The notes below the pieces were generated by a model. It made no database searches, was not told where the DNA came from, and saw only the letters and a list, made by a program, of their open reading frames with translations. 64,000 bases of DNA, from positions 1 to 64,000 of IMG/VR virus record IMGVR_UViG_3300050010_000483, one strand, 5' to 3'. Both the position numbers and the translations under genes were made by a program. The stretch comes from a virus. Positions 1-64,000 of the stretch are shown one piece after another. The first letter of the stretch is position 1. Every line of letters starts with the position of its first letter.

Positions 1-195
1 ACATCCCCCGCGCGGGGGAATTCCAGCCTGAAGTTTCCCATGACTTTCATTTTTGTTTTTCTGCAAATCGGCTATGGACCGACGCCAGCGGGTTTACCCC
101 CCGCGTTGTGAAGAAAAAATACCATGGAACCGCTTAATTCACCAGCGGATAAACTGTTTTTAATTCAACGCGCGGCGCGATGCTGGCACGCTTTA

Positions 196-247
196 AGCTT
201 GCGCATAGTTGGCATGAAACTAGCTTGCGCATAGTTGGCATACAACT
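196..247. repeat. Two-copy 26-bp tandem repeat
   Basis: Two head-to-tail copies of a 26-base unit start at 196 and 222. The first 20 bases (AGCTTGCGCATAGTTGGCAT) are identical, and the copies differ only at two of the last six positions. Short iterons of this kind are typical of protein-binding regions such as origins or operators. That role is inferred only. Confidence 0.85.
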
Positions 248-257
248 CGTATACCAA
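235..257. repeat. Imperfect inverted repeat, operator-like
   Basis: The arms TTGGCATAC and GTATACCAA flank a 5-base centre and pair at 8 of 9 positions. It overlaps the second copy of the 26-bp repeat. The size and spacing suit a dimeric regulator site, but no regulator gene is visible nearby. Confidence 0.5.
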
Positions 258-283
258 ATTGCAAGGGGTATTATTTGAAATTA

Positions 284-304
284 TTCTAATGAATATCATT
301 AGAA
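284..304. repeat. Perfect 8-bp inverted repeat (hairpin)
   Basis: TTCTAATG and CATTAGAA flank the 5-base loop AATAT. No T-run follows on the plus strand, so it is not a typical intrinsic terminator. It could be an operator. Confidence 0.6.
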
Positions 305-380
305 AAACTCATACTGGGTTATATGTAGATAGCCTTTTTAAATGAAATCAAAATTAAATTACCTTTCCTTATCATCACAA

Positions 381-515
381 AAACCTTCAGGTCAAAAATC
401 CGAACGGGTCATTTTAACCAAAACAAAAAAGGTAAAAAATCCTTCTTCGCTTACTATTAAAAATCAATTTCAATATGGGAAAGCCCATTCATCTATAAAC
501 CTTCAGGTCAAAAAA
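381..515. repeat. Dispersed 18-bp direct repeat
   Basis: AAACCTTCAGGTCAAAAA occurs at 381-398 and again at 498-515 with nothing recognisable between. The repeat argues against the overlapping 64-codon open frame being a gene. Confidence 0.7.
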
Positions 516-555
516 TACCCGAAGACATTTTCGTGAAAAGTAAATCTGCGGTTAT

Positions 556-756
556 TTAGAAGTACAGCCCCGTCTGTGGCGTATTCAATTGGGTGAATTT
601 TAAATTTGCTTCGGTTTGAAGTTTCACCTGGGTATTCGCATCATACGTGGACCAATATCCACTCGCTTCTGTTTTAAAATTGGCCAGATCACCCGTGGTC
701 GTGGCTAGCTGATGAAGTCTTGATGCAAAATCAATTATTGTTCCTGTTATGTACAT
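556..756 (-). CDS. Small hypothetical protein, 66 aa
   Basis: I do not recognise this protein. It has 66 residues of mixed polar and hydrophobic composition, with no membrane segment or cysteine motif. It is taken as real because a GTGTAAT promoter-like element faces it on the minus strand (766-772), with the same short spacing to the ATG seen at the late genes. It is transcribed away from phoH, and the two genes share a divergent control region. There is no obvious Shine-Dalgarno sequence; if the element is a -10 box the mRNA would have almost no leader. Confidence 0.55.
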   Translation of the reverse strand: MYITGTIIDFASRLHQLATTTGDLANFKTEASGYWSTYDANTQVKLQTEANLKFTQLNTPQTGLYF

Positions 757-765
757 ATATTTTAA

Positions 766-786
766 ATTACACGAATTGAGTGTAAT
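766..786. promoter_or_regulatory. Divergent GTGTAAT promoter pair
   Basis: ATTACAC (766-772) and GTGTAAT (780-786) form a perfect 7-bp inverted repeat around GAATTGA. Each half faces a gene: the minus-strand 66-aa gene starting at 756 and phoH starting at 807. The same heptamer precedes most late blocks in this window. It differs from a TATAAT -10 box by one base (TGTAAT). Confidence 0.6.
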
Positions 787-806
787 ATGGTTTGTAGTTC
801 TTTGCT

Positions 807-2612
807 ATGAAACCTAAAAAAGATACGTCTGAGCGTATCCAACAACGGGATAAAATTAAGAATACGTTCGATCTTAAACCATTAGCATGGACTGATCGCC
901 AAAAAGAGTTCCTCAAACTCGCTTTGGATAAATCAACCAGAATTATATTTGTCAACGGCCCTGCTGGCAGTACCAAAACTATCATGGCAGTCTTTGCCGC
1001 ATTGGAATTGCTTAACCAGCGTCGGGTTTCCGATATAATTTATCTTCGGTCGGCTGTTGAAAGCTCTTCTGAGAGTTTGGGATTTCTTCCAGGTTCAGTT
1101 GACGAAAAAATGATGAACTATGGCTATCCTCTCATGGAAAAGCTGGAAGAGCTGCTCACCAAACCTGAAATCAAAGCATTGTTGGCTGATGAACGAGTGC
1201 ATCTTCGTCCATTGAATTATATTCGTGGACAAAGTTGGAACGCCCGAGTGGCGATCGCCGACGAATGTTTGACTGGAGACAGTCAAATTGTTCTGGAAAA
1301 TGGCACCAAAACTATTTCAAATTTAAAAAAAGATCATAATTTGGGAAAACAATTGCCCTTGGTTAAAACTTTTAACGAAACCACAAGACAATTTGAATTT
1401 AAAAAAATCAAAAATATCATTTGCAATGGGCGACGGGAAACTGTCATTATTAGAGCGGGGAATCGAAAGATTCAATGCACTGATAATCATAAATTTTTAA
1501 CCAGCAAAGGATGGGTTGAGGCGCGAAACCTTCAAAAAGGAGACATTTTACTGGCCAATGATGAACATCGTCATCAGGTTTTAAATGCCCTTAACGACGA
1601 TCAAAAACAAGTTTTTCTTGGCAGCTTTTTGGGGGATGGAGGCGTTAGCAATCATGGGATTAATCGAAACCGATTAAGAATTATCCATGGAATCAAACAA
1701 CAGGAATATTGCCAGTGGAAAGCCAGCATGTTTGGTTCTTCCACTTCCATTATTGAGAAAAATGGTTACAGTCAAAAACCAGCCATAAAATTCGCCACTA
1801 AGTGTTTTGCATTTGACCAAAAAGATTTCGCTCATCATAAAAAGTCTCATTGTCCGCAATGGGTTTTGGATGAATTGGACTGGCGGGGCATAGGAATATG
1901 GTTTATGGATGACGGAAGTATTTTCGCTGGAAAAAACGGGGCAAAAATCTATACTTGTTCTTTTTCGGAGGAATCTCAACAAAAATTTGTGGAAAAATTT
2001 GAAAATCTTGGAATAAAATGCAAATATCATCTTGATCTGTATCCAAAAAGAGGAAAGGCATGTTTTAGTCTGGTTTTTGACAAGGAAAATACAATAAAAC
2101 TATTGGATAAAATCTCCCCATATATTCATGAATCCATGGATTATAAAAACATAAATTCACATACAAAGTACAAATGGAATAATATTTTTTTACCCTATAA
2201 TCATGTTATTTTTGACTCTATTAGTCCAGCCTCCGTTGAAAATGTATTTGACTTGGAAGTGGAGGATAATCATAATTTTATTATTGCTTCAAAAACAAGG
2301 GGAATGTTAAAAAATAATTCAGGAGTTATTGTCCACAATTGCCAGAACATGACCAAGGATGAAATCTTCACCATCATGACTCGCGTTGGTAAGTTCAGCA
2401 AGCTGTTTATTTTGGCCGACCCAAGACAATCAGACCTAAAAGACTCAAAGAAGCGCGGGGGGTTTACCAAGTTGGCCAAACATTTCACTCAAGAGAAAGG
2501 TCGGGCGGGCGGGATTCACTACTTTGAGTTCACCAGGGCCGACATTATGCGCGATGATTTAACTAAACTGCTTGTGGAACTGATGGAAGATTTGGATGCG
2601 CAGGAGAAGTAA
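807..2612 (+). CDS. phoH: PhoH-like ATPase precursor interrupted by an intein
   Basis: The 601-residue precursor becomes a 243-residue PhoH-like protein once a 358-residue intein (residues 154-511) is removed, a normal length for phage PhoH proteins. The Walker A loop is G51-PAGSTK-T58. The Walker B box is restored by splicing as ADE (151-153) joined to CQN (512-514), matching the family's DEAQN box with Cys in place of Ala. The C-terminal extein contains ILADPRQSD. PhoH proteins are P-loop ATPases often found in phages; their role in infection is unsettled. The start lies 20 bases after a GTGTAAT element with only weak ribosome-binding sequence. The 3' end overlaps the convergent gene at 2563-3069 by 50 bases. 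Confidence 0.9.
   Translation: MKPKKDTSERIQQRDKIKNTFDLKPLAWTDRQKEFLKLALDKSTRIIFVNGPAGSTKTIMAVFAALELLNQRRVSDIIYLRSAVESSSESLGFLPGSVDEKMMNYGYPLMEKLEELLTKPEIKALLADERVHLRPLNYIRGQSWNARVAIADECLTGDSQIVLENGTKTISNLKKDHNLGKQLPLVKTFNETTRQFEFKKIKNIICNGRRETVIIRAGNRKIQCTDNHKFLTSKGWVEARNLQKGDILLANDEHRHQVLNALNDDQKQVFLGSFLGDGGVSNHGINRNRLRIIHGIKQQEYCQWKASMFGSSTSIIEKNGYSQKPAIKFATKCFAFDQKDFAHHKKSHCPQWVLDELDWRGIGIWFMDDGSIFAGKNGAKIYTCSFSEESQQKFVEKFENLGIKCKYHLDLYPKRGKACFSLVFDKENTIKLLDKISPYIHESMDYKNINSHTKYKWNNIFLPYNHVIFDSISPASVENVFDLEVEDNHNFIIASKTRGMLKNNSGVIVHNCQNMTKDEIFTIMTRVGKFSKLFILADPRQSDLKDSKKRGGFTKLAKHFTQEKGRAGGIHYFEFTRADIMRDDLTKLLVELMEDLDAQEK
1266..2339 (+). other. Intein with LAGLIDADG endonuclease domain (in PhoH)
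   Basis: The in-frame insertion encodes 358 residues. Block A starts at Cys1 (CLTGDSQIV). Block B holds the T-x-x-H motif (CTDNH). Two LAGLIDADG-type motifs are visible (LGSFLGDGG, Asp at precursor residue 277; WFMDDGS, 368-369). Block F is DLEVEDNHNF and block G ends VIVHN before Cys+1. All splicing residues expected of a class 1 intein are present, so it should splice. The endonuclease motifs are also intact, so it may still be mobile. Base composition is more A-rich than the flanking exteins. Confidence 0.93.
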
Positions 2613-3069
2613 GGTTGAAAACTTTCTTCATGAGGTCCATTGGCTTGTATATTTGAGGTTTGCCATTTTTGACATAAAGAACGTGCTGGATGCGTTGCTC
2701 GTGATAACGCTTACACCATTCGGCGCAGTCCTTCAATTTTCGGAACACCACGAAGTCAATGCTTACGCCATTATAATTGGCATGGGGCGGCTTGAACTTT
2801 GATTGGGCCAGGGCCGTTACTGGGTCATTTTCGTCGGCGACATAAATTTTATTGAATAGGATGCAGATATTATCATCTTTGTAGGTTAAACCTTGATATT
2901 GGGCCGCCAATACTTTCAAATGTTCCATGCGTTCATTTAGAGTATGTTTGTGGATGACAAATGGGCTATTTGGGTGAAATTCCAATAGTAACTTCTGGCC
3001 CTGTAAAAAGAACTCGACCCTTTCCTCGTTTGTGAGTGTCTGAAATGCGCGTACTTCTGGCTGATTCAT
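2563..3069 (-). CDS. Hypothetical protein, 168 aa
   Basis: I do not recognise a family. The protein is soluble and mixed alpha/beta by composition, with no cysteine pairs, signal peptide or membrane segment. It is convergent with phoH (50-base overlap at the 3' ends) and divergent from the zinc-ribbon operon that starts at 3117. Long overlap with a well-supported gene is unusual, but the frame is open throughout and the 47-base gap upstream contains promoter-like sequence facing it. Confidence 0.65.
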   Translation of the reverse strand: MNQPEVRAFQTLTNEERVEFFLQGQKLLLEFHPNSPFVIHKHTLNERMEHLKVLAAQYQGLTYKDDNICILFNKIYVADENDPVTALAQSKFKPPHANYNGVSIDFVVFRKLKDCAEWCKRYHEQRIQHVLYVKNGKPQIYKPMDLMKKVFNLTSPAHPNLPSVPQAV

Positions 3070-3098
3070 ATAATTATTTTAAGAAAGATTTAGTATTT

Positions 3099-3125
3099 CT
3101 TATAACATTAATAGATATGAGTCAA
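3099..3125 (-). promoter_or_regulatory. Weak sigma-70-like promoter for the 168-aa gene
   Basis: On the minus strand TTGACT (3120-3125) is followed after 15 bases by TATAAG (3099-3104). The spacer is shorter than the ideal 17 and the site overlaps the start of the plus-strand zinc-ribbon gene, so this is a tentative call. Confidence 0.3.
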
Positions 3126-3515
3126 CAATTGTTTTGTCATAACTGTGGAAAACCATACGCCCTTGGGAATAATTTCTGCCAGAAGTGCGGTACTAATCTC
3201 ACTTCGCTGGCATCGCGTCCCGCTTCCGAAATCCAACCTGTCGCTCTGAATAGACGGGGTAATCGCTATGAAGAACCAGATGAAGATGATGAACCAGAGG
3301 GTCATTTTGTAATAACCCAAACGGCCTTGGCAGTTGAGATTGTGAAAGATCGCCCGCTGGGAGAAGAATTTTCCAGTGTGCTTCAACAGGGTGCCCTTGG
3401 TATGAGAGAGGACGGGCGTAAGTTTGGCATTTATAATGGTGCGGAAGACCCGAAGAGTATTTTATCAGATTTCAAGAATGAGGCGGGCAAAACTCCCAAG
3501 ATCGAAATCGAGTAA
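3117..3515 (+). CDS. Zinc-ribbon protein, 132 aa
   Basis: The start is placed at ATG 3117 because the protein then begins directly with the zinc-ribbon; a longer frame from 3036 would run into the divergent gene. Cysteines C7, C10, C21 and C24 form a CxxC-x10-CxxC zinc-ribbon of the NCGKPY...KCGTNL type. An acidic linker (EEPDEDDEPEG) and a C-terminal part of unknown fold follow. It is the first gene of a run separated by gaps of 3 bases or overlaps (sigma-like factor, candidate small terminase, ERCC4 nuclease), so it may act with them, for example in late transcription or packaging. No specific function can be assigned. Confidence 0.7.
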   Translation: MSQQLFCHNCGKPYALGNNFCQKCGTNLTSLASRPASEIQPVALNRRGNRYEEPDEDDEPEGHFVITQTALAVEIVKDRPLGEEFSSVLQQGALGMREDGRKFGIYNGAEDPKSILSDFKNEAGKTPKIEIE

Positions 3516-3518
3516 TAC

Positions 3519-4193
3519 ATGAAAGCCACATTTGAAGAAAGTATCAAGATCATTGATGAAGAAATTGCCAAGCGAAAACACAAATGGAACTTGACTTCTT
3601 TAACTTGGATGGACTATGACGATGTATCTCAGATCATTAGAATTCACATTTACAACAAATGGGCGCAATATGATGAAAGCAAACCCCTGGCCCCCTGGCT
3701 TAACATCATCATTACCAATCAGATTAGAAATCTCATTCGCAACCATTATTCAAATTTTGCCCGTCCGTGTCTCAAGTGCGGGGCTGCCAAAGACATGACG
3801 GGCTGCGTTATTTATGGGACGCAGTGCGTCGCTTGTCCATTGTATGCTCATTGGGTGAAACGGAAAATGCCCGCCACCCAAATCAAAATACCCGTCTCCA
3901 TTGAAAATCATCAAAATGAAGTCAGGAGTATTTTTGATGATTCCACTGATGTATCCAGACATGCCGATAAATTGCATGATCGCATGAAGGAGATTTTAAA
4001 GCCAACCGAGTGGCGGGTCTATGAGGGATTATTCATTTTAAATCTGGATGAGGATGAAGTTGCAAAGCGTCTGGGTTACAGTTCCAATGAGAAGGATAGA
4101 AAGCCGCGCTATAAACAGATTCGTAACATACGTAAAATCATCATGGTTAAAGTAAAAAAATGCCTGGCGAACGGCGATATTGATATTATATGA
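3519..4193 (+). CDS. Sigma-like transcription factor with a cysteine cluster
   Basis: The 224-residue protein has the layout of a small sigma-70-family factor. Residues 30-80 look like region 2 (WMDYDDVSQ, then APWLNIIITNQIRNLIR). Residues 160-213 look like region 4 (LKPTEWRVYEG, then EDEVAKRLGYS and a basic recognition helix). Between them C84, C87, C96, C103 and C106 make a likely zinc-binding insert, not usual in sigma factors. Size and place next to the terminase genes recall T4 gp55, the late sigma factor. It is therefore the best candidate to read the GTGTAAT elements in front of the virion genes. The stop codon overlaps the next gene's ATG (ATGA). The sigma assignment is from motif pattern only. 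Confidence 0.7.
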   Translation: MKATFEESIKIIDEEIAKRKHKWNLTSLTWMDYDDVSQIIRIHIYNKWAQYDESKPLAPWLNIIITNQIRNLIRNHYSNFARPCLKCGAAKDMTGCVIYGTQCVACPLYAHWVKRKMPATQIKIPVSIENHQNEVRSIFDDSTDVSRHADKLHDRMKEILKPTEWRVYEGLFILNLDEDEVAKRLGYSSNEKDRKPRYKQIRNIRKIIMVKVKKCLANGDIDII

Positions 4194-5284
4194 CTGACCT
4201 GACGTTAACTCCCGCCCAGGAACAACAAGTGGTTGATCTCTGGAATGCCAATCCTGAAACTCCACCCGCTTTGAAGGATTTGACTATTTCCGTGTTTGGT
4301 GATGGCCATGATGGCCGTACTAATGAGGCGAAGGCAATCAAAAAGTTTCTTTCGAGCCGAAATCTCAAAGCTCAAACCACTTCTGAGTATCAACGTGTTT
4401 CCGATCTGATTGAGCTTAGTGATGAGCAGAAACTTTACATTGCCAATAATGTTCAGTCAATGAATAGTGCTCAAATTTCCCGTGTTCTATTTAATAACCC
4501 AAATCTCAGTAATCTGGCCGCCGAGGCCCTGGCCGTCAATAAATACATTAAAACTTTGAATATTCGCGTGCGTCATGCCGAGGATATGGACATCCCCGAT
4601 GGCAAGTATTTTCCACCCAAAACACCAGAGGCGGTTTTGCGGGTGGTCAATCGTTACATTAATCCGCCCATGGAACAGGATAAACTGACGGCGGCTTGGA
4701 AAAAGAATCTTGACACGTTGATTGGTTACATGCACACCTATCGTTATACTGCTCAGATGAACAATTATGAATCGGTGAGCGACCGTTCCCTGTGTGAGGA
4801 CGCATTTGTCCGCGCCACCTATGACAAGCCTGATTTGGCGCAAACCGAAGTTGACCAATACATCGAATATGCCAATCAAGTTGTTGAGGGTTTCAAAATT
4901 CAACGACGAAAAGAAATACTCCAGCACCAGCAGGAAGAAATGGCTGATGCCAGTGACCCCGATAGCCGAAAATACTGCATGGGTCTGGTTGAAGCCATTG
5001 GCAAGGCCAGTACTGAATTCAATTTGTGCAAAAAGCGCGAACAAGACCTGCTTGATACTTTGTCAGTGTCTCGTAGCGAGCGCATTTCCAAACAACGCGA
5101 GGGGGCCTCAAGTATTTTGGATTTGGTTAATCACTGGAAGACTGAAGAGGGCCGCAAGGAATGGTTGAAACATGCCGAGAAAGAACAGGAGGCCATGAAG
5201 ACCGAAGTGGCCCGCTTAAGTTCATTGCCCGATTTTAAGGCCCGCATATTGGGTTTAAGCAAGGAGGGTATTATCAATGGCTAA
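4190..5284 (+). CDS. Candidate small terminase subunit / DNA-binding protein
   Basis: I do not recognise a family with certainty. The 364-residue protein starts with a helical segment resembling a helix-turn-helix (TPAQEQQVVDLWNANPETPP) and a second similar segment near residue 80 (LSDEQKLYIANN...SAQISRVLF). A highly charged, probably coiled-coil C-terminal half follows. An N-terminal HTH plus coiled-coil oligomerisation core, encoded just upstream of the nuclease and large terminase, fits a small terminase (TerS). It is longer than usual TerS proteins, so this stays an inference. Translation is coupled: its ATG overlaps the sigma gene's stop, and its end overlaps the next gene by 8 bases. 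Confidence 0.5.
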   Translation: MTDLTLTPAQEQQVVDLWNANPETPPALKDLTISVFGDGHDGRTNEAKAIKKFLSSRNLKAQTTSEYQRVSDLIELSDEQKLYIANNVQSMNSAQISRVLFNNPNLSNLAAEALAVNKYIKTLNIRVRHAEDMDIPDGKYFPPKTPEAVLRVVNRYINPPMEQDKLTAAWKKNLDTLIGYMHTYRYTAQMNNYESVSDRSLCEDAFVRATYDKPDLAQTEVDQYIEYANQVVEGFKIQRRKEILQHQQEEMADASDPDSRKYCMGLVEAIGKASTEFNLCKKREQDLLDTLSVSRSERISKQREGASSILDLVNHWKTEEGRKEWLKHAEKEQEAMKTEVARLSSLPDFKARILGLSKEGIING

Positions 5285-6212
5285 TGTCCAATGTCGAGCC
5301 TGTTTTAAGGAATTTGGTTCAGATTCCTCTTTGCATCGTCACTTAAAAGCCCATAAGATGACGCAGGCTTATTATTATCAAAAATACGAACCTCGTTACG
5401 ATAAGTTTGATGGCAAGATTATTTTATTTAAAAACAGGGATTATTATTTTTCAAATGATTTTAATTCAAAACAAAATCTTAATAAATGGTTAAATCGGGT
5501 CTCTCGGGACGAGGCGAAAGATTACATTCGTGGTTATCTTTCGCAGAGAAAGTTGCAAAAAAATCTAAAATACGCCCTTTGTCAGGTTGAATTGCGTTCT
5601 TTGATGTTGCCTGGCATGGTTTACTTGAATAAACTTTTTGGAAATTATTATAAGGAATGTCAGGCCCTGGGATTAAGTGCGCGTTTTGTCGGCGGTAAAC
5701 TCAGTGACACTCCCAGGAGTTTTTTGCCTCATCACGGGATTTACTGTGACAGCCGAGAACAACAACCTTTGAAATTTAACATTAAGTCTATATTGCAAGG
5801 ATTGACCTTCGGGGATTATCGCCTGAACGATGACGAATTTACTCAAAATTGTTGTATTGAACGCAAGGCTTTGACTGATTTATTTGGCACATTATCAACA
5901 GGTTATGAACGTTTTTGCCGAGAAATTGAGCGTGCCCAGGCCGCTGGATTTTACCTGGTGGTCGTGGTCGAAAGTTCCATGCAATCTATCAATGATCATA
6001 TCAAGATGCTCAGAAGTAAATTTGTCTATATTTCTCCTGAATATGTCTTCCATAATCTTAGAGCCATCTGTCAGAACTACGATAACGTTCAATTTCTCTT
6101 TGTGAACGACCGAGCAGAAGCCGTTGAAGCTATTGAGCGCATCTTTCAATCCAATGGAGAGTTCAAGAGGGTTGATTTGCAATTCTGTTATGATACGGGA
6201 AAATTAATTTAG
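5277..6212 (+). CDS. ERCC4-type nuclease with N-terminal C2H2 zinc finger
   Basis: The 311-residue protein carries an N-terminal C2H2 finger (C6, C9, H22, H26) and, from about residue 155, an ERCC4/XPF-type nuclease core. Visible catalytic elements are CDSRE (D158, R160, E161), GDY (179-181) and ERK (195-197), followed by a DLFGTLSTGYERF helix. The family cuts branched or structured DNA. In a phage, next to the terminase, likely roles are resolving branched replication intermediates before packaging or helping create packaging ends. A segment between the finger and the nuclease (40-145) is not recognised. The gene overlaps its upstream neighbour by 8 bases and is separated from the terminase only by the HNH gene. 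Confidence 0.85.
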   Translation: MANVQCRACFKEFGSDSSLHRHLKAHKMTQAYYYQKYEPRYDKFDGKIILFKNRDYYFSNDFNSKQNLNKWLNRVSRDEAKDYIRGYLSQRKLQKNLKYALCQVELRSLMLPGMVYLNKLFGNYYKECQALGLSARFVGGKLSDTPRSFLPHHGIYCDSREQQPLKFNIKSILQGLTFGDYRLNDDEFTQNCCIERKALTDLFGTLSTGYERFCREIERAQAAGFYLVVVVESSMQSINDHIKMLRSKFVYISPEYVFHNLRAICQNYDNVQFLFVNDRAEAVEAIERIFQSNGEFKRVDLQFCYDTGKLI

Positions 6213-6242
6213 AGATTGTGGTAAATAAAAATAAAATATATC

Positions 6243-6791
6243 ATGCAGGAGATTTGGAAAAATATTAAAGGCTACGAAGGACATTATCAAGTATCAAATA
6301 CTGGCAAAGTTAAATCTTTGGAACGTACTGAGATTTGTGGCGGTCGCGCCAAACAAAGAATTAGACGAGAAAGAATTTTAAAACCTGGGAAAGATTCAGA
6401 TGGTTATTTAAAAGTAATTTTATGTTTACATGGAAAACCCAATGGTAAAACAGTTCATAGACTCGTTTTAGAGACATTTTTTCCTGAAACTCAACCATCT
6501 ATTAATCATAAAGATGGAAATAAAGCGAATAATAACATCAATAATTTAGAATGGTGTTCAGTTTCTTATAATGTAATTCATGCTTATGATAATGGTTTAC
6601 ACCCAATCGGCGAACAACATTATAAGGCAAAACTAAAAAATGAAGATGTGACAATTATTAAAAATTTACTTTTTGATGGTTCTCGTCATTCAACAATTGC
6701 CAGAAAATTTAATGTGAGTATTTCTACCATTCAAGATATTTTAAAAGGAAGGAGTTGGAAACGTCATGTGGCACAGTCCTACGAAGTATAG
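6243..6791 (+). CDS. Free-standing HNH homing endonuclease (NUMOD4-HNH)
   Basis: The 182-residue protein has the domain order of phage homing endonucleases. A NUMOD4 module (WKNIKGYEGHYQVSNTGKV, from residue 5) is followed by an HNH core (VHR at 71-73, NHKDGNKANN at 88-98, NLEW at 101-104). A C-terminal DNA-binding helix-turn-helix of the NUMOD1 type spans about 133-172. It is more A+T-rich than the flanking genes and occupies the only sizeable gap in an otherwise overlapping operon, which suggests insertion. Its last 26 bases overlap the large terminase gene and contain that gene's Shine-Dalgarno sequence. No group I intron is evident around it. An HNH role in packaging, as for HK97 gp74, is possible but less likely given the NUMOD domains. 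Confidence 0.9.
   Translation: MQEIWKNIKGYEGHYQVSNTGKVKSLERTEICGGRAKQRIRRERILKPGKDSDGYLKVILCLHGKPNGKTVHRLVLETFFPETQPSINHKDGNKANNNINNLEWCSVSYNVIHAYDNGLHPIGEQHYKAKLKNEDVTIIKNLLFDGSRHSTIARKFNVSISTIQDILKGRSWKRHVAQSYEV
6746..6754 (+). promoter_or_regulatory. Strong ribosome-binding site of the terminase gene, inside the HNH gene
   Basis: AGGAAGGAG lies about 11 bases before ATG 6766 and within the HNH reading frame. It is one of the strongest Shine-Dalgarno sequences in the window, and it supports 6766 as the terminase start. Confidence 0.7.
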
Positions 6792-9700
6792 TAAAGAAGT
6801 CCTAGATTTCAACATTGAGGCCAAGGCTCTCAAGGGGGAATTGGACGACATACAAGCCAAGATTACCCTGGCCAAGTTCCTTTATCGCAACCTGGGTATT
6901 ACCACCAATTTCTTGACGGGAATTGATCTTTACCCTGATCAAATTATCACTATTAAAGGAATGCTTCAAAGCAATTATACCTTGTGTGTTTGGGGGCGCG
7001 GCGTATCAAAATCGGTAAGTTATTCTAATACATGGGTTATTGATCAAGAAAAAGGTCTGCTACTTCTTAAAGACCTTTTCCCTAATTTAGACTTTTCAAA
7101 AGATCAAGAGGTTAATATTCCAACTAGAAAATTCTGGAACGGTTCTGGATGGCAGGCAACATCTAAACTATTTATTCAACCCAAAAAAGATTCTTTAAGA
7201 ATTAAAACCAAACGAGGCTATAGTTTAGAGGGGGCCAAAACTCATATTATAAAAGTTTGGGATAAAACTCAATGCAAAGTGGTTTGGAAAAAATATCCAG
7301 AAATTACCAAAGACGATTATATTTGTATTAATAGAAATCGTCAGAATGAATGGGGAGAAGCAACCGATGCAAATGAATCTTATTTAATTGGTTTAATATT
7401 GGGAGACGGTTGTATTTCTTCCCACAACCCCTCAACAGAAATTACTACGGCAGATGAAGAAATATCTGATTTTTGTCTAAAATATGGGGCGAATATTCAT
7501 CTTAAAAAAAATACAAGGGCATGGGATTTATATTTTCCCAAAGACATAATTGATAAATTTCTTGGAAAATATCAAGTAAAACGCGGACTTTCATATGATA
7601 AAATAATCCCTCAAACAATATTTTCTTCAAAACAAATGCTAAAGGCTTGTCTTCAAGGTTTGTTTGACACGGATGGATGCGTTACTTCGTCGCAGTTGAC
7701 TGTGGAATATTGTTCCACCTCCATTGAAATGGCAAGACAGGTTCATTTCGCCCTTTTAACTTTTGGAATTGTTTCCCATTTAATGGAATATAAAATCCCA
7801 TCACCATTTGGCCATGCATGGAAAGTTATCATTACTGGTCAAGATTGCCGAATATTTTCGGAACAAATTGGTTTTCGTCTCTCACGAAAACAGAATATTT
7901 TAAATCAGCATCTTTTAAATGGCAATTATAATACCAACATAGATGTTATCCCAGGTCTTAAAGAATACTGCCAACGAGAAATTAAGTCTAAGGCTCGTCT
8001 TCCAAAAATCTTATCTGATGAATGGCGTAACAAAATTCGCCGTAAAGACAATCAACTAAATCTAACTTATGATACTTTAGACTCTTATTTAGAGTTCTTC
8101 GTTCGGGCTGGTATCACAGGAGAACATATAGAAAATCTTAAATCTATTAAAAACGAACATTTCTTTTTTGATCAGGTAGAATCAATTGAAGATATTGGTG
8201 GTCGGGATTGTTTGGATTTTAATATTCCAGATGGAGAAATGTATTGGTCAAATGGTTTTATCTCTCATAATACCTGGACGGCGGCAGTCTATTGCATCTT
8301 GCAGATGATCTTCTTTCCCAAGTCGTCTATATTAATTGCTGGCCCCACCTTCCGTACAGCCCGTTTCATTTTTAACCATATTGAAAAGATTGTCAATCAA
8401 CCTGAAGCTCAGATGTTGGCCGCCGCTTTTAATGTTGATTTTAAGGTACGTCGTAATGACGAGTTCCGTTGGAGTATCAATGGTGGGGAAATTGTGGCCA
8501 TTCCCCTAAACGGCGAAAAGATTCGTGGTTTCCGCGCCAACGTACTTCTGATTGACGAGTTTCTTTTGATGTCTGAGGATTTGGTGGAAAAAGTCTTAAT
8601 TCCTTATCTTGTATCACCCACTTCGGCTGAGGTTAAACGTCGTAAGCAAATTCGTGACAAGGAAAGTGACTTGATTCAGAGGGGAATCATCACCGAAACG
8701 GAACGCACCAAATTTACTGGCAATGCCAAACTAATAGCCCTGTCATCAGCCAGTTATACCTGTGAATATTTGTACAAAAAGTACGACGATTACGTAAAAA
8801 AAATTTACAGCCCCGACTTGCCTGACGAAGGGGCCAAGTACTTTGTATCACAGTTATCCTGGGATGCCATTCCAGAGGATCGTATGGATAAAAGTATCAT
8901 TGAAATGGCCCAGACTAACGAGTCTAATATGGCCACTTTCAAACGAGAATACTGTGCCCAATTTTTGGACGGCTCCGACAGTTACTTTTCCATGCAAAAA
9001 ATGATTGCATGTACTGTGCCAGATGGGGAAAAACCCACATTACTTGTGCGTGGTAAACGGGATAAAAAATACATTTTGGCCATTGACCCCGACTTTTCAA
9101 ACTCACCAACGGGTGACGATTTTGCCATGTGCGTAGTGGAATTGGATGATAACGGCAAAGGGGGAACCGTGGCTCATACTTATGCCGAATCAGGAAAAGA
9201 CTTGAAAGATCACATTCGTTATTTGCATTATATCCTGACCAACTTCGGCATTGATATGATTATTATTGACTATGCTGGTTATCAATTTATTGAAGCTGCC
9301 AATGAGAGTCAATTGTTCCGTGATGCCAATATGAATTTGAGTATTTTTGATTTTACTTCTGAGAAAGACGGGGAAGAATACAATGAAGAATTGCGCAAGG
9401 CCCGCAATTCATACAACAAGCAGATTGGACGCATAGTTTTCAATCAATACTTCACGAGCGACTTTATTCGCAAGGCCAACGAATGGTTGCAGGGATGTTT
9501 TGATTACAAACGTCTTTGGTTCGGCGGCAGTATCAAGGGATGTCCAGAAGTGTTTAATGAGATTGCTTCTTTGCCAATTGATTTCAAACAAGTTTTTGCA
9601 AACAAAGATTTGGACGATAAAAATGAAACCCCCATGGGTTATATGATTGATCGTCAGGAAATTTTATGCAAACAAACAAAATATCAGTGTGCCTCCATTG

Positions 9701-9894
9701 AAGTAAAGACTTCCCAGCGCGGAGTTCAGAGTTTTGATCTTCCCCTGGTGATGAAACGGGATAATACGGCAAGTAGAATGCGACGAGATAGTTATACCGC
9801 ATGTATGTTGGCAGCTTGGTGTATGAAGTCATATAACGATATCATGGCCTTCCAACCCACGAGTTTAGAAACATTTGAACCCATGATGATTTGA
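6766..9894 (+). CDS. terL: Terminase large subunit precursor interrupted by an intein
   Basis: The 1042-residue precursor contains a 420-residue intein (83-502), leaving a 622-residue terminase, close to T4 gp17. Splicing rebuilds the Walker A motif GRGVSK-T (residues 77-82 joined to T503). Walker B is VLLIDEF (D597, E598). The C-terminal RNase H-like nuclease shows its acidic residues in AIDPDFS (D774), IIIDYAG (D835) and RRDSYTA (D1008). The enzyme would pump DNA into proheads through the portal and cut the concatemer. The P-loop has Ser rather than Gly before the catalytic Lys. The start is set by a strong ribosome-binding site within the preceding HNH gene. Confidence 0.95.
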   Translation: MWHSPTKYSKEVLDFNIEAKALKGELDDIQAKITLAKFLYRNLGITTNFLTGIDLYPDQIITIKGMLQSNYTLCVWGRGVSKSVSYSNTWVIDQEKGLLLLKDLFPNLDFSKDQEVNIPTRKFWNGSGWQATSKLFIQPKKDSLRIKTKRGYSLEGAKTHIIKVWDKTQCKVVWKKYPEITKDDYICINRNRQNEWGEATDANESYLIGLILGDGCISSHNPSTEITTADEEISDFCLKYGANIHLKKNTRAWDLYFPKDIIDKFLGKYQVKRGLSYDKIIPQTIFSSKQMLKACLQGLFDTDGCVTSSQLTVEYCSTSIEMARQVHFALLTFGIVSHLMEYKIPSPFGHAWKVIITGQDCRIFSEQIGFRLSRKQNILNQHLLNGNYNTNIDVIPGLKEYCQREIKSKARLPKILSDEWRNKIRRKDNQLNLTYDTLDSYLEFFVRAGITGEHIENLKSIKNEHFFFDQVESIEDIGGRDCLDFNIPDGEMYWSNGFISHNTWTAAVYCILQMIFFPKSSILIAGPTFRTARFIFNHIEKIVNQPEAQMLAAAFNVDFKVRRNDEFRWSINGGEIVAIPLNGEKIRGFRANVLLIDEFLLMSEDLVEKVLIPYLVSPTSAEVKRRKQIRDKESDLIQRGIITETERTKFTGNAKLIALSSASYTCEYLYKKYDDYVKKIYSPDLPDEGAKYFVSQLSWDAIPEDRMDKSIIEMAQTNESNMATFKREYCAQFLDGSDSYFSMQKMIACTVPDGEKPTLLVRGKRDKKYILAIDPDFSNSPTGDDFAMCVVELDDNGKGGTVAHTYAESGKDLKDHIRYLHYILTNFGIDMIIIDYAGYQFIEAANESQLFRDANMNLSIFDFTSEKDGEEYNEELRKARNSYNKQIGRIVFNQYFTSDFIRKANEWLQGCFDYKRLWFGGSIKGCPEVFNEIASLPIDFKQVFANKDLDDKNETPMGYMIDRQEILCKQTKYQCASIEVKTSQRGVQSFDLPLVMKRDNTASRMRRDSYTACMLAAWCMKSYNDIMAFQPTSLETFEPMMI
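7012..8271 (+). other. Intein with LAGLIDADG endonuclease domain (in TerL)
   Basis: The in-frame insertion encodes 420 residues. It starts at Ser1 (SVSYSNTWVI) immediately after the P-loop Lys and ends DGEMYWSNGFISHN before Thr+1. Two LAGLIDADG motifs are visible (LIGLILGDG, Asp at precursor residue 214; LQGLFDTDG, Asp 303). Block F (DFNIPDGEMYW) is clear. Block B reads GAKTH, so the usual Thr of T-x-x-H is replaced by Ala. Ser1 and Thr+1 are permitted but less common splice residues. Precise splicing would restore GRGVSKT, so the terminase depends on it. Confidence 0.92.
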
Positions 9895-9899
9895 AATGA

Positions 9900-9906
9900 G
9901 TGTAAT
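9900..9906 (+). promoter_or_regulatory. GTGTAAT promoter-like element before the collagen-like gene
   Basis: GTGTAAT sits 14 bases before ATG 9921, in the 26-base gap after terL. It is followed by ACAAATATAGG, which may supply a weak ribosome-binding site. Confidence 0.55.
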
Positions 9907-9920
9907 ACAAATATAGGTTT

Positions 9921-12164
9921 ATGGACAGCAGCATACGCATCAGACAACTTAATCAGGCCGATCTATCTGGATTTATTGGGGGAGTCATTAATCCCATCCT
10001 TCAGAGCAACGGTATAGGGTTCAGTGGAAAGACTCTCTCTCCAACTGGGTCGGGGTCTTTTGCGCTTGGGTCTCCATTATTGCCTTTCAGCCAGGTTGCC
10101 ACAAACAGTCTATTTCTTCCATCTGGCAGTGGTATTTTCTTTGGCCCAAATGTTTTTTTGACTTCAACCGTCAGTGGTAATACAGCATACCTTAACATCA
10201 ATGGTTATCTCATTTCATCTACGGCCCAGGGATTATCAATTATCGGCCCACAGGGACCAGTGGGAGCAACAGGACCAGTGGGGGCAACGGGACGCAGCAT
10301 TACAGGAGCATACGCCCTTAACGGCAATATGGTCCTGCAATACTCGGATGCCACGCAAAGCAATCCAATTTCACTTCCGTCAGGTGCCACGGGAGTAATG
10401 GGACCAACAGGAGCTTCACTATCCCGTTTTAATCAAAGCGGCAATTATGTTCAGCCCGTGTTTTCAAATGGAACGAGCGGAACATTCATTCTTTTAGCAA
10501 GCGGGGCGCAGGGACAACAGGGCGTGGCTGGGGGTATTTTTATTGATTGTAGTCAGATTACTGGCGTGATGGAGCATCAAATTGCCCCCGCCATTGACAT
10601 TTATAACGTCAATCCCAGTACAAACATAAATCCTGATTTAAATTTCATCAAAGGCATGAGATATACCATTGGTCAAAGTGGTTTAAATCTCAGTACCGTC
10701 ACTGTTTCTGGAACACCTTATAATACCAATTTCTTTATTGATGAATATGGTACGACTGGTTATCTTCGTTTTACTGTTTGGGGTATTGCTGTTCCAGATT
10801 CCACATATACGGGTCGGGTTGTCTATCCAGAAGTAAGTTTTAATCCAATAAACTATATTGATGATAGTTCTGTTTTGCAGAATATTGTTGAAGACCCATA
10901 CAAACGTTCGATTTCATTCAATATCTCTTTGGGGGCCAGTTCGGCATACTATTATGGTTTTGCCCGATATAATCTTAATGGCCAACTTTTTGGGACTAAC
11001 GGAGAACAAACCTATGGTGGTGTGGTTCTTGGTAATTTATATTGTGATTACTTTGGTCCAGTGGGTCCAGCAGGACCAGCAGGAACAATGGGTGTTCCTG
11101 GCCCACAAGGAGACATTGGACCAGCGGGTAACGGAGGAAACCCTGGGGTTGGCATCACAGGAGCCACTAGTAATGGGTCGCAAATGCAATTGTTTTACTC
11201 TGATGGTTCGACCAGTCCTTTATTGACATTACCAATGGGTGGTGCAGTGGGGCCAATGGGTCCTACGGGTCCGATGGGACTTACTGGACCACAAGGTCCA
11301 AATGGTGTGGCGGGTCAGGCTGGCGCGCCAGGTTTTGCAGATACATATGTATGTTATTTTGCCACTAATACCATTAATGCCACATCGGGTATTTCCCCAT
11401 CACTAAACAAAATGTCTAATGGTAGCAGTACATGGACATATTGTACTGGAAATCAAATGTATTTTCAAGGTGGGGACGCCATTCAATTTCAACATAATGA
11501 TCTCATTGGTAAGGCTTATTCTCCCTGGCAAAGTGTTATTATTGCGGATAATGACTATCCTGGTGCAAGATATTTTTATTCCTTTGTTGAATCTTTTAAT
11601 GCAACCGCTGGAAGTATAAGTTTACTTGTACAAAACACTCCTTATGCTCCCGTGGGATTAAATGGTTCTTATATGTATTGGAATCAATTTAACAGTATTG
11701 CCATGAACTTGGGTGGTCTTGGTTCTCCTGGACCCGCTGGTCCCATTGGCCCACAAGGAATACAGGGTCCAGCCAGTAATCCAAACCCAATATTTACCAT
11801 GAGTCCCTCTATCAATGTAAGCTCTCAAACCTCAAATACCGTAAATATTAATGGTAATACCTACAGTGCCTGGGTGCTTACTTTTAACAATTATGGCAAT
11901 ACGGTTAATTTTTTGTCTGCTGATTTTGCCGTTGGTGAAACAGTGCAACTCAATATAACTAACAATTCATCATATTCCAATACGGAATATCCTTTGATGG
12001 CTTGGACTATTGACGGAAATCCTGGAATTCATTTTCCCTATGGTGTGTCTGCGCCCGCACCAGAACCAAATACAACATCAATCTACACATTTGTAAGATA
12101 CCCAAACGATCCTATCGACGATTCTCCACGAATTTATTGTACATATACTTTGAATTATTCATAA
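9921..12164 (+). CDS. Collagen-like fibre protein, 747 aa
   Basis: The protein alternates globular beta-rich segments with at least five collagen-like Gly-X-Y stretches (for example GPQGPVGATGPVGATG near residue 110, GPVGPAGPAGTMGVPG near 380, GPMGPTGPMGLTGPQG near 440, GPAGPIGPQGIQGPA near 600). Such repeats form trimeric stalks in phage fibres. The N-terminus (RIRQLNQADLSGFI) matches that of the fibre protein encoded at 23486 (RLKQINNPELSGYI), suggesting a shared attachment point on the virion. It lies between terminase and portal, inside the head module, so it may decorate the head or neck rather than the tail tip. The receptor or ligand is unknown. Confidence 0.8.
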   Translation: MDSSIRIRQLNQADLSGFIGGVINPILQSNGIGFSGKTLSPTGSGSFALGSPLLPFSQVATNSLFLPSGSGIFFGPNVFLTSTVSGNTAYLNINGYLISSTAQGLSIIGPQGPVGATGPVGATGRSITGAYALNGNMVLQYSDATQSNPISLPSGATGVMGPTGASLSRFNQSGNYVQPVFSNGTSGTFILLASGAQGQQGVAGGIFIDCSQITGVMEHQIAPAIDIYNVNPSTNINPDLNFIKGMRYTIGQSGLNLSTVTVSGTPYNTNFFIDEYGTTGYLRFTVWGIAVPDSTYTGRVVYPEVSFNPINYIDDSSVLQNIVEDPYKRSISFNISLGASSAYYYGFARYNLNGQLFGTNGEQTYGGVVLGNLYCDYFGPVGPAGPAGTMGVPGPQGDIGPAGNGGNPGVGITGATSNGSQMQLFYSDGSTSPLLTLPMGGAVGPMGPTGPMGLTGPQGPNGVAGQAGAPGFADTYVCYFATNTINATSGISPSLNKMSNGSSTWTYCTGNQMYFQGGDAIQFQHNDLIGKAYSPWQSVIIADNDYPGARYFYSFVESFNATAGSISLLVQNTPYAPVGLNGSYMYWNQFNSIAMNLGGLGSPGPAGPIGPQGIQGPASNPNPIFTMSPSINVSSQTSNTVNINGNTYSAWVLTFNNYGNTVNFLSADFAVGETVQLNITNNSSYSNTEYPLMAWTIDGNPGIHFPYGVSAPAPEPNTTSIYTFVRYPNDPIDDSPRIYCTYTLNYS

Positions 12165-12174
12165 TAGGTAGATT

Positions 12175-14226
12175 ATGGCACGCAAAAAACTAACAATCGC
12201 CAAGGGTGATGATGGTCAAGGAAACTTGACAAATCTCAAACCAACTAAAAAAGTTGAAAAGATGGAATTAACCCAACCATACATGGAATCAATCGCCAGT
12301 GACTTTCAAGGCGACCAACATAACCATGACACACGCCGCAATGTGGCGGGTATCATCGAACGCACGAATCGCTTTGCCAACATTGACAATGGACTTGTGC
12401 CTTTTCGTTATTCAAGCTCGATTTATGGGGCCAACCGTTCTTCAATTGATGTTCGTGATGCCGTAGTTTTGTGTCAGAAGTGTTATTACAATTTTGCGTT
12501 GTTCCGAAATGTCATTGATTTGATGACGGAATTCTCGGTTGGACGTTTAATTTTGCGCGGGGGTAGTCAACAATCCAGGGATTTTTTCCATGCTTTATGG
12601 AGAAAAATTAACATGGAAGATTTTCAAGAAAGATGGTATCGGGAGTATTATCGCTCAGGAAACGTATTTACCTATCGTTTCGATGCGATCATCAAGCCTG
12701 CTGATGTTCAAAAGATCATCCAAGCCTTCGCCGCCGAAAATAATTATGACGCTGGACAACAAAAAGCAGCCAGTTACATTGCCGAGGACACTATTGTCAT
12801 TAAACCCGACAAGTTGACCATTGAACCCTTTTCCATTCCCGCCCGTTATCTCATTTTGAACCCTGCCGATATTCAAATGATGTCAACCTTGAATTTTGCA
12901 TATGGCATCTACTTCAAAATATTAACCGATTATGAAATAGCTCGTCTTCGTAATCCCGTCACTGAGGAAGACATCGCCGTCTTCAAAGACTTGCCAGATC
13001 AAGTTCAAAAACAGATCAAAACAGGTAGTCGGGTGGTTGCCATTCCATTGGACCCAACGAAGGTATCCATGGTCTTTTATAAAAAGCAAGACTATGAACC
13101 TTTCGCCGTACCAATGGGTTATCCCGTTTTGGAAGATATTGATGCAAAAGCAGAAATGAAGAAAATTGACATGGCCGTCGCACGAACCATGCAACAAATC
13201 ATTCTTTTAGTGACCAGTGGTACTGAACCTGTAAAGGGCGGCGTTAATCAGAAGTATGTTGATTCTTTGCGTAAACTATTTGCCAATCAATCAGTCGGGC
13301 GCGTTCTTATTGCTGATTATACCACGAAGGCTGAATTCAAAGTTCCAGCAATTGCCGAATTGCTTGACCCAAAGAAATACGAAATTATCAATGATGATAT
13401 TAACATTGGTTTGAACAACGTTTTTGCTGGTGGGGATAAATTTGCCAACCAACAACAGAAGGTTGAACTATTTATCGCCCGTTTGGAACGGGGCCGCCGA
13501 TCTTTCATCAACAACTTTTTATTGCCAGAAATGCGTCGGATTGCCAAGTCATTGAATTTCAAAAACTATCCCGAAATTACCTACGAAGACATAAAACTCA
13601 AGGATGACTCAACCATGAACAGGATTTATGGTCGTTTGATTGAAGTCGGAGTGCTGACTCCCGAGCAAGGATTCAAGGCCCTCACCAATGGTATTCTTCC
13701 CGACCCCACACTGATGCAACAAGAGCAGGAAGATTATAAAACAGATCGGGATAATGGTTTATATGTGCCGCTGGTAGGCGGGGCTGGTGTGGGAGCGGGT
13801 TCAACGGATGACCCTGGAAGTCCAGGAGGGGCAACGGGTCCACAATCAGTGCCTAAAACTGTTGGCCCAATCGGAAGCAAAGCCTCGATTGACGAAACAA
13901 AATTCAGTATGGTCAAAGTACGTGATTATTTGGCGCTTGCTCAAGACCTTGATAAAGCTGTCATGGAACACTTGCGTAAAACTCATGGAATTAAAGCCAA
14001 ACGTCTGACGAAACTTCAACGAGAAGTTGCAGATAGTATGGTCGAATTAATTATTGCAAACGAAACTCCTGATAAGTGGATTGAAACATCTGCTAGTTAC
14101 GTGGAATCGCCCGAAGACAAGAATCACAAGCGAGTGTTGGAAGTAAACAAAATTGCCACAATCCATCAACTCGACAACTTCTTGGCTGGTATTCTACTTG
14201 CCAGCAAAATAGAAGCAAATGGGTAA
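12175..14226 (+). CDS. Portal protein
   Basis: The 683-residue protein follows the terminase and precedes the protease and capsid genes, the usual portal position. The central part has portal-like features: a long helical segment (FRNVIDLMTEFSVGRLIL), then WREYYRSGNVFTYRFD-type wing sequence and a helical stem/crown region (about 330-500). An extra C-terminal part begins with a Gly/Pro-rich linker (GGAGVGAGSTDDPGSPGG) and ends in a charged helical domain (about 575-683), beyond the usual portal core. The portal forms the dodecameric DNA channel at one capsid vertex and is the docking site of the terminase. The last 8 bases overlap the next gene. Family identity is inferred from pattern and context. 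Confidence 0.8.
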   Translation: MARKKLTIAKGDDGQGNLTNLKPTKKVEKMELTQPYMESIASDFQGDQHNHDTRRNVAGIIERTNRFANIDNGLVPFRYSSSIYGANRSSIDVRDAVVLCQKCYYNFALFRNVIDLMTEFSVGRLILRGGSQQSRDFFHALWRKINMEDFQERWYREYYRSGNVFTYRFDAIIKPADVQKIIQAFAAENNYDAGQQKAASYIAEDTIVIKPDKLTIEPFSIPARYLILNPADIQMMSTLNFAYGIYFKILTDYEIARLRNPVTEEDIAVFKDLPDQVQKQIKTGSRVVAIPLDPTKVSMVFYKKQDYEPFAVPMGYPVLEDIDAKAEMKKIDMAVARTMQQIILLVTSGTEPVKGGVNQKYVDSLRKLFANQSVGRVLIADYTTKAEFKVPAIAELLDPKKYEIINDDINIGLNNVFAGGDKFANQQQKVELFIARLERGRRSFINNFLLPEMRRIAKSLNFKNYPEITYEDIKLKDDSTMNRIYGRLIEVGVLTPEQGFKALTNGILPDPTLMQQEQEDYKTDRDNGLYVPLVGGAGVGAGSTDDPGSPGGATGPQSVPKTVGPIGSKASIDETKFSMVKVRDYLALAQDLDKAVMEHLRKTHGIKAKRLTKLQREVADSMVELIIANETPDKWIETSASYVESPEDKNHKRVLEVNKIATIHQLDNFLAGILLASKIEANG

Positions 14227-14965
14227 TCAATTTAGTTTTTATCAGTATGACGGTCTTGTACCTGGTGCTACAACGATAACGCCCTTTGCTTATACGGGGG
14301 CAAATGGAAATCGTGTAGTTGTTTGGAGCGGGGCGGTCACTCCTGTTACGGCCCCCTACTACAATAGTTTCATTGGTTATTATATCACGCCTTCTCTATT
14401 GGAAGGTGGAGTGGCTGGTTTTCTTTGGGAATTATTTAATGATTCTTCCACATATCCTTCAACTTTTAAGGCAAAAATTAGTGGAGAAGCAAATTCCAGT
14501 AATCTTCATCAAGTTTCTTTTAATAATAATATCTATGGATTTTTGTATCCTCTGCTTAAAGAATCAGGACAAATGGGTATTAATCTATCAGGGGAAGTAA
14601 AACAAGATAACAATCAGAGTCCATTTGCCTTTTCATATTCGGGCATTATTCCTTCTGGAACGAAAGACTTCCCCGTTAATGCAGTTAATTATTCTGGTCA
14701 AACCATCTCTGGAGCGAAGGATTTTTTTGCTATTGGAAACTTTATCTCGGGATCAATTATAAGCAACAATAATGATCGTCCCGTTTATGTCATAAACTTT
14801 TCAGGCAGCATAAATCATAATAATCGTGATGTTGGAGACATGAGTTGTAATTTTAATTCGGTTTCTTATTCACTTTATGTGGTGAACGCTATTATAATCA
14901 GTACAGGAGACACTACAAATATGAACACTCAATTTTCAACTGTTAAATACGAATATCATCCTTAA
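14219..14965 (+). CDS. Structural protein of unknown function, 248 aa
   Basis: Not recognised. The protein is Gly/Ser/Asn-rich with alternating hydrophobic residues, typical of beta-rich virion proteins, and has no signal peptide. The central part has three similar short segments built around S-G (INLSGEVKQDNN, VNYSGQTISGAK, INFSGSINHNNRD), which may be strands of a repeated beta fold. Its ATG overlaps the portal stop (8-base overlap), so the two are translationally coupled and it is probably a head or neck component. Confidence 0.65.
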   Translation: MGNQFSFYQYDGLVPGATTITPFAYTGANGNRVVVWSGAVTPVTAPYYNSFIGYYITPSLLEGGVAGFLWELFNDSSTYPSTFKAKISGEANSSNLHQVSFNNNIYGFLYPLLKESGQMGINLSGEVKQDNNQSPFAFSYSGIIPSGTKDFPVNAVNYSGQTISGAKDFFAIGNFISGSIISNNNDRPVYVINFSGSINHNNRDVGDMSCNFNSVSYSLYVVNAIIISTGDTTNMNTQFSTVKYEYHP

Positions 14966-14968
14966 TTT

Positions 14969-17344
14969 ATGCACGCACAAGTAAAATATTCGCTGCACGG
15001 GGCGTTCAAATTCGACCTGTACAGCGGAACAACCATGGTTTCAACGACTGATTGGTTTGATAATTTCATTACTCATACTGGTTTATCTTATCCAACAATT
15101 TATCCGTTCGCCGATTGTTTTCGTTTCCTTTCTTTGGGTGGAAGCGAGGGTAATAACGTGCCTAATTCTGGTTATATTGCTGGTTCAGGTCAATATGCCA
15201 CAACGGGTCTTGCATATCCAATTACTGGTTATGGAACCTCAGAAGGTTATTCACAGACTCCACAATATATTGGATGGCAGGGATATGCCATCGGAAGTAC
15301 GAATCAATCCTCCGTGTGTGGGACTAATTTAGACGAACGAGGCCTTTCATTATATCGGGGCTGGACAATTCCCACGGGAGACGTTGGTTGTACAATGAAT
15401 CAAGGTTCAAATGGTTTGCAAATCGGAGAGTTTATGGTCTCCCCTTCCTCTGGCTCAGACCCATCTGGACAATTTGCGTTCAGTCGTATTACTCGCTCTC
15501 TTTCAATTCCAAATGGTTACAAAGCCACTATCAGCTATCAACTGAGAATCGTTTTTCAAAATACAGGACTAACCCTGTTGCCTTCGGGGTCTTTCCAAAC
15601 AGGAAATGCTGATATTTCCGAGGATTTTGATTTGGTTTCTGGATGGAATTCTCTTTCTGGATACTATCGTCAAGTTTGTCCGTCTTTGTGTGTTGTAGAT
15701 GCTTGGGGAGCCTCATATACTCCAGCCTGGGGTAATTTAATGGAGCCATGCAATAAAGATTTATCAGCCATGACGTTTTATCTTTCTCCTGATAATGCCC
15801 AATTTGATGTAAATAATGTTGATGGATATGGACAATCAAATATAGATTTGGCTTATACTTCTGATGGTTTAATGCAACAGGTGGCTTTATCTGATATTAG
15901 TTTCCCTCCAACAGCACATGGTGTTAATCCTGGAAATCCGCCTTCAAATCCAGCGACTTGGTATCAAAATCCGACGTTGGGGACACCTGCTAATGATGTT
16001 CCTTCTTTAGTAGCATCAAACACAAGATTAACCAATATACGTTTAGGAAGTGCATTAAACGGACTGGTTACTCCTTTATTGTCTAATTATTTTAATGCTC
16101 CTGTAATGTCTCCTGCAACTTTTAATTATCAATCAGAAGAAGATTCAACCGTTCAACCAATTAGTTATGCTTCTCCTGGTATCTTGAATTTCAAAAAAGG
16201 AATTGCTAATTATGGACAGCAAGCTGTTTTTTCTTCAACCGTATTTGCATTACCAGCCATTAATCCAACTGGACGGGCAAAAAAAAGAACTTGCCGAACA
16301 ACTTTCGCGCCAATTTCCAGTCTGGGTTATAATACTAGATTTGGTTCATTGGTAGCCGCATACAATACAGATGATACACAGACCCCGCCAAAATTAATTA
16401 CTTTTCCAATTATTGACTGTCTGTTTTTTGATACTGCTGGTCGTTCAACCATGCAACACTATCGCCAAATTAGCGGTATCTATTTGACAAATCGTGGTAC
16501 TGGCGTTGCAGATGCGTACTTTACTATTCAACCAACGGGCGATACAAATATTCAACGTTTCTTAACCTGCAAAACAATGCAGGGCGCGATTTCTTCCAAC
16601 GGTACAATTGTGGATAATGGTTTCTTTTCTCTCAATGGTGGACTGAACAGCGGATATTGGTTGGACGGTGTTAATACACCAACTACTGGTAATAGTACTT
16701 TCGGGGCGGCTTATGGTTGTTCTGGATGGGGTGCTGTTATCGGGGTTGTAGGACCGACAAATGGAGCAGACTATACTGGATTGCCTTATGATCTTGGATT
16801 AGCTGATCACAACGTTTCTATGTACGGAGGGGGACTAATGGTCACGGCATTTAATCCTGATCCTAATCCCCTTATAAATGGAAGTGCTCCAATTATGGGC
16901 GCACCATCTAATTCTTCTAATTTATACTGGCCAGCACCAGTGCAAAGTAATATTTTAACTCTTTCCGTAACGAATGTTTCTTACTATTCTAGCCAATCAT
17001 GCTTTAGTCCTAATACGACTCCTTTAACAGGTATTCCTGGAGTCGTAGGGCAACCAGGATATAACTGGATAGGTAATCCATGTCATTTCTGTCCTCCAAC
17101 AGGATATATTTCTCATTACGACGGAATTGGCGGAACAGGGTATCGTTTATTACCGAATTGCGGGTATCCGAATAATGACATCAGTGATACATATTTGCCA
17201 ACAACAGGCGGTCAATATCCCGCGTTAAGTCGTGATAATGGTTTGGATTTGTACTTGGACATAATGTGGACTGCACCATGCGGTGGCAGTGCAACAAAAA
17301 ACTGTATTGATGTTCCATTAGTGGCCAGTAATATTACATACTAA
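14969..17344 (+). CDS. Large virion protein, 791 aa, paralogue of the next gene
   Basis: The N-terminal 60 residues (GAFKFDLYSG..., DNFITHTGLSYP, FADCFRFLSLG) match those of the next gene (GKFKFQVFNES..., ENFITSTGLSYP, FADCFRFVSLG). A second shared block around residues 130-160 contains RGWTIPTGD and EFMVSPS. The NFIT...TGL pattern resembles the N-terminal module of phage fibre or tip proteins that read like FDNLITDxGLD; that comparison is from memory. The rest is Gly/Asn/Pro/Tyr-rich beta-type sequence with many cysteines in the last 100 residues. It lies in the head module with gaps of 3 and 1 bases to its neighbours. No enzyme motif is seen. Confidence 0.65.
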   Translation: MHAQVKYSLHGAFKFDLYSGTTMVSTTDWFDNFITHTGLSYPTIYPFADCFRFLSLGGSEGNNVPNSGYIAGSGQYATTGLAYPITGYGTSEGYSQTPQYIGWQGYAIGSTNQSSVCGTNLDERGLSLYRGWTIPTGDVGCTMNQGSNGLQIGEFMVSPSSGSDPSGQFAFSRITRSLSIPNGYKATISYQLRIVFQNTGLTLLPSGSFQTGNADISEDFDLVSGWNSLSGYYRQVCPSLCVVDAWGASYTPAWGNLMEPCNKDLSAMTFYLSPDNAQFDVNNVDGYGQSNIDLAYTSDGLMQQVALSDISFPPTAHGVNPGNPPSNPATWYQNPTLGTPANDVPSLVASNTRLTNIRLGSALNGLVTPLLSNYFNAPVMSPATFNYQSEEDSTVQPISYASPGILNFKKGIANYGQQAVFSSTVFALPAINPTGRAKKRTCRTTFAPISSLGYNTRFGSLVAAYNTDDTQTPPKLITFPIIDCLFFDTAGRSTMQHYRQISGIYLTNRGTGVADAYFTIQPTGDTNIQRFLTCKTMQGAISSNGTIVDNGFFSLNGGLNSGYWLDGVNTPTTGNSTFGAAYGCSGWGAVIGVVGPTNGADYTGLPYDLGLADHNVSMYGGGLMVTAFNPDPNPLINGSAPIMGAPSNSSNLYWPAPVQSNILTLSVTNVSYYSSQSCFSPNTTPLTGIPGVVGQPGYNWIGNPCHFCPPTGYISHYDGIGGTGYRLLPNCGYPNNDISDTYLPTTGGQYPALSRDNGLDLYLDIMWTAPCGGSATKNCIDVPLVASNITY

Positions 17345-17345
17345 T

Positions 17346-18914
17346 ATGTTTTTACAGAAAAATATTGGCGTCAAGGGTAAGTTTAAATTTCAAGTTTTTA
17401 ACGAGAGCAGTTTGTGTTATGAGACTGAAAAAGAGAACTTTATTACTTCAACAGGATTAAGCTATCCATCTCAATACGCTTTTGCAGATTGTTTTCGTTT
17501 TGTTTCTCTTGGAATAGGGACGACACCAAATACTGTGGTGGGTTTAGGAACAACGGGTTTATCCACTGGTGTATCTTCATTTTCTTATATTGGTGGGTAT
17601 GATTGCAGTCAAGACCAAAATGGTTATTATGCCTCTCAATATTGTGGATTTGAAGAAGAGGGTAATATAGTATCATTAAGTCGGGGATGGCGCGTACCAA
17701 CAACGGGGACATTCGACTCTGACTATACTTTTCAAGAATTTATGGTTAGTCCTGGATACCCAGGAGTAAAAGCCATCGCTGGCGATGTAGCCTGTGGTTG
17801 TGGCGATTCTAACACTGATGGAAATGTTGGAACAGATGGTTCTCCCGTAGCTCAGAGTGCTTCTAATCCTTATACAATTTCTATCTGTTCTGGTTATCAT
17901 GCTTTTGCACGAGTATTAGTGCCCATCTCAGTCAATCAAAGTAATTATATCGTTGTCTCTTATAAACTGGAATTATCATTTGATTCTGGTGTTCAAACTT
18001 TCAATATCCCGATTGATCTTAATAATCTTCCATCAACGAATTTTTTCGGTCATCTTACTGGTAGGGCAAATCAAGTACATCATGGTTTAAAATTGGTTTG
18101 GGATGAAAAGACTTATGATGGAGGTAGTCAACAGAATATTGATGGTGATTTTTATGGAGAATCTTTTGTTGGTCCTTGGGGGGCGCCGATGGAACCGAGT
18201 TGTCCAGCTTCGAGTACGTCACCGTCTTTTGGCAATTTGACTGCATTTGTCAGTACAGATAATATTCAATTTCTCGTTAATAGAGAAGAAGGGGGGAATG
18301 TTTCGGATAAATCTTCGGCAGCGGCGAATGGATTAGGATTAATGGACTGGCATCCGACACCAACAGAAGAAAATGGAGGCGCATTCCTAGGAAATTTTTA
18401 CGCTGTTCGTCAAGGTGGAGGAGGCAATAGTTATTATCCTCTTGATACTGATTATACTCTAAATACCACATCGGATCAATTAACATCAGATCAACAAAAT
18501 TTTATTGTAAACGCCAAACAGTGCGATAGTGTAAGTAAATTACCAATGAACAACTTTACACCAAGTGATAGAAGTAGATCAATAAATTTTTCTTTTCAAT
18601 TTAATGGAATTAATTGGGCGGATGGCACAAACGTGTCATTTGTCAATAATCCTATTAGAGCTTTAACCCTTTCATATTATGATTCAAACTCTAATTATAT
18701 TCCTTTTTACGATATTATTTTTGCTGATTTGATTGGACTTTATCCATCAATCAACACTTCCGCAGGAACGTATCAATTGCCTAATGAATCTTATTCGGAT
18801 TTTCAACCTCCTACGGGATATTTTTATGGTCAGGATGGAGGAACGCTCACCGTAGGTTTTCTCACTACTTGGTCTTCTCCCTGCGACCCAAGTGTAATTG
18901 GTTGCCCAAGTTGA
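17346..18914 (+). CDS. Virion protein, 522 aa, paralogue of the preceding gene
   Basis: This is a shorter relative of the 791-residue protein, sharing the GKFKF, ENFITSTGLSYP, FADCFRFVSLG, RGWRVPTTG and EFMVSPG segments in the same order. After about residue 230 the two diverge, so the common part is an N-terminal module and the C-termini are different. It starts one base after the upstream stop, which suggests a tandem duplication. The 3' end carries a GTGTAAT element (18892-18898) that may drive the protease-scaffold gene. Probably a structural, fibre-like protein; no function can be assigned. Confidence 0.65.
   Translation: MFLQKNIGVKGKFKFQVFNESSLCYETEKENFITSTGLSYPSQYAFADCFRFVSLGIGTTPNTVVGLGTTGLSTGVSSFSYIGGYDCSQDQNGYYASQYCGFEEEGNIVSLSRGWRVPTTGTFDSDYTFQEFMVSPGYPGVKAIAGDVACGCGDSNTDGNVGTDGSPVAQSASNPYTISICSGYHAFARVLVPISVNQSNYIVVSYKLELSFDSGVQTFNIPIDLNNLPSTNFFGHLTGRANQVHHGLKLVWDEKTYDGGSQQNIDGDFYGESFVGPWGAPMEPSCPASSTSPSFGNLTAFVSTDNIQFLVNREEGGNVSDKSSAAANGLGLMDWHPTPTEENGGAFLGNFYAVRQGGGGNSYYPLDTDYTLNTTSDQLTSDQQNFIVNAKQCDSVSKLPMNNFTPSDRSRSINFSFQFNGINWADGTNVSFVNNPIRALTLSYYDSNSNYIPFYDIIFADLIGLYPSINTSAGTYQLPNESYSDFQPPTGYFYGQDGGTLTVGFLTTWSSPCDPSVIGCPS
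18892..18898 (+). promoter_or_regulatory. GTGTAAT element inside the end of the upstream gene
   Basis: GTGTAAT lies in the last codons of the 522-residue gene, 75 bases before the protease-scaffold start chosen here (18974). It also precedes a short leader frame at 18921. Confidence 0.4.
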
Positions 18915-18920
18915 TTTTTG

Positions 18921-18977
18921 ATGTATCAATCAAGAATTTCCAAAAAAAGCAAAAAATGTGTAAAACAATTAAGATGA
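18921..18977 (+). CDS. Possible 18-residue leader peptide before the protease gene
   Basis: ATG 18921 opens an 18-codon, very basic frame (MYQSRISKKSKKCVKQLR) whose TGA overlaps ATG 18974 of the protease gene as ATGA. That arrangement would couple translation of the two. No clear ribosome-binding site precedes it, so the peptide may not be made. Confidence 0.25.
   Translation: MYQSRISKKSKKCVKQLR
18958..18964 (+). promoter_or_regulatory. GTGTAAA element before the protease-scaffold gene
   Basis: GTGTAAA ends 9 bases before ATG 18974, the same spacing as at 33245-33257 and similar to 22542-22559. It supports 18974 as the start of the protease-scaffold protein. Confidence 0.4.
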
Positions 18978-20680
18978 AGAATTTCCCATATACCACATCA
19001 TTTTCTTCGACGGTCAGATGCATGACCTCGAATGAAAAGGATAAGTATCTTTCTTTGGCTTCTTTGACAACTTTACGTCAATTTATTCCCAATATTGATA
19101 CTGCCAGCAATGCTGATTTACTTCCCGTTTCTTTTAATGCCTGTGTGGTTAATAGAGTCAATCGTAATACCGATGTCATTGATACGGCGACGGCTTTGGG
19201 AATGTACAAAAATTTTGTCAACAAACCAATTAATGTCGAACATTCTCGACAGAAGAATATTGGTGTTATTCTTTCGGCGGGTTTTAGTGAATTTGGTTCC
19301 GATAAACCATTAAGTGAATTAGAAGTCTCCAAGATGGATGGGCCGTTTAATATAACATTGGGAGGGGTAATCTGGAAGATAGTTTCTCCTGATTTGGCCG
19401 ATTTAATTGAGGAAGCCAGCGACCCGACCTCTCAAAACTATATGTCTGTTTCAGCCAGTTGGGAACTTGGTTTTACGGGTTATCGTATTGCTCTTTTGGA
19501 GGGTGGAAAGAAAAATCTTAGTGATGCTTCAAAAATTTTGACGGATGAAAAAGAAGTTGAAGCCGCTCAGAATAACCTGATTTCATTGGGTGGAACGGGT
19601 AAATTTCAAGATATGTTTGCTTATCGAATGCCGTCTTATGATGTACTTCCTCTTGGTATTGGATTTACTGAAAAACCAGCCGCCGAAGTAAAAGGCGTTG
19701 CCACAAAAGCCAAAGAAAAAGTGGGTATTGTCGAAAAACCAGCCATCGGTCGTCCATCTGAAAATGATGATGTGGAAAAACCCGCAATTATTCCCGTTTC
19801 TCCTGTTAAAAATGAAGTTGGCATTGTCGAAAAACCAGCCATCGGACGCCCTTCTCAAGAAGCAGGATTAGCTTCTATGACCGAAGAACAAAATAAAATT
19901 TCCCGAACATCACAATTAAATGTAAATCAAGAAAGAAGATTAACTACTATGAAATTCACGTCCATCAAAGACATCACTGATGAAAATTTGAAGCAGGCTA
20001 ATGCGTCCGTTGTCGCCGAGTTTATTGAGTCCGAGCTTACCAAAAGTAGCAAGACGTGGGAAATTCAAAAGGATGCACTTAATACTCAAGTTGCAGAAGC
20101 GACTCGTCAGTCGCAAGAAGCTATAGCGAATCTTATCAAGGTTCAGGGGGAAATGACCGAAGTTAAAAAGCAACTTGATTCTCTTGCGAAAGAAAAGGCA
20201 AACCGCGAAGCTGTTGATAAGTTCAATGCCCGCATGACTCAAGTAGTTGCAAGTTTCGATCTTTCTGACGACGTTCGTGAAGCTTTGGTTGAAGAAATCA
20301 AAGACTTGAAGGATGATGCCTCCTTTGAGAAGTGGTTCTCCAAAGCAAAAGTTATTTTGAAGGGCTATGCCAAGAAAGCTGCTCCCAAGAAAGATGACGG
20401 CAAAGACGGAAAAGACGGCAAAGACGGCAAAGACGGAAAAGATGACAAAGACCAGGATGCCGATGCTGATGACATGGGCAATGACGCCGAAGCCAAAAAG
20501 AAAAAGAAGGATGCCAAAGCCGCCAAAGCCGCCGAAGCAATTGCCGCCGTTGAAAATGCTTTGGATGATGCCGATACTTCCAAGGGCGGTCTACCAAATG
20601 GTGGAGCTTCCGAGAAACCAACATTGAGGCAGCTTGCCGCTCAAGCTTTTGCACACGAAAACATTATCGTCAACCGATAA
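18974..20680 (+). CDS. Prohead protease fused to scaffold
   Basis: The frame is open from 18869, but the start is placed at ATG 18974 (568 residues) because the earlier starts lie inside or against the preceding gene, and a GTGTAAA element precedes this one. Residues 40-220 look like a prohead protease of the T4 gp21/HK97 type: a His in NVEHSRQKN (H90) and Ser in YMSVSASWE (S158/S160). A linker follows with four [TV]EKPA motifs, two of them within identical GIVEKPAIGRPS. The C-terminal part is a long charged coiled coil, a (GKD)n acidic/basic stretch near 20396-20440 and an Ala/Lys-rich tail, as expected of scaffold. It would assemble the prohead and then digest itself. An in-frame start at 19949 may give free scaffold. 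Confidence 0.85.
   Translation: MKNFPYTTSFSSTVRCMTSNEKDKYLSLASLTTLRQFIPNIDTASNADLLPVSFNACVVNRVNRNTDVIDTATALGMYKNFVNKPINVEHSRQKNIGVILSAGFSEFGSDKPLSELEVSKMDGPFNITLGGVIWKIVSPDLADLIEEASDPTSQNYMSVSASWELGFTGYRIALLEGGKKNLSDASKILTDEKEVEAAQNNLISLGGTGKFQDMFAYRMPSYDVLPLGIGFTEKPAAEVKGVATKAKEKVGIVEKPAIGRPSENDDVEKPAIIPVSPVKNEVGIVEKPAIGRPSQEAGLASMTEEQNKISRTSQLNVNQERRLTTMKFTSIKDITDENLKQANASVVAEFIESELTKSSKTWEIQKDALNTQVAEATRQSQEAIANLIKVQGEMTEVKKQLDSLAKEKANREAVDKFNARMTQVVASFDLSDDVREALVEEIKDLKDDASFEKWFSKAKVILKGYAKKAAPKKDDGKDGKDGKDGKDGKDDKDQDADADDMGNDAEAKKKKKDAKAAKAAEAIAAVENALDDADTSKGGLPNGGASEKPTLRQLAAQAFAHENIIVNR
19949..20680 (+). CDS. Candidate nested scaffold protein from an internal start
   Basis: ATG 19949 is in frame with the protease-scaffold gene and begins MKFTSIKDITDENLKQ exactly where the coiled-coil scaffold region starts. 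GAAAGAAG lies about 10 bases upstream as a ribosome-binding site, and TGTAAAT (19921-19927) lies 28 bases before the ATG. Production of free scaffold from an in-frame internal start is known for lambda (C/Nu3). The product would be 243 residues. This is inferred from sequence arrangement alone. Confidence 0.45.
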   Translation: MKFTSIKDITDENLKQANASVVAEFIESELTKSSKTWEIQKDALNTQVAEATRQSQEAIANLIKVQGEMTEVKKQLDSLAKEKANREAVDKFNARMTQVVASFDLSDDVREALVEEIKDLKDDASFEKWFSKAKVILKGYAKKAAPKKDDGKDGKDGKDGKDGKDDKDQDADADDMGNDAEAKKKKKDAKAAKAAEAIAAVENALDDADTSKGGLPNGGASEKPTLRQLAAQAFAHENIIVNR

Positions 20681-20710
20681 TACAAACAAAACAAATTTTA
20701 GGATAAAACT

Positions 20711-21313
20711 ATGCCAACACTAAGACCATTCAGAGATTATGATGAAAAAGATGTTCTCAATTTCTTTGCCTACTCAGGTAACGTAATTGATTCAAACTAT
20801 CTTATTTTAGCAAACAAAGGAACTATCTGTACCATTACTGGTATTGGTTTTACTCCTTCAGTCAACGAGCCAATCCAGATGCTCGGTAACTTTGGTTCAT
20901 TTAGCGTCAACAACTTTGTTGCTCAACGTTATGGTGCTACTGCTTTCGTAACAGCCGCCAACCCAGGAACAATTCCTGTCGGCATGACGTTGTTTGATGT
21001 TCGCGAATTGGATGAAAATCAATTGCCTCTCAAATACAACCCCCGCAAAGCTGCTGAAATGGAAGTCGTTATTTCTGGTCAGGTTGTTCCTCTCGTCACT
21101 CGTGGTACATTCATGTACAGCGGTATCCGTGTCTCAGGTAGTGTCCCTGTTACTGCGGGTGCCCCTGCTTATTTGGGTTACAACGGTGAAATCGCAACCT
21201 CTGGTTCTACTGTTATTGGTAAGTTTTTGGGAACGACTGGTGCTTATAGTACGGGTCTTTTCACCGCTTCCGATCAGAGTGCTATCGCTCTTGTCTGGTT
21301 GAACTTGCAATAA
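20711..21313 (+). CDS. Candidate capsid decoration protein, 200 aa
   Basis: The protein lies between the protease-scaffold and major capsid genes, where many phages encode decoration or head-stabilising proteins. It has 200 residues, is rich in Gly, Val and Thr with short strands (for example EVVISGQVVPLVTRG, RVSGSVPVTAGAPAYLGYNG), and has no cysteine pair or catalytic motif. AGGA stands 7 bases before the ATG. The GEIATSGSTVIGKFLGTTGAY segment near the end resembles the beta-barrel of trimeric decoration proteins, but the function is inferred mainly from position. Confidence 0.6.
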   Translation: MPTLRPFRDYDEKDVLNFFAYSGNVIDSNYLILANKGTICTITGIGFTPSVNEPIQMLGNFGSFSVNNFVAQRYGATAFVTAANPGTIPVGMTLFDVRELDENQLPLKYNPRKAAEMEVVISGQVVPLVTRGTFMYSGIRVSGSVPVTAGAPAYLGYNGEIATSGSTVIGKFLGTTGAYSTGLFTASDQSAIALVWLNLQ

Positions 21314-21350
21314 TCTGTATTTAATAAAACACAAAAGGAAAAAATAATTT

Positions 21351-22475
21351 ATGCAAATCAAACTAAAGAATACTCAGGAGCAGGTTGAATTGATTAAGGC
21401 CATCGCCTCAAAGGACACTTCAATCGCCCGTCAGGCCACCGAAGCTGTTGCGGCTTTTCTTGGACCAGTCATCCATGAAGTCTTGATGACCGCTGGTACT
21501 GTTTCCAAGATTTACAACGATGTTCCTTATGACGAGGATAGTGACCCATCCATCCCATTGGATTTGTTCTACAATGAAACCTCTGGTTACATTACCGTCT
21601 GGTCTCAGAACATGGCTGGTGGTATGCCAACTTCACAGATTGAAGGCGTTAAGGAACTCAAGTTCGGTTCCTACCGCATTGACTCTGGTGTTTCTTTCAA
21701 CAAAAAATATGCTCGCAAGAGCCGCTTGGATGTCATTTCCAAGGCTATTGAACGCATGGTCAACGAAGTTTTGATTAAGCAGGAACGTAACGGTTGGGCC
21801 GTTGTTCTAAAAGCTCTTGCTGAAGCCAAGACAGCCAACGTTGCTTATGGTCAATTGGGCCACATCATCAACGCTACATCTGCTGGAAATTTCTTGCTTG
21901 CTGACTTGAACGCTCTCTTGGTTCGTATCAAGCGGATCAACGAATCCTACTCTGGTAACACGGCTGTTCAGCCCTACACCAACGGAATTACGGAAATGTA
22001 TATTTCCCCTGAAATTAAGCAGGCTATCCGTGCATTTGCTTACAATCCAATCAATACCTCATCATCTGATTCTAGTGCCGTCGGCGGTATCCGTGGTCAG
22101 TTCTTGTCTGAGAATCTCCGAGATGAGATTTACAAGAATGCTGGGTTGCAGAACATCTATGGTGTCAATTTGATCGAGTTGATCGAATTCGGTGTCAATC
22201 AGAAGTATAATGCGTTGTTCAGCTTGTTCTATAACAACGCTGGTGGGTCCTTTACTCCTGCTACACAACAGATTGCTGTTGGTATTGACAATACTCGCGG
22301 TGCTTTCCTTCGCCCAGTTGCTCGTCAGTCTGAATCGGGTGGTACTTTCAGTGTCATTCCTGATGGTCAGTATGACATGTACGGTAGCCGAGTTGAGAAG
22401 GTTGGCTTCTACGGATTCCTTGATGAATCTCGTGTTTGTTTGGATGCCCGCGCGGTCGCTGGAATAGTAGTTTGA
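21351..22475 (+). CDS. Major capsid protein
   Basis: The 374-residue protein follows scaffold and decoration genes and is followed by a strong terminator, typical of the most expressed head gene. Its pattern suits an HK97-fold capsid protein: a helical N-terminus (TQEQVELIKAIASK), an E-loop-like segment (YNETSGYITVWSQN), a long spine helix (SRLDVISKAIERMVNEVLIKQERNGW) and P/A-domain strands. A good ribosome-binding site (AAAAGGA) precedes the ATG. G+C at third codon positions seems higher than in the fibre genes, as expected for strong expression. No homologue could be checked; the call rests on order and fold-like features. Confidence 0.85.
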   Translation: MQIKLKNTQEQVELIKAIASKDTSIARQATEAVAAFLGPVIHEVLMTAGTVSKIYNDVPYDEDSDPSIPLDLFYNETSGYITVWSQNMAGGMPTSQIEGVKELKFGSYRIDSGVSFNKKYARKSRLDVISKAIERMVNEVLIKQERNGWAVVLKALAEAKTANVAYGQLGHIINATSAGNFLLADLNALLVRIKRINESYSGNTAVQPYTNGITEMYISPEIKQAIRAFAYNPINTSSSDSSAVGGIRGQFLSENLRDEIYKNAGLQNIYGVNLIELIEFGVNQKYNALFSLFYNNAGGSFTPATQQIAVGIDNTRGAFLRPVARQSESGGTFSVIPDGQYDMYGSRVEKVGFYGFLDESRVCLDARAVAGIVV

Positions 22476-22496
22476 AATTAGTTTTACTAATCATAG

Positions 22497-22521
22497 CCCC
22501 ACAGAAATGTGGGGTTTTTTT
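22497..22521 (+). terminator. Intrinsic terminator after the capsid gene
   Basis: A perfect 7-bp stem CCCCACA/TGTGGGG closes a GAAA tetraloop and is followed by seven T. Its core CACAGAAATGTG is the same as in the terminator at 23049. Confidence 0.92.
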
Positions 22522-22541
22522 ATTCACATGAGTTTAATCTT

Positions 22542-22548
22542 GTGTAAT
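22542..22548 (+). promoter_or_regulatory. GTGTAAT promoter-like element
   Basis: GTGTAAT ends 10 bases before ATG 22559 and lies just downstream of the capsid terminator, so the next gene needs its own promoter. There is no Shine-Dalgarno sequence in the 10-base gap. Confidence 0.6.
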
Positions 22549-22558
22549 ATATGTCAAT

Positions 22559-23029
22559 ATGAGCGATACAATTCAATTTACATCAACGGTATCTTTAACA
22601 GCAACCCAGTCGGGCCAGTTGGGTGTTAATAATAACAACCCCCAATTTACATTGGACGTTTTTGGCTCAGCAAATGTTAGTGCAAACGAAAATGTTTCTG
22701 GAGCTTTGACTGTTGGAGGAGGAATCATTAATGCTGGTAGTTATATTAATCCCCCACTAATTTTGACTGGTGGCGTAAGTGGTAATGTTGGCGGATATTC
22801 TTATGTGGTAAGTAGCGGTATTGCTGCAAACACTGGATATTTTCCAAATATTGCAACAACTGTTGGTCAAGAAATTTGTATGACAAACAAGGGTGGAACA
22901 TTGCAAGTGACAGGTATTAGTCCAGGAAATCAATTCTTTAATACAGGAATAATTACAAATGGTTTCAATGTAATATCAGGAACCACCCGTTTCTTCTTTA
23001 ATGACGGTACTCACTGGAACGTCCAATAA
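22559..23029 (+). CDS. Fibre-like virion protein in a self-contained cassette, 156 aa
   Basis: The N-terminal half contains LGVNNNNPQFTLDVFGSANV and SGALTVGGGI. This pattern is common at the start of trimeric phage fibre domains and is also seen as VGIGTNNPAATLDVNGSGNF in the large fibre at 26694. The rest is a short beta-type domain ending in FFNDGTHWNVQ, similar to C-terminal fibre or head-fibre segments. The gene is flanked by two intrinsic terminators with the same core and has its own GTGTAAT element, so it is a transcription unit of one gene. It is probably an accessory head or tail decoration; no specific role is visible. Confidence 0.65.
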   Translation: MSDTIQFTSTVSLTATQSGQLGVNNNNPQFTLDVFGSANVSANENVSGALTVGGGIINAGSYINPPLILTGGVSGNVGGYSYVVSSGIAANTGYFPNIATTVGQEICMTNKGGTLQVTGISPGNQFFNTGIITNGFNVISGTTRFFFNDGTHWNVQ

Positions 23030-23048
23030 AAAAGTTTTGAAAAATAAA

Positions 23049-23072
23049 CCTCACAGAAATGTGAGGTTTTTT
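23049..23072 (+). terminator. Intrinsic terminator after the 156-aa gene
   Basis: The 7-bp stem CCTCACA/TGTGAGG closes a GAAA tetraloop and is followed by six T. It is a close copy of the terminator at 22497. Confidence 0.92.
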
Positions 23073-23104
23073 ATTATTTATATCTAAAATCCATATAATA
23101 ATAT

Positions 23105-23455
23105 ATGAAAGCAAAAAAACAGGCAATAGAATGTCACGGCAAAGTTGAAAATTTTGAAGCCACTACTTTGGAACAAGTTTGGGCTGGCAACAATGAACTT
23201 TCTCGTTACGGTACAACTGACGCCTCTGTTTACGAAGAACGGTTGAACAACATGACTCGTGTTGATCTTGAACATGAGGCGCGTATGAAAGGCAGTATTA
23301 TCGTTGCCGAAACAACGCGTATCAAGGATCGTTTGATGGCTGATTTCCGTTCTTATGTTTCTCTTTTGAGAAAACCAGTATCTCAGGCTGTTACAATGCG
23401 GGCTGATCATGCCATGCAAGCTGCCGCCCTGAAAGTTTTGTCCGAAGGACGTTAA
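23105..23455 (+). CDS. Hypothetical helical protein, 116 aa
   Basis: Not recognised. The protein is mostly helical and charged (YEERLNNMTRVDLEHEARMKG, AETTRIKDRLMADFRSYVSLL), without cysteine pairs or membrane segments. A TATAAT hexamer (23094-23099) lies 5 bases before the ATG, a variant of the GTGTAAT arrangement. Flanked by a terminator and by the GTGTAAT element of the next gene, it is also a single-gene unit. Position after the capsid suggests a head-associated protein, but that is only context. Confidence 0.6.
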   Translation: MKAKKQAIECHGKVENFEATTLEQVWAGNNELSRYGTTDASVYEERLNNMTRVDLEHEARMKGSIIVAETTRIKDRLMADFRSYVSLLRKPVSQAVTMRADHAMQAAALKVLSEGR

Positions 23456-23471
23456 CTACTGCCATGAAAGC

Positions 23472-23478
23472 GTGTAAT
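23472..23478 (+). promoter_or_regulatory. GTGTAAT promoter-like element, 7 bases before the ATG
   Basis: GTGTAAT ends 7 bases before ATG 23486 with no room for a ribosome-binding site. If TGTAAT is a -10 box the transcript would begin at or next to the ATG. Confidence 0.55.
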
Positions 23479-23485
23479 TCATGGT

Positions 23486-25606
23486 ATGTCACAGGAAAGT
23501 CTTGTACGGCTAAAGCAGATTAATAATCCAGAACTCTCTGGATATATCCTGAGTGTTGTTACACAGGGCAGTCAAGCTGCTGGGCTACAATATTTTCGAC
23601 TCAGCAGCCCATCTGCTGGAACGTTCTTATACGATTCTACCAATAATTTCTACGAGCAGGGATTTCAATTTGGTTATCCTTCAAATATCTTTCTTATAGA
23701 TTTTTATGGTACGAGTAATATTGCTCCTGTTCCATATGGAAAACCATATATTTACGGATTTGACATCTACGGTGGAGCAATTTTTTCAAGTGGTAATCGG
23801 GTAATTACCACTGTTGACACGGGAAATTTTATTTCCTATGGACAATTGTTACGTACGAGTGGCAGTCTTGTCAATACCCTTTTAAAGTACTGTTACCCTA
23901 ATTTACCGACGAGTGTTACCAACGGAAATATTGAAAATACTTTTCTTCCCTATGGAATTGATCTTAATAATGAGTGGTTGATTGGCGACGATACAATTCC
24001 TTCTATTGACTGGCAAAATAGAGTATTGTCGGGTGACTGGAATGTCCAGTCTCTTACAATTGGTGGACAGCCCGTTACAACTGGTGGACAAAATATCACT
24101 GGTGATTTTATTACAACGGGACAAACGGGAATTTTCGCACCAGAAAATATTGGTCTACCAACTGTGGGATACTATGGTTCTCAGTCTAATGGTTCGACCG
24201 CGGGACTCACCGCTGGTCTTCGTCACGAAGATGCCCTTGATCAGATTGATTTGATTTTGGGACTATTGGCTCCTGCGAAACCATTAAATCTTTCTCAATC
24301 AACGTTTTTGCTAACGGGCAGAACTTACTCGGCATACATGCAGGGCTCAAATACTTTAGTTAGTAATGTTGTGAATAATTTCCGTTTTACGGGATATGCG
24401 ACGGGTTTCTATAATGGCGCAGCGGGCACACTATCGGGTTTCATTAATGGAATTTTGACGGGGCAGGATATTCTGACTACTGGAAATGATGTCGGTAATT
24501 ATACGGGCCTGACTATTACTACTGATGCTGATTATTGGGGTGGAACATTTGGTAAGGCTGGATTTTGGTATTATTTGAATGCTCAAGTTAGTCCCATTTC
24601 ACCATTAAACAGCGGTATGTTTACAACTCAATTAGTTCATTCTCAGACTGGACCCACAAACATTATCACTGGTTATTGTGATTTTTCTCAAACAGCAAAA
24701 ACAGTTTTGAATACTTTTAACACGGGAACGGCAACAACCCGCATGACTGATGGGGTAATTTCACTGGCCCCAAATGATCAAGTTCTAATTAATTTCAATG
24801 TATTAAGCGGGGTTGGAGCTTTTTATGCAAATCCAATTGCCCAAGCCTCTTGTTCTCAATTGTCAACAGTTAACGTCGCTCCAACAGGGGCACCTGCAAG
24901 TGGAACAACTTTAGTTTTATCCACAGTTTTAACGGCGGCCAATAATGCCTACACAACTGGTGCGACTATTAATTTGACGGCATATAATTCCGCTGGTCAA
25001 TCTTTTTCCATTGCAAATCAAACAAATGTCCGTGTTGATACAGTTTCCAATCAACAGGCTCAAAGAACAACCGCTGGTTCAGGATTGTATCCTACTATTG
25101 GATTTAATGCATTATACAACAACAATATCAGTATAAGCGGCAATGAAGAACTTCAAATGATTAATGGGGCTTTACAATATCCTCCATCAGTTGACTATAG
25201 AATTTATCTTCCATCAGGAGTAAACTATACCAATTTACCAGCGGGTACCTACTTGGGATATCGTTGGGCCATGTTTAACATGGGTCAAGTTACAAACGCT
25301 TCAAACGTCCAAGTAACATTCAATAATGCAAATAATTTTGGAAGTTCTGCCATCGTCAGTGATCTTTTGTTGTACGTACAAGTTTCAGGACAAACGGCTG
25401 GATGGATTAATGGTAATTCTGCTTATCCTGGGGTTGGTAATCCAACTAACAATGGAGATTCAGCTTTGGTAGTTGCTTTAAGCTTAAGTACCGTTAAACT
25501 GATTACGTTTGGTTCAGTTTCATTGACTGGTCCCGTGTATATTAGAGTTGGAATTCCAAGCGGTAGTAATAAGAATTTTTCATCTATAAGTTTAGTACAA
25601 GTATAA
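23486..25606 (+). CDS. Fibre protein, 706 aa
   Basis: The N-terminus (RLKQINNPELSGYI) matches that of the collagen-like fibre at 9921. Residues 112-215 form a module (TGNFISYGQLL ... GQNITGDFITTGQTG) shared with the next gene at residues 163-267. The middle is repetitive beta-type sequence with many TG and SG turns. The C-terminal 180 residues (from about SVDYRIYLPSG) look like a beta-sandwich domain of unknown specificity. The start is the ATG just after a GTGTAAT element, with no alternative Met nearby. Probably a fibre or decoration protein attached through its N-terminal peptide. Confidence 0.7.
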   Translation: MSQESLVRLKQINNPELSGYILSVVTQGSQAAGLQYFRLSSPSAGTFLYDSTNNFYEQGFQFGYPSNIFLIDFYGTSNIAPVPYGKPYIYGFDIYGGAIFSSGNRVITTVDTGNFISYGQLLRTSGSLVNTLLKYCYPNLPTSVTNGNIENTFLPYGIDLNNEWLIGDDTIPSIDWQNRVLSGDWNVQSLTIGGQPVTTGGQNITGDFITTGQTGIFAPENIGLPTVGYYGSQSNGSTAGLTAGLRHEDALDQIDLILGLLAPAKPLNLSQSTFLLTGRTYSAYMQGSNTLVSNVVNNFRFTGYATGFYNGAAGTLSGFINGILTGQDILTTGNDVGNYTGLTITTDADYWGGTFGKAGFWYYLNAQVSPISPLNSGMFTTQLVHSQTGPTNIITGYCDFSQTAKTVLNTFNTGTATTRMTDGVISLAPNDQVLINFNVLSGVGAFYANPIAQASCSQLSTVNVAPTGAPASGTTLVLSTVLTAANNAYTTGATINLTAYNSAGQSFSIANQTNVRVDTVSNQQAQRTTAGSGLYPTIGFNALYNNNISISGNEELQMINGALQYPPSVDYRIYLPSGVNYTNLPAGTYLGYRWAMFNMGQVTNASNVQVTFNNANNFGSSAIVSDLLLYVQVSGQTAGWINGNSAYPGVGNPTNNGDSALVVALSLSTVKLITFGSVSLTGPVYIRVGIPSGSNKNFSSISLVQV
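23819..24130 (+). repeat. Duplicated fibre module, copy 1
   Basis: This 312-base segment encodes 104 residues and recurs at 26094-26408 in the next gene with high identity at both DNA and protein level (for example LNNEWLIG and GGQNITGDFIT are common). It marks a duplicated domain between neighbouring fibre genes. Confidence 0.8.
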
Positions 25607-25607
25607 T

Positions 25608-26687
25608 ATGCCCAGTATCACACAAATTGCCGACATTTTATTCAAAAAATGGATGGGCCTTGGCGACACTCAATCGGGAAGACAGTTCTTTAATGAACCG
25701 ATTCGTGGACGTGTGTTCGTGGTTAATTCACAAATTTGGGGACAATCTAACCAAATTCCAAATACCGCTCCAACAAGTTCGTCTGGTATTGTTCAATATG
25801 TCACGGAATATCCGCTAACTGCTGTAGTTGGCACCACAAACTCTTTTTCTGGCGCATTGTTACAAAATACAATTCCATTCAACTGGGGTGATGGAACAAG
25901 CTACAATTACAAACTTTACGATAGCACTTATTCCCAAATTGCTTTTGGCGTAAATGATTGGACGGTAGACACGGAGGCGGGAATTTTAATGTTTAACAAT
26001 GGTGTGCCGCCAAACATGCCTCCATTGATAACGTTTTATCGTTACAGTGGAGTTATAGGCATAAACACTGGCAACTTTATAACAACAGAACAAACAGGAA
26101 ATTTCATTTCATCTGGACAATTATTAAGTGCAAGCGGCGATCTTGTCAATACTATTTCAATGTATGGTAACTCTAGTTTGCCGATAGGTTGCGTTACTAG
26201 TGGAAATCTTGAAAACACTTTTCTTCCCTATGGAATTAATCTTAATAATGAGTGGTTGATTGGTAACAATACACTTCCTTCTGTTGACTGGCAAAATAGA
26301 ATATTATCGGGCGACTGGAACGCCCAGTCTCTTACCGTTGGTGGACAACCAATTACAACTGGTGGACAAAATATCACTGGTGATTTTATAACATCGGCAC
26401 AAACAGGTCAATTTTATTCTTCAGCTAATCCATCAGGATTTTTAACAAAGAACAATGTGTACTCATTCAAAACAACACTAATAAGCGGGATTAATAGTCA
26501 AACCATTTCATACGGGCAGACTTTTGTCACTCCACCATTGGAAGTTTCATGTACGTTTCAAAATGACGTGGACAATTATGTTTACAGCTACGCTATTTCC
26601 AGTGTAAATACAAGTGGATTTATTATCGGATTTTCCGATTATTTGTCGAATGGCGGATATATCCTTAATACTCAAATCAACTTTTAA
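25608..26687 (+). CDS. Fibre protein with lectin-like C-terminus, 359 aa
   Basis: Domains in order: an N-terminal segment (about 1-25) starting SITQIADILFKKWMG; a beta domain (about 30-150: RGRVFVVNSQIWG, VNDWTVDTEAGILMF, PPLITFYRYSG); the module shared with the upstream gene (163-267); and a C-terminal domain (about 285-359: ISYGQTFVTPPLEVSCTF, TSGFIIGFSDY). The last resembles an H-type lectin fold by its strand pattern. Such domains bind sugars, so this could contact the host surface. It follows the upstream gene by one base and is probably assembled with it. The lectin assignment is from memory of the pattern, not a search. Confidence 0.65.
   Translation: MPSITQIADILFKKWMGLGDTQSGRQFFNEPIRGRVFVVNSQIWGQSNQIPNTAPTSSSGIVQYVTEYPLTAVVGTTNSFSGALLQNTIPFNWGDGTSYNYKLYDSTYSQIAFGVNDWTVDTEAGILMFNNGVPPNMPPLITFYRYSGVIGINTGNFITTEQTGNFISSGQLLSASGDLVNTISMYGNSSLPIGCVTSGNLENTFLPYGINLNNEWLIGNNTLPSVDWQNRILSGDWNAQSLTVGGQPITTGGQNITGDFITSAQTGQFYSSANPSGFLTKNNVYSFKTTLISGINSQTISYGQTFVTPPLEVSCTFQNDVDNYVYSYAISSVNTSGFIIGFSDYLSNGGYILNTQINF
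26094..26408 (+). repeat. Duplicated fibre module, copy 2
   Basis: This 315-base segment is the second copy of the module at 23819-24130, one codon longer (105 residues), about 2.3 kb downstream of the first. Confidence 0.8.
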
Positions 26688-26693
26688 TAAATT

Positions 26694-29321
26694 ATGATTC
26701 AATCATTTGATCAGATAAGACTCTCTAACCAGTTAATGAACGCAATGGGTGGCCAATTGGTCGTCGCTGGTCAAAACGTTGTCTATTCAGGGCTATTGGC
26801 AAGCAGTTGTAATTTCCTGCAAAACGAAATTACATCGCTTTCAGGGATGTTGACAAGCACACTGCAAAACGAAATTCTATTGTCGAGTTCAAATTTCCTT
26901 GGTAATAACGCTGGTGCTTTGGCCAACAATTCAGCTTTCAGCAACTGTATTGGTAATAATGCTGGTACTTTAGCCAACAATTCAGCTTTCAGTAACTTCA
27001 TTGGTAATAATGCTGGTACTTTGACTAACAATTCATTTTTCAGCAACTTCATGGGTTATAATGCTGGTTCTTTGGCCAACAATTCAGCCTTTAGTAACTT
27101 CATGGGTTATAACGCTGGCGCTAATGCTACAAATGCAAATTCCAGCATTTTCATTGGTAATAACGCTGGTGGGGCCGCAATTGGCAATAATACCACTGGA
27201 TTAAACAATGTTATTGCGATTGGATGTAATTCTGCTTACCAGGATAATGTTTGTAACGCCTCAGGTTATTCATCAATTTTAATTGGTGACTATACGCAGA
27301 CTTCTGGTTTTAGCAACAGTATCACCATCGGTCGCGGAACCGCCAACAGCAATAGTGGCCAGTTTAACATTGGCAACCTACTGTTTGGCAATGGTATTTA
27401 TACTGGTACGGGAAATTCCAATCAGGCACAGATTGGTCAGGTTGGTATCGGTACCAACAATCCTGCGGCAACTTTGGACGTCAATGGCAGTGGTAACTTC
27501 AGCAGTGGTTTGTATATCAGTGGTGTAAACATCACATCATATTTTGGTACATCCACGGTTTCGGACGCCACTGGTATATTCTTACAGGGTGAAATTACTT
27601 CATTATCGGGTCACGTTATAACTCTAGTAAGTCTCGTGGCCGCCAATCTAGCAATCACTATTGGGGAGTCTACCCAATTGCAGATTAACAATTTGTCTGG
27701 TTCATTGTCTGGTTTATTAAATGATTCTGGTGTATTTTTACAAAATGAAATTACATCTCTATCTGGAACTCTCACTGATTCACTTGGTATCGTTACCTAT
27801 GACGATCAAGTTGTTCACACTTCTGGTAACGAAATTATTTCTGGTATCAAACTGTTTACAGGATTTATTATCGCAAGGGAAATCGTTGCAGATTCTGGAC
27901 AAATTGGTACATTCAATATTTCTATTGGTACATCTGCTGGTTCGACTACTTCTGGACCAATAGGTACATATAATATTTATTTTGGTAATTATGCTGGATT
28001 TGACAATACTGGGGCTGGAAACAACGTGGGTATCGGTTATGGTGTTCTGGGAAACTCATCAACTTATTTATCTGTTGCTATTGGTTCCGATGCTGGTGAC
28101 AAGACCACTGATTCAACTCGCTGTAACTTCATTGGTAATGGCGCTGGTTCTCAAACTTATACTACAGATTCAAGTAACTTTATTGGTTGTAATGCTGGCG
28201 CTAATGCCTCAAATGTAAATTCAAGTAACTTCATTGGTGATACCGCTGGTTCTAGTGCCACAAATGCAAATTCAAGCAACTTCATGGGTTATGATGCTGG
28301 TTCTTTGGCCAACAATTCAGCTTTCAGCAACTTCATTGGTTATACTGCTGGTGCTCAAACTCATAATTTATCTGCCTGTAACTTCATTGGTTATGGCGCT
28401 GGTCTTCAAACTTATAATTCAGATTCAAGTAACTTCATTGGTAATAACGCTGGTGCTTTTTCCTCAAATGCAAATTCAAGTAACTTCATTGGTCATAATG
28501 CTGGTGGGGCAGCGTATGGTTACAATACCACTGGATTGAACAACGTTATTGCAATTGGATATAATTCTGCCTATCAGGATACTGCTAATAATGCCTCGGG
28601 TTATTCATCAATTTTAATTGGTGATTATACTCAGACTTCTGGTTTTAGCAACAGTATCACCATTGGTCGCGGAACCGCCAATAGTAACAGTGGTCAGTTT
28701 AACATCGGTAACTTACTGTTCGGTAATGGTATTTATACTGGCACGGATACTTCCAATCAGGCACAGATTGGTCAGGTTGGTATCGGTACCAACAATCCTG
28801 CGGCAACTTTGGACGTCAATGGCAGTGGTAACTTCAGCAGTGGTTTGTATATCAGTGGTGTAAACATCACATCATATTTTGGTACATCCACGGTTTCGGA
28901 CGCCACTGGTATATTTTTACAAAATGAAATTACGTCTCTATCTGGAACTCTCATTAGTTTATCTTTAGGAACGACAACTATATTGACAGGAGCGATAAGT
29001 ACATATTCTACCCTGAATTCTTCTAGTCGTTTAATTAACTGTGATTTTAATTTACCAAAATCATTTGTCACTTTGACGGATGGGATGGGACCATTCGTAT
29101 GGACATTTACAGGTGTCAATGTTCCTGCTGGAAACAATTATGCTGCTACATCTTTGTTTGTGAATAATAATGTTACTAGTACCACTGGTTCTCTTGTATT
29201 TCCTTCTGGATGGATTTGGCTTGGGTTGATGCCAATATACCTTGCCGCTGGAAAATCGGCTTATTTAAATTTGGAATCATTTGGTGAAAACATTGTAGCA
29301 GCCTGGGGTACTCAATATTGA
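26694..29321 (+). CDS. Large beta-roll fibre protein, 875 aa
   Basis: The protein has two arrays of a 17-residue repeat with the core NFIGNNAG. One has five full copies from about residue 65, the other seven full copies from about residue 478, each ending in NAGGAA. The repeat resembles the left-handed beta-roll of YadA-type adhesin heads. After each array comes the same block (NNVIAIGxNSAYQD, SILIGDYTQTSGFSNS, VGIGTNNPAATLDVNGSG, SGVNITSYFGTS). Coiled-coil-like segments (NEITSLSGxL) separate the blocks. The C-terminal 100 residues form a different domain (LINCDFNLPKSF ... WGTQY). It is likely a trimeric fibre. The internal duplication includes 165 identical bases (27416-27580 and 28751-28915). 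Confidence 0.75.
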   Translation: MIQSFDQIRLSNQLMNAMGGQLVVAGQNVVYSGLLASSCNFLQNEITSLSGMLTSTLQNEILLSSSNFLGNNAGALANNSAFSNCIGNNAGTLANNSAFSNFIGNNAGTLTNNSFFSNFMGYNAGSLANNSAFSNFMGYNAGANATNANSSIFIGNNAGGAAIGNNTTGLNNVIAIGCNSAYQDNVCNASGYSSILIGDYTQTSGFSNSITIGRGTANSNSGQFNIGNLLFGNGIYTGTGNSNQAQIGQVGIGTNNPAATLDVNGSGNFSSGLYISGVNITSYFGTSTVSDATGIFLQGEITSLSGHVITLVSLVAANLAITIGESTQLQINNLSGSLSGLLNDSGVFLQNEITSLSGTLTDSLGIVTYDDQVVHTSGNEIISGIKLFTGFIIAREIVADSGQIGTFNISIGTSAGSTTSGPIGTYNIYFGNYAGFDNTGAGNNVGIGYGVLGNSSTYLSVAIGSDAGDKTTDSTRCNFIGNGAGSQTYTTDSSNFIGCNAGANASNVNSSNFIGDTAGSSATNANSSNFMGYDAGSLANNSAFSNFIGYTAGAQTHNLSACNFIGYGAGLQTYNSDSSNFIGNNAGAFSSNANSSNFIGHNAGGAAYGYNTTGLNNVIAIGYNSAYQDTANNASGYSSILIGDYTQTSGFSNSITIGRGTANSNSGQFNIGNLLFGNGIYTGTDTSNQAQIGQVGIGTNNPAATLDVNGSGNFSSGLYISGVNITSYFGTSTVSDATGIFLQNEITSLSGTLISLSLGTTTILTGAISTYSTLNSSSRLINCDFNLPKSFVTLTDGMGPFVWTFTGVNVPAGNNYAATSLFVNNNVTSTTGSLVFPSGWIWLGLMPIYLAAGKSAYLNLESFGENIVAAWGTQY
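27416..27580 (+). repeat. 165-bp perfect direct repeat, copy 1
   Basis: Every base from 27416 to 27580 equals the base 1335 positions downstream. Flanking parts of the same duplicated block differ by scattered, mostly synonymous changes. Confidence 0.95.
28751..28915 (+). repeat. 165-bp perfect direct repeat, copy 2
   Basis: Second copy of the repeat at 27416-27580. The offset of 1335 bases is a whole number of codons, so recombination between the copies would delete 445 residues in frame. Confidence 0.95.
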
Positions 29322-29393
29322 TAAATTACGCATCTATAATAGAATCTTATTATTGGGAGAAATTGCTGTTCTTTACGCCAGCTATTAAAAAAC

Positions 29394-29400
29394 GTGTAAT
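29394..29400 (+). promoter_or_regulatory. GTGTAAT promoter-like element before the connector genes
   Basis: GTGTAAT ends 12 bases before ATG 29413. It begins a run of five genes with gaps or overlaps of at most one base. Confidence 0.6.
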
Positions 29401-29412
29401 TTAGGTTGTATT

Positions 29413-29742
29413 ATGATTACTTACGATTTAAACATTATTCAGGGTGATTCGTTCGCCACAACGGTGCCCGTTACCGATGTGAGTGGGAATCCCTTGAATT
29501 TAAATAACTACCAAATGAGTGGTTTTTATCGTAATTGGTTTTCAGCATCTGGTATCACAAGTCTAAACCCAAGCGGAGACGGAATAACAAGCGGATTGCT
29601 TTATCTCAACATTCCTTCAACAGGAACAGCGGCTTTACCCGTTGGTATTGGAGTCTACGATGTCAAGTTCACGGATTCTGGCAATAATTCATTCAGAGTC
29701 TATGGTGGCCATGTTTACGTTTCACCACAAGTAACTTATTAA
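29413..29742 (+). CDS. Small beta-sandwich virion protein, 109 aa
   Basis: The opening YDLNIIQGDSFATTVPV followed by GNPLNLNNYQMSGF matches a pattern common in phage virion and baseplate proteins (a hydrophobic strand, then GD/GA-x-F, then a 'DL-[TN]-x-Y' turn), typical of a small immunoglobulin-like N-terminal domain such as that of BppU. The whole 109-residue protein is just this domain. It heads the connector operon, one base before the next gene. A role at the neck or head surface is plausible; I cannot assign it. Confidence 0.6.
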   Translation: MITYDLNIIQGDSFATTVPVTDVSGNPLNLNNYQMSGFYRNWFSASGITSLNPSGDGITSGLLYLNIPSTGTAALPVGIGVYDVKFTDSGNNSFRVYGGHVYVSPQVTY

Positions 29743-29743
29743 C

Positions 29744-30325
29744 ATGAAAATTACCGACATTGCCAATGAAATTTTTTTAATTAATGGTTCCCCCACAACC
29801 ACAAGCATACCAGCAATTGCCTTTTGGGTTCGTCATCAAATCGGACGACTAAGCACATTGCTCTATGAAAATTTTCAATTTAATCCGAATACTCTTGAAA
29901 TTTGTCATGAGGACTGGAAGCAGGGAACTTGCTATCATTGTGAACCCTGGAATATGAATTGTCCCCCAAACAGTCCACTAACACCCGTTTATGAGGGTTT
30001 GGGTTTTCCCGTGGTCGCAATCATTAATCAAATGTATCGAGTTTATGACCTTGAAGTTCAGATTCGTACTCAGATGAATTTCATAAATAATCAAAGCGAT
30101 ATTATCAGTGTTGAAGATCAACATACGGTTATCATGAAAATTAATCGTAATTCTCTAAGCCAAACTCTCAATAATATTCGCAAAGACGAAATCAAAATGC
30201 TTGACGAGCTAGTTATGCACTATCGTTTAAACAAAAATCGCCCAGCCGATGTTTCTGGTGATGATACAGTACCAGGATTTTACGATGCCTATTGGTCAGC
30301 CTATCCAGCTTATATTAGACGATAA
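29744..30325 (+). CDS. Candidate head-tail connector (adaptor), 193 aa
   Basis: The protein starts with a helical segment (KITDIANEIF, then AIAFWVRHQIGRLSTLLYENF), the usual start of head-tail adaptor proteins, followed by a cysteine-containing stretch (C51, C59, C62, C68), then strands and a C-terminal helix (NNIRKDEIKMLDELVMHYRL). It is the first of four proteins between the fibres and the tail tube with overlapping stops and starts, in the position of adaptor, stopper and terminator genes. The cysteine group could bind a metal. The assignment is by order and helix pattern. Confidence 0.55.
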   Translation: MKITDIANEIFLINGSPTTTSIPAIAFWVRHQIGRLSTLLYENFQFNPNTLEICHEDWKQGTCYHCEPWNMNCPPNSPLTPVYEGLGFPVVAIINQMYRVYDLEVQIRTQMNFINNQSDIISVEDQHTVIMKINRNSLSQTLNNIRKDEIKMLDELVMHYRLNKNRPADVSGDDTVPGFYDAYWSAYPAYIRR

Positions 30326-30777
30326 TGCAAAATCTTCTTACATCTTCTCAATTGGCAATTTTGAGTGGGGACTTTGATACCGTTTTTACAACCATGTGTC
30401 GTGGTAAAACCGTCACGGTGGTAAAAGAACCGCTTAAAACAACAGTTTCCAGTCCAATCACACAAAATAATGTGTTTGGTTTTGGAGAAATGCAGGCAAA
30501 TTCTGTTTATGACTATACTCCTGTTACTGGTGTTTTTCCAGCTTTTATAATTTATCCCAGAGATTATCAGACATCTTTGAATTCAGAAATTGATATTCGT
30601 GTGGGTTCTGAACCAATAAAAATTAAAGTACAACAGGATTGTCGAGACTTTATTTATAATGGTCGAACATTACATCTGATTGCCGATAATAAAACTTTTT
30701 ATCTGGATGGAGAAGCCAGATTGCAATTATTTTTAAATGGTAATTACTATTTCTTTAATTTAAAGGAAACCAAGTAA
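30325..30777 (+). CDS. Candidate head completion (stopper) protein, 150 aa
   Basis: This beta-rich protein of 150 residues (KTVTVVKEPLKTT, FPAFIIYPRDYQT, EPIKIKVQQDCRDFIYNG) is placed second in the connector series. Its start overlaps the upstream stop by one base and its stop overlaps the next ATG. Small beta-barrel stopper proteins occupy this place in siphoviruses. No diagnostic motif is seen. Confidence 0.5.
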   Translation: MQNLLTSSQLAILSGDFDTVFTTMCRGKTVTVVKEPLKTTVSSPITQNNVFGFGEMQANSVYDYTPVTGVFPAFIIYPRDYQTSLNSEIDIRVGSEPIKIKVQQDCRDFIYNGRTLHLIADNKTFYLDGEARLQLFLNGNYYFFNLKETK

Positions 30778-31394
30778 TGACAACTTTTACCTTTAAAATT
30801 AACAGAGAAAAAATGAAGCTCATTGCTGACAAGGCCATGGGTAAGGCTCCTGCTATTAAACAGGCTGCTGAAAAAGTTTTCTTCGCCGCTTTTCTCAAAG
30901 CTAAAAAGGGAATGTTACAAGCTTTTGATCGTCACCCTGTTACACAGGAACTTTTAAATGGACCAACCGCCGAAAATATTAGTGATACTCTTGGTGGTGG
31001 CTATGGAAATCTTTTTGCATTTATTGGTTTTGATGTTGGTGATACCCCAACGGCCCCATTGAAAGAATTACTGGATGTCGGCACTTCCTATCGTATTTCT
31101 GTTTATAAAAATCGAACTTGGTATTTCAAGGTTAAGTTTCCCAGCAGGGGAAGTATTGAAAAAGCCACGCCCATGCCGTGGGAAGTGGGTAATAGTTGGG
31201 CCGAAGGCATCGAAAAGGGTATTAGTGGTTTGAGTAATTTCATGTATAAACATTGGGAGGGTGGACGCTCTCAAGAGGGTTTTCAATTAAAATATCTAAA
31301 CTTAAGTAATATTGGTTTTAAACCACAACCATATTTATCAGAAATTTTGAACAGTTTTCGTAAAAGCATGAACGACAATAAAGGAATTGCCTAA
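30777..31394 (+). CDS. Candidate neck / tail completion protein, 205 aa
   Basis: A helical N-terminus rich in Lys and Ala (AIKQAAEKVFFAAFLKAKKGM), a Gly-rich loop (DTLGGGYGNLFAFIGFDVG), and a final helix (PYLSEILNSFRKSM) fit neck proteins of the HK97 gp10 type, which often end with a conserved helical tail. The position between stopper and tube supports this. The gene starts and ends with one-base overlaps. Confidence 0.55.
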   Translation: MTTFTFKINREKMKLIADKAMGKAPAIKQAAEKVFFAAFLKAKKGMLQAFDRHPVTQELLNGPTAENISDTLGGGYGNLFAFIGFDVGDTPTAPLKELLDVGTSYRISVYKNRTWYFKVKFPSRGSIEKATPMPWEVGNSWAEGIEKGISGLSNFMYKHWEGGRSQEGFQLKYLNLSNIGFKPQPYLSEILNSFRKSMNDNKGIA

Positions 31395-32221
31395 TGTTAC
31401 CAGCCCTGGAAAATAGAATAATGAGCAATTTAATGTTGTTTCTTGACAACCGCCTTCAAAACGTGGGTCAAGGATACAATAATTATAGTAGCTTGTTCTA
31501 TTCGATTCCCAGCAATGTTAATGGATGGTATGCTTATGCCGCACCCTTCAAACAGCTTTGCAATGACACTTCTGTATCTGGCGTAACGGTTATGTCGGGT
31601 GTTTATGTTAATGGGACATACACACCAGTTGGTTCTGGACATTTGGCTGCGATAAATCATTATGATGGAGTTGTGTATTTCAATACTCCGCTGCCAAGTA
31701 CAACCACAATTAGTGGAAATTATGCTATCAAAGAATTCAGCATCGAGATTACAGATCAACAAGAGTGGAAGTTACTTTTTGAAACCAAGTATGTTTCAAA
31801 TAATAGGTTTAATCAAACTTTGAGCGGACTTCCCTTGGATACTAAAACTTCGCCAATCATTTTTTTGATGCTTCAAAATAACGATAGTATTCCTTTTGGA
31901 TTTCATCGTATAAATAACGCCCAGACTTCAATTCGTGCAATTGTAATCGCTGATACAGAATATCAGAGAATCGCTGCTTGTGGCCTTTTACAGACGGTAA
32001 ATCAGTATTATTTGCCCATGGTATCAGGACTGCCATTCGATGTACTTGGGAATATTACAGGAACTAATTATAACTATACGGGTTTGGGGCAAGACCCAAC
32101 CTATTCCCCTTGGATTCAGAAGGCAAAAGGGGTAGATATTAATCAAAAAGGCGATTACCAGAACATTTATAAAAAAATGGGTATGGTTGATTTCGTTATA
32201 AGCACAGTGACCCAGAATTAA
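31394..32221 (+). CDS. Candidate tail terminator / neck protein, 275 aa
   Basis: This is the last gene before the tail tube, the position of a tail terminator. It is longer than typical terminators (275 residues). A helical N-terminus (LPALENRIMSNLMLFLDNRLQ) precedes beta-type sequence and a domain with TSPIIFLMLQNN and RAIVIADTEYQRIAACGLLQ. No definite family is recognised. The ATG overlaps the previous stop by one base. Confidence 0.5.
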   Translation: MLPALENRIMSNLMLFLDNRLQNVGQGYNNYSSLFYSIPSNVNGWYAYAAPFKQLCNDTSVSGVTVMSGVYVNGTYTPVGSGHLAAINHYDGVVYFNTPLPSTTTISGNYAIKEFSIEITDQQEWKLLFETKYVSNNRFNQTLSGLPLDTKTSPIIFLMLQNNDSIPFGFHRINNAQTSIRAIVIADTEYQRIAACGLLQTVNQYYLPMVSGLPFDVLGNITGTNYNYTGLGQDPTYSPWIQKAKGVDINQKGDYQNIYKKMGMVDFVISTVTQN

Positions 32222-32242
32222 CTTCCCAATTAATAAAAATCA

Positions 32243-32249
32243 CTGTAAA
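32243..32249 (+). promoter_or_regulatory. Degenerate GTGTAAT-like element before the tail tube gene
   Basis: CTGTAAA (ACTGTAAATAATC) differs from the consensus at two positions and ends 24 bases before ATG 32274. AGAAGGA (32256-32262) is a good ribosome-binding site. This gene may rely on translation efficiency rather than a leaderless start. Confidence 0.3.
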
Positions 32250-32273
32250 TAATCAAGAAGGATAATAATCTAT

Positions 32274-33155
32274 ATGCCAATTTCAAGAGCACTTTATGTA
32301 GGTCAACAAGTCGCGATCACCTGTAACAGCGGTCAGAATACCGTTTATTTGCCGATTTCATCCGCTTCTTGCGAAGTAAGTGAACCAGTTGACTCAATCA
32401 GTTCATTCGGTCATTTAATGTCTCTCGCAACCGCGCAGACTAACTTGACCACTTGTAAGTCTACTCTCAAAACATATCTTTTGAGCGGTGCAAATGTCGA
32501 AACGACTGGTAGTGGACCAATCACAACTGGACTTTCTACACAAATTATCCAATGGCTTACGGGCGATGCAATCAACGGAAATTTTACTCAGATTTCTGTT
32601 TCTCCAAATGGTTTTACGATGTCTGGAATTTTAGCTTCTCTTTCTGCTGATATTGCATTGGGTGGGTTTGGTATGAGCGATTTGACTTTTCATGGAGTTG
32701 GGCAACCATTTTTTTCTCCCGCTCCAAGTTCATCAACCTCTGTTGAACAGTCTAACATGCCAACATCCATTACCCCTTTGACAACAATTAGTATTGGTGG
32801 TTCTGTTACTGGGGCTGGTTGTGCTTCTTCATTCAAATTCTCTTTAGACATGCCAACTGATAATTTGGCCTGTTTGGGTTCTGACCCCAACCAAGTTCAA
32901 GGTGCAACTCAAAGTTCATTGATCGCTACAAAGCCTCCTTACAAGGCGACGATTACCGTTGAGGGTTACGGTGTTGACGTTAGCTCTGCTCAGACAATGT
33001 TGAGTGCAGCTATTACTGGTGTGTATAACTTGGGCAGCGTAAACATTCAATTGCCTCACCCACACGTTACTAGCAAGAGCTTTAATAACGCTGTTGGTAC
33101 AGCCGCTGCGAGCTATTCCTACGTTTGTGAGGATACCATAGCGTTCTTCTCTTAA
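32274..33155 (+). CDS. Major tail tube protein
   Basis: The 293-residue protein sits directly before the chaperone and tape-measure genes, and a strong terminator follows it, as for a highly expressed tail tube gene. It begins with a short strand (SRALYVGQQVAITC) and contains a long Ser/Thr/Gly-rich beta-sandwich and a C-terminal strand-rich region (YKATITVEGYGVDV...). It has its own ribosome-binding site and 52 bases of upstream spacing, unlike the overlapping connector genes. No sheath gene lies between it and the connectors. The call is by order and composition. Confidence 0.7.
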   Translation: MPISRALYVGQQVAITCNSGQNTVYLPISSASCEVSEPVDSISSFGHLMSLATAQTNLTTCKSTLKTYLLSGANVETTGSGPITTGLSTQIIQWLTGDAINGNFTQISVSPNGFTMSGILASLSADIALGGFGMSDLTFHGVGQPFFSPAPSSSTSVEQSNMPTSITPLTTISIGGSVTGAGCASSFKFSLDMPTDNLACLGSDPNQVQGATQSSLIATKPPYKATITVEGYGVDVSSAQTMLSAAITGVYNLGSVNIQLPHPHVTSKSFNNAVGTAAASYSYVCEDTIAFFS

Positions 33156-33175
33156 TCAACAACTTACAACAATTT

Positions 33176-33203
33176 AAGCCACCGAATTTTCGGTGGCTTT
33201 TTT
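33176..33203 (+). terminator. Intrinsic terminator after the tail tube gene
   Basis: An 11-bp stem AAGCCACCGAA/TTCGGTGGCTT (core GCCACCG/CGGTGGC) is followed by T residues (33198-33203). This is a strong rho-independent terminator, 20 bases after the tube stop. Confidence 0.93.
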
Positions 33204-33244
33204 GTGTTTATTTTGCACAAAGTGATATTATTCTCTTGAATTTA

Positions 33245-33251
33245 GTGTAAA
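33245..33251 (+). promoter_or_regulatory. GTGTAAA element, 5 bases before the ATG
   Basis: GTGTAAA ends only 5 bases before ATG 33257 and follows the tube terminator, so it should restart transcription for the chaperone and tape-measure block. Confidence 0.5.
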
Positions 33252-33256
33252 AGATA

Positions 33257-33628
33257 ATGGACAAAGGCATGAATTCGCCCGAAAACAATCTCATTACTGT
33301 CTTTACAGCCAAGGAAATCACGTCTCTGTATAAGTTATTCTTGGAGATCATTGAAGACCTTGAGGCAGATAATCGGGCAATGCTTGGTAAAATCGCTGAA
33401 AAGACCTCTCCACAAGTCGCTGCTGACATCAATTACTTCACCCGAGAAAAATACGAACAAATTAGAAAGAGGGTCTTGGATAATGGTAACGAAACCTCTC
33501 GTAAACTTCTTTCATTCTTAGACTTTTTTGAATTTACCATCAATGCTCAAAAAGTTGAAGATGCGGCAAAACTAAAACGGAGTATCGTAAAAAAGATTAT
33601 TATTTCCTCACCCATTTCAGTAGAATAG
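33257..33628 (+). CDS. Tail-assembly-chaperone-position protein, 123 aa
   Basis: A helical, charged, 123-residue protein lies between the tail tube and the tape measure, the place of tail assembly chaperones. It has no cysteines or membrane segments. The frame ends with the heptamer A-AAA-AAG in the right phase for a -1 shift, but a shift would add only about 20 residues and does not enter the next gene, so fusion with the downstream frame is unlikely. The alternative Met at residue 5 (33269) has an AAAGG only one base away, so 33257 is kept. Confidence 0.6.
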   Translation: MDKGMNSPENNLITVFTAKEITSLYKLFLEIIEDLEADNRAMLGKIAEKTSPQVAADINYFTREKYEQIRKRVLDNGNETSRKLLSFLDFFEFTINAQKVEDAAKLKRSIVKKIIISSPISVE

Positions 33629-33647
33629 TTTGGTTAAAGGCATTATT

Positions 33648-34475
33648 ATGGAAAAGACTCTAAAGTTTTTATATGAAACCTTCGTAAAGAAGCAAGTAAA
33701 CGAATCCGTTACTGAACCTCGTCAGGAAGGCAGTGAAACGGTTCAAATTACCCGAACCGTCAAAAAAGTCAAACCAGTAAAGTTCGCAATTCTCAAACCA
33801 GATCGCCGTCTCTATAAGGATGCTGAAATTTTCTACGCAAGAACACTCGCCGATTATCTCAAAAAGGGCCTCCTGCCTTATTCTCTTGTCGCCAAACGTT
33901 ATTCCAATGATGGTGGCCCCTTAACTGATAGTGAAAAGAAACATATTGACACCCTCACTGATGAATTGGGTAAACTTCAAGTGGAATTTTATGGTCTCGC
34001 TAACACCGAAGACCTGAATCTTCAAAAACGCAAAAATGAAATTTTGATTCGCATTAATCGTATTAACACGGAAGTCAGTAACATTCAAAACGCCTATACT
34101 GATATTTTTGACAGTACCGCGGAAATGAAGGCCCGCAACGATTCGATTGAGTGGTGGGTTATGTATCTGATGTATGGAGAAAATGAAAAGGGGGAATTAG
34201 TTCCCACTTTTAGCGCGGGCGATTATGAAGAGCGCATCAAAACACTTGAAAATATTGAAGATGAAGCGGACCCGTTCAAACTTGAGGCAATTAAAAAACT
34301 ATCTTATTTGATTAGTTTTTGGTTCACTGCCCGTAATGCAATTTCCGACAATGATTTCAAGTCCATGGATCGTTTGTACAGCGACACCATGACAATCTAC
34401 AAAGTTGAGGAAAGCGGTGAATCAGTGAAAGTTGATGAAGTAAGTCCTCCAATCACACAAGTTCCGCCCGTATAA
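33648..34475 (+). CDS. Tail-assembly-chaperone-position protein, 275 aa
   Basis: The start is placed at ATG 33648 (AAAGG 7 bases upstream); the frame also opens at TTG 33630, but that adds only six residues and is less likely. The protein is strongly charged, with helical segments (KKHIDTLTDELGKLQVEF, LQKRKNEILIRINRINTEV) typical of coiled coils, and a Pro-rich C-terminus. Its position and helical character fit a tape-measure chaperone, although no frameshift product is evident. Confidence 0.6.
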   Translation: MEKTLKFLYETFVKKQVNESVTEPRQEGSETVQITRTVKKVKPVKFAILKPDRRLYKDAEIFYARTLADYLKKGLLPYSLVAKRYSNDGGPLTDSEKKHIDTLTDELGKLQVEFYGLANTEDLNLQKRKNEILIRINRINTEVSNIQNAYTDIFDSTAEMKARNDSIEWWVMYLMYGENEKGELVPTFSAGDYEERIKTLENIEDEADPFKLEAIKKLSYLISFWFTARNAISDNDFKSMDRLYSDTMTIYKVEESGESVKVDEVSPPITQVPPV

Positions 34476-34476
34476 T

Positions 34477-35355
34477 ATGGCGTCTGATGGTATCTCAAAT
34501 TTTGAAGAACTAAAACTTCTGTATCAAGAAATTGTTGATGGATACTCTCCCTCGGAAAAGGGGGAGTATTTTTTTAAACATTTTTCTGATCTTGATACAA
34601 TAGACATTTTGCGCCATAAACACGCCCTCTACAATGGATATATTCGTAGTGGAATCCCATCACAAAAAGAACGTCTTGCCCAGTTGATTAAACAAGAAGA
34701 ATGGAATCAAAACAAAGAAGATAGAATAACCAGCCTTCGTTTTATTATTGGAGACAATGAAAAAAACATGGAATCTACTATTCCACAAATGCAGGCTGGA
34801 TTGAAAATGGCCCTTGATCGAGACAAGGAAGAATTGGTTTCTTTACTCACGGAGAAATATATGTTATTGGGTACAACTGCTGATGAACTTAGTAATCAAG
34901 AAGTTACTCTATTTCAAATTTTTTATAGTCTTCGTAAAAATAAGGCGGGCGATCCTCTTTATTCTTGGCCAGACTATGAAAGTTTACCTGTCGAAACTCA
35001 AGAAAAATATGCTAAAGAATTTGAGGCAACACTTAGTAGATTTGCTGATAACCGCATTAGAGAGTTAGCAGTAATGCCATTTTTCATAAATTCTTTCTCG
35101 TATTCAAAGGAAAACATCTACTTTTTCTTTGGTAAACCCTTATCTCAACTCACTCAATATCAAAGTTTTCTTCTCTCTCTTGGACAACGTAATCTGAGTA
35201 TTCTTGAACGGGGAGAGGGTAGTCCTCCTGATCTTATTGGTAATATCACTCCCAATGATATTGTCAAATGGTATGATGTGCAGTATTCTGTAATATTAGG
35301 GAGAAGAAATACACAACATATTGATAAATCAAATACCAAAAGAAGGGAAGTTTAA
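34477..35355 (+). CDS. Hypothetical protein before the tape measure, 292 aa
   Basis: Not recognised. It is mainly helical and charged, begins one base after the upstream stop, and ends 79 bases before the tape measure with its own GTGTAAT element in the gap. An acidic N-terminus and WPDYESLPVETQEKYAKEFEATL suggest an extended helical fold. Together with the two preceding genes it forms a small operon likely concerned with tail assembly. Confidence 0.6.
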   Translation: MASDGISNFEELKLLYQEIVDGYSPSEKGEYFFKHFSDLDTIDILRHKHALYNGYIRSGIPSQKERLAQLIKQEEWNQNKEDRITSLRFIIGDNEKNMESTIPQMQAGLKMALDRDKEELVSLLTEKYMLLGTTADELSNQEVTLFQIFYSLRKNKAGDPLYSWPDYESLPVETQEKYAKEFEATLSRFADNRIRELAVMPFFINSFSYSKENIYFFFGKPLSQLTQYQSFLLSLGQRNLSILERGEGSPPDLIGNITPNDIVKWYDVQYSVILGRRNTQHIDKSNTKRREV

Positions 35356-35406
35356 GAGCCCCAATCATAAATACCTATTTTCGGTCATCTCTGAATGTCT
35401 ATATCC

Positions 35407-35413
35407 GTGTAAT
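35407..35413 (+). promoter_or_regulatory. GTGTAAT promoter-like element before the tape measure
   Basis: GTGTAAT is followed by CATAGATAATAGGG, which includes a plausible ribosome-binding site (TAGGGA) before ATG 35435. This is the clearest case of motif plus leader in the window. Confidence 0.65.
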
Positions 35414-35434
35414 CATAGATAATAGGGAAAAGTT

Positions 35435-38400
35435 ATGTCAGAATATGCCGCAGAAGTAGGAGTTTTATTTAAACCAGATATGTCGCTCGTTGATCGGGCG
35501 GTCATGGAATCTGCATCAAAATGGGGCAGAGCTACAAATGGTCTTGGTAAAAACTTTCCACTTGGAAAACTAACGGGGGACGCAAGCGAATTCCACAAGT
35601 CAATGGATGCCGCTAACGCTCGTGTTTTGGCTTTCGGCGCTTCAATGGGTTCCATCATGGTGGTCAAAAAAGCTTTTGACCTCTTGGTTGATTCTACCAT
35701 CAATGTTGAAAAACAACTCGCAGAAGTAAACTCTCTATTTAATTTGGGACCACAAGGTCTACAAAACTTTTCATCTTCATTATTTAAGATCGCCAATCAA
35801 ATGAGCGTCAGTTTCTCGGACGCCGCCAAAGCCGCAAGTATTTTTGCCCACCACGGTTTGTCAATGGAAGAAACCTTGAAACGTACTTCTGCCGCTCTTG
35901 AACTTTCAAAACTTTCTGGCATGAGCATGGAAGAGTCTGTTCTTTCGTTGACATCCACAATCAACAGCTTTACCAAAGAAGCTTTGGATGCCCAAGACGT
36001 TGTTGATCGTCTTACTGCTGTTGGGGGTAAATATGCCGCCAGTTCTGATGAAATTGCCGAGGCTTTGAAACGTGTCGGTGCATCTGCAAACGACGCGAAT
36101 GTAACTTTCAATCAGACCATTGGTTTGATTACCGCCGCTCAACAGATTACTGCTCGTGGTGGTAGTGTTATTGGCAACTCTTTCAAGAGTATCTTTACTC
36201 GTTTGCAACGTCCTGCTGTTTTGGACGATTTGGCCGCCGCTGGTGTTCAAATCCGCGATCTACAAGGTAAGATTTTGCCAATAGTTTCAATTTTGAAGAA
36301 TTTAGCTGTCTCTTACGACACGCTTTCTTCTTCTCAGAAATCTTTTGTTTCTGAAACCGTTGGTGGCGTCTATCAAGTGAACGTCCTCAAAGCTTCTTTA
36401 AGCGACATAAAGGGTGGAGCTAGTATTTTTGAAGGAGCGATGGATACAGCAGCCAACTCGGCTGGTGTTGCTCAAAAACGTATTGCTATTTTGAATGAAA
36501 CTTTAGCGAGTTCAATGGTTCGTACTCAAAACGAAATGACTCGTTTGGCTGCAAACACTGGTAATATTTCTCTTACCCCAGGTTTAAAAAGCGGTGTTGG
36601 TGGTTTGAAATCTGGTGTTTCATGGATGGCTGATATGATGGACTCCAATAAAGCATCAAGTGGCAGCACTGGTCAACAAATAGGGGCAAATTTATTTCAA
36701 GGCATTGCTCGTGGTATTGGTAACGTACTTGCGGGTCCAGGTATCCAGTTCATTACAACTGTTTTTGCAAAATTAATGACCCGTCTGGCTAAATTCATTA
36801 GTGATTCTTCCAAAGACCTGCTTGGTGTTAATTCCAAGGAACAAGAACGAGAAGCCATTAATGCGAACATCGCAAAGTGGCTTGGAAATCAAGAAGGCAT
36901 TTTGGAAAAAATTGCCAGCGGTGAAATGACAATTGTTGAGGCTACTCAGCTTCGACAAAAACATCTTGAAATCATCCTAAGAACCTATCAGGACATTGCT
37001 ACGATTTCTGGGGCAATAACTCCAGGCAATAACCCAACAATTAGTATGGGTGGGGAAGGACACGCCTCTGGATTTATTCCAGATGTTCGTGGTGAGGTAG
37101 CCGCCGCAAGCCAAGGTGGATATGCGGCTGGTAGAGTTGTCGGTACTACTATTCGTAATGGTAGTAGTTCGTTTAACTCAACAGTAAATACTGCTGAAAC
37201 AAAGTCTACTATTAATGTGGGTGGTACTGGTAGAATGGCTGATTTTATTAATCCGCCACTAAACAGTCAGGCGGGCCAACAACATCGTGCGAAAGCCATT
37301 AAGGTTTTGGGTGTAGACCCTTACTCTTTACCACAACGTTCAGTTAATGCTGAAGGTTTTATTCCTTCTAAACCATTTGCAATGTGGGAGATTAACAGCG
37401 GTAATCTTCTTGGAAAATATAAAACTAGGACTGGTGCTATGAAGGCAGCAGATCGTTATAAAAATTATGACGGTGATTCTTATACTTATGGCAATGTAGT
37501 AGGAACATTTTCTTCTGGAAGAATTGAAGATTATCAAGCATTCATTAAATATAGAAACTCAATTCCTAGTCCATTTGCTTTGGGTCCATTAAATTCTGCT
37601 AGTGGGTATGTTCCTAATTTATCTTTGGATGATATGCAGGCCAGACTCAAGGCCATCGGTATCAATGACTGGCGATCTCTGAAACGTCCTTTTGCAACGC
37701 AGTATAATAAAGCCGCCAACAAAGACTATCCAACTGTGCCAGATTTTGATCTGTCAATGTTACCAGAGAGTTATTTGGGTGCCGTTACAAAACATTTCAC
37801 AAACCATGATGACGTGGCAGCTTTATTACGTTTTGCTCAGACGCAAATCTTTAAAAAGAAACTTATCATTCAGACGAGTAGCGGACAAAAGCGTCTGCCT
37901 TCATCTATTGGTGCTGATGCACTAAAATCTACTTTCTGGAACAATGCTGAGATAGCTGATACTAATGACGGTCTTTGGGGGGCCTTGCGTGGAAGTCTGG
38001 CCAACTCTGATACTGCAAATGTATTACCATTTTTACGCAAAGGTACAGGAATTCACAAAGACAATCTTGCTAGTTTTATTAGTTCTATTCTTGGACAAGG
38101 TTTTGAATCTCCAAATACAGATGAAGGTGAAGATGTTAACATGGATGTTGCGACGGCCCAACGTCTCTTGAGTCGTTATTCAGGAACATTTCCAACAGTG
38201 GTTGGTTATGATTCTATTAATAATCTTTCCCCAGCGGGTGATTTGCCAGACTTTGTAGGTAAACTAAAAATTGGTAATACAAAATTTGATATAAACACTC
38301 CAATTTTTGGACACAAGACTTTCGTACAAAGGAACTTGGCGGAGGCTAAAAACATTGCATCTTTGATCGGTGGGGGTGATTTTGACAATGATACTTTAGC

Positions 38401-41400
38401 AACAGTCTTAGGTAAGATGTTTGACAAACGCAGCAAGAAGGAAGCGGAAAGTGCTGGAATATTCATGGGTTCTGCAAATGCAGCAATTGATATTCCCGCT
38501 CCACTAAAGTCTATTTTGTCTCAAACCAACATTACTGGTGATGTTTCTGGCATTGAGCTAAAGAGTAGTCTTGAAGAAGCCAAAAGACATGCAGCCAGCA
38601 AAATTTTCCGTAGTTTAATCGGTGGTACAGAAGACAGTAATTGGTCTGGACCTATTGAGGCTCCATATCGTCTAGCTGGTGTTCCAAAATTTGGTACTGG
38701 TAAAACTGGTATTTTGGATTATAATCAGTTTGGTTCGTCAAGCAAAAATGAAATGTTGTTGGCTGCTGTTCAAGCGGCTTCTCAAGGAAAAGCCATTAAA
38801 ATTATTCATGGGGCGGGTACGTATGCCACACAACATGCCGCAGACGTTTCCGAAGGTATTGCTCGTGGAAAAAATTACATAAAGTCGGCTGATGATCTTT
38901 CTCAATACGATCAAATCGTAATGAATAGCTTTATTAGAAAATCCAGTGGTTTGACCAAGGGATATTCTGGTCTTTTGTATTCATTAGCTTCAAATGTACA
39001 GGGTTTGGGTCTTCCAGAAAGTTTGAATGAAAAACAACTTGGTGAATATCAATCTTTAAGGACGTTGATGAGACAACGTTTGGGAGACAGATATTCTGGT
39101 GCGGCTGGGGGTTTTGTACCTGATGGTAATCTATCAGACATGTTGAAAAATATCTTCCATCCATTACATGAATTTCAGGCTTATAAAGAAGTTTCAAGAC
39201 AGGCTCTTGATTTTGTAAACAATAATGGTTCGATTACCACTAAATTACCATCTGGGTTTGATCGTGAATTTTTGGCATCAGCTTTAGCCAACAAGACTGT
39301 CGGAAAACCATACGAGGCTGATTTGGCGAGTCTGCAAAAAGTTGGAGTTTCTTCAAGTTATTTTGATGTTGTTCATGACATGTTCGGCCAAAAAGTCAAC
39401 TATAAAGAGTTAATGTCTCGTGTTAAATCTGGTGAATATGCCAGTGGTTATATTCCTGCTGTTCTTTCTGCTTTAAAAGCAGAAGACAAAGCAACAGGGG
39501 GAAACGCCATATTATCAGCGAGTTATAAATTGGCTAGTAGTTCAAACCCTCTGGGTTTTGCGGCTATTGACAGTCGTTCTCAACGTAATGCTGATGAAGC
39601 AATTAGACAACATCAATCTTTGGGTCAGAGTTTGGCTTCGATTAAATCTGTGCCTCATTTGGCTCTTGATGATGGTTCAACTGGTTTTGCTGGATCAAGT
39701 ATTTTCAACTCTATAGCCTTGGCCGTCGGGTCTTTTGCAAATAGTAATCGCACAGAATATCATTCTCTTGGTGATATTATCAAGAGCGTTTTTGGTGGTT
39801 TGCCATCAAATCTCAAGACCGTTGTAAATCCATCTTTTGAAGAAGTAGCCAAGAAAGTTTCGTTACTGGATTCGACAATCAAAACAGCACAATCTGAGGT
39901 TCTATCTCCAAAACAGAAGACTACTTTTCAAGGGCAAGAATATAACAATTATAACGCCCTGACGGAGGTTTATAATACTCAACGCAGAGGATTGACTACT
40001 CCTGATTACGAGGCTTATCAAAAAAATAAAGATGATTCTCGTTCAAGCCTCCAGGCCTTGGGTTGGAGACGCTCGATTTTGTCCAGTATGGCTGGTGGAG
40101 TTCTTACTCAAGGGGTTGATAGATTCTCTCCAAATGCTGGGGCTGCTGTTCAAGAATTTACTTCTGGTTTGACTCAATCGTATCAAGTTTTAGCTGCATT
40201 CCCTAATGAATTTGGTAAAGCTTTGCGCATGGGTGTGCTGGCTGGTTCGGCATTGAGTGCCATTGATTTGTTTGGTAAAGGTCTCGCCACACAACAGAGG
40301 GCTTTTAATGAATCTCAAACCAAGTATCAAAACTTGGCAGTTCAGATTGATGGACTTTCTAACGTTTTGAATAATTTTGACCAACTGTTGAATGATTCAT
40401 CTGTGAGTTTTGAGACTTTAACCCGCGAGAGTCGCAAATATACAGAATTGCTTGGTCAAATGTCTCAGACACCAGAAGGTTCTTTCGCTGCTGAAAAAGT
40501 CATGAGTGCGGGAAGTAATACTGCGGCTATCGCTGCTTTGCAAGAATACAAGGCTGGTAAATCCCGTGATCTTGATAGACAGGCGGCTTTATTGGGTCTA
40601 AAAGAATATGGAGACAAACGTACATTTGGCGTCGGAAACTATAAGATTGGTAATCCAATGGGATTTTCCAACGACATAGAAAAAACCGAATTAACTCAAA
40701 AAATTAGTGATGCGGCCAAAACTGGTATTGAAGCTCTCAGTGAAAAAGAAAAAGCTAATCTTGTTAGTTCAACTTCTCAGGGATTTGGTAACTTTTCTAC
40801 ACAACTTGGCAACGTGGGACCAGTCGCCTCTAAGTTCATGTCATCAATGAACCCAGGTACTCGGACTGCCGTTTCCCAAGAAATGTTCAATCAACTACTC
40901 ACAGAGAATGTTGTCCAACAGGCTCCAGTTCAAGAAAAACTCAAGGATTTGCGTGATCGCAATGCAATTCGTCAATTGAATTTGGATTCCGTTCGACGCC
41001 GTGCTGCATCAGAAAAACGTCTATTCATTGACCAAGGTTCCATGATTGCAGGAAATGAACTCGACTTGCGTGGAATTCAGTCTCGTGGCACCTACAATAC
41101 TGCTGAGATTACTTATGGCGTTGGTCAGGCTATGAATCAGTACTATTCTTTAAATACAGGAGAACGAACGATGGCTCAACGTCAGGCCATCATGGATACA
41201 ACCCGCCTGCAAGCAGAGGGTCAATTCAAATCACAAAGTATCAAGGCACAAGCCACAAGAACTGTCGCTTCTGGTTTGACTCAAAACTTTGAAGAATATT
41301 TGGGTCATACTGATTTAACTAAACTTTTACAAGCTCCAGGTCAAGCTCCTATTGGTGATATTGAACAATTCAAAGCAAACTTAATTGATGCCACCAACAA

Positions 41401-44400
41401 AGGTATTGCATCCACGGTTAAGAGTGGAAATTTCGATCAATTCAACAATAATGGTGTTTTTGATATTGAAGCGATGAAGAAAGCTATTGCTGCAAATGGA
41501 GTCAACGGTAGTACACCAGAGGGACAAAAAATGCAGAAAGCTATTTCTGACTTTCTAAGTAATAAAGACACTGAGGAAATTCTCAAGGCGATGCAAACGG
41601 CATCACTTGACCTGGTAAATTTGGGACAAGATCAAAAACTCGAACTGGAAAAGATTCAGTCCAATACATTTGCGACAACAAAAGTTTTCGATTTCAAACA
41701 ACTTAGTTCTTTTCTTGGTGGTACAAAAAACTTGACAGATCGAAGCTTCCGCCGTGAAGAAGAAAGAAAAGTTGAGCGTGGTGCTTTCTTGTTAAATCAT
41801 GGAAGAACCGCAGAAGCTCGCGGACAAGGTGGTCATGACGTTCTTGAATTCTTTAAAGACAACAATGTTCCGATAGACTTAAAGGGCAACTCTTCCACGT
41901 CTAAGTTGATGCAACAAGCATGGAATGCCGCCCAAACAGGTCTTTCAACGACGTTATCACAATCAATCGGAAGAATCACTGATAGTGATAATCGCCTGAA
42001 TGGCGGACAATCGAACTTTGGTTCAATTTTTGGAAGTTATGATGTAAATGCCGCTGCCAATGCAGGTTTGTCTGCTGAGTTCAAACCTGAAAATCCCGCC
42101 ATTACTAGTGGAACTGCCGCCACAGTACCAAACGCCATGAAAACGTTTGATGATAATTTAGACAGTTCGATTCAATCAATTAAGAATTTTGGAGAGTCTT
42201 TAAATCAGACTGCCGCCAATTTCCTACAGGCTCAACAAGATATTAAAAAGGCCGCAGAAGAAATAGATACCGTTACTAAAACAGACACAAATAATTTCCA
42301 AACATTCATAAATAATTGGACAGCTAATAATCAGTCTCAATCATTACAAACAAATCTTTCTCAAGAAAAGAAAGGGATTAACTGGGGTGGACTTGGAAGT
42401 GCTGCTATTACCACAGTAGCTACTGCCATTCTTTGGACTCTTTCGAGTCGTATTTCGAGTGGTTTCTTGGGTGGAATCTCAGCAAAAATGGGAATTGGTG
42501 GCTCGAAGAAAGTCGAAGAAGATATTGCTAAAATAGCTACGACTGTTGAAAGCAAAGGTTCATCAGTTATTCGTGAAAGTTCTGATTTAATTAAAAATGG
42601 AATTCCAAGTTCTTGGAAAAAAGAACAAGAAAATCCATTGATACAAAAACCCGTCGCTTCTATGGCTCCTGTAGCTAATCAAAAAATAGGTCCATTAAAT
42701 GCAAACAAAACAACCACTGGGGCATCAGATGCTTCAAAGGTAAATGAAATTTTGTCTGCTAATCATTCTGAAACTATTGGACTTGTTGGTAAACAAGAAA
42801 TACTTCACAATGATTTGGTATCTTCTTATTCCAAAATCGAAAAGTTCCGTGAAGAAACTTTAAAAAAAGCCTCTCAACAAATAAAATTGGGACGATATAC
42901 AGGTATTGCATCTATTGATTCTAAGATTCAAGCACATGAATTTGGTAATATTAACAAACAAGAAATTTATCAACTACTTGACAAGACAATAAAAACTTCT
43001 GAACTTCCAGGAGGAAAAAAACTATTAAAAACTCATTCGGACATACAAAAACAATTTAACGAAAATCAAGGAAGACAAAGAATTTTACGAGAGAGAAATG
43101 CCACTATTCAACAACAAGCAGCTAAAACATCTTTGAAAAATACCATTAAAGATACATTTAATCCTGGAGTTTCTTCGGGTGTAGATCATGGTCCTTTCCA
43201 CCCAAACGATTTCATGGGAACTTCTGATATTAACACGAAATATACAGAAGAACAACTGGCTGAGTTTGCACCATCAGCAAAACCTAGATATTTATCTCGT
43301 ATTGGAACATCTGTAAGTAATTTTGTTGGTTTTAAACCATATCCTGGAAAATGGTGGAAAACTTCTTGGAAACCTTCTGGAAAATCAACTCTTTTTGGCA
43401 ATCCTTTTAGTGTCGCTGGTTTTAATGCAGCCTCTAAATTGGGTAAAAGTGTAAAAATTGGTGGAGCAGGATTGGGAATTTTGGGCGCGGCTTTATCAGC
43501 TAAAGAAGCTTATAATGATTTTAGTACAGCACATGACACAGCAGATTACACTCGCGCTGGCGGTCACTTGGCTTTAAATGCCCTTTCATTTGCTGGTCCA
43601 GTAGGATTAGCGGCCTCGTTAGGAGTAAGAGCGTTAGATAATACTATGCATGAACGTTGGGATTCTCAGCAAGATGTTGCAGATGCAGAAAATAGAGGAA
43701 AACAAATTGATATGAGAATACGTTTGTTACCTCGTGAATTAGCTCAACGCAAGCGCAAAAAAGCTTTAGCTGTACAAGCTGGCATTCAAGAACAAAATGA
43801 ACAACAAGATGCGATTACTGCTCAAGCTGAAATGAACCCTGCTTATGCTCAGGGTGCGGCCAATCTTGGTTTGGGTCATCTCCAAAATGATCTTGGCCAC
43901 GCAAGGGGACGCAATGGTATTGACTTCACAAAACTCTCTCCTGAGAGTATGAAAAACCTTGACATGATCTGGCACTCAGAGCATCCTGATAAAATGATTA
44001 ACGGTAAGTATGTTCGTTCTATGCCAACAGCCGCTACAGGAGGATATTCAGATTTGGCTAACAGTTTGTTTGATGGTACAGACAACAACAAACATCGTCA
44101 AGCTTTAACGACAGCTTATGGTCGTTCCCTTCCAACATTATTAGATGGTGGTTATGGAACATCTAATTATGATCGTACTAAAAATAGAGTTACTCAAGAC
44201 AATGTTCAATCATCTGTGGAAAATAAAGCCCTGCAAAATATAATGATGGAACAAAGACAATTAAAAGAAGATTCGGCGCAAAATAAAGTAAACAATTCTA
44301 ATAATACTCCAGATAATACCCAAGAGCGTTTGATTTCCGTTTTGGATAAACTTGCTAATGCTGCTAATGGTTCCAACAGTACACCAGCTAAAGTTGATTC

Positions 44401-44557
44401 TAATATTACAGTACAAATTTCTTTGGCTGATGCCGATAAGATTCCTGATACATTGATGAAGCAATTAATTGCTCCTTTACAGAAACAATTGTCTGATTTG
44501 CAAAATCAAACTAACATACTAAGCAACAGATTCGCTCCTAAACCAGCGAAGGTATAA
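35435..44557 (+). CDS. Tape measure protein, 3040 aa
   Basis: This is the longest gene in the window. Residues about 50-400 carry a phage minor-tail (tape measure) domain: a long run of amphipathic helices with GASMGSIMVVKKAF, then SFSDAAKAASIFAHHG and a QITARGGSVIGNSFKSIFTRLQ segment. The rest is a helical rod interrupted by globular-looking insertions. The motif A-x-G-[FY]-[IV]-P occurs five times (residues 544, 639, 722, 1224, 1336). Hydrophobic, possibly membrane-active stretches lie near 2318-2345, 2674-2690 and 2712-2735. It sets tail length and probably helps DNA entry. At the usual ratio of about 0.15 nm per residue, a tail of roughly 450 nm would result if it is not processed. Confidence 0.93.
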   Translation: MSEYAAEVGVLFKPDMSLVDRAVMESASKWGRATNGLGKNFPLGKLTGDASEFHKSMDAANARVLAFGASMGSIMVVKKAFDLLVDSTINVEKQLAEVNSLFNLGPQGLQNFSSSLFKIANQMSVSFSDAAKAASIFAHHGLSMEETLKRTSAALELSKLSGMSMEESVLSLTSTINSFTKEALDAQDVVDRLTAVGGKYAASSDEIAEALKRVGASANDANVTFNQTIGLITAAQQITARGGSVIGNSFKSIFTRLQRPAVLDDLAAAGVQIRDLQGKILPIVSILKNLAVSYDTLSSSQKSFVSETVGGVYQVNVLKASLSDIKGGASIFEGAMDTAANSAGVAQKRIAILNETLASSMVRTQNEMTRLAANTGNISLTPGLKSGVGGLKSGVSWMADMMDSNKASSGSTGQQIGANLFQGIARGIGNVLAGPGIQFITTVFAKLMTRLAKFISDSSKDLLGVNSKEQEREAINANIAKWLGNQEGILEKIASGEMTIVEATQLRQKHLEIILRTYQDIATISGAITPGNNPTISMGGEGHASGFIPDVRGEVAAASQGGYAAGRVVGTTIRNGSSSFNSTVNTAETKSTINVGGTGRMADFINPPLNSQAGQQHRAKAIKVLGVDPYSLPQRSVNAEGFIPSKPFAMWEINSGNLLGKYKTRTGAMKAADRYKNYDGDSYTYGNVVGTFSSGRIEDYQAFIKYRNSIPSPFALGPLNSASGYVPNLSLDDMQARLKAIGINDWRSLKRPFATQYNKAANKDYPTVPDFDLSMLPESYLGAVTKHFTNHDDVAALLRFAQTQIFKKKLIIQTSSGQKRLPSSIGADALKSTFWNNAEIADTNDGLWGALRGSLANSDTANVLPFLRKGTGIHKDNLASFISSILGQGFESPNTDEGEDVNMDVATAQRLLSRYSGTFPTVVGYDSINNLSPAGDLPDFVGKLKIGNTKFDINTPIFGHKTFVQRNLAEAKNIASLIGGGDFDNDTLATVLGKMFDKRSKKEAESAGIFMGSANAAIDIPAPLKSILSQTNITGDVSGIELKSSLEEAKRHAASKIFRSLIGGTEDSNWSGPIEAPYRLAGVPKFGTGKTGILDYNQFGSSSKNEMLLAAVQAASQGKAIKIIHGAGTYATQHAADVSEGIARGKNYIKSADDLSQYDQIVMNSFIRKSSGLTKGYSGLLYSLASNVQGLGLPESLNEKQLGEYQSLRTLMRQRLGDRYSGAAGGFVPDGNLSDMLKNIFHPLHEFQAYKEVSRQALDFVNNNGSITTKLPSGFDREFLASALANKTVGKPYEADLASLQKVGVSSSYFDVVHDMFGQKVNYKELMSRVKSGEYASGYIPAVLSALKAEDKATGGNAILSASYKLASSSNPLGFAAIDSRSQRNADEAIRQHQSLGQSLASIKSVPHLALDDGSTGFAGSSIFNSIALAVGSFANSNRTEYHSLGDIIKSVFGGLPSNLKTVVNPSFEEVAKKVSLLDSTIKTAQSEVLSPKQKTTFQGQEYNNYNALTEVYNTQRRGLTTPDYEAYQKNKDDSRSSLQALGWRRSILSSMAGGVLTQGVDRFSPNAGAAVQEFTSGLTQSYQVLAAFPNEFGKALRMGVLAGSALSAIDLFGKGLATQQRAFNESQTKYQNLAVQIDGLSNVLNNFDQLLNDSSVSFETLTRESRKYTELLGQMSQTPEGSFAAEKVMSAGSNTAAIAALQEYKAGKSRDLDRQAALLGLKEYGDKRTFGVGNYKIGNPMGFSNDIEKTELTQKISDAAKTGIEALSEKEKANLVSSTSQGFGNFSTQLGNVGPVASKFMSSMNPGTRTAVSQEMFNQLLTENVVQQAPVQEKLKDLRDRNAIRQLNLDSVRRRAASEKRLFIDQGSMIAGNELDLRGIQSRGTYNTAEITYGVGQAMNQYYSLNTGERTMAQRQAIMDTTRLQAEGQFKSQSIKAQATRTVASGLTQNFEEYLGHTDLTKLLQAPGQAPIGDIEQFKANLIDATNKGIASTVKSGNFDQFNNNGVFDIEAMKKAIAANGVNGSTPEGQKMQKAISDFLSNKDTEEILKAMQTASLDLVNLGQDQKLELEKIQSNTFATTKVFDFKQLSSFLGGTKNLTDRSFRREEERKVERGAFLLNHGRTAEARGQGGHDVLEFFKDNNVPIDLKGNSSTSKLMQQAWNAAQTGLSTTLSQSIGRITDSDNRLNGGQSNFGSIFGSYDVNAAANAGLSAEFKPENPAITSGTAATVPNAMKTFDDNLDSSIQSIKNFGESLNQTAANFLQAQQDIKKAAEEIDTVTKTDTNNFQTFINNWTANNQSQSLQTNLSQEKKGINWGGLGSAAITTVATAILWTLSSRISSGFLGGISAKMGIGGSKKVEEDIAKIATTVESKGSSVIRESSDLIKNGIPSSWKKEQENPLIQKPVASMAPVANQKIGPLNANKTTTGASDASKVNEILSANHSETIGLVGKQEILHNDLVSSYSKIEKFREETLKKASQQIKLGRYTGIASIDSKIQAHEFGNINKQEIYQLLDKTIKTSELPGGKKLLKTHSDIQKQFNENQGRQRILRERNATIQQQAAKTSLKNTIKDTFNPGVSSGVDHGPFHPNDFMGTSDINTKYTEEQLAEFAPSAKPRYLSRIGTSVSNFVGFKPYPGKWWKTSWKPSGKSTLFGNPFSVAGFNAASKLGKSVKIGGAGLGILGAALSAKEAYNDFSTAHDTADYTRAGGHLALNALSFAGPVGLAASLGVRALDNTMHERWDSQQDVADAENRGKQIDMRIRLLPRELAQRKRKKALAVQAGIQEQNEQQDAITAQAEMNPAYAQGAANLGLGHLQNDLGHARGRNGIDFTKLSPESMKNLDMIWHSEHPDKMINGKYVRSMPTAATGGYSDLANSLFDGTDNNKHRQALTTAYGRSLPTLLDGGYGTSNYDRTKNRVTQDNVQSSVENKALQNIMMEQRQLKEDSAQNKVNNSNNTPDNTQERLISVLDKLANAANGSNSTPAKVDSNITVQISLADADKIPDTLMKQLIAPLQKQLSDLQNQTNILSNRFAPKPAKV

Positions 44558-44559
44558 TT

Positions 44560-46245
44560 ATGGCCGCTTTTGTTCAACAAGGATTAAACACTGGATTAAT
44601 TGGTTACACACTTCGGAATGAGTTCCTTGGTGAGACGATCTATTACCGTCAAAACCAAATTTTTGATTATGAAATCTACTCTGTTGATAATGTAACCCTA
44701 AGTCCAAATACAATTCAACAGAATTTACTTTCGGCTTTTTCCATTTACTCTGGAAATATTCAGGTTAAGGTTTTTGAGGCCCCCGTCACATATCAGTTCC
44801 CAAATGATGGTATTCGGGCCGCAAAATTCCATGCACGAGTTGAAGTAAAAACTTACGACCCATCAATTACGACTGTTCAGACGGAATTGAACAATACGTA
44901 CTATACGGGGCTGGGCAATTCATTTTGGAGTGGTTTTGGTCCTCAACTAATTGATTTTAAAGAAGAATTCGCTTTTGCAAAACAAGAAGACGGCACGAAC
45001 TCTTACAATCATAGCCTGTCTTTTTCTTTGTTGACAGGAACAAAAGCCGAGGCTGTTTCTCTTGCCTCTGGATTATTTGTCAATGACCCATATACCACAT
45101 TTGGTATTATCGCCAATTCTGGTGGAGCATATATTGCCAATAGCAATAATTACATTGACTATTATCAAGAAAGTTACGATCTAATTCGTCAGAGTTATCG
45201 TTTTAACAAACGTCGTGATGTTTTTCCAACAACTGGTTATAGTGGTTTCTACAACTTCAATCATACCATGGAAATGAAAGAAAACGGTATTGTTGAAGTC
45301 TCTGAACATGGTGCTGTACAAGCCGCATTATCATTCAATCAAGTCTATGCCACAACTGAAGCATTAGTGGGTGGTTCATATTCTCGTTTGAATCCTTTTT
45401 ATCTTACTTATAGTCCTTTGGCTTCTCCGACAAATACGGCTGGATATGGACTTGTAGTAGAGCCAATGAAAATTGTCAAAAATTACAATCAACAAAAATT
45501 CACATCAGAATATGATGTTACCTATACAAATGACCCCGAATATGCCGTCAACGGTGCCAGAAGCGTATCTACGATTGAATTTGATGTAGACCCCATGGGG
45601 ACTACAACAATCAAACATAATTTCGATTTCATGGGTAACAGACGTTTGAGCAATTTGGACTTTTTTTCATTGATTAGTAGTGCCACGGGCTCATCCCCAG
45701 GATTGGTGAGTAATTATTATGCTTCTCAAGGATACGACTATAATTCCAGTCTTCCGATCAACCTGATACGTTCCAATGCCACATGGCCAAACCGTGATAA
45801 TAAAGCCTCAGTCTCAATGGAATATTCATCACATCCAAAGTTTTTTAGAACAGTGAATGGCATTACATTCAATTATCTTGATAGTACAATCGAAAATATG
45901 GTGCCTTCTGACATCATGCAAGAATACAAGATTATCAATCGCCCATCAAAGACAAGTGTATTAAACTATGCTTATCAAACAGACAAAGGACAGATCGTTA
46001 TGAAACTCGAAGGTGGTATTGGTCGAAATCCCAATGAGTTTACGACAGGATTCAGAAATGGATTTGGTGGTTATTTAACGGCCCTATACAAGTATGGTAT
46101 TGGTCTTTTTGCGCAGCAATTTATGACAAATATTCCAACAGCTTTCACATACTATCTTTCTGACATAAAATACTCTTTAAATCAGGATGGAATTCTTACG
46201 ATGACACTGACGTTTACGTATACCATGAAGAAATACGAGTTGTAA
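44560..46245 (+). CDS. Distal tail / tail-tip protein, 561 aa
   Basis: The first gene after the tape measure is usually the distal tail protein. This one has 561 residues of beta-rich sequence with segments such as FHARVEVKTYDPS and IVEVSEHGAVQAAL. Two sections (HTMEMKENGIVEVSEHG and IEFDVDPMGTTTIKHNF) resemble each other and also a section of the next protein (SFNQGEDGTVTLTHKMG), so the two genes may share a repeated beta-sandwich fold. It is separated by 2 bases from the tape measure and by 1 base from its successor. Function is inferred from order. Confidence 0.6.
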   Translation: MAAFVQQGLNTGLIGYTLRNEFLGETIYYRQNQIFDYEIYSVDNVTLSPNTIQQNLLSAFSIYSGNIQVKVFEAPVTYQFPNDGIRAAKFHARVEVKTYDPSITTVQTELNNTYYTGLGNSFWSGFGPQLIDFKEEFAFAKQEDGTNSYNHSLSFSLLTGTKAEAVSLASGLFVNDPYTTFGIIANSGGAYIANSNNYIDYYQESYDLIRQSYRFNKRRDVFPTTGYSGFYNFNHTMEMKENGIVEVSEHGAVQAALSFNQVYATTEALVGGSYSRLNPFYLTYSPLASPTNTAGYGLVVEPMKIVKNYNQQKFTSEYDVTYTNDPEYAVNGARSVSTIEFDVDPMGTTTIKHNFDFMGNRRLSNLDFFSLISSATGSSPGLVSNYYASQGYDYNSSLPINLIRSNATWPNRDNKASVSMEYSSHPKFFRTVNGITFNYLDSTIENMVPSDIMQEYKIINRPSKTSVLNYAYQTDKGQIVMKLEGGIGRNPNEFTTGFRNGFGGYLTALYKYGIGLFAQQFMTNIPTAFTYYLSDIKYSLNQDGILTMTLTFTYTMKKYEL

Positions 46246-46246
46246 T

Positions 46247-47863
46247 ATGTTTGATATTTTAGTTCAATATAATGGAAATACAATTTATCCAACACCATTG
46301 GTTCAACAGAACTATCGGTTCTTAGATTGTGGGCAACGCTGGGGTAATGTTCTTGAAATTGAACTTCAAGGATATGTCACTGGATTAACATCAACAGGTA
46401 GTATAACTGGTCTGATTAACATTTTTACTGGACAATTTGGAACATTGAATGTTTATCAAACATCTGAGAGTTCGCAGCAACAAATTTACTCTTGGAATAA
46501 TCTAAACATCGAAAGTATCGAATTTCCAAATAACAGTTATTTAGTAAACTCTTTTGTTCCTTATCATATTAAAATGCACCAATATAATGTTCCTAGTGGT
46601 GTATTGGACCCTGTCAATGAGTATTCTTTTAATCAAGGCGAGGATGGCACTGTCACTTTAACTCATAAAATGGGTGCCCGTGGTGTTAAGAACAACATTG
46701 ATGCTTTCGACAATGCCATTGCCTTCATCAAATCAATTTCTGGACGAAACGCCTTTCAAACAGCTTTTATTCCAAGTGGAGTTGGAGCTTTGATGTCTCT
46801 TTCTGAAAATATTAATCGTGCCGAAGGAGCATATTACCTTACAGAAACTTATAAATATACAACGGGCATTAATCAACCTTATTGCACCTGGTTTAATGCA
46901 TCTGTCACAAATAGTCTTGATAATGAATATCTTTTGGTAAATTCCGAGTTAAAAATTCAAGGTTCTCCCGTCCAAAATAATTTATCTCAGATTGAGGCGC
47001 AAATTCCCGCTGGTCTTGATAGTTCGCTAAGTCTATTAAATCAGATGGGAATTAATACTGGACTGCTTTTGACTAATTCTATGTCGGTCGTAAGAGATTC
47101 TGGTTCTGCAACGATTACTATCAAACGAGACTTTATTTCTGGCTATTATGCTTCGGATTTTAACGGATTTTTTGACTATGTAATTTCAATTGATGAAGAT
47201 TGGGTTTTGCCAAAAGAAACATGGAAAGTTGAAGGAGAATTTATTTGCAAAGGTCCATTGGACTATAAAAAACAACAATTGGCTGTATTCAAAAATACAA
47301 TGGGAAACGTCCCAAATTATTTAATGGGATTGATTAGCGGTTCTGAAATTTTTTCAGAGTGGCATAATGATAACAATCTTCCCTCTTCCCTTTATGAACT
47401 ATCGGTGAAAGAGAATACGGGCATTGCAACCTGGCAAGCTTCTTTAACCATGTATGACGGGACATATCCAAGTGGAATTGTAATGCCAAAATATGCTGTT
47501 GATGTGTCTCCATCAAAATGGGCCTTTGATTTACTCCCATCGGCAAATATTGAAGGCCATTATGTAGTCCAAGATTTACAAATGGCCACTCAAGCCCATC
47601 TATCCTTTAACGTTTCATGTGATTCTGATGTTCCTTGGATTGCTGCACCATTAATTTCGGGATACCTTGTTCAATTAGAGGAAATTTATATCAACAGCGG
47701 AGCCATTACAAGTCAAACATTATCCACGGGGCTGGTATCGGCATCAAACACCAGAGAGTGGATTGGCACGGATAATTTGAGTACTGGAATTTTGAACACA
47801 AAAGTTGTTGGTTCTTATGTTTCCAATTATCTTCGTCAACCTGGATATAGCTTTGGATATTAA
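46247..47863 (+). CDS. Tail-tip protein, 538 aa
   Basis: This beta-rich protein follows the previous gene by one base. It contains a DGTVTLTHKMGARGVKNN segment then a helix (DAFDNAIAFIKSISG), and a second similar strand pair (SGSATITIKRDFISGYY). The pattern recurs in the neighbour upstream, pointing to related folds. No peptidase or lysozyme motif is seen. It is likely part of the tail tip or hub; the specific role cannot be told. Confidence 0.55.
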   Translation: MFDILVQYNGNTIYPTPLVQQNYRFLDCGQRWGNVLEIELQGYVTGLTSTGSITGLINIFTGQFGTLNVYQTSESSQQQIYSWNNLNIESIEFPNNSYLVNSFVPYHIKMHQYNVPSGVLDPVNEYSFNQGEDGTVTLTHKMGARGVKNNIDAFDNAIAFIKSISGRNAFQTAFIPSGVGALMSLSENINRAEGAYYLTETYKYTTGINQPYCTWFNASVTNSLDNEYLLVNSELKIQGSPVQNNLSQIEAQIPAGLDSSLSLLNQMGINTGLLLTNSMSVVRDSGSATITIKRDFISGYYASDFNGFFDYVISIDEDWVLPKETWKVEGEFICKGPLDYKKQQLAVFKNTMGNVPNYLMGLISGSEIFSEWHNDNNLPSSLYELSVKENTGIATWQASLTMYDGTYPSGIVMPKYAVDVSPSKWAFDLLPSANIEGHYVVQDLQMATQAHLSFNVSCDSDVPWIAAPLISGYLVQLEEIYINSGAITSQTLSTGLVSASNTREWIGTDNLSTGILNTKVVGSYVSNYLRQPGYSFGY

Positions 47864-47871
47864 GGATTATT

Positions 47872-47878
47872 GTGTAAT
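47872..47878 (+). promoter_or_regulatory. GTGTAAT promoter-like element
   Basis: GTGTAAT is followed by GATAGATGGATAAAGG and ATG 47897, with AAAGG a usable ribosome-binding site 2 bases before the ATG (short) or GATGG further up. It starts a new tail-protein block. Confidence 0.6.
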
Positions 47879-47896
47879 GATAGATGGATAAAGGTT

Positions 47897-49753
47897 ATGA
47901 ATACTGGGGCATTTTTTACATGTTTGAATCTCTTGGGAATTGAGACGGGTAACTCCGTTCAATTACAAGGGATTTATTCTCCTGCCTCGGGTACTTCTTC
48001 ATACCTTTTCAATCAATTGTATTCAACGGGCTATCATATCTATAATGGAAACTTATTCGCTGGGGCAACACCATTGATTAACGTTTACAACAATCCTGTT
48101 ACTAACAATTATTTTTCTGGAAATAACGGTTTCCGCGCTGGCTATCAACATAACGGTAATTTCAGTGTGTTAATGGACATTCAATACAGTGGATGTAATA
48201 GATTTTCAAATCAATCTTCTTGTATCCAAAACGTATTACTTTCAACTTGCGATACTTCTGCTGGATTTGGTTCTGGTTTCGCCATCGTGATTAATGATGC
48301 CAATCGTTTGACATTGAAGTCTCAAAATATCAATTATACTCTCTCGCAAGAATTGAGTGTGAGAGATTTTGTTTATGTCTCTCTAACCGAAAATCAGTAT
48401 GTCAACTTTGGCATTTACCGCCCGTCTGATAATTTTCTTTACGTGGAAAATGTCAGTGTACCTTATGGTTCGTTGAACACAAATGCCATTTATTTTGGCA
48501 ACTTTCTAAGCGGTAGTGATTCAAGATTCACGGGATTTTTTGGAAATATCAACACTATTCTCTTATTCAGCGACGATCTCTCAATGGGAGATGTGACAAC
48601 TTGCGCCACTTGTAATATGGTTTCTGGATACACTTCTGTGGCGACAAATCAAACTTTTTCTGGATTTCAATTGACTGGCATGGCGTATTCTGGTGTTCAA
48701 TATTATGTTCAAACGGGTTCATCTTACGTTACAGGATATGTGACCAGTCATACTGGTGGACAAATTCCAATAGTCTATCCGTCTGGATTGATGACTTTTT
48801 TGACATCTGGTGAAGTGACAAGCCCTCTTTTTAATCAAGTGGCCCTGCAAACCAGTGGACAGACCATTCAATTTCAATTTGACCCAACAATCTTGGCTGG
48901 ATTTAGTACATATCAAGTTCAATTTCAATTACCTTTGACATCGGGTGACGTTTTAGAAATCTCAACTTATCCTCAATATAATAGTAACGTTGCTTTGATC
49001 ACCACCAATAATCTATATCCATCAAATACAGGATACATTCAGATTTTTGCCAATGGTCTTGCTGAAACTCTGAATCAAGATTACATTGTTAATCGTAATC
49101 AAATGAGCGGATTCAATGAAAGTGATTTATTGAGTTATGATGTATTGCCCACTAATGGATATGTAACTGCTTATAGTGGTTATTGGCAAAATGAAAAATT
49201 ACTTTTGAGCGATGAAAATTATTTTCCTTCTGAACCCCAGTATTATGAACCTACTGGCTCTCTCTCTGGACAGGTTTTGATTACTGGACTATCAGGGATT
49301 TGCGTTGGGAATCCTTTCTATCCATCTTTTGGTTATGACATTTTCATGAACGGGCAGAAACTTGTATCAGGATTACAGTATGCAATTTCTTTGTCTGGTG
49401 CTGGATTTGTAGTTTCTCTTTCTGGTGATAATCTGGCTCCCGTTGACATGACTCCTCTTTATCCTCCTGCTGGTGGTCTTCCAACAGGAGCATATGCTCA
49501 AGGTAATGAATTATCCTTTTTGCCTTATTGGAATAATGTTCAAAAGCAGATTATTTTTATTAATACTACTGTAGCTACCACAGGTTTAATTGGATTCTCA
49601 GAACAAATTTGGGTAAATGGTATTAGACAAGTACGTAATAATGACTACTTTAGAGTATCACCTTGTTCAACCATTAATGAAACGATTACATTTCCTGCAT
49701 TAAATTTTACCATTTATAATAGCGAAAACGATGGTGGTTATTGGAATTTTTGA
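47897..49753 (+). CDS. Tail protein with LamG-like N-terminal domain, 618 aa
   Basis: The open frame extends to TTG 47870, but ATG 47897 is chosen because the GTGTAAT element overlaps the upstream codons. Residues about 80-230 resemble a concanavalin/LamG-type beta sandwich (NGNFSVLMDIQYSG, GFAIVINDANRLTL, RDFVYVSLTENQYVNFGIY, GFFGNINTILLFSDDLS). Such domains often bind sugars at the tail tip. The rest has repeated beta domains with small motifs such as 'xxVNGIRQVRNNDYF' and 'DIFMNGQKLVSGLQY', which look like two copies of an N-G-[QI]-[KR] hairpin unit. It is probably a receptor-proximal tip or fibre protein. Confidence 0.6.
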   Translation: MNTGAFFTCLNLLGIETGNSVQLQGIYSPASGTSSYLFNQLYSTGYHIYNGNLFAGATPLINVYNNPVTNNYFSGNNGFRAGYQHNGNFSVLMDIQYSGCNRFSNQSSCIQNVLLSTCDTSAGFGSGFAIVINDANRLTLKSQNINYTLSQELSVRDFVYVSLTENQYVNFGIYRPSDNFLYVENVSVPYGSLNTNAIYFGNFLSGSDSRFTGFFGNINTILLFSDDLSMGDVTTCATCNMVSGYTSVATNQTFSGFQLTGMAYSGVQYYVQTGSSYVTGYVTSHTGGQIPIVYPSGLMTFLTSGEVTSPLFNQVALQTSGQTIQFQFDPTILAGFSTYQVQFQLPLTSGDVLEISTYPQYNSNVALITTNNLYPSNTGYIQIFANGLAETLNQDYIVNRNQMSGFNESDLLSYDVLPTNGYVTAYSGYWQNEKLLLSDENYFPSEPQYYEPTGSLSGQVLITGLSGICVGNPFYPSFGYDIFMNGQKLVSGLQYAISLSGAGFVVSLSGDNLAPVDMTPLYPPAGGLPTGAYAQGNELSFLPYWNNVQKQIIFINTTVATTGLIGFSEQIWVNGIRQVRNNDYFRVSPCSTINETITFPALNFTIYNSENDGGYWNF

Positions 49754-49789
49754 TATAATAGGAATATGAAAAACTGGAGGAAAAATTAA

Positions 49790-52700
49790 GTGTCGTATCA
49801 ATTACTACAAGGCATAAGTGTTTCACCACAAGGCAATTCAAATCTTGGTAGGTTTAGCAAAACACTGGTAAATGGAACTTGGCCAAGTTCATTTGCATTC
49901 GGTGGGTGGATTTATAATGCGACATCAGAGGTGGGATTTAGCAATCAACCTTCTGAAATCAAACTTAGCATTGTTCTTGAAGTAACTAATCGCGCCCAAC
50001 AATATGCTTTTTTCGACATTAAAGACACAGACCTTCAATGTGGCGCAGGAAATGGCAGCGATGAAAATTGGTACAATATTAATTTTAATGGTGTTCAATT
50101 CAATAACTTTTACTTATATGAGTATGAAATAAACATTGAGAATAACGAAAAAATCCTTTCTGTCACTTTCAAAGACTATTCGTTGATCTTGGATAAGATT
50201 TATGTTGGATTAATTAAACGTCAGGGAGATCAGTTTGTTTATACTGATGAGGCCATTCTTTCCTTTCCTGTTATTTGCCCTGATTGCGTGCTTGCTGGTA
50301 ATAGTATCAATGCTTGGGCAAACGTCAATCGCCCGCTTTCTTATGGTTCCTATGTGGGTATTGGAGGAAACACCTATGACAATTTTGCCAATATACCCGT
50401 TCAAGGAAACATTTATTTGAACTGGCAGCTTCTTTTCTCCCAAGCTCCAATGCAGCCCCACTTCGATTTGAATGGCGGATATCTTATTATTGGTACGGAA
50501 GAAGCCACGGAAGCACGTTGTGGTGATTTAGCGCCTGTTAGTTATAATTTCAATGAATTACTCGCCTCATTGCGTGCCAGAGGAATGCAATTTCAAGGGG
50601 CCTTTCCTGTTTCAATTCAGGATGCCGATTACATTTATCATCAGAACTACGTTGGTTCTTTGCGTGAGGTTTTACAACAGTGGTGTTCGGACTTGGGATA
50701 TGATTTCTATTGTGTTGGCAAGACTTTTGTGGGCATCAACTTAAATCAGGCCTTGGATATTTCGGCTGTGGTTTCAATTGTGGACCCGACCACAACTTTG
50801 GGTAATGCGTTTGCCCTAAACCAAAATGCCGCCATTACAGCTTTTAAAACAACAAGTACTCTGCAAAATACATTTAAACAATCTGTCATCGTTCAGAATA
50901 ATCGTGCCCGCGACGAAAAGGTTTCTTCCAAGGCTCCAAAACGTTACGTTGGAATTTTGCCTTTGCATCCGATTGATTTTAACCGACACTCAAATGACAT
51001 GATAATTCGAGCCAATGCCTTTGGAAACGAATTTATTGACAGTGCTTGGACAAATAATTTTGAACCTGGAAGCAACAATCTAAATCGAACTCTGCCAGAA
51101 TTAGATGGACGTACATTTGGAGATATTGATACTTCGATTGCATTGACTAAATATGATGCAAACCTTCGAGATATTTTTTGTCAAGACCGAGCCATCTATG
51201 GAGAAACAGCTGAAATTCAAGCTTCAAATTTTAGGGCACTGGGAATGGTACCTTTGATTCAATTGACTGGCGATGATGCTGCCATGTGTATTGAAAAATT
51301 GATTCCTGAAAATGGAGATGCAATTTCAAATATTTGTCGAGACAAGAGATTTTATCGTGTCTATTTAGGATACTACTACGATCAATTTAAACAAGACATC
51401 ATTAGTTGGGAACAGCAGGCCGCCGAAGCCATGTATAAGTATGGTTTCATTGCCCGCGGTCTTATTAATGGATTTCCATATTTCCCAATGAATTCTTTGA
51501 ATGACGAAAGTCCTACCAGCGGTTTGTATGGGGATTTGGGAACATCATTGGTGCGTATCCAACACACGGTTGAACCTTCAGCCCAACAATATTATGCTTT
51601 GCGTCAGGCCCCTTTTAAGGATTTGATTCTATATTCAGGCGTTAATACTCCTTCAAATGTTAGTTTGAATATTCCTCTTGTGTCAAACAATTTGACTCGT
51701 ACTGGACTTTTTCCAACTGGTTTATTTTATGCGTCTCTTGATAATGAATGGGGTACAGATGTTGAGCATTTCAAACGAGCCATGACGCTTAACTTGGTTG
51801 ACCCGTGCGTTGCTCAATTCGCACAGTCTCCAAGTTATACTCAGATTACAAATAATATTCCAACAAGAATGCAAGATTGGAAACTAGATTATTTCAAACC
51901 ACTTGCCGATCCAGATTTGGAAAGTCTTGGTCAGTATGCCGTATCTGCTTTGAGTAGTATTTCTGGACAAACTGTTTATGATAAAACCGTAAGAACCTAT
52001 TACGATCAACATTATCTTTTGAATCAAACTTGTTCAAAGTTATGTATCTTGGTTTTGACCGATACGCGTCAACATCCAAATATCTACGCAAAGTTTACCC
52101 CAAAAGGAACTGAATTCACAAACTTCTATGCGCTACAAGCATACAGTGATAAATTACGTCTGGCATTATTACGTCAATTGCAAATTCAAACCCCTGATGA
52201 TTGTTCGTTGCCATTATTGCAAGAAATCTGCCGTAATTATCTTTCTGGTCAATTTCAGATTGGCCCAACTGGTAATCCAATGTATGGTTGTGTAATTGAT
52301 GAAGATAAATTCAATTGGTTGATTGATGGTTTCACCTATGAGTATTTGAGTACCTCAAACTCTCGGGGATTAAATATTCAGATAACAAAAAATCCTATCC
52401 GTAATAGTGATACTGATCTTTTGGTAAATACATTTGCAAATGCAGATATTAATGGAGATTATTATTTTTCGGATGTTGTGAATAATCAGTTACAATATAA
52501 AACTAGAACAATAAACTATAATATCGTCTACCCTGTGACTTGCAATTCTGCTGGTGGTTCGGCATCCCCCACTGGGGATGGAATCTATGGTTATTACAAT
52601 GGTATCTTGACTTCTCAAGTAGATATTGATAATCGTACTCCTGAAATTGTTGATATATTTGGGACGCCAGTAAATGCACTAAATAACAATACAGCTTCGT

Positions 52701-53080
52701 TGAAGATTATTAATGAATCTGTTGACCCCGATTTACAACCACTACTTGACCCATTCAGTTCCCGTTTCTTCTCATACATGACGGTCATTACTGGGACGGG
52801 TTCCATTGTAACAAACGCCCAACAGTACTATCAATTCGTAAAAAATCTCAACAACTACGAAATGACTACGCCCTGGAAAACGGTCGAAATGAGTTTGGCT
52901 GGCTCGCCAAGTTCATTTGGGGCATTTTTGCCGTATCTAAGTCCAAATAGTGGTCTCACTAAAATCTCAATGAGTGTAAATGATAATGGCGTGACGACTA
53001 ACTTAAGTTTTTCTGATAGATCGAAAATTCTTCCCCGCCAGGAGAGCGTGTTAAACAAAATCGTAGCCAGATTGAAATAA
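49790..53080 (+). CDS. Large tail hub / tip protein, 1096 aa
   Basis: The start is GTG 49790, supported by the strong ribosome-binding site CTGGAGG about 9 bases upstream; no ATG lies suitably near. The 1096-residue protein begins with a beta domain (SEIKLSIVLEVTN) and a segment with paired cysteines (CPDC). It then contains NFNELLASLRARGMQFQG with GSLREVLQQWCSDLGYDFYCVGKTF, a pattern similar to a hub-domain insertion in central tail proteins. Its size and place among the tip genes suggest the central hub. No cell-wall hydrolase motif is seen. GTG use is unusual in this window. Confidence 0.6.
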   Translation: MSYQLLQGISVSPQGNSNLGRFSKTLVNGTWPSSFAFGGWIYNATSEVGFSNQPSEIKLSIVLEVTNRAQQYAFFDIKDTDLQCGAGNGSDENWYNINFNGVQFNNFYLYEYEINIENNEKILSVTFKDYSLILDKIYVGLIKRQGDQFVYTDEAILSFPVICPDCVLAGNSINAWANVNRPLSYGSYVGIGGNTYDNFANIPVQGNIYLNWQLLFSQAPMQPHFDLNGGYLIIGTEEATEARCGDLAPVSYNFNELLASLRARGMQFQGAFPVSIQDADYIYHQNYVGSLREVLQQWCSDLGYDFYCVGKTFVGINLNQALDISAVVSIVDPTTTLGNAFALNQNAAITAFKTTSTLQNTFKQSVIVQNNRARDEKVSSKAPKRYVGILPLHPIDFNRHSNDMIIRANAFGNEFIDSAWTNNFEPGSNNLNRTLPELDGRTFGDIDTSIALTKYDANLRDIFCQDRAIYGETAEIQASNFRALGMVPLIQLTGDDAAMCIEKLIPENGDAISNICRDKRFYRVYLGYYYDQFKQDIISWEQQAAEAMYKYGFIARGLINGFPYFPMNSLNDESPTSGLYGDLGTSLVRIQHTVEPSAQQYYALRQAPFKDLILYSGVNTPSNVSLNIPLVSNNLTRTGLFPTGLFYASLDNEWGTDVEHFKRAMTLNLVDPCVAQFAQSPSYTQITNNIPTRMQDWKLDYFKPLADPDLESLGQYAVSALSSISGQTVYDKTVRTYYDQHYLLNQTCSKLCILVLTDTRQHPNIYAKFTPKGTEFTNFYALQAYSDKLRLALLRQLQIQTPDDCSLPLLQEICRNYLSGQFQIGPTGNPMYGCVIDEDKFNWLIDGFTYEYLSTSNSRGLNIQITKNPIRNSDTDLLVNTFANADINGDYYFSDVVNNQLQYKTRTINYNIVYPVTCNSAGGSASPTGDGIYGYYNGILTSQVDIDNRTPEIVDIFGTPVNALNNNTASLKIINESVDPDLQPLLDPFSSRFFSYMTVITGTGSIVTNAQQYYQFVKNLNNYEMTTPWKTVEMSLAGSPSSFGAFLPYLSPNSGLTKISMSVNDNGVTTNLSFSDRSKILPRQESVLNKIVARLK

Positions 53081-53097
53081 ATTATTGGATATTATTA

Positions 53098-55098
53098 ATG
53101 CAGTTCACGGGCACAAATTTTTTGTATTTGCCAATGGTAAACAGGTTTCAGTTTACCTTTGCGGATATTACTGTCTCGGACTGGTCACAATACTCCGTTA
53201 CTCTTGACTGCATCAGTGGTTCTTATCCAACTGGTTATAATACAAACTCATACATTAACCTATTCTTTTTAAGCGGGGGCGACGTTTTCATGAGCGATGG
53301 TACGCTGGGTTTAAATACGAATCGAATTATTGCATCCTATACAACTGGGGTGCCGTTTGACGTGTCTGGCTGGGTCAACATGGCGTCGGGCACTTATATC
53401 AATGTGGATGGAGCAGAAGGATTTCAAAGCAGTCTAATGACCAAATATGGCGGCTCTGGCAGCTTTGGACAACTTAAGATCATAAATAGCGGTAGCGGAA
53501 CATTTGCGTCGAATATTTTTCTCATAGGAGATCAGATAAACTACTCATTTTCAGTACAACCTATTCCAGCCAATGGGGCATCCACGGGGAGTTTGATTAG
53601 TAACTATAATGGTATGATTTTTGACTTGAATTTGTACTTCTATCAGTCAAATCAACCGATCTTGACATTTTCTGGCTCTCAAAACATTTCAGGCGTAAAT
53701 AGTCAAGTAAATAATAGTTATGTGATGTTTGATAATGATGCTGATTTCCGTACAATTGGAGGAAACGCCTTGGCAATCGTTGGAACTTTACAAGGACAAG
53801 TAACCGTACCTTTCAGTTATTTTAAATTTATTAATGATGTGGTGACATTATCAATCACCAGTCAGAATTCTGGTCAAACGACATTTGGAGGACAATTTAA
53901 TGGAATTTGGGAAAACAATCAATTCACATATCAAGATTTCCCAAGTGTTTTGACTTTAAATTACATCGTTTCCAACAACGATACATTTGGTAATCCAAAT
54001 CCATCAACATTTTTCTTGGATATCAATATGGGTTCTGGACTTCCATATTCATACATTTCAGGATTTAACTTGACATCGAATGGGGAATATCTTTATACTC
54101 CAACAGTTTTGTTTACAGGATACTATGGAATTACTGGTATTCAAGAAGCTTTTGCACCACTGTTATTTTCAAGCGGATGTAGTGGAAATCTTCCCATATC
54201 TTTTCTGCCATCAAATGGTAGTGGTTCAGCGGCATCAGGTTTACTATTAACAACGGCTGTACAATTGCAAAATCTTTACTTCGCAGGAATTCAAACCTAT
54301 TATATCGTAAATGGGTATCAGATTTTAAATCAAGGTTCTGGTTACACATTGGCCCCGAAGGCAATTGTAAATACGGGATTTTATGGAAGTACTTGTTATG
54401 ATGTTCCTGCGAAATATCCAAACGTATTTCCTGTGTTTGCCGCTTTCGACACTTCTGGGACCCTGCTGCCTTTAGCAAGTTATTTAACGGGTACGGCCAT
54501 GACAACCACTGGTTTGGTTAGTGAGGGTACAATACCTGGACTAATTGTAACAGGAATTGATATTTCAAACATTGGTTCTGGTTACACGCCATCACAATTT
54601 CCATTCATCAGTTTCATCAGACAACCAGGAGATACACTTACCAAAAATGCTTCTGGAAATTTTGTATTGACAACCTCTGGTTACTCAAATCTAAATCAAT
54701 ATACTACCGTACAACAATTAATTCAAAATCAAGATTTTACGACAGTCACTCAATTTTCTGGAACGTCAATTCAGCTTGATCCTACTCAGCAGATGGTCAC
54801 TTACCAGATTGCTGTATCTGGTTGTCCATTTACACAACCATCATCAGGAGGATATATTGTATTTAGCACAGATGGTGTGAACTATAACATTTCGGAAGAC
54901 CCAATTGTGTTTGCCCGCACTTTCTCAACGGACCCATTAAGCTTAAAAAAAAATAACATAAATTTTACAGGGGTGTATACTCAAGTGGTGCCACTGGGAA
55001 GCGACTTATCATTTTTATTGACACAAAATCAACTAGATATGCTTTATACATCTTATTCAAGTAGTCAAACGCTCGACTTGGGAGATTTAAATTTTTGA
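53098..55098 (+). CDS. Tail fibre-like protein, 666 aa
   Basis: This beta-rich protein is Gly/Ser/Thr/Asn-heavy with no catalytic motif. Two copies of the turn motif GSGYT (in ILNQGSGYTLAP and ISNIGSGYTPSQ) lie near residues 415 and 497; phage fibre proteins often repeat this as I-x-N-x-G-S-G-Y-T-x-x-P. The N-terminal 250 residues form another set of short strands. It follows the hub gene by 17 bases. Likely an accessory tip or fibre protein; not assigned further. Confidence 0.6.
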   Translation: MQFTGTNFLYLPMVNRFQFTFADITVSDWSQYSVTLDCISGSYPTGYNTNSYINLFFLSGGDVFMSDGTLGLNTNRIIASYTTGVPFDVSGWVNMASGTYINVDGAEGFQSSLMTKYGGSGSFGQLKIINSGSGTFASNIFLIGDQINYSFSVQPIPANGASTGSLISNYNGMIFDLNLYFYQSNQPILTFSGSQNISGVNSQVNNSYVMFDNDADFRTIGGNALAIVGTLQGQVTVPFSYFKFINDVVTLSITSQNSGQTTFGGQFNGIWENNQFTYQDFPSVLTLNYIVSNNDTFGNPNPSTFFLDINMGSGLPYSYISGFNLTSNGEYLYTPTVLFTGYYGITGIQEAFAPLLFSSGCSGNLPISFLPSNGSGSAASGLLLTTAVQLQNLYFAGIQTYYIVNGYQILNQGSGYTLAPKAIVNTGFYGSTCYDVPAKYPNVFPVFAAFDTSGTLLPLASYLTGTAMTTTGLVSEGTIPGLIVTGIDISNIGSGYTPSQFPFISFIRQPGDTLTKNASGNFVLTTSGYSNLNQYTTVQQLIQNQDFTTVTQFSGTSIQLDPTQQMVTYQIAVSGCPFTQPSSGGYIVFSTDGVNYNISEDPIVFARTFSTDPLSLKKNNINFTGVYTQVVPLGSDLSFLLTQNQLDMLYTSYSSSQTLDLGDLNF

Positions 55099-55099
55099 T

Positions 55100-56008
55100 A
55101 TGGACGGACTAGACGAAAAAAGAAAAACAGCAACAAACTCTCAATCTGAGATTATTGATGCACGAGTTATTGCAAACTATGGAGACCCAGGCCTGCAAGA
55201 AGACTATCAATTTGATCTATTGAGCCAATATGTCATAGTCATGTCAGAATCTTTCTATCGTGTTCCAACAACTGATCGTTGGTGGAATATGATTGCTGTT
55301 GTTCAGCGGCCAAAACATCTTTGGATTACTACTAACCAAGTAACCACTCCATCCACCCAACAAAGATTGGACGCGGAAGGTAATGTAAATGTCGGTTTGG
55401 CATCTTCATATTCCATTCAAGGAATTCAAGCCATTAATCAACCATATGCACTGGGAGAGCAGATTAAAATTAAACGACTTCAAAGTCCTTATACGCAATA
55501 CAGATTTCCGAGCTTTTTTAATTCACAGTTTCAACAGTGGGGAACAATGTATTCTTCCTATGGGTCTTGGCATACTCAAGGTTCAACTTTACCCTACATA
55601 AATAGCGATAGTAATAAGGTTGCGGCATTGCAAACCAAGACAATAATTCCCGCTGGAAATCAATTGTTTTATTTTAATCTGACGAAGTATCAATATGAAG
55701 CAGCGATATTGACAATTGCCGACCCTTCTGTCGCGCAAAGTATGACATCAATTTTTAATGGGTCATGGAATGGGGCCACCCCTGTTTATACTGCCAATGG
55801 GGGATATTTATTCAACAGTGCAGCGTCCATTGTAATTGCCTCATGCGAGTATGAGGATATTAACATTGGAAATAAATATCGAGTGAATGAAAGTAATTGT
55901 ATACCATTGGCTATTATGACCCCAAACAATTTTCCTAGTCCGAAAACTAGGAATGCGGGAACAATTGCTTATACACCGAGTTATTCGCCTGTTGCGATTG
56001 CGTCTTAA
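55100..56008 (+). CDS. Hypothetical tail-region protein, 302 aa
   Basis: Not recognised. The gene starts one base after its neighbour and ends 4 bases inside the convergent minus-strand gene. The sequence has aromatic-rich strands (FYRVPTTDRWWNMIAVVQRPKHLWI) and an Asn/Ser-rich C-terminus. As the last plus-strand gene of the tail block, it is probably a tip component or fibre adaptor. No signal peptide or cysteine motif is present. Confidence 0.6.
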   Translation: MDGLDEKRKTATNSQSEIIDARVIANYGDPGLQEDYQFDLLSQYVIVMSESFYRVPTTDRWWNMIAVVQRPKHLWITTNQVTTPSTQQRLDAEGNVNVGLASSYSIQGIQAINQPYALGEQIKIKRLQSPYTQYRFPSFFNSQFQQWGTMYSSYGSWHTQGSTLPYINSDSNKVAALQTKTIIPAGNQLFYFNLTKYQYEAAILTIADPSVAQSMTSIFNGSWNGATPVYTANGGYLFNSAASIVIASCEYEDINIGNKYRVNESNCIPLAIMTPNNFPSPKTRNAGTIAYTPSYSPVAIAS

Positions 56009-56793
56009 CCTGACGCAGCTTCAGCTTCTTTTTTTAACTTGTCCGCTTCGCGTTCAGCGGCTTTCTGCTTGATACGAGCAACCAACTCTAATTGTTGATA
56101 GCGGGGAATGTCAGACAGGGCGGTAAATTTTTCTGCTCCTTCTACCTTTTCTTCAATTAGTTTGCGTTTGATCGTCTCAAAAGATACTCCAAACTGTGCA
56201 ACAGTGGCTCTCAAAAGACTCAAAACGGAATCTTCCTGTTGGGGGTCATTGGAAGTATCGCCACCAATTTCGTCGGCAGATACAATATTAATGTTCAAGA
56301 AATTACGAACAGCACGGCAAAAAGCACGGTTTTCAGCAATCGCTGCTAAAAAGTTCTTGCCAAGACCATTAACATTGAGATCACACGCATCCCCAGCAGA
56401 TGAAAAAGATACTGCTCTACCTTCTGTTTCATAGTTACCAATCCATGTAATAGTGCAAACGGAAGCTACATAACGATCATTAGGAACTGTGAGAGAATGA
56501 GAAACTTGAGTATAACCACGAGTCTTGGCCAAGTCTTTAATTCCACCAAGAAGAATAAGGATTTCGGTATCTTTGAGGCCATCAGTGGTTTCTGGCACGG
56601 GTAATCCTTTCTTGATGAAATTTTGCTTGTGAGGAACAAGAAATTCTGGTTTAATCATCCTGCGCCAATCAATCGTTCCATCATCACGATAAACATACAC
56701 GACACTGGTATCGCAAATCAAACCATGTTGGTTGCGAGAAAATTGCTTTTTAGGAATACAGGAGGGAACAATTGTTTGGGATTCTGTGGACAT
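56005..56793 (-). CDS. Candidate single-strand annealing or recombination protein, 262 aa
   Basis: Residues about 100-170 hold a strand-turn-helix pattern (RYVASVCTITWIGNYETEGRAVS, then LGKNFLAAIAENRAFCRAVRNFL) of the A-E-x-R-A-x-x-R-A-[LV]-R type found in Rad52/ERF-like single-strand annealing proteins and related phage recombination proteins. The C-terminus is a charged helix (RIKQKAAEREADKLKKEAEAASG). This is a memory-based similarity and not proof. It is the last gene of the minus-strand operon, 1 base after its neighbour. A role in recombination would fit with the possible DNA-binding protein at the operon start. Confidence 0.45.
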   Translation of the reverse strand: MSTESQTIVPSCIPKKQFSRNQHGLICDTSVVYVYRDDGTIDWRRMIKPEFLVPHKQNFIKKGLPVPETTDGLKDTEILILLGGIKDLAKTRGYTQVSHSLTVPNDRYVASVCTITWIGNYETEGRAVSFSSAGDACDLNVNGLGKNFLAAIAENRAFCRAVRNFLNINIVSADEIGGDTSNDPQQEDSVLSLLRATVAQFGVSFETIKRKLIEEKVEGAEKFTALSDIPRYQQLELVARIKQKAAEREADKLKKEAEAASG

Positions 56794-56794
56794 A

Positions 56795-57976
56795 TTATTT
56801 GAGTTTGATGATTGTATAAAAAGATAAATCTTTCCAAAAGGATGGACAATTAATTATCGGGGAATATTCAAATTCGTTCTGTAGCACCACGGTATTTTCT
56901 CGGGCAGCATGGCTTGCAAAAGCCATTCCTTTTGAAAAAATAAATTTATTTGAACGATAGAACAACTGCGTTCCCTTTGAGAGGATAGATTTGATTTTTT
57001 CTTCATCTGGCACGGGAAGAATATTAATTTTTCCAAGTTCATAGTAGTTGATTTTTTTAACATCAATTTCTTGTTGAGATAGTTCTGTAATCAATAGTAC
57101 GTCAATACCAAGATTTTTCACCTGTTTGACAAACTCTGGTTTATCGTCTTGAGTAATACGATATACCAGCATTCCAATTTTAGATTTGAAATGACGCAAC
57201 AGATTAAGATTAATTGGCTTATCTGTTACTACCATTGACTTACCGAAATAATTCAATTGAGCGGTAAAAATGTTTTCGTCATAGTGAAGATCAACTCGTA
57301 ATTCAACAAGTTCATTTGGATTATTAAGGGCCATACCTGAATCAGGAATCAACTCTCTAATCATTTGACAACTGTAACGTTCACCCGTATAGACTGTTTC
57401 AAAAGCGACAACTTCTTTTAACTCTAATAGGTCTAAAACAGCCTGAGCAATTTCTTCTGGTCTAATGGTATTAATGGATTTTGGATTTTCTTGTGGTGAG
57501 TAAGATGGTTTCTTATTACCAACTCGTTCATATGCTTTGAATAAACGATGCTTTTTTGGATTACCAAAGTGAGGACCAGAAATCTCTGGTGTATTATTAC
57601 TATAAATGGAAACGATAGGCTTGTCATACATCGAAGCCAAATGCACTCCAAAACTATCAGGACCGAAATATAGCAAAGAATTTTTCACGACGTATGCGAA
57701 TTGATGAAGTGATGTCTTTCCACGAAGGTCAACAACCTTCTTGTATGGACGTTCTTTATCCAATCCCGCCTGAACAATAGTGACGCCATGTTTCAACAAA
57801 AATGGATACAAGATGTCAAGAACATCCTGCCAATAGTGATAATTACGACTATCGTATAGAGTCTCCGCCTGAAACGTTATGAACTTTTCAATCGGAAGTG
57901 GAATGTAGGTTTCCAAAATGTGCGGGCGATCAATTTTCGCACCACAATTAACTGCGTAGGTATCAAGTAGCCTCAT
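56795..57976 (-). CDS. C-terminal half of a GT9 glycosyltransferase plus an unknown domain, 393 aa
   Basis: Residues about 85-160 match the C-terminal (sugar-nucleotide-binding) half of GT9 enzymes of the heptosyltransferase type: DLRGKTSLHQFAYVVKNS, then FGPDSFGVHLASMYDKPIVSIY, the usual G-P-D-S-G-x-x-H-L-A motif with Phe for the second Gly. The N-terminal GT9 half is not in this protein but at the end of the upstream gene, in the same frame across an 18-base spacer with stops. After about residue 175 comes a 220-residue region of unknown fold. It could glycosylate host surface sugars or virion proteins in trans with its partner. Enzyme activity is inferred. Confidence 0.75.
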   Translation of the reverse strand: MRLLDTYAVNCGAKIDRPHILETYIPLPIEKFITFQAETLYDSRNYHYWQDVLDILYPFLLKHGVTIVQAGLDKERPYKKVVDLRGKTSLHQFAYVVKNSLLYFGPDSFGVHLASMYDKPIVSIYSNNTPEISGPHFGNPKKHRLFKAYERVGNKKPSYSPQENPKSINTIRPEEIAQAVLDLLELKEVVAFETVYTGERYSCQMIRELIPDSGMALNNPNELVELRVDLHYDENIFTAQLNYFGKSMVVTDKPINLNLLRHFKSKIGMLVYRITQDDKPEFVKQVKNLGIDVLLITELSQQEIDVKKINYYELGKINILPVPDEEKIKSILSKGTQLFYRSNKFIFSKGMAFASHAARENTVVLQNEFEYSPIINCPSFWKDLSFYTIIKLK

Positions 57977-57994
57977 AATAAATATTTTTTAAAA

Positions 57995-59941
57995 TTAATG
58001 CAAATCAAAATCAATTTTATCGCATCCTCCATGCAAATATGTCAGCATCCTTTGAGTTTGCACATATGGCTGATAGGCGACATTGAAATATCCAGCATGA
58101 GTGGCATTACCCTCAAGCCAGAGTAAATTATCCATCTGAGGATTATATTCCAACCAGACATCCATATATGGATTACCATCAAGTAGTTCTTTGAACTCTT
58201 TTTTAGTGGCCACATAGAACGTCCAATCAGGATAACGGGCCTTAATGGATTTAAACAATGCAGTCACCAAAAAGATGTCACCAGCAGATTCAGGCTGAAC
58301 CAGAATAACGCGCCCTTTATCATCTTTACGAAGGAGAGATTCAAATGAAACTTGTTGTTGATTTTTTTGATTGTCATCAGTGGCAACCTTGCGAAAATAC
58401 TGTTCAATATCAGAACGCTTTATTCCTTCTTTCAACTTTATCATCCAATACTTGAGGCCCTCATCGTTATCAAAAATATCATTCTTGAGGATATTTTTGT
58501 ACATAAACAGCAACCAAGATTTGTCATCAGACATTTCAGGAATTGAACAGAATGGGTCTTTGAATTCATGGTTCTCAACAAAATAATCATCTTGAGCCAA
58601 GGGGGCCGAATCAATAAAAGCCTCCAAAATAGGACCAAGAACTTCAATAGAAAAGTTATCAAGCACCCATCGACGGGCTTTTTTACCCATTTCTCGACGT
58701 TGGGTGAGTTTCATTTTTTCAACTTTGCCAAGTTGCTTGACAATGCTTGATGGATATGTTGAGGCTTTTATAAACTGGCTGCCAGGTTCACGATACTCAG
58801 CCCAGTCTAATGGCAAAGAACCAGCTTCGTCAACACACATATCTTCGCCGCAACTATAATTGGTTACAAGAGTTATGAGTTCAGTAAGTTTAGCTTCCTG
58901 AATCGGAATCTCTTGGCCACCAGAAGTAAAAGGATGACAGTATACATCCATTAAATTATAAACTTCATTAAGTTCACTTTCATCAATACCAATAGTAGGA
59001 TGAGTAGTGACAAACTGTTTTTCAGCTTTACATGTTGGGCAAATATGTTCTGGACCATTAAAAGCTTTAACCTGATAATTGCGACAGTTTTTACATACAT
59101 AAGTTGTCAGTATTTCATCCATGGGTACATTATGTTCCTTACATAGAGTCGGAATATCCCAACCTTCTGTCCAACAAGTATGTAATAGAAGTCTACTGGT
59201 GATATCTGGATGTTCTTGTTTAAAGATTTTATATCCTTGTAGGAGATTCGGAACAGATTTTCTCAACTGATTACGAAATACAAAACCAACTACAAAAGCG
59301 TGATCTGGAATACCGAACTTAGTTCTGAGCGCTTTTCGTTTCTCGTCCGATAGACGGTGAAATGAATGGGTATCAATTGGACCGCGGACAGTTTTAACAT
59401 GCGTATGTCCAAGTTTATGCAGGGCTTTGGTCGCAAAATCGGCCCAAGACCAATAATTTTGAACTTTTGGGGCAAGATCAACAGCTTTGGTTAGGATTGG
59501 CAATGAATCCAAAGTTGTCCAAAGGACGCTAGGAATTTTTTTAAACCATTTTTTATCAACAGCAAAGTCTATACCCCAAATATCTTGCATTCCTATAAAA
59601 ATATCTGGTTTTTCTTGTTTAACTGCTTGATCGAGAGCAAAAGCCCCGTACCCAGCCATACGTTCAATATCGCCCCAGGAACGTGGGTCGTTTTGGCGTT
59701 TAATTTGTTCCAGTTGTTGGGCGTTAACGGAAGCAATCGTTTTCCATGGCATTCTATCTGTGTCATTTACAATTTGAGTATCAATAGAACCAACGGCAAA
59801 ATTAACAAGATCGTATTTTTTCGTTTTAAATAAGTATTCGAGAATAACCCTATTAACTTTTCCAAAACCAGTGAATGCAAGGGGGTGGTCTGATTGTATG
59901 AACACTTTTTTGCGACGATTTATAATGGGCGTTTCTGACAT
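57995..59941 (-). CDS. Multidomain glycosyltransferase: GT4-like, DUF4214-like and GT9 N-terminal half, 648 aa
   Basis: Domains in order: a GT-B glycosyltransferase (residues 10-440) with VFIQSDHPLAFTGFGKVNR at the start, FGIPDHAFVVGFVFRNQLRK and a late DVYCHPFTSGGQEIPIQEA motif. A CxxC-x14-CxxC zinc-ribbon insertion (C283, C286, C301, C304) lies in its second half. A segment (476-520) fits the DUF4214 pattern (LYxxIL...D..GL.YW...L..G). From 543 to the end comes the N-terminal half of a GT9 enzyme (GRVILVQPESAGDIFLVTAL). Its sequence ends at KIDFDLH and continues functionally in the next gene. The insertion and fusion are unusual. Target sugar and acceptor are unknown. Confidence 0.75.
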   Translation of the reverse strand: MSETPIINRRKKVFIQSDHPLAFTGFGKVNRVILEYLFKTKKYDLVNFAVGSIDTQIVNDTDRMPWKTIASVNAQQLEQIKRQNDPRSWGDIERMAGYGAFALDQAVKQEKPDIFIGMQDIWGIDFAVDKKWFKKIPSVLWTTLDSLPILTKAVDLAPKVQNYWSWADFATKALHKLGHTHVKTVRGPIDTHSFHRLSDEKRKALRTKFGIPDHAFVVGFVFRNQLRKSVPNLLQGYKIFKQEHPDITSRLLLHTCWTEGWDIPTLCKEHNVPMDEILTTYVCKNCRNYQVKAFNGPEHICPTCKAEKQFVTTHPTIGIDESELNEVYNLMDVYCHPFTSGGQEIPIQEAKLTELITLVTNYSCGEDMCVDEAGSLPLDWAEYREPGSQFIKASTYPSSIVKQLGKVEKMKLTQRREMGKKARRWVLDNFSIEVLGPILEAFIDSAPLAQDDYFVENHEFKDPFCSIPEMSDDKSWLLFMYKNILKNDIFDNDEGLKYWMIKLKEGIKRSDIEQYFRKVATDDNQKNQQQVSFESLLRKDDKGRVILVQPESAGDIFLVTALFKSIKARYPDWTFYVATKKEFKELLDGNPYMDVWLEYNPQMDNLLWLEGNATHAGYFNVAYQPYVQTQRMLTYLHGGCDKIDFDLH

Positions 59942-59986
59942 ATTTGTTTTATTTTTTTTAAAAAATCTTTTACAATTTTCCTAATT

Positions 59987-60574
59987 TTACAGACCCGTTA
60001 ATTCATCCGTGGAAGATTCAACGGCTATTGCTTCATTGGAGGGGGCTTCGGTAACTCCTAAAAGAGTCTCTTCAGGGCGGGAACCAGCATATTCTTTGGC
60101 GCGATTCAAGTCTCTGGCAAAATGCTCATGCATGACAAAAATTAGAAATTCACGAATTTCACGAGCCTCAGCAAATGTCAAACCAATATAAAACGGGTTA
60201 GTGAAAGTGGTGTCTTGTTTGCTTTTCACTGTAATCGAGAAAGAAAAACCCTTTTGAATTGGATTATCTCCATTGGTTAGCCAGGGTTCAAATTTAATGG
60301 TTTTTGGATTTTCTTCATTATCGTGGAAAGCGGAAAACGGACGTTGGCGTTCGATACAATCGAGAATAGCTGCAGCCTCGACAAAGGCAAGTTTAACGTT
60401 AACTTTCTTGGTTGGGTCGGTCAAAGACCCTTTGAAGGTTCCTGTCTTGGATGCGTCATCCCAACCGTGTTGCTTGATAAGGGTTGCAAAAACGGTATCG
60501 TTCCTGTCAGAATACCAAAATGAGGCAGCGAAACCTTTCAACGATTTAGATGGGTGATATACATGAATAGCCAT
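59987..60574 (-). CDS. Possible nucleic-acid-binding protein, 195 aa
   Basis: The family is not recognised with confidence. Residues 1-150 alternate strands and one helix (SKSLKGFAASFWYSDRN, VFATLIKQHGWD, VNVKLAFVEAAAILDCIER, GFSFSITVKS, FYIGLTFAEAREIREFLIF), a layout like ssDNA-binding Whirly/PUR-type folds found in some phage early genes. The C-terminal 40 residues are acidic, as in many ssDNA-binding proteins. It is the first gene of the minus-strand operon, behind a sigma-70-like promoter. Both the fold and the function are inference. Confidence 0.5.
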   Translation of the reverse strand: MAIHVYHPSKSLKGFAASFWYSDRNDTVFATLIKQHGWDDASKTGTFKGSLTDPTKKVNVKLAFVEAAAILDCIERQRPFSAFHDNEENPKTIKFEPWLTNGDNPIQKGFSFSITVKSKQDTTFTNPFYIGLTFAEAREIREFLIFVMHEHFARDLNRAKEYAGSRPEETLLGVTEAPSNEAIAVESSTDELTGL

Positions 60575-60583
60575 AATATAGAA

Positions 60584-60590
60584 GTGTAAT
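60584..60590 (+). promoter_or_regulatory. GTGTAAT element before the last plus-strand gene
   Basis: GTGTAAT lies 39 bases before ATG 60630. It overlaps the expected start of the opposite-strand promoter at 60593-60621, so the two promoters would compete. Confidence 0.55.
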
Positions 60591-60592
60591 CA

Positions 60593-60621
60593 ATGATAGG
60601 ATAAACTTGGGCAACCGTCAA
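60593..60621 (-). promoter_or_regulatory. Sigma-70-like promoter of the minus-strand operon
   Basis: On the minus strand TTGACG (60616-60621) is followed after exactly 17 bases by TATCAT (60593-60598). It matches the host-type consensus at five of six bases in each hexamer. Transcription would start about 60586, twelve bases before the first gene. Confidence 0.5.
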
Positions 60622-60629
60622 GAAAAAAA

Positions 60630-63600
60630 ATGGAAATTACAGGACAACCATACGTTGAGGTTCAGAATAATATTTTAAGCGGCTTCTATTATTTAAATTT
60701 TAATAATGGCATCCAACCAAAATTATATGAATTTTCGAGTCCTGCCTACCCCATTAGCAATTTTAATGCACCTTATGATGCAATACTGCCTGCTCCACAG
60801 GGGTCATTAGGTTTATTAACGGCAGTTGGTAAACGTCTTCGTTCTGACGCAGATTATAGCGAAAGAGCTTCTGATAGGGCGGGTAAACTATATTTTTCAG
60901 ACACAGCAACTTTATATGGAACCTGTCATGGTTTTGGACGAGATTTTTTGACATTTTATACTGGATTTAATTTTTACCAGGCATTCTATCCAGCAGGATA
61001 CTTTTCGCCGCCTTATGGAGAATCACTTTCCATTTTTAAAGCAAATTCCAACAGCGCACAGGCAAATTCCAATGCCACACAAGCTTTGAATAATGGTGCG
61101 TGCAGTAATATTAACATTACCGAATATAATGAAACTTTTGGTATTGTTTCAATTACTGATTCTGATGTGGGAGATGTCACAGACAGTCTCTCTGCAAACA
61201 TGTATGCTCCAATTTATAGTGCGGCAGAGGTTTGTCCCCCACCAATTTCAATTACAAGCTATTATGATGAACTTAATTTTAATCAAATTCAAGGTACTAC
61301 CACTCAACTTGGTGCGGGAACCTTTTACAATGGAAATCCTATTCCTACTTCTCTGGATATATTTAACATCAAGTTAAATAGTAGATACAATATTACTGGG
61401 GCTGGGGATGGACGAATGATAGTTTACTATAAGAATGGTACAAATATCTTTAAGCCACAAGAATCATATTCTGCTTCTAATCAGGAAAACCTGCTGAATA
61501 ATGTTTTATGTTTGGCTGGTATCATGGAGAATAATACATCTGCTGGTGCTGGTACAAATGGGGATCAAATGATTCAGGCTCCTGATCAGAATTTAGGTAA
61601 TGCTGGTAGTCAATCATTCATTAATCAGGGTACAGATACGGCCTGGAATTACTGGCACTTCACTTTTAAAGAAAATGCCGACACGCTTCCATTTTCAAAT
61701 AATTTTAGTGCAATCAATGGTGGTGAACCAGTCTCTGCAACGAATGAGGGGGCCAATGAAGGTACTCAATTATTCCTTCCTGTTCTATCTAGTTCAGATG
61801 CTTATTGGCAAAATCGTCAGTGTCCTGACACTGTTGACTTTCTTCCCTGGACATTTGGCGCATCTATTTATGCGTGCCCATCATATCATTTTGATGTTCC
61901 ATATTATGCTGCGATTAAAAAGTTCGGATTCTACGGTACACGTTTCTTAAACACTTGTAATGCCCTAAATCTTACAAATACATGGAATGGCGTGGCTAAT
62001 GCTATTGAATTACCCGCCAGCACAACGAATGTACCCATTGCTGAAAATCTTGCCGAACCAGCGGGAGTTGATGCCAAGGGGTCATGGTCTTTTGCTGTAT
62101 ATGATAACCTACTAAATACCGCGAAAGCTGAAGAAAGATTCTCAAACATGTTTGCTTTAAACAAAGGATTTTTCCTTTGGGCAAACACGGGTAATTATAC
62201 TTCCGACCCAAACTTTTTGACACTGTCTCAGATCAGTGGATTTGGGGCATCGTTCTCTGCATTAATTGGACAATTTTCCGCCATGTTTACTGGCGGACTA
62301 TCTTCGTTTGTTAGTGGAGTTCCAGCCATTATTGTTCAAAAAGTTCAAGCGGGTAATGGTGTAACTGAACTTGCGTCATCAACTTATGTTGGTAATAGTA
62401 ATAGCTATAATGATTTGATGTTTTCAAATCAACCCTATCAAAACTTTCTTACAAACATAGGTAACTTTTTTCCGACAAGCGGCCTTCCATATCTAAATAT
62501 TTTTGCCAATCAATATGGTTCATTTGTCATGGATCAAAATGGTAATCCCAACGAGTCATTTTATTCAGGCATGATTTCTGGTAGAGAGCAAAGAACTCTC
62601 ACTAGATACATGGAAAATACAGTGCAAGGAAACCCGATTGATTTATTTCCAATCAATCATATTTTGTTTTCCTTTGATTCTGCACGAGAATATCTTGAAA
62701 ATACAGGATGGAACCGTGGTTTGGGTGGATTTGCCAATACTCAACTCCCAGTAATCAATCAAAGATTTTTTGAAGGGGCATATGGAAATGCCAGTCAAAT
62801 TACTGGATTGCTTCAAGTATTGGATTCATTGAATTTTATTGACAATACATCGTTCTATCCAGGATTTTTCAATGACATTACTGTCAACAAAGACATTCCA
62901 ACCCCAAGCTATGTTCCTGTTGTAAGCGGAATTATTCTCGATAATCAGGGAAGAAGTTTCTCTTCCAGCGGATGGCTTGCCTTGGGTTATAACGAGATTG
63001 GAAAACTTGATGGCAATTTTTCTTGTTTCACCCCCATTTTTGTTCAACAACCTTTAGATAATGTATTTACAAAGATTGGACAAGCACCAACTTTGCGTGC
63101 GATGGCGGTTGATTACCACTCTATTCCTGATGATAAAATCACGCCACGTTATCCTGAAATTCTTTATTGGGCATATAATTTAAAACTAGTTGATGATAAA
63201 TTCAACAATCTGTATCCAGTACAATATAAATGGCTGCGCGTACCGATTAGCCAATATGCTGGCTGGTTTATGTCGGGAATCTTGACTGGTGATTATGCCA
63301 GTGTAACTGGCGATTGGTCTTGTCTGGAAAATGGTGGATCAAATTGTACGATCTGTCATCTAAATCAAAGTTCTCCAACGGGAGTTTTGGGGACAACCGA
63401 TCAATATACTTTTTTGAAAGGTGTAAACTATGGAATTGATGACCAATACTACTATATGTGTGTTGCGTCGGGAAGATTTGGTGTTCGTATTAGTGAACCT
63501 ACCACGCTGACAATTGAAAACTGGACAAAATTTGATGTATCACTCAAACTGGGTTTGAATCAAAGTAATATGCCTCTTTCGTTAAATTTCATCATCAATG

Positions 63601-64000
63601 ATGTGAATGGGGAAAATCATAGCATCACATTTGCTCCATTGGAACCAACAGTTGCCTATCAGGGTTATCAAGCTGACCCATATGCAATTCCAGAAGCCGT
63701 TATTGAAGAAAAAGTCCCGCCGCCAAATGCTGGTTATGGAGACGTATCAGCTTTTAAATGTGTTGGACCAATTGGATATGTTGGGGCGACTAGAAGTTAT
63801 CAACCAGATACTTTGGAAGATACTCGTGGTGTTCGTGGGGCATGGGGACGTTTCATTGAATACGGTTCTCTTATTTCATTGGGTAAAGCTCTGAGTCAAT
63901 TGGAGGGCGATCTTCTTTATGGATATCAACATTTGCCCAAATGTGTCAATTATGAGATGCCTTATGGTAATCGTGGTGCCATAGTTTCAGCGCAACTAGG
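60630..64000 (+). CDS. Giant virion protein, 3' end outside the window (at least 1123 aa)
   Basis: The frame is open from ATG 60630 (MEITGQPYVEVQNN) to the end of the window with no stop, so only the first 1123 codons are seen. Composition is Asn/Gly/Tyr-rich with short strands, as in the other tail proteins. Visible features include a coil-prone Asn/Ala-rich piece near residue 140 (NSNSAQANSNATQALNN), a hydrophobic stretch near residue 545 (ALIGQFSAMFTGGLSSFVSG), and a CxxC (NCTICHLN) near residue 908. I do not recognise a domain. Together with its GTGTAAT element and its place beyond the tail block, it is likely a large tip, baseplate-like or fibre protein. Confidence 0.7.
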   Translation, partial: MEITGQPYVEVQNNILSGFYYLNFNNGIQPKLYEFSSPAYPISNFNAPYDAILPAPQGSLGLLTAVGKRLRSDADYSERASDRAGKLYFSDTATLYGTCHGFGRDFLTFYTGFNFYQAFYPAGYFSPPYGESLSIFKANSNSAQANSNATQALNNGACSNINITEYNETFGIVSITDSDVGDVTDSLSANMYAPIYSAAEVCPPPISITSYYDELNFNQIQGTTTQLGAGTFYNGNPIPTSLDIFNIKLNSRYNITGAGDGRMIVYYKNGTNIFKPQESYSASNQENLLNNVLCLAGIMENNTSAGAGTNGDQMIQAPDQNLGNAGSQSFINQGTDTAWNYWHFTFKENADTLPFSNNFSAINGGEPVSATNEGANEGTQLFLPVLSSSDAYWQNRQCPDTVDFLPWTFGASIYACPSYHFDVPYYAAIKKFGFYGTRFLNTCNALNLTNTWNGVANAIELPASTTNVPIAENLAEPAGVDAKGSWSFAVYDNLLNTAKAEERFSNMFALNKGFFLWANTGNYTSDPNFLTLSQISGFGASFSALIGQFSAMFTGGLSSFVSGVPAIIVQKVQAGNGVTELASSTYVGNSNSYNDLMFSNQPYQNFLTNIGNFFPTSGLPYLNIFANQYGSFVMDQNGNPNESFYSGMISGREQRTLTRYMENTVQGNPIDLFPINHILFSFDSAREYLENTGWNRGLGGFANTQLPVINQRFFEGAYGNASQITGLLQVLDSLNFIDNTSFYPGFFNDITVNKDIPTPSYVPVVSGIILDNQGRSFSSSGWLALGYNEIGKLDGNFSCFTPIFVQQPLDNVFTKIGQAPTLRAMAVDYHSIPDDKITPRYPEILYWAYNLKLVDDKFNNLYPVQYKWLRVPISQYAGWFMSGILTGDYASVTGDWSCLENGGSNCTICHLNQSSPTGVLGTTDQYTFLKGVNYGIDDQYYYMCVASGRFGVRISEPTTLTIENWTKFDVSLKLGLNQSNMPLSLNFIINDVNGENHSITFAPLEPTVAYQGYQADPYAIPEAVIEEKVPPPNAGYGDVSAFKCVGPIGYVGATRSYQPDTLEDTRGVRGAWGRFIEYGSLISLGKALSQLEGDLLYGYQHLPKCVNYEMPYGNRGAIVSAQL

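What the first reader, a model, noticed from the sequence alone, without database searches (positions are those of the whole stretch)
7012..8271. Terminase intein splits the P-loop between the catalytic Lys and Thr
The 420-residue intein starts at Ser1 directly after GRGVSK and ends before Thr+1. Splicing therefore regenerates the ATP-binding loop exactly at its most conserved pair of residues. Ser1, Thr+1 and an Ala in place of the block B Thr make this an unusual splice-site set. DNA packaging would be impossible before splicing.
Basis: partly seen in the sequence, partly recalled or inferred. Interest (0 to 1): 0.65.

Follow-up and report, generated by a model that had tools for sequence, protein, structure and literature searches.

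The report
Self-splicing insert in phage packaging motor
A phage's DNA-packaging motor gene carries a 420-residue self-removing insert (an intein) exactly inside the ATP-binding loop; that location is already known for other phages, but this intein belongs to a group whose chemical toolkit departs from the described pattern for serine-using inteins.

Summary
Confirmed. ORF 6766-9894 encodes a T4 gp17-type large terminase whose Walker A loop, VWGRGVSK|TWTAAVYC, is split by a 420-aa intein at 7012-8271 (Ser1 ... His-Asn, Thr+1). An intein-free ortholog (L004, about 70% identical) reads VWGRGVSKTWTAAVYC straight through, so precise excision restores the loop. A homologous intein (64%) sits at the same codon in L021/L107. 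The Lys|Thr site itself is not new: it is the 'classic' P-loop site (TerL1-a) of Kelley et al. 2016, and I found 28 further TerL inteins there. Ser1/Thr+1 is also a known subgroup. The intein belongs to a supported clade of 14 TerL P-loop inteins that lack the block B Thr (A/S/G instead) and the motif-NX His reported as the signature of Ser1 inteins (Gln or Glu instead), and that carry an invariant Cys400 two residues before the block F Asp; position 1 switches among Ser, Thr and Cys. The HINT and LAGLIDADG domains are intact (pLDDT 90), and presence is sporadic on the TerL tree, so it looks like a mobile, splicing-competent intein. Splicing itself is inferred, not shown.

The parts
6766..7011 (+). 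TerL N-extein (82 aa), ending in Walker A GRGVSK
   Evidence: aligns to intein-free TerLs L004, L005 and others
6994..7011 (+). 5' part of the Walker A loop (GRGVSK)
7012..8271 (+). 420-aa intein with HINT splicing domain and LAGLIDADG endonuclease
7012..7014 (+). Ser1 codon, N-terminal splice nucleophile
7177..7179 (+). Gln56, at or next to the motif-NX His position; Q or E in all 11 Ser1/Thr1 members
   Evidence: no His among residues 1-77
7234..7236 (+). Ala75 replacing block B Thr (A-K-T-H)
7243..7245 (+). His78, block B histidine, invariant
7381..7410 (+). LAGLIDADG motif 1 (YLIGLILGDG)
7651..7677 (+). LAGLIDADG motif 2 (LQGLFDTDG)
8209..8211 (+). Cys400, block F position 2, invariant in the clade
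8215..8217 (+). Asp402, block F aspartate
8266..8271 (+). His419-Asn420, penultimate His and cyclising Asn
8272..9894 (+). TerL C-extein (Thr+1, rest of ATPase with Walker B VLLIDE, nuclease domain) and stop codon
   Evidence: intein-free ortholog matches phrog_2 TerL 1.8e-29; top fold match T4 gp17

Best explanation
This is a full-length, mobile class 1 intein in the large terminase of a tailed phage, at the Lys|Thr P-loop site. Proposed pathway: Ser1 attacks the Lys82 carbonyl (N-O acyl shift), helped by His78 and Asp402 and perhaps by Gln56 in place of the usual NX His; Thr+1 takes over the acyl chain; His419/Asn420 cyclisation releases the intein; an O-N shift leaves GRGVSK-TWTAAV, a working Walker A loop. 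Its LAGLIDADG domain would cut intein-free terminase genes at this conserved codon and copy the intein in. Shown: sequence anatomy, exact empty site, homologous inteins at the same site, predicted fold, clade-wide residue pattern, sporadic distribution. Inferred: splicing, endonuclease activity, inactivity of the unspliced terminase, roles of Gln56 and Cys400.
For: ORF open across the insert with all essential class 1 residues: Ser1, His78, Asp402, His419-Asn420, Thr+1. Intein-free ortholog reads the exact spliced product. Homologous inteins at the same codon in L021/L107 (64%), L108, L109, L111, L185-L187. Intein fold at pLDDT 90, matching TliVMA and PI-PfuI. Extein is TerL. Mobility: GC 33.5% in the intein against 42-43% in the extein; at least 6 gains or losses on the TerL tree; window versus L187 inteins 49% identical while exteins are 39%. 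Low dN/dS against L107 (0.13, dS saturated).
Against: No splicing, endonuclease or ATPase data. The block B Thr that 'spring-loads' the N-junction in class 1 inteins and the NX His critical in tested Ser1 inteins are both missing, so splicing could be slow or conditional. No model coordinates were available, so active-site distances could not be measured.
Confidence: 0.87

Rival explanations
1. The clade uses an altered splicing mechanism in which the invariant Cys400 (block F, two residues before Asp402) is an auxiliary or primary nucleophile, as the block F:4 Cys is in class 3 inteins, with position 1 relaxed.
For: Cys400 in 14/14 members of the clade against 1 of 69 other intein C-termini; the clade is one side of a supported branch (95/93); position 1 varies S/T/C while Cys400 does not; block B Thr missing, as in class 3 inteins (PMC6195587); C400 and D402 lie two apart in one predicted strand and so probably face the same side.
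Against: Position 1 is still always Ser, Thr or Cys, so a side-chain nucleophile there appears to be required. [quoted passage not shown] Cys may simply be a buried small residue.
Confidence: 0.1
2. The intein no longer splices (degenerate active site) and the phage relies on an intein-free terminase elsewhere, or is defective.
For: Atypical residues at block B and NX.
Against: Open frame, intact terminal residues, homologs conserved in frame at 40-64% identity in other phages, low dN/dS; TerL is essential in tailed phages (established knowledge).
Confidence: 0.03
3. Splicing is slow or conditional as a regulatory device, so that the missing activating residues delay terminase maturation and time DNA packaging.
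For: Loss of two activating residues; conditional splicing is documented for the P-loop inteins of RadA and mycobacterial DnaB (PMC5790916 abstract, PMC6195587).
Against: No kinetic data. The intein is absent from the closest relative L004 and most other relatives, so phages do not need such a delay. Tested TerL inteins splice efficiently (PMC5050341).
Confidence: 0.12

Closest known systems
TerL1-a inteins of mycobacteriophages (Kelley et al. 2016, PMC5050341)
   Same: Inserted between the invariant Walker A Lys and the Thr of a large terminase, which the authors call a classic P-loop insertion.
   Different: All mycobacteriophage inteins use Cys as initiating nucleophile; here Ser1 and no block B Thr. 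Host terminase is T4 gp17-type (phrog_2).
Psychrobacillus phage Perkons terminase intein (MT325768; L025)
   Same: Same Lys|Thr site in a phage TerL; endonuclease-containing intein.
   Different: 27% identical; Cys1, canonical block B Thr (TLNH), Val at the Cys400 position.
Ser1/Ser+1 and Ser1/Thr+1 'cysteine-less' inteins (PI-PkoII, MjaTFIIB, PolB16; PMC10189870)
   Same: Ser1 and Thr+1 oxyester chemistry, block B His, block F Asp, His-Asn end.
   Different: Lacks the NX-motif His and the block B Thr; has Gln56, Ala75, Cys400.
Class 3 inteins (WCT motif; PMC5222942, PMC7664689)
   Same: No block B Thr; a conserved Cys in block F.
   Different: Cys is at F:2 not F:4, Asp402 is retained, no Trp at B:12, nucleophile kept at position 1.
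TliVMA and PI-PfuI inteins (7QSS, 1DQ3)
   Same: Best structural matches: HINT domain plus LAGLIDADG endonuclease.
   Different: Archaeal, other exteins and sites, only 16% identical.

Membership tests
Class 1 intein | Ser, Thr or Cys at position 1 | tested here: met
   Ser1; Ser/Thr/Cys in all 29 P-loop TerL inteins
Class 1 intein | Block B TxxH | tested here: not met
   His78 present, Thr replaced by Ala75. The Thr is typical of the class rather than defining; position 1 nucleophile defines the class (PMC5222942)
Class 1 intein | Block F Asp, penultimate His, terminal Asn, C/S/T at +1 | tested here: met
   Asp402, His419, Asn420, Thr+1
Class 1 intein | Autocatalytic splicing through a linear (thio)ester | not testable with these tools
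   needs expression and mass spectrometry
Ser1 oxyester inteins with motif NX (PMC10189870) | Ser1 with Ser+1 or Thr+1 | tested here: met
   Ser1, Thr+1
Ser1 oxyester inteins with motif NX (PMC10189870) | NX-motif His preceded by Arg/Lys | tested here: not met
   no His in residues 1-77; Gln56 at or next to the position (two of three alignments)
Class 3 intein | WCT triplet (Trp B:12, Cys F:4, Thr G:5) | tested here: not met
   Ile80, Asp402, Ser418
TerL P-loop Lys|Thr insertion site (TerL1-a) | Insertion between invariant Walker A Lys and Thr/Ser | tested here: met
   GRGVSK|T against intein-free orthologs
LAGLIDADG homing endonuclease | Two LAGLIDADG motifs with acidic residues | tested here: met
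   LIGLILGDG and LQGLFDTDG; LAGLIDADG_3 1.5e-16; fold matches to I-DmoI
LAGLIDADG homing endonuclease | Cleaves the intein-free allele | not testable with these tools
   needs in vitro cleavage
T4 gp17-type large terminase | Profile and fold similarity to TerL, Walker A and B | tested here: met
   phrog_2 1.8e-29 for the intein-free ortholog L004; top fold match T4 gp17, though the model is of low confidence, pLDDT 53

The most novel reading that the evidence does not exclude
The clade of 14 TerL P-loop inteins splices by a further catalytic arrangement: without block B Thr and without the NX His, the N-junction is activated by Gln/Glu56 together with an invariant block F:2 Cys, which lets position 1 alternate between Ser, Thr and Cys.
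Probability: 0.15. Interest if true: 0.6.

Novelty: new variant of a known kind. Interest (0 to 1): 0.4.

Why it matters
The P-loop terminase intein site is known, so the location adds a case rather than a principle. The useful part is the clade: Ser1 inteins that lack the one signature motif reported for them, with Gln or Glu and a new invariant Cys instead, in natural phage proteins whose function should demand efficient splicing. They give a direct test of which residues are needed for oxyester splicing, and Thr1 relatives (L108, L109, L187) extend the range of natural position-1 residues available for study and protein engineering.

Tried and rejected
P-loop Ser-Lys as an adaptation to the intein: rejected, because 13 intein-free TerLs also have GRGCSKSF. 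Chance ORF fusion or assembly artefact: rejected; identical in two other IMG/VR contigs, related intein at the same codon in L021, exact empty site in L004. Class 3 intein: rejected on the WCT test. Group I intron: no Rfam match in the window. Bacterial or prophage relatives of the TerL: none in genome contigs. phmmer of the single intein against PDB found nothing useful; the profile did. Profile of TerL against PDB sequences found no terminase; the fold search did, despite a low-confidence model. Perkons could not be included in the AlphaFold alignment, so it was left out. No coordinates were available in the Python box, so distances of Cys400 and Gln56 to Ser1 were not measured.

Full report
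OBSERVATION. The + strand ORF 6766-9894 is open over 1042 codons. Codons 83-502 (7012-8271) encode 420 residues, SVSYSNTW...NGFISHN, followed by Thr. Pfam finds LAGLIDADG_3 (1.5e-16), Hom_end (1e-4) and a sub-threshold Intein_splicing match that runs to residue 420. A six-member profile reaches PI-PfuI (1.3e-12) and the Mxe GyrA intein (1e-6) in the PDB. An AlphaFold2 model with 25 sequences has pLDDT 90 and pTM 0.90, and its best PDB matches are complete inteins with homing endonucleases: TliVMA 2e-21, PI-PfuI 1.5e-19, PI-PkoII 2.5e-13.

THE EXTEIN. The flanks are a large terminase: the precursor matches phrog_9 and other TerL families, the intein-free ortholog L004 matches phrog_2 TerL at 1.8e-29, and the top fold match is T4 gp17 (4e-14, from a low-confidence model). 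In that model a strand (72-77) and loop are followed by a helix starting at Lys83, as expected of a P-loop.

THE JUNCTION. Relatives were read at the site. L004 (about 70% identical) reads VWGRGVSKTWTAAVYC, exactly the predicted spliced sequence. Among 91 uninterrupted loops read in related loci (some of them from the same contigs) the motif is [GS]RGxGK[TS] or GRGxSK[TS]. Splicing therefore restores the loop to the residue, and the Ser before Lys is normal variation in this terminase family rather than an effect of the intein.

RELATIVES AND MOBILITY. The same intein, 100% identical, is in two further contigs. L021/L107 (one contig) has a 64% identical intein at the same codon with the same block B Ala. 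Searches with intein alignments brought the total to 29 different inteins at the Lys|C/S/T P-loop site of diverse TerLs, the window's included, as is that of Psychrobacillus phage Perkons. On the TerL tree, intein presence needs 7 changes, at least 6 forced by supported branches. L004, without intein, falls with the window and L107, both with intein, in one clade (100/99). Window and L187 inteins are 49% identical while their exteins are 39%, which suggests horizontal transfer. GC is 33.5% in the intein against 42-43% in the extein. All this fits a homing element; cleavage was not tested.

THE CATALYTIC SET. In the 29 P-loop TerL inteins position 1 is Ser in 8, Thr in 3, Cys in 18. All 11 Ser1/Thr1 members lack the block B Thr (Ala, Ser or Gly instead), have Gln or Glu at position 56, and have Cys at position 400, two residues before the block F Asp. 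Three Cys1 members (L185, L186, L207) share the set. These 14 form one side of a supported branch (95/93), and position 1 changes between Ser/Thr and Cys at least three times on the best tree, two of them forced by supported branches. Cys at this block F position occurs in 1 of 69 other intein C-termini examined. Pasch et al. (PMC10189870) describe a His (motif NX, preceded by Arg/Lys) as highly conserved in 58 Ser1/Ser+1 or Ser1/Thr+1 inteins and critical in the three they tested. The window intein has no His at all before His78. Two of three alignments with PI-PkoII and MjaTFIIB place Gln56 under the NX His; the third shifts it by one.

MECHANISM. The most likely route is class 1 oxyester splicing by Ser1, Thr+1 and Asn420 with His78, Asp402 and His419. 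Gln56 may stand in for the NX His (inference). A class-3-like role for Cys400 is possible but disfavoured, because position 1 always keeps a nucleophile and the WCT triplet is absent. Unspliced terminase should be unable to bind and hydrolyse ATP normally, since 420 residues separate Walker A Lys and Thr; this is inferred, with the RadA P-loop intein as precedent (PMC6195587).

COMPARISON WITH WHAT IS KNOWN. Kelley et al. (PMC5050341) describe TerL1-a inteins between the invariant Lys and Thr as a 'classic' P-loop insertion, with TerL the most frequent intein host in mycobacteriophages, efficient splicing of TerL inteins in a reporter, and Cys as the exclusive initiating nucleophile. Delta-group crAss-like phages typically carry an intein in TerL (PMC7886860). 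The location is therefore known; the Ser1/no-NX-His/no-block-B-Thr/Cys400 clade is, as far as the searched literature shows, undescribed. Subscription papers were not searchable, so this is a limited statement. Thr1 is allowed by the class 1 definition in PMC5222942, while PMC7664689 lists only Cys or Ser.

LIMITS. No experiment, no coordinates for distances, uneven sampling of the viral collection (the best 80 loci per scan are kept), and residue couplings that rest on one clade and so on few independent events.

Noticed in passing
window 6243-6791 (+): A NUMOD4/HNH endonuclease ORF (GC 31.9%) sits between the ERCC4-type nuclease gene and terL. It is absent in L004, L021 and L005, where the upstream stop abuts the terL start. 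Its last codons overlap the terL start, and a GGAAGGAG ribosome-binding-like stretch for terL lies inside it: two homing elements within about 2 kb.
   Followed up: partly
window 807-2612 (+): PhoH-like ATPase with a second intein (Cys1 ... VHN|Cys+1, LAGLIDADG_2) inserted in the Walker B motif ADE|CQN; intein-free relatives read DEAQN or DECQN straight through.
   Followed up: partly
L108, L109, L187 against window, L107, L111, L112, L115, L129, L188, L191: All 11 Ser1/Thr1 inteins pair Ser1 with Thr+1 or Thr1 with Ser+1, never two equal residues. Few independent events, so it may be chance.
   Followed up: no
L121, L123, L126, L127, L131, L132, L136, L137, L144, L151, L152, L163: Many other phage terminase-like proteins carry inteins at a different site...C... 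HN|TP(R/F)G, outside the P-loop.
   Followed up: no
L129, L195, L201: Terminases with two inteins in one ORF: one in the P-loop and another further downstream.
   Followed up: no
L207 3483-4289: A reduced 269-aa member of the same clade at the P-loop site (Cys1), apparently missing part of the endonuclease.
   Followed up: no
window 3519-4193 (+): Protein with a Sigma70 region 2 match (5.1e-6) upstream of the terminase, possibly a phage sigma factor.
   Followed up: no
window 9921-12164 (+): 747-aa protein with collagen-like Gly-X-Y repeats directly after the terminase.
   Followed up: no
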